In this document: one piece after another, positions 1-8,168 of the stretch
Numbering within the stretch: the first letter of the stretch is position 1
Layout: every line of letters starts with the position of its first letter
Assembly: GCA_022560715.1 (NCBI GenBank)
Contig: JADFSQ010000067.1
Location: 1-8,168, forward strand
Source: Bacteroidota bacterium
GTDB lineage: Bacteria > Bacteroidota > Bacteroidia > Flavobacteriales > Flavobacteriaceae
DNA length: 8,168 nt
Direction: 5' to 3'
Position numbers and translations under genes: made by a program
The notes under the pieces: generated by a model
What the model saw: the letters and a program-made list of their open reading frames with translations, nothing else
Told to the model about the DNA's origin: nothing
Databases searched by the model: none

Positions 1-10
1 CTGTTGTCAT

Positions 11-343
11 CTATTGACCTTTAGGTGTTTTACTTGCAAAGTATTTTCCTCTTTCTTCCCCGAGTTTTATCAAATCGTTTATAAAAGTAACTTTTTCGCT
101 CCCAGAAGAATTTTTAATCTTATAATTAAGAATTTTTTCACCATGTGTATAAATAGCTCTACTAAATTTAGGATTTCTTTGTCTTAACTCCATCCATGGA
201 CTATAAGCCGCTTCATAATTTTTAGATTTTGCATACTGATCAAAAATTGAAAGTGTTGCCAAATCTTCTTCATTAGTATCTTGCGCTAAAGCATTATTAA
301 AGCCAATAAAAAGCATTAATAATAGTGTGATTTTCGTCTTCAT
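11..343 (-). CDS. Small exported protein, possibly a truncated TPR-type protein
   Basis: A 110-residue protein starting with a clear signal peptide: KTK, a hydrophobic stretch at about residues 5-17, then ALA followed by Q21, a typical signal peptidase I site, so it should be exported to the periplasm or cell surface. The mature part (YAKSKNYEAAYSPWMELRQR) reads like the first tetratricopeptide-like helices of a secreted protein that, from memory, sits after the outer-membrane protein in flavobacteria and is several hundred residues long. Here the frame ends in TAG after TPKGQ, immediately followed by an in-frame ATG ACA ACA that runs off the window. Either the protein is naturally short or the stop is premature. 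It starts 17 bases after the stop of the upstream outer-membrane gene and is probably in the same operon. Function is unknown. Confidence 0.7.
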   Translation of the reverse strand: MKTKITLLLMLFIGFNNALAQDTNEEDLATLSIFDQYAKSKNYEAAYSPWMELRQRNPKFSRAIYTHGEKILNYKIKNSSGSEKVTFINDLIKLGEERGKYFASKTPKGQ

Positions 344-360
344 AATTCAAGTTTATTAAG

Positions 361-1674
361 TTAGTTATATTTTCTTTTCACAAACCATCTATCATTTAAG
401 GATAAACTTATTTGGAAATTTATAAAATTTTCTTCAACTAAATTTTGGTTGGTTGTTCCCCTCTTCCCAATTTCAATACCTAAATTAGCATTCGAAAAGT
501 AACGCCCAACAGGTAAACCTAATCCAAAAGATATGCCAAACTCATTAATTGACTCATTATTTATCTTTAATCCTGTCTCTTCAAAACGTACTCCTGCTCT
601 GTAAACAACTTTTTTAAAATATTTATTAAAAGAATTGTATTGTGGAATATAAAATCCCCCAATAGAAATTGTAGTAGCATCTACAAAAGTAGTGTTATCT
701 ATATTGAAAACCCTATTTGAAAATTCGCTTGTTTTTAATAAAGTGTATTCTGCACCAACAAACCATTGATGAGGTTGCCCAATCCCTAATCCAAAAGCTG
801 TTTTGGTCGGTAAAGTTAAGGTGGTTTTTTTTAATCCTTCTGCTTCTAAATCTGCTTCAATTTCATTTACAACAAACTCTCGTCCAGATGTCTGATTTAT
901 TGTTATTGTTGCAAAAACTCTTTCATTATTAGATATTAAATCTGCACTTGGAGAATACGTAAATGCTGTTGTTAACTGTAATTTATCAGTTATCATTGGA
1001 TTGAAAGATATACCAATATCATAATTTAAACCACTTAAATCGGATCTGTTAGTTTCACGACTTTGAAACTGCAGCGGATCTCCTTCATCATTATATACAA
1101 ATTCAATAGCATTGTTTTGTATGTTTCCAAAATTATATTTAGCATTTACACCAATACTTAAATCTTTAGTAATTTGATAACCTAAACCTAAAAAAGCTAT
1201 ATTAACACCACCTTCTCCTCTAAATCTATGTGTAAGTACATCTTCACTATTTGTAGATTCTAACTTATAACCTACTGAAGTAAAAGGCAATAAACCAAAA
1301 CCCATACCAAATTTTCCTAATGGTACCGCCAATACCATATAATCAAAAGTGGCTGAACCTGCTCTTGCAGAAGAAGAATTGCTTTTTAATCTAACACTTG
1401 AACTGCTTCCGCCAAGAGCAAACTTTATTGGTCGTCCTTCTCCGTTAAAAGGAGCAATCTTAATGTTATTCCCTGCATACGAAGCGGGATTTCTTAAGTT
1501 TACATGAATACTATCTGTGTAGATACTTAAACCTCCCATACTTCGGTTTTCTGTTGTACCTTTAAATTTTAAGCTTCCTATTCCGTAAAATGAATATGGA
1601 GATGTTGTACCTTCTTGTGAATGTGCATTTAACGCTAAAAACACTATAAAAACTAAACAAAGTTTTTTAATCAT
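361..1674 (-). CDS. Outer-membrane beta-barrel protein (FadL/OmpP1-like)
   Basis: A 437-residue protein with a signal peptide (MIKKL, hydrophobic core, then A17-H-S19 before Q20). The mature protein opens with TSPYSFYGIGSL and RSMGGLSIY, then NLRNPASYAG, a beginning typical of Bacteroidota outer-membrane transport-like barrels. The rest alternates polar and hydrophobic residues in short beta-strand-like stretches with many Gly, Asn and aromatic residues (for example FGMGFGLLPFTSVGY, LGIGQPHQWFVGAEYTLL, RAGVRFEETGL), as expected for a barrel. The substrate cannot be read from sequence. Its ATG shares one base with the coaX stop (TAATG), so the two are very probably translationally coupled. Assignment as an outer-membrane barrel is firm; the FadL/OmpP1 label is a looser family guess. 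Confidence 0.85.
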   Translation of the reverse strand: MIKKLCLVFIVFLALNAHSQEGTTSPYSFYGIGSLKFKGTTENRSMGGLSIYTDSIHVNLRNPASYAGNNIKIAPFNGEGRPIKFALGGSSSSVRLKSNSSSARAGSATFDYMVLAVPLGKFGMGFGLLPFTSVGYKLESTNSEDVLTHRFRGEGGVNIAFLGLGYQITKDLSIGVNAKYNFGNIQNNAIEFVYNDEGDPLQFQSRETNRSDLSGLNYDIGISFNPMITDKLQLTTAFTYSPSADLISNNERVFATITINQTSGREFVVNEIEADLEAEGLKKTTLTLPTKTAFGLGIGQPHQWFVGAEYTLLKTSEFSNRVFNIDNTTFVDATTISIGGFYIPQYNSFNKYFKKVVYRAGVRFEETGLKINNESINEFGISFGLGLPVGRYFSNANLGIEIGKRGTTNQNLVEENFINFQISLSLNDRWFVKRKYN

Positions 1675-2402
1675 TAGTTTGTATTAAATTCTAAAATATA
1701 ATTCAATCCTTCCAAAAGAAAATTTGAATTCGCAAATATGCTACTTTTTAATTGCTTTGACAAGAAATCCGCATCTCCTCCTGTTAAAATAACTGTTAAA
1801 TCTTTATAATTTTTATCATATTCGCTAATAGTACCTTCTATTTCGTTTAAAATACCATTAATTATTCCCGAGTGAATAGATTCTGTTGTAGAATTACCAA
1901 TAAAATTATGAGGTGTTTTTGTTTCTAATAACGGTAGATTTGCTGTTAAATTATTTAATGATTGATACCTGGCTCTTATTCCTGGTGAAATTGCACCTCC
2001 AAGATATTTATTTTCGTAGCTAATAAAATCGTAAGTAATACAGGTTCCAGCATCAATAATTAGAACATTTTGTTTATAGTAGTTTTTTACTGAAGCACTT
2101 ACCAAAGCTATTCTATCTACACCTAATGTTTTCGGTGATTTGTAAAGATTTTGAAATGGTACTTTGGTTGAAGTATCTAATACAAGTGTCTTAAAGTATT
2201 TTTCAATAAAATTAAGGTCACTTTTTTTTAAGTTTCCAACCGACGATATTATTGCCTTTTCAATATTTTTAAACTCTTTAGTAATGTCATAAATTTCATT
2301 TTGTAAATCCTGTAATGAAATTTTATTTTTTAAAATAATTTTTTCTTGCTTAAAAACTGCGAGTTTTACGATTGAATTACCAACGTCAATAATTAAGTTC
2401 AT
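1674..2402 (-). CDS. coaX: Type III pantothenate kinase CoaX
   Basis: Phosphorylates pantothenate using ATP, the first committed step of coenzyme A synthesis, in the cytoplasm. The 242 residues match the usual CoaX length and show its signatures in order: the N-terminal phosphate-binding motif IIDVGNS (D6, G8, N9), TLGVDR (G94, D96, R97; the Asp is the proposed catalytic base of this family), IIDAGT (D117-T120), the YLGGAISPG stretch (G135-G141) and ILTGGDADFL (G208-D210). It belongs to the ASKHA fold of acetate and sugar kinases. The start ATG lies about 100 bases from the divergent tRNA-Phe gene. A possible -7 box (TAAATTTA, minus strand of 2420-2427) precedes it, but I see no convincing -33 box. 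Its TAA overlaps the ATG of the outer-membrane gene by one base. Confidence 0.96.
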   Translation of the reverse strand: MNLIIDVGNSIVKLAVFKQEKIILKNKISLQDLQNEIYDITKEFKNIEKAIISSVGNLKKSDLNFIEKYFKTLVLDTSTKVPFQNLYKSPKTLGVDRIALVSASVKNYYKQNVLIIDAGTCITYDFISYENKYLGGAISPGIRARYQSLNNLTANLPLLETKTPHNFIGNSTTESIHSGIINGILNEIEGTISEYDKNYKDLTVILTGGDADFLSKQLKSSIFANSNFLLEGLNYILEFNTN

Positions 2403-2453
2403 ATCACGAATAAAAACTGTAAATTTACAAAACGATTTTTTATAAATTTTCTT

Positions 2454-2484
2454 TTGGCGAATAATAAAAATGACTTTATATTTG
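2454..2484 (+). promoter_or_regulatory. Bacteroidota-type promoter of tRNA-Phe
   Basis: A TTG at 2454-2456 (within TTTTGG) and a perfect TATATTTG at 2477-2484 are separated by 20 bases, matching the TTG/TAnnTTTG promoter pattern of Bacteroidota primary sigma factors. Transcription would begin around 2490, some ten bases before the mature tRNA. Confidence 0.75.
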
Positions 2485-2500
2485 CATCCGCAATTAGCGA

Positions 2501-2576
<76 letters not shown>

Positions 2577-2587
2577 AAGTTAATTTT

Positions 2588-2624
2588 AAACCCTTGATTA
2601 TCAATAGATTTTCAAGGGTTTTTC
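2588..2624 (+). terminator. Rho-independent terminator after tRNA-Phe
   Basis: A perfect 10-bp stem (AAACCCTTGA at 2588-2597 with TCAAGGGTTT at 2612-2621) with a 14-base loop runs into TTTTT, twelve bases after the tRNA. The A-rich left flank means it could also stop minus-strand transcription coming from the cytochrome gene. Confidence 0.85.
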
Positions 2625-2632
2625 GTTAGTGG

Positions 2633-2667
2633 TCTGAAATATATGTTGATTTCAGATGATTTTTTTT
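2633..2667 (+). terminator. Second hairpin with T-run before the cytochrome stop
   Basis: An 8-bp perfect inverted repeat (TCTGAAAT at 2633-2640, ATTTCAGA at 2649-2656) is followed by TGA and a run of eight T (2660-2667) on the plus strand. It fits a back-up terminator for the tRNA transcript and blocks plus-strand readthrough into the oppositely oriented cytochrome gene, whose stop codon touches the T-run. On the minus strand it lacks a T-run but could protect the mRNA 3' end. Confidence 0.6.
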
Positions 2668-4153
2668 ATAAACAAAGTAAATAAGATACTAAAGCATCTT
2701 TTTCTTCTTTCGATAATTTCAACTCTAATATTAAATTGAAGAATTCAACAGAGTCATGTAAAGTCATACACCTTCCATCATGAAGATAAGGTGGAGAATC
2801 TTTTATCCCTCTTAATGGAAAAGTTTTTATTGGACCTTCTGGCCTTCCTACATAAAATTTTTCTACTTTTAAATCGTGCATATAATCATCCACAAATGCT
2901 GGTCCGCTGTGACAATTTATACATTTTCCTTTCCCATTAAATATCTTCTCTCCTAAAAGTTCTTGACTAGTGGACTTATTTGGAATAAGTTTATATAATA
3001 TATCTAATTTTGGTGCTGGAGGGAAATCTAAAATTGCATTAAAATCTCCCATTCTATTGGTAACTTGTCTTTGTTGTGACCTTGGACCAATGGCTTGCTG
3101 AATACCAGGATCTCCTTCGAAATATTCTTCCACTTCTGCAAAATGATCCATACTCCTTATAGAGCGTTTTGAAGAGAACTGCATTAAATTGTAATTGCCT
3201 CTCATAGATGGAGTACCAACTCTTAATCTTGCCAGTTGTGGACGCGTATCTGGAGCCACTTCAAATGCTCCATTTGTATGTCCGTTTACATGGCAAGAAA
3301 AACATGAAACTCCTGCACTTGGTTCAAGAGTAACCCTATGGGTTGTATGATTAAAGAAAGTACTAGGAGTTGGTTTTACCAACTCCTTAAGTCCTTCCAA
3401 TTGCTCAGGCGTAAGTAGGCCGTTAAACATTTCAAAATAGTTACTAAGTGTAACTTCTTTTCCTCTGGTTATATCACCATATTCTTTATGTGTAGTCAGG
3501 AACATAGGAGCTGGATATTCAGGTAAATAATTATCAGGTATATCATGATCAACATCTATTCTTTTATGTTCAGGATGATATTTTAAATATTGATTAGGGA
3601 AAACCATATGTGCATTAGTATGTAATGGATGTGCAAGAGGCACATAAGGAAACAAGTTTCTTTCTTTAATCTCTTTGGCTGATAGTTCTGCTAATTCTTC
3701 AAAAGAAGATATCCCTTCAGGTAATTTTGAAATGGGACCCTTCATGACTTGCTTTCTGTTACCAGACATATATACACCCTCTATTGGTTCATTCGAAAAA
3801 TTATATCGTTGGTTCATATACTTCTTAACATCCGCCATCAATTTTGGTTTTTGCGCTTTGTGAAAGGCTACCCATTCGTCCCAACTCATGCCTAAGTCTC
3901 GATCCATAAAGGAGGATTTATCTCTTCCTCCATATTTATATAAATCAAATGGTGTTCTTTCTCCTTTTTTTAAATCAGGAAACTTAAGTAGTTTATCTAT
4001 ATAGTTATCCCCTAATCCATAATCACTTTCTTTGTAGTCTTCAATTATAGCACCAGGGCTTTGAAGCATGAACAAATTTCTGTCAGCAATTTGAAAGCCA
4101 ACAACACCAACAAAAAGTATAATGCCTCCTACCAAAAATAATTTTTTATTCAT
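2666..4153 (-). CDS. Membrane-anchored di-haem c cytochrome, CCP/MauG-like
   Basis: A 495-residue protein with an N-terminal hydrophobic segment (residues 5-20) and no obvious cleavage site, so probably anchored with its body in the periplasm. Two haem c sites are visible, CFSCH (284-288) and CINCH (411-415). Their spacing and the C-terminal YLHDGRCMTLHDSVEFF (457-472) resemble the cytochrome c peroxidase/MauG superfamily. Unlike classical bacterial peroxidases, about 280 residues precede the first haem. This region has a His-rich part (H175, H178, H182, H193, H196, H203) and no CxxCH. It begins 33 bases after the nod stop, so it is almost certainly co-transcribed with nod. The role is inferred only: electron transfer to or from the neighbouring NO-metabolising enzyme, or peroxide or NO chemistry. 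I cannot assign a substrate. Confidence 0.85.
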   Translation of the reverse strand: MNKKLFLVGGIILFVGVVGFQIADRNLFMLQSPGAIIEDYKESDYGLGDNYIDKLLKFPDLKKGERTPFDLYKYGGRDKSSFMDRDLGMSWDEWVAFHKAQKPKLMADVKKYMNQRYNFSNEPIEGVYMSGNRKQVMKGPISKLPEGISSFEELAELSAKEIKERNLFPYVPLAHPLHTNAHMVFPNQYLKYHPEHKRIDVDHDIPDNYLPEYPAPMFLTTHKEYGDITRGKEVTLSNYFEMFNGLLTPEQLEGLKELVKPTPSTFFNHTTHRVTLEPSAGVSCFSCHVNGHTNGAFEVAPDTRPQLARLRVGTPSMRGNYNLMQFSSKRSIRSMDHFAEVEEYFEGDPGIQQAIGPRSQQRQVTNRMGDFNAILDFPPAPKLDILYKLIPNKSTSQELLGEKIFNGKGKCINCHSGPAFVDDYMHDLKVEKFYVGRPEGPIKTFPLRGIKDSPPYLHDGRCMTLHDSVEFFNLILELKLSKEEKDALVSYLLCL

Positions 4154-4186
4154 GAGAATTTTTTTTAATGAATTTGTTATATAAAC

Positions 4187-6580
4187 TTATATATTACTTT
4201 CTTCGTGTTCAGTTACTTGAAGCTTATCTCTTTTGAAATCTACAAATGAGTCTCCTGCTTTTTTTAATGAGCGTACTCTGGACACAATAAACCAAGTTAA
4301 AGGAATAACACCCCCAAATATAAATACAGTAGCACCAATACCTCGCAACCATGTCAGAGTTTCAAAAGTTGAACCAATTATAAAATCATTGGAGCGGGCA
4401 AACCATAGACCATTATCTAAAACCGCTTTAAACTGTATAACACCTGCAGGGAACACATCTAGAACTACCATGAGCATCAAACCCACGTTTATGGACCAAA
4501 ATGAAACCCTGATTACTGTTCTGTTCCAGCGAGCAGGTTTAAACAAAATCTTAGAAGCAAAGATCATAGCTGCAAGTGAAATATTACCATATACACCCAT
4601 TAATGCGGCATGGGCATGATTGACCGTAAGATAGGTACCATGTTCAAAAAAGTTTATGATAGGCAGGTTTATAATGATTCCCAACACACCGGCTCCAAAA
4701 AAATTCCAGAAATTCACGGCAATTAGGAATAAAAAGACTTCGGGAAACGCAAAATCTGTTAATCTTTGTCTTACTTTTCCTTTACCGTCTCCTCTATTTA
4801 GTGATAATAAAGGCATATTTTTGAATCTCCAAGCTTCAACAGTCAATAAAATTAGTGGTACAAACTGAAGCGTAGAAAAAACACTTCCCAATGCCAGTAT
4901 TGCTACTGGTTTTGCATTCCAATAAAAATTATGTGATATACCCAGAAGCCCAGTTCCGAGAAATAACAGAACGGATATATATATCACTCTTATCGCTGCC
5001 TGACGACTTACTAGCCTCATCAATACCATCAAATAACTGATTAGAACGGTTACAAAAACTTCAAAAAAGGCTTCAATCCACATGTGTATAACCATCCATC
5101 GCCAAAAGTCTGCAATCACAAAATTAGTTTCTGGACCGGCAACAAAACCTGAAATAAAAAAAATGGGGATACCGATAACCGAATACAATATCCAATTTGG
5201 TAAGTTCCATGGCTGCCCTTTAATAAAAGCTGGTTTCACACCTCTATAAACAATGAATCCCCAAAGAATAAAAACAACCATTAATAAACCTTGGAATAAT
5301 TTTCCAAAATCCATATACTCCCATCCCTGATGTCCGAGCCAATACCACCAATCTCCCAACAAGCCTTTTGGTCCAAGAAACATTCCGATCAAGGAGCCAA
5401 CTACCATAATAATAAGAAGTACAAACAATAGGTTAATCAATCCTAATTGCCCCTTTATATCTCCTTTTGATAACATAGGTAGAATAAATATAGAAGAAGC
5501 AATCCAACACGTTGAAATCCAATAAAGGGAAATCATAAGGTGGTAACTTCGAGTAACAGTAATTGGTATTTCATCTGATATATTTATTCCTACAATGCCT
5601 AAGAAATCAATGAACTCATTTAGTGTCAGCACTCCACTTAATACCTGAATTAAGAAAAGAATAATAGCCACAAAAAAGAATTTGAAAGATGCCTTTTGTG
5701 TCTTTGTTGGTGAGAACTTATTAATCTCTTCTAAAGTCAAAAAACCGCTGGTGCCAGGTTTGAAAAATTTATTTGGCAGTTGATTATATTGACCTATAAA
5801 ATAAAGTACAATTCCGCAAGCCAAAACGAATGCCAAAAGACCAATAACACTCCATAAAATTACAGGAGACGTAGGGTTGTTCCCAGCATCGGGGTCATAA
5901 GGCCAGTTATGGGTGTAACTGTATTCCTTTCCAGGTCGCTTTGCACCACAAATCCATGCTCCCCAAAAAAAGAAATCACTTAAATCCGAAACTTCTTGCC
6001 TGTCTGAGATGTATCCTTCTGGCGGAAAAGAATCATCTGTATTAGCATCGATAAAAACATTAGTATAATATTCCCTTAATCCTTTTAATGCATAAACTTG
6101 TGCATCTGATAATGTGACAACATTCTCCTTCTCATCATATCTGTTTTCCTTTATTTCATCTTTTACATTCTCCTTTATGATTTTCAATTCCATATCCGAA
6201 AGTTCCCGCCCATTTTCCTTTCTAAATTCTTCTGCAAGGTATTCAGTCATTAACAGCACGACCTGATGCAATGCTTCAGCAGTATAATCTGGTCCTCTTT
6301 GAGCACCGTCGCCAAAAAATGATCCATATTCCATCAATGCATACTTGTGGAATACCTCTTGCCCATCTTCAATAGTTGACTTGGTTATTAGATATTCTCC
6401 CGAATTCGTTTGAAAACCAGTCATTGGTGGTGCTTCACTATAGGTTTGATACCCAATCAACCCGACTCCAGCAATGCTAATGATAAGGATGAACAATAAT
6501 GGTTTCCACCAATTTTTAGTTTGCATAAAGAAATTCAGACTTCCCTTTGAACTATTATTAAATGAATATTCTTTCTTCAT
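4187..6580 (-). CDS. nod: Putative nitric oxide dismutase (qNor-like, H-to-N active site)
   Basis: A 797-residue inner-membrane haem-copper-oxidase superfamily protein with qNor layout. It has one helix (about 28-45), a periplasmic cytochrome-c-like domain without haem (about 46-236; EAPPMTGF, GPDYTAE) and about 13 further helices. Haem ligands are present: H347 (RSYH), H655 and H657 (LTVNHAHAALMG). FeB-site residues H499, E503 and E507 (HMWIEAFFE) and H550 are kept, but the partner of H550 is N551 (SHNFYW, codon AAT at 4928-4930), where qNor has HH. The qNor quinol pocket is also lost: N321, D325, I329 and A750 replace H328, E332, F336 and D746 (Geobacillus numbering, from memory). Both changes mark the proposed NO dismutases (2 NO -> N2 + O2) related to Methylomirabilis oxyfera. 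The alternative is a non-canonical NO reductase. ATG at 6580 is assumed; M19 (6526) is another possible start. Confidence 0.85.
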   Translation of the reverse strand: MKKEYSFNNSSKGSLNFFMQTKNWWKPLLFILIISIAGVGLIGYQTYSEAPPMTGFQTNSGEYLITKSTIEDGQEVFHKYALMEYGSFFGDGAQRGPDYTAEALHQVVLLMTEYLAEEFRKENGRELSDMELKIIKENVKDEIKENRYDEKENVVTLSDAQVYALKGLREYYTNVFIDANTDDSFPPEGYISDRQEVSDLSDFFFWGAWICGAKRPGKEYSYTHNWPYDPDAGNNPTSPVILWSVIGLLAFVLACGIVLYFIGQYNQLPNKFFKPGTSGFLTLEEINKFSPTKTQKASFKFFFVAIILFLIQVLSGVLTLNEFIDFLGIVGINISDEIPITVTRSYHLMISLYWISTCWIASSIFILPMLSKGDIKGQLGLINLLFVLLIIMVVGSLIGMFLGPKGLLGDWWYWLGHQGWEYMDFGKLFQGLLMVVFILWGFIVYRGVKPAFIKGQPWNLPNWILYSVIGIPIFFISGFVAGPETNFVIADFWRWMVIHMWIEAFFEVFVTVLISYLMVLMRLVSRQAAIRVIYISVLLFLGTGLLGISHNFYWNAKPVAILALGSVFSTLQFVPLILLTVEAWRFKNMPLLSLNRGDGKGKVRQRLTDFAFPEVFLFLIAVNFWNFFGAGVLGIIINLPIINFFEHGTYLTVNHAHAALMGVYGNISLAAMIFASKILFKPARWNRTVIRVSFWSINVGLMLMVVLDVFPAGVIQFKAVLDNGLWFARSNDFIIGSTFETLTWLRGIGATVFIFGGVIPLTWFIVSRVRSLKKAGDSFVDFKRDKLQVTEHEESNI

Positions 6581-6590
6581 TGAGATACAA

Positions 6591-6621
6591 TTAAAATATT
6601 AAGTAAAATTAATAGCCCAAA
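6591..6621 (-). promoter_or_regulatory. Weak candidate promoter of the nod operon
   Basis: On the minus strand, TTTG (6621-6618) is followed after 19 bases by TATTTTAA (6598-6591), a partial match to TAnnTTTG. If used, the transcript would start only a few bases before the ATG at 6580. A weak core box would suit a promoter that needs an activator, but this is inference. Confidence 0.3.
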
Positions 6622-6649
6622 GGAACAGATAGACAGCTTTAGAAACAAT

Positions 6650-6681
6650 GTTATACAACACAAAAGAATGTGTTCTATAAC
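6650..6681. promoter_or_regulatory. Long inverted repeat upstream of nod (operator or hairpin)
   Basis: GTTATACAACAC (6650-6661) and GTGTTCTATAAC (6670-6681) form 12-base arms with a single mismatch around an 8-base spacer. The dyad lies between the regulator gene and nod, about 85 bases from the nod ATG. No T-run follows on either strand, which argues against a simple terminator. A dimeric regulator site is the more attractive reading; a leader or 3'-end hairpin is possible. Confidence 0.5.
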
Positions 6682-6713
6682 AAATTATACTAAAGCATAT
6701 GAAGTTAATTATA

Positions 6714-6746
6714 AGCAACTATCAACAAATCTATTTATAAGTTGCT
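6714..6746. repeat. Short inverted repeat downstream of the regulator gene
   Basis: AGCAACT (6714-6720) and AGTTGCT (6740-6746) are a perfect 7-base inverted repeat with a 19-base loop in AT-rich DNA between the regulator stop and nod. It may be an mRNA 3'-end structure of the regulator transcript. There is no clear T-run after it on the minus strand, so I do not call it a terminator. Confidence 0.35.
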
Positions 6747-6816
6747 CAGACATAAATAAGACAAAATAAATAAAAAAGGTTTTAATTTTGAGAAAATGTT
6801 AATCTAAAAATTATTT

Positions 6817-7545
6817 CTACCCAAAAACACTTAAATCCTTTAATGCCTTTAGGTTTTTAATTTTTATATCTCGTTGATTGGTTTCAATTAAGTTTTCTTT
6901 AGAAAAAGAAGAAAGAACTCTACTCACATTTGACGCAGTCATATTTGATAAGGCAGCAAGATCCTGTCGCTTTAATAAAACTGCTAATGTACCATTTGGA
7001 TAAGTGCCATAAACTTCATCAATTAAAAGCAAGGCATCTGCCATACGTGCTCTTATATGCTTATGAATATTGTTGAACATACGGTTATCCAATTCATTCA
7101 ATTCTTGAGCAAATAAATTAATTATTTTAAAGGCAAGTTGTTTGTTGGCTTCTATAACTTTGAAAAAGTCTGTTTTATCAATTATACAAACTTCAACTTC
7201 CTCTAAAGCAATAATTGATGATAAGTAAATGTTGTCACTCATTAAAGCACGAAAACCAATAAAATCTACCGGTTTTTTTAATGCAACAATTAGTTCCGTT
7301 CCGTTATCACTTCTCCTAATAATTTTTACTTTCCCCTTATTTAAACAAATTAAACCTAAAGGCTTTGTACCTTCTTTACAGATAGTTTCACCTGTTTTAT
7401 AAGAAACTATATATCTGTTCTTGTTTAATATTTTCAGTTCATCATAACTTAATTCGTTTAAAAGAGAATAATCTCTTTTAGCACAATTCTCACAAGTGTT
7501 TTTTTTAGTATTTAAAGACGGACATGAAGTTGTATTAAAAAGCAT
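6817..7545 (-). CDS. Crp/Fnr-family regulator with FNR-like cysteines
   Basis: A 242-residue cytoplasmic transcription factor. Residues about 35-135 form the cyclic-nucleotide-binding-like beta-roll (YKTGETICKEGTKPLGLICL, NKGKVKI). A long dimerisation helix follows (about 135-178), then a winged helix-turn-helix (about 185-232; LKRQDLAALSNMTASNVSRVL). Cysteines C8, C18 and C21 lie before the roll and C120 (EVCIIDKTDFF) falls where E. coli FNR has C122 (SMVCEIPFETL), so an oxygen- or NO-sensitive iron-sulphur cluster is plausible. The spacing C-x9-C-x2-C differs from FNR's C-x2-C-x5-C. In the recognition helix, S205 stands where FNR and CRP have a DNA-contacting Glu (E-x2-S/G-R), hinting at a different operator. 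It lies 236 bases upstream of nod on the same strand and is its likely regulator, by position. Confidence 0.9.
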   Translation of the reverse strand: MLFNTTSCPSLNTKKNTCENCAKRDYSLLNELSYDELKILNKNRYIVSYKTGETICKEGTKPLGLICLNKGKVKIIRRSDNGTELIVALKKPVDFIGFRALMSDNIYLSSIIALEEVEVCIIDKTDFFKVIEANKQLAFKIINLFAQELNELDNRMFNNIHKHIRARMADALLLIDEVYGTYPNGTLAVLLKRQDLAALSNMTASNVSRVLSSFSKENLIETNQRDIKIKNLKALKDLSVFG

Positions 7546-7568
7546 AAAATCTTACTTAATTTATAAAT

Positions 7569-7598
7569 CAAATATACCAATTACTAAAACAAAGTCAA
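7569..7598 (-). promoter_or_regulatory. Promoter of the Crp/Fnr regulator gene
   Basis: On the minus strand, TTG (7598-7596), exactly 19 bases, then TATATTTG (7576-7569): a full match to the Bacteroidota TTG-N19-TAnnTTTG consensus. It predicts a leader of roughly 15-20 bases before the ATG at 7545. Confidence 0.75.
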
Positions 7599-7626
7599 TT
7601 CTCAATATCTATATTTTATTACTAAC

Positions 7627-7645
7627 CAATGTTATACTTGACACA
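7627..7645. promoter_or_regulatory. Candidate regulatory element shared with the nod upstream region
   Basis: CAATGTTATAC (7627-7637) recurs exactly at 6646-6656 before nod, in the same orientation. Both copies are followed within four bases by CACA (7642-7645 and 6659-6662). Here it ends 51 bases upstream of the regulator's -7 box; before nod the matching distance to the candidate -7 box is 48. It could be an operator through which the regulator controls itself and nod. Confidence 0.4.
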
Positions 7646-7694
7646 TTTAATATATTTCTTTACTCTAATTCTATTCACAAAATAATAATTTTAT

Positions 7695-7710
7695 TAACAT
7701 TTATGTGTTA
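7695..7710. promoter_or_regulatory. TAACA-N6-TGTTA palindrome
   Basis: A perfect 5+5 inverted repeat with a 6-base spacer (TAACATTTATGTGTTA), the 16-base geometry of Crp/Fnr operators though not their classical sequence. It lies between the tdh stop and the regulator promoter. A weak hairpin at the 3' end of the tdh transcript, followed by AT-rich DNA on the minus strand, is an equally good explanation. Confidence 0.3.
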
Positions 7711-7734
7711 GCTTTATTTTAGACTTAAGATGTT

Positions 7735-8168
7735 TTAAAAATCTCTTTTTAATTGCTTTAACATTTCTTTGGTTATATCTTCTAATTCAAAATCATGACA
7801 CCAATTCCAGTCTTCACGAGCTTTAGAATCGTCTATTGATTGTGGCCAAGAAGCAGCAATTTGTTGCCTGAAATCCAGGTTATACGTCATTGAAAAATCA
7901 GGAATACGTTTTTTTATAGATTCAAAAATCTGTTTTGGCGTAAAGCTTGTTGCAGCAAGATTATAAGAAGACCTAATCTTTATAGACTCATTATCTGCAT
8001 TCATAATACTAATTGTTGCATTAATCGCATCGTCCATATACATCATTGGCAGTTCGGTATCTTCAGCGATATAACATTCGTATTCTTCATTTTTAAGTGC
8101 TTTGTGAAATATCTCAATAGCATAATCGGTTGTGCCTCCTCCTGGCAATGTTTTCCAACTAATAATTC
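7735..8168 (-). CDS. tdh: L-threonine 3-dehydrogenase, short-chain type (partial, N-terminus missing)
   Basis: Only the C-terminal 144 or so residues are inside the window; the frame is open to the right edge (IISWKTLPGGGTTDYA), so the start lies outside. The TTG inside this stretch is not a credible start. The sequence matches the extended short-chain/NAD-epimerase-like threonine dehydrogenases: SWKT.PGGGTTDYAIEIFHKAL, the ELPMMYMDDAI stretch, YNLAATSFTPKQIFESI, and the C-terminal ASWPQSIDDSKAREDWNW. The enzyme oxidises L-threonine with NAD+ to 2-amino-3-ketobutyrate in the cytoplasm. The Rossmann glycine motif and the YxxxK catalytic pair would be in the missing part and cannot be checked. 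It is 189 bases upstream of the regulator gene on the same strand, but the strong promoter of the latter suggests separate units. Confidence 0.88.
   Translation of the reverse strand, partial: IISWKTLPGGGTTDYAIEIFHKALKNEEYECYIAEDTELPMMYMDDAINATISIMNADNESIKIRSSYNLAATSFTPKQIFESIKKRIPDFSMTYNLDFRQQIAASWPQSIDDSKAREDWNWCHDFELEDITKEMLKQLKRDF

Follow-up and report, generated by a model that had tools for sequence, protein, structure and literature searches.

Introduction

Nitric oxide (NO) dismutases are putative enzymes that resemble the quinol-dependent NO reductases (qNORs), and the marks by which they are recognised were described by Ettwig et al. (2012; PMC3413370), also for the flavobacterium Muricauda ruestringensis. 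In the part of that article that was available, it is argued that loss of the quinol site together with changes in the proton path compromises NO reduction, and Ca. Methylomirabilis oxyfera is described as making N2 without a recognisable nosZ. Later, nod genes were reported in metagenome-assembled genomes (MAGs) of Sediminibacterium and Algoriphagus (2023; PMC10264387) and in 66 MAGs, mostly of Pseudomonadota and then of Bacteroidota (2026; PMC13386854). The available text of the latter article describes O2 formation as unproven for any purified Nod. That nosZ occurs in some carriers of nod-like genes was already mentioned by Fuchsman et al. (2017; PMC5723336). In the literature listings that were searched, no nosZ count for nod-carrying Bacteroidota appeared; one may be contained in Murali et al. 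(2022/2024), in Ruff et al. (2024) or in a cold-seep paper of 2025.

Here a nod locus of a flavobacterial MAG is described, and "the window" denotes the whole stretch of 8,168 nucleotides that was analysed. Because the marks had already been described in M. ruestringensis, a Nod in a flavobacterium is not new, and the light-independent oxygen production that the original prediction regarded as a striking flavobacterial capability would not be a first, the marks having been on record since 2012. New here are counts, across nod carriers, of nosZ and additional NO reductases, a paired palindrome upstream of nod, and the occurrence of a nod-peroxidase gene pair in three lineages.

Results

Changed metal-site and quinol-site residues in the nod product

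The nod product is a single chain (Table 1) with a NorB cytochrome-c-like domain at residues 57-228, matched by PF22085 and lacking a haem motif, and a haem-copper oxidase core at residues 298-752. CxxCH was found in 0 of 81 Nod-cluster proteins. In a profile search NCBIfam assigned no model to the protein, which therefore has no curated name. Three close homologues (P0003, P0004 and P0015) carry the JGI label "nitric oxide dismutase".

Table 1. Features of the nod locus, with positions counted from the first nucleotide of the window
Feature	Position	Strand	Basis or remark
nod: 797-aa Nod-family membrane protein, qNOR-like	4187..6580	-	uninterrupted frame 6580-4187
H550-N551 codons, N551 in place of the qNOR FeB ligand H560	4928..4933	-	alignment to 3ayf
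Q572 codon, in place of the qNOR catalytic-site glutamate E581	4865..4867	-	alignment to 3ayf
N321 codon, in place of quinol-binding H328	5618..5620	-	alignment to 3ayf
D325 codon, in place of quinol-site E332	5606..5608	-	alignment to 3ayf
A750 codon, in place of quinol-binding D746	4331..4333	-	alignment to 3ayf
Crp/Fnr-family regulator, upstream of nod	6817..7545	-	PF00027 and PF13545
Palindrome TGTTNNNNAACA, copy 1, predicted Crp/Fnr operator	6649..6660	+	68 bp away from the start codon of nod
Palindrome TGTTNNNNAACA, copy 2	6671..6682	+	start-to-start distance to copy 1, 22 bp
Di-haem c-type protein, 495 aa, bacterial cytochrome c peroxidase/MauG kind	2666..4153	-	CxxCH at residues 284 and 411
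tRNA-Phe, flanks the nod locus, then coaX and bamG	2501..2576	+	

The protein was aligned with the Geobacillus qNOR of known structure (3ayf). The His-Asn pair that had been read in place of the active-site His-His pair is indeed encoded, by CAT (H550, 4931-4933) and AAT (N551, 4928-4930) on the minus strand, and N551 aligns to H560 of 3ayf. The other FeB-site residues (H499, E503, E507 and H550) and the haem ligands (H347, H655 and H657), which had been described as intact, are all retained. Two further marks, the exchange of E581 for Q572 and the altered quinol-site residues, were absent from the original prediction; next to the quinol site, F336 of 3ayf corresponds to I329. All five residues that characterise qNORs (H560, E581 and H328/E332/D746) are thus substituted. 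The Nod marks are all present, namely a qNOR-like fold, an N-terminal hydrophilic domain without haem c, H560 changed to Asn, E581 changed to Gln, substituted quinol-binding residues, and retention of the other haem and metal histidines (H347, H499, H550, H655 and H657).

Constancy of the signature among homologues

As near homologues, the best 120 of 1844 proteins (E up to 0.001) were used, the window's own row included. The string GISHNFYWN is identical in all 120 of these best matches, of which the others share 68-84% identity with the window Nod; N551 is found in 120/120, Q572 in 119/120, N321 in 118/120 and A750 in 116/120. The distant set consisted of the best 120 of 1023 proteins obtained with the divergent tandem Nod from L053 as query and belonging, where named, to Gammaproteobacteria, Acidobacteriota, Rhodobacteraceae and others. 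Among these best 120, Asn at position 560 and Gln at 581 (3ayf numbering) occur together in 120/120, and H328 or D746 in 0/120. When both listed sets are pooled, Asn is present in 240/240 proteins and Gln in 239/240.

A third set, made up of the proteins of 80 named loci and a few others, contains 85 rows with N560, including four duplicates (L001 and L002 both represent the window, L003 equals L033 and L004 equals L035). All 85 have Q581 and none has D746, with a gap at that position in L046 and L098. H328 is still present in 27 of the 85: in L086-L097 and L099-L111, which belong to the type of Algoriphagus, Cecembia and Chitinophagaceae and have Gly at both 332 and 746, and in the protein of Cerina litoralis, which is closely related to that of the window and is counted twice, as L004 and L035. 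Therefore, the quinol site is not uniformly lost across Nods. In the canonical qNORs, 27 from the window's family and the solved 3ayf and 6qq5, H560, E581, H328, E332 and D746 are found in 29/29.

HNFYW was present in 316 distinct sequences among the 346 collected. The change of H560 to Asn, constant across the near, distant and locus sets, is thus a fixed mark of a large family. Pairwise comparison of nod sequences gave dN values of 0.10-0.16 and dS values of at least 1.78, the latter near or beyond saturation; nod is under purifying selection. Decay or a sequencing error at N551 could be ruled out because of the invariant GISHNFYWN string, the Asn in 120/120 distant Nods and a dN far below dS, in agreement with the earlier statement that the change does not reflect decay. 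In a plasmid collection 318 records were found, none with 60% identity or more and the 25 listed at 33-36%; a viral collection gave one homologue, which is broken.

Placement in trees and fold

In a tree of 58 rows, a branch with the highest support separates 41/41 Nod rows from the rest, and in a FastTree of 175 rows the same holds for 161/161 Nod rows. The window Nod clusters with homologues from Muricauda species (L052, L056 and L058) and apart from the qNORs; the original prediction had mentioned relatives in Flavobacteriaceae such as Muricauda, a genus for which Nod was described in 2012. These Muricauda species served as the yardstick for Nod in the trees, and the Nods of M. ruestringensis, M. 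oxyfera and HdN1 enter the comparison through their published marks. The window Nod is not placed inside a clade of proven NO reductases, yet the Nod clade emerges among the qNORs when the tree is rooted on cNOR.

A structure model of the window Nod built from 135 sequences has qNOR 3ayf as its closest fold, at 36-38% identity in structure alignments. Its confidence is lower around the H550-N551 turn (block pLDDT 76 and 67); with 30 sequences as input, the active site had been modelled poorly (mean pLDDT 67). From its residues and its position in the trees, the window protein almost certainly belongs to the Nod family of putative NO dismutases. The original prediction is thus partly supported: its family assignment is strengthened, because the published marks (PMC3413370) are present and the protein falls outside the canonical qNORs; as to activity, the nosZ genes described below also fit an N2O-making role.

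Gene neighbourhood of nod

On the minus strand, the Crp/Fnr regulator gene is followed by a gap of 236 bp, nod and the gene for the di-haem protein, beyond which lie tRNA-Phe on the plus strand, coaX and bamG. The regulator scores under every NCBIfam equivalog cut-off. An orthologue is encoded directly upstream of nod in L033, L034, L035, L043 and L046 and farther upstream in L032, and in L033 the order regulator-nod-tRNA-Phe-coaX-bamG is identical, minus the peroxidase gene.

The two exact matches to TGTTNNNNAACA in the whole window, where 0.38 are expected, both lie within the gap between regulator and nod; when the whole window was shuffled 200 times, two matches were also reached in 14 cases. 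The box is found in 6/6 regulator-linked nod loci versus 1/74 other nod upstream regions, and since the motif was derived from an alignment of seven nod upstream regions, its presence in those seven is not independent. The pair with its 22-bp spacing also occurs in L033 and L043. The paired TGTTNNNNAACA is predicted to be the operator of the linked Crp/Fnr regulator. A nosZ operator resembling the nod box was considered and rejected: no exact TGTTNNNNAACA precedes nosZ in the window's own genome, and the lone match on that contig lies inside nosD.

The di-haem gene lies 33 bp downstream of nod, with which it is probably co-transcribed, and its dN is well under dS. Its product has no Pfam match and gave weak matches to MauG-like NCBIfam models and to the di-haem peroxidase 1iqc (9.4e-6). 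Among the loci examined, an orthologue adjoins nod only in L032 (83%) and L043 (73%); in L034 a 90-residue match to the di-haem protein was seen 6 kb away. As Burkholderiales nod loci are described, in the available part of PMC13386854, with two cytochrome c peroxidase genes, the link between Nod and peroxidases may be general.

Across the 80 loci, a regulator of the Rrf2 family, the class of NsrR and IscR, is encoded near nod in 55, under the cut-off of either; RIC, a protein for repair of NO damage and iron-sulphur centres, is encoded near nod in 17, and anaerobic ribonucleotide reductase genes neighbour nod in 11.

nosZ and other denitrification genes in nod carriers

The genome to which the window belongs (G000) is a MAG of 2.38 Mb in 444 contigs and is 81.6% complete. 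It falls into one family with G225, which has match coordinates identical to those of the Cerina litoralis genome (L035, in G301); as Cerina is assigned to Flavobacteriaceae, so is the host. It carries nosZ together with nosL, nosD, an ABC ATPase gene and a cytochrome c gene on one contig (C301). A genome without nosZ, which is a feature of the M. oxyfera-type oxygenic denitrifier and is not Nod-defining, is therefore not what is found here.

The count was extended to 48 distinct nod carriers, consisting of G000, G232 and 46 carriers chosen from the 80 named loci; G225 (the same genome as G301) and G088 and G292 (no Nod) were left out. The carriers are best matches and a non-random choice, which favoured longer contigs and spread and was made before any nosZ result. 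nosZ scored above the curated cut-off in 44 of the 48, the window's genome included, and did not do so in G308, G313, G316 and G340. The baselines were 127/395 in a phylum sample, drawn regardless of nod except for the window's own genome, 107/298 in the family of G302 and 139/299 in the window's family. Fisher tests that ignore kinship, with comparison sets that may include unrecognised nod carriers, gave 44/48 versus 123/390 (p 3e-16), 12/12 recognised carriers versus 95/286 others in the family of G302 (p 3e-6), and 3/3 versus 136/296 in the window's family (p 0.10, not significant); the nosZ share in the two family samples was 33-46%. In the phylum sample, five genomes have a clear Nod (at least 53% identity: G000, G442, G448, G504 and G713), and nosZ is present in four of them, not in G448; the uncertain cases, G707 at 39% and a short piece in G527, are not part of this count.

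Among carriers of canonical qNORs, nosZ was found in 9/32 (phylum sample) and 13/28 (family sample), and among carriers of cNOR-like matches in 7/12 (phylum sample, with the partial match in G527 left out) and 30/33 (family sample). Here cNOR-like stands for a match of 25-30% identity over about 445-493 aa, the cNOR motif having been read in five loci only. The qNOR and cNOR-like counts are lower bounds because of the thresholds (1e-20 and 1e-15) and the two or three candidates scored per genome. Another NO reductase, that is a qNOR or cNOR-like match, was found in 16/48 nod carriers, and an unassigned NOR-like oxidase is encoded near nod in four more (G304, G326, G336 and G339). No other NO reductase was recognised in up to 28/48 carriers, an upper bound because unclassified haem-copper matches remain, for example in G301, G305 and G330; nosZ is present in 26 of these 28. 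In the window's family, many genomes that carry nosZ gave no NO reductase match at the threshold used.

NirK scored above the cut-off in 9/48 carriers and NirS above 300 bits in two more, and a piece of NirK in G305 fell under the cut-off. With NirK or NirS in 11/48, the remaining 37, the window's genome included, would need NO from outside unless a gene was missed. In the incomplete genome of the window no NO-forming nitrite reductase was found. A haem-copper match besides Nod was present in 45/48 carriers and in none of the window's genome, G316, whose two haem-copper matches were taken as its two Nods, and G317. In the window's 81.6% complete MAG, Nod is the sole haem-copper protein found; the absence of an O2-using terminal oxidase proves little in incomplete MAGs. 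No O2-using monooxygenase adjoins nod within the window.

Discussion

Judged from its sequence, the window Nod most likely dismutates NO to N2 and O2; this is the best explanation, held with modest confidence, and the dismutation step carries its main doubt. The host would use exogenous NO, as no NO-forming nitrite reductase was found in its incomplete genome. With the changed metal site, the lost glutamate and the altered quinol site, Nod would take up NO, probably without reducing it by quinol electrons; the loss of the glutamate and the change of the quinol site argue against ordinary quinol-driven NO reduction. The protein would contain haem b, haem b3 and a non-haem metal, the last coordinated by H499, H550, E503 and N551 where NO reductases use three histidines, and two NO would be bound and rearranged without net external electrons. 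The linked regulator may control nod, perhaps under NO or low oxygen, and the peroxidase-like di-haem protein, presumably periplasmic, may clear peroxide or pass electrons to or from the system.

The setting of nod counts for dismutation: the Rrf2 regulators near most loci, the RIC genes near 17 and the Crp/Fnr box of the regulator-linked loci. Counted against it are the H328 kept in part of the Nod rows, the anaerobic ribonucleotide reductase neighbours, the lack of a monooxygenase adjoining nod and of a second haem-copper protein, and the less sure model at H550-N551. The nosZ genes in nearly all carriers also count against dismutation, since a dismutase would not need NosZ. The case for a dismutase in M. 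oxyfera is persuasive partly because nosZ is absent there, and such support is missing here.

Because nosZ is so frequent in the carriers and up to 28 of them are without a recognised NO reductase apart from Nod, Nod of Bacteroidota could possibly be an unusual NO reductase that forms N2O and draws its electrons from a periplasmic c-type protein and not from quinol, N2O then being reduced to N2 by NosZ. In its fuller form, equally tentative, Nod would be the NO-consuming step of a split denitrification, in which exogenous NO is converted without quinol to N2O, with a c-type partner such as the di-haem neighbour, and N2O is handed to NosZ. The frequency of nosZ in carriers lies above all three baselines, the canonical qNORs have no such link to nosZ, and the cNOR-like matches have one in the family sample and less so in the phylum sample. 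M. oxyfera, from which the dismutase idea originated, has no recognisable nosZ according to PMC3413370, and Fuchsman et al. (2017; PMC5723336, available part) relied on depth profiles, and on the nosZ of some carriers, when they proposed N2O as product of marine Nod-like genes. The close position of the di-haem gene downstream of nod would also fit. Against N2O formation stands the alteration of the glutamate and of most of the quinol site of NO reductases. The association with nosZ could be explained by a common anoxic habitat, was obtained with carriers taken from best matches whereas the random phylum sample has only five clear carriers, four of them with nosZ, and is not significant within the window's family, in which many genomes have nosZ but no NO reductase match. 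Moreover, some carriers may have NO reductases among their unclassified haem-copper proteins, and the peroxidase-like neighbour occurs in only three of the lineages examined.

A non-catalytic or decayed relative, for example a sink or sensor of NO, would be in line with a site that has lost both a metal ligand and the catalytic glutamate, but is improbable in view of the near-invariant Asn and Gln in the 240 listed homologues and of the low dN relative to dS. A canonical quinol-dependent NO reductase with an unusual residue, serving ordinary NO detoxification, is rejected as very improbable although 3ayf is the best fold match, because N560 and Q581 occur together in 85/85 Nod rows and in 0/29 qNORs and the Nods form a separate clade.

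Whether Nod makes O2 or N2O decides if such bacteria are a hidden source of oxygen or perform a step of greenhouse-gas formation. If N2O were the product, the name NO dismutase would be wrong for a large group of proteins. With nod, a predicted regulator box and nosZ in the same genome, a clean test is possible in related named strains with nod, such as Cerina litoralis and Muricauda sp.

Compared with known systems, the window Nod shares with qNOR 3ayf the fold, the haem ligands and an N-terminal cytochrome-c-like domain without haem, and differs from it in that H560, E581, H328, E332 and D746 are all substituted. With the cNOR subunit NorB (3o0r/4xyd) it shares the fold of the catalytic core, but it has an extra N-terminal domain and altered metal-site residues; a cNOR consists of NorB without N-terminal extension and the haem-c subunit NorC, and no NorC-like partner was found among the gene neighbours within the window. 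The Nods of Muricauda ruestringensis, Ca. Methylomirabilis oxyfera (DAMO_2434/2437) and HdN1, compared by their published marks as given in the available part of PMC3413370, where accessions CBE69496, CBE69502, CBL45628 and G2PJH6 are listed for them, have in common with the window Nod the FeB His to Asn exchange, the adjacent Glu to Gln exchange, the altered quinol site, and the remaining histidines and fold. Unlike in the systems of that article, no methane or alkane monooxygenase is encoded within the window, and the window's genome has a nos cluster whereas M. oxyfera is described there without recognisable nosZ. With the Burkholderiales nod loci, likened by their description in the available part of PMC13386854, the locus shares a peroxidase-type protein adjoining nod, encoded here by one gene and in another lineage.

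Genomic setting of the nod locus

The nod locus of the window is flanked by a tRNA-Phe gene, and in L033, another nod locus, nod abuts tRNA-Phe at the same place, while the di-haem peroxidase gene is missing there. A Nod match was found in neither of two genomes of the same genus, G088 (87% complete) and G292 (84% complete). Together with the shared tRNA-Phe site in a locus lacking the peroxidase gene, this suggests that the nod cassette may be mobile.

The records of L033 and L050 are titled Chlorobiota and Thermoanaerobaculia, respectively, yet their nods nest among those of Bacteroidota. The match of L033 has the same start as that of G232, a genome in the family of the window, and L033 also has its order of coaX and bamG. 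Therefore, the MAG label is likely wrong for at least L033.

A Nod-like frame was also identified on a 231-kb IMG/VR contig (L112). It lacks residues 428-614, which form the metal-site region, and the reading frame is intact across the gap. In L053, a Flavobacteriales MAG, two Nods are found in tandem. The second shares 42-44% identity with the protein of the window. In its group the other named members, among the matches listed, are from Proteobacteria and other phyla; N560 and Q581 were present in all 120 listed members.

Coordinates of features in the window and in the compared nod loci
Feature	Location	Coordinates	Strand
tRNA-Phe	window	2501-2576	+
Nod-like frame	L112	5064-6581	
Tandem pair of Nods	L053	7974-12978	
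NOR-like haem-copper protein	L099	6142-7560	-

Genes neighbouring nod

The anaerobic ribonucleotide reductase NrdD and its activase NrdG often adjoin nod (11 and 13 of the 80 surveyed loci, respectively; L059, L064, L068, L078 and L090 are among the examples), which is an odd fit for an O2-producing Nod.

A haem-copper protein of 449-491 aa is encoded near nod in 11/80 loci (L099, L038, L066, L091, L092, L094, L095, L100, L103, L107 and L111), accompanied in ten of them by a one-haem cytochrome c of ∼146 aa. It carries the motifs HHIY..LP and SMTE, the latter at the position of the cNOR glutamate. The L099 protein scored far under the ccoN cut-off, and its nearest solved structure is cNOR (3e-20). 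Possibly, these proteins represent a type of NO reductase so far without a name.

Canonical cNOR (GTGHHYYY..FSALE) is located at most 8 kb from nod in L071, L088, L102, L104 and L110, indicating that some bacteria keep both enzymes; in three of these genomes (G340, G341 and G344) nirK is close by on the same contig.
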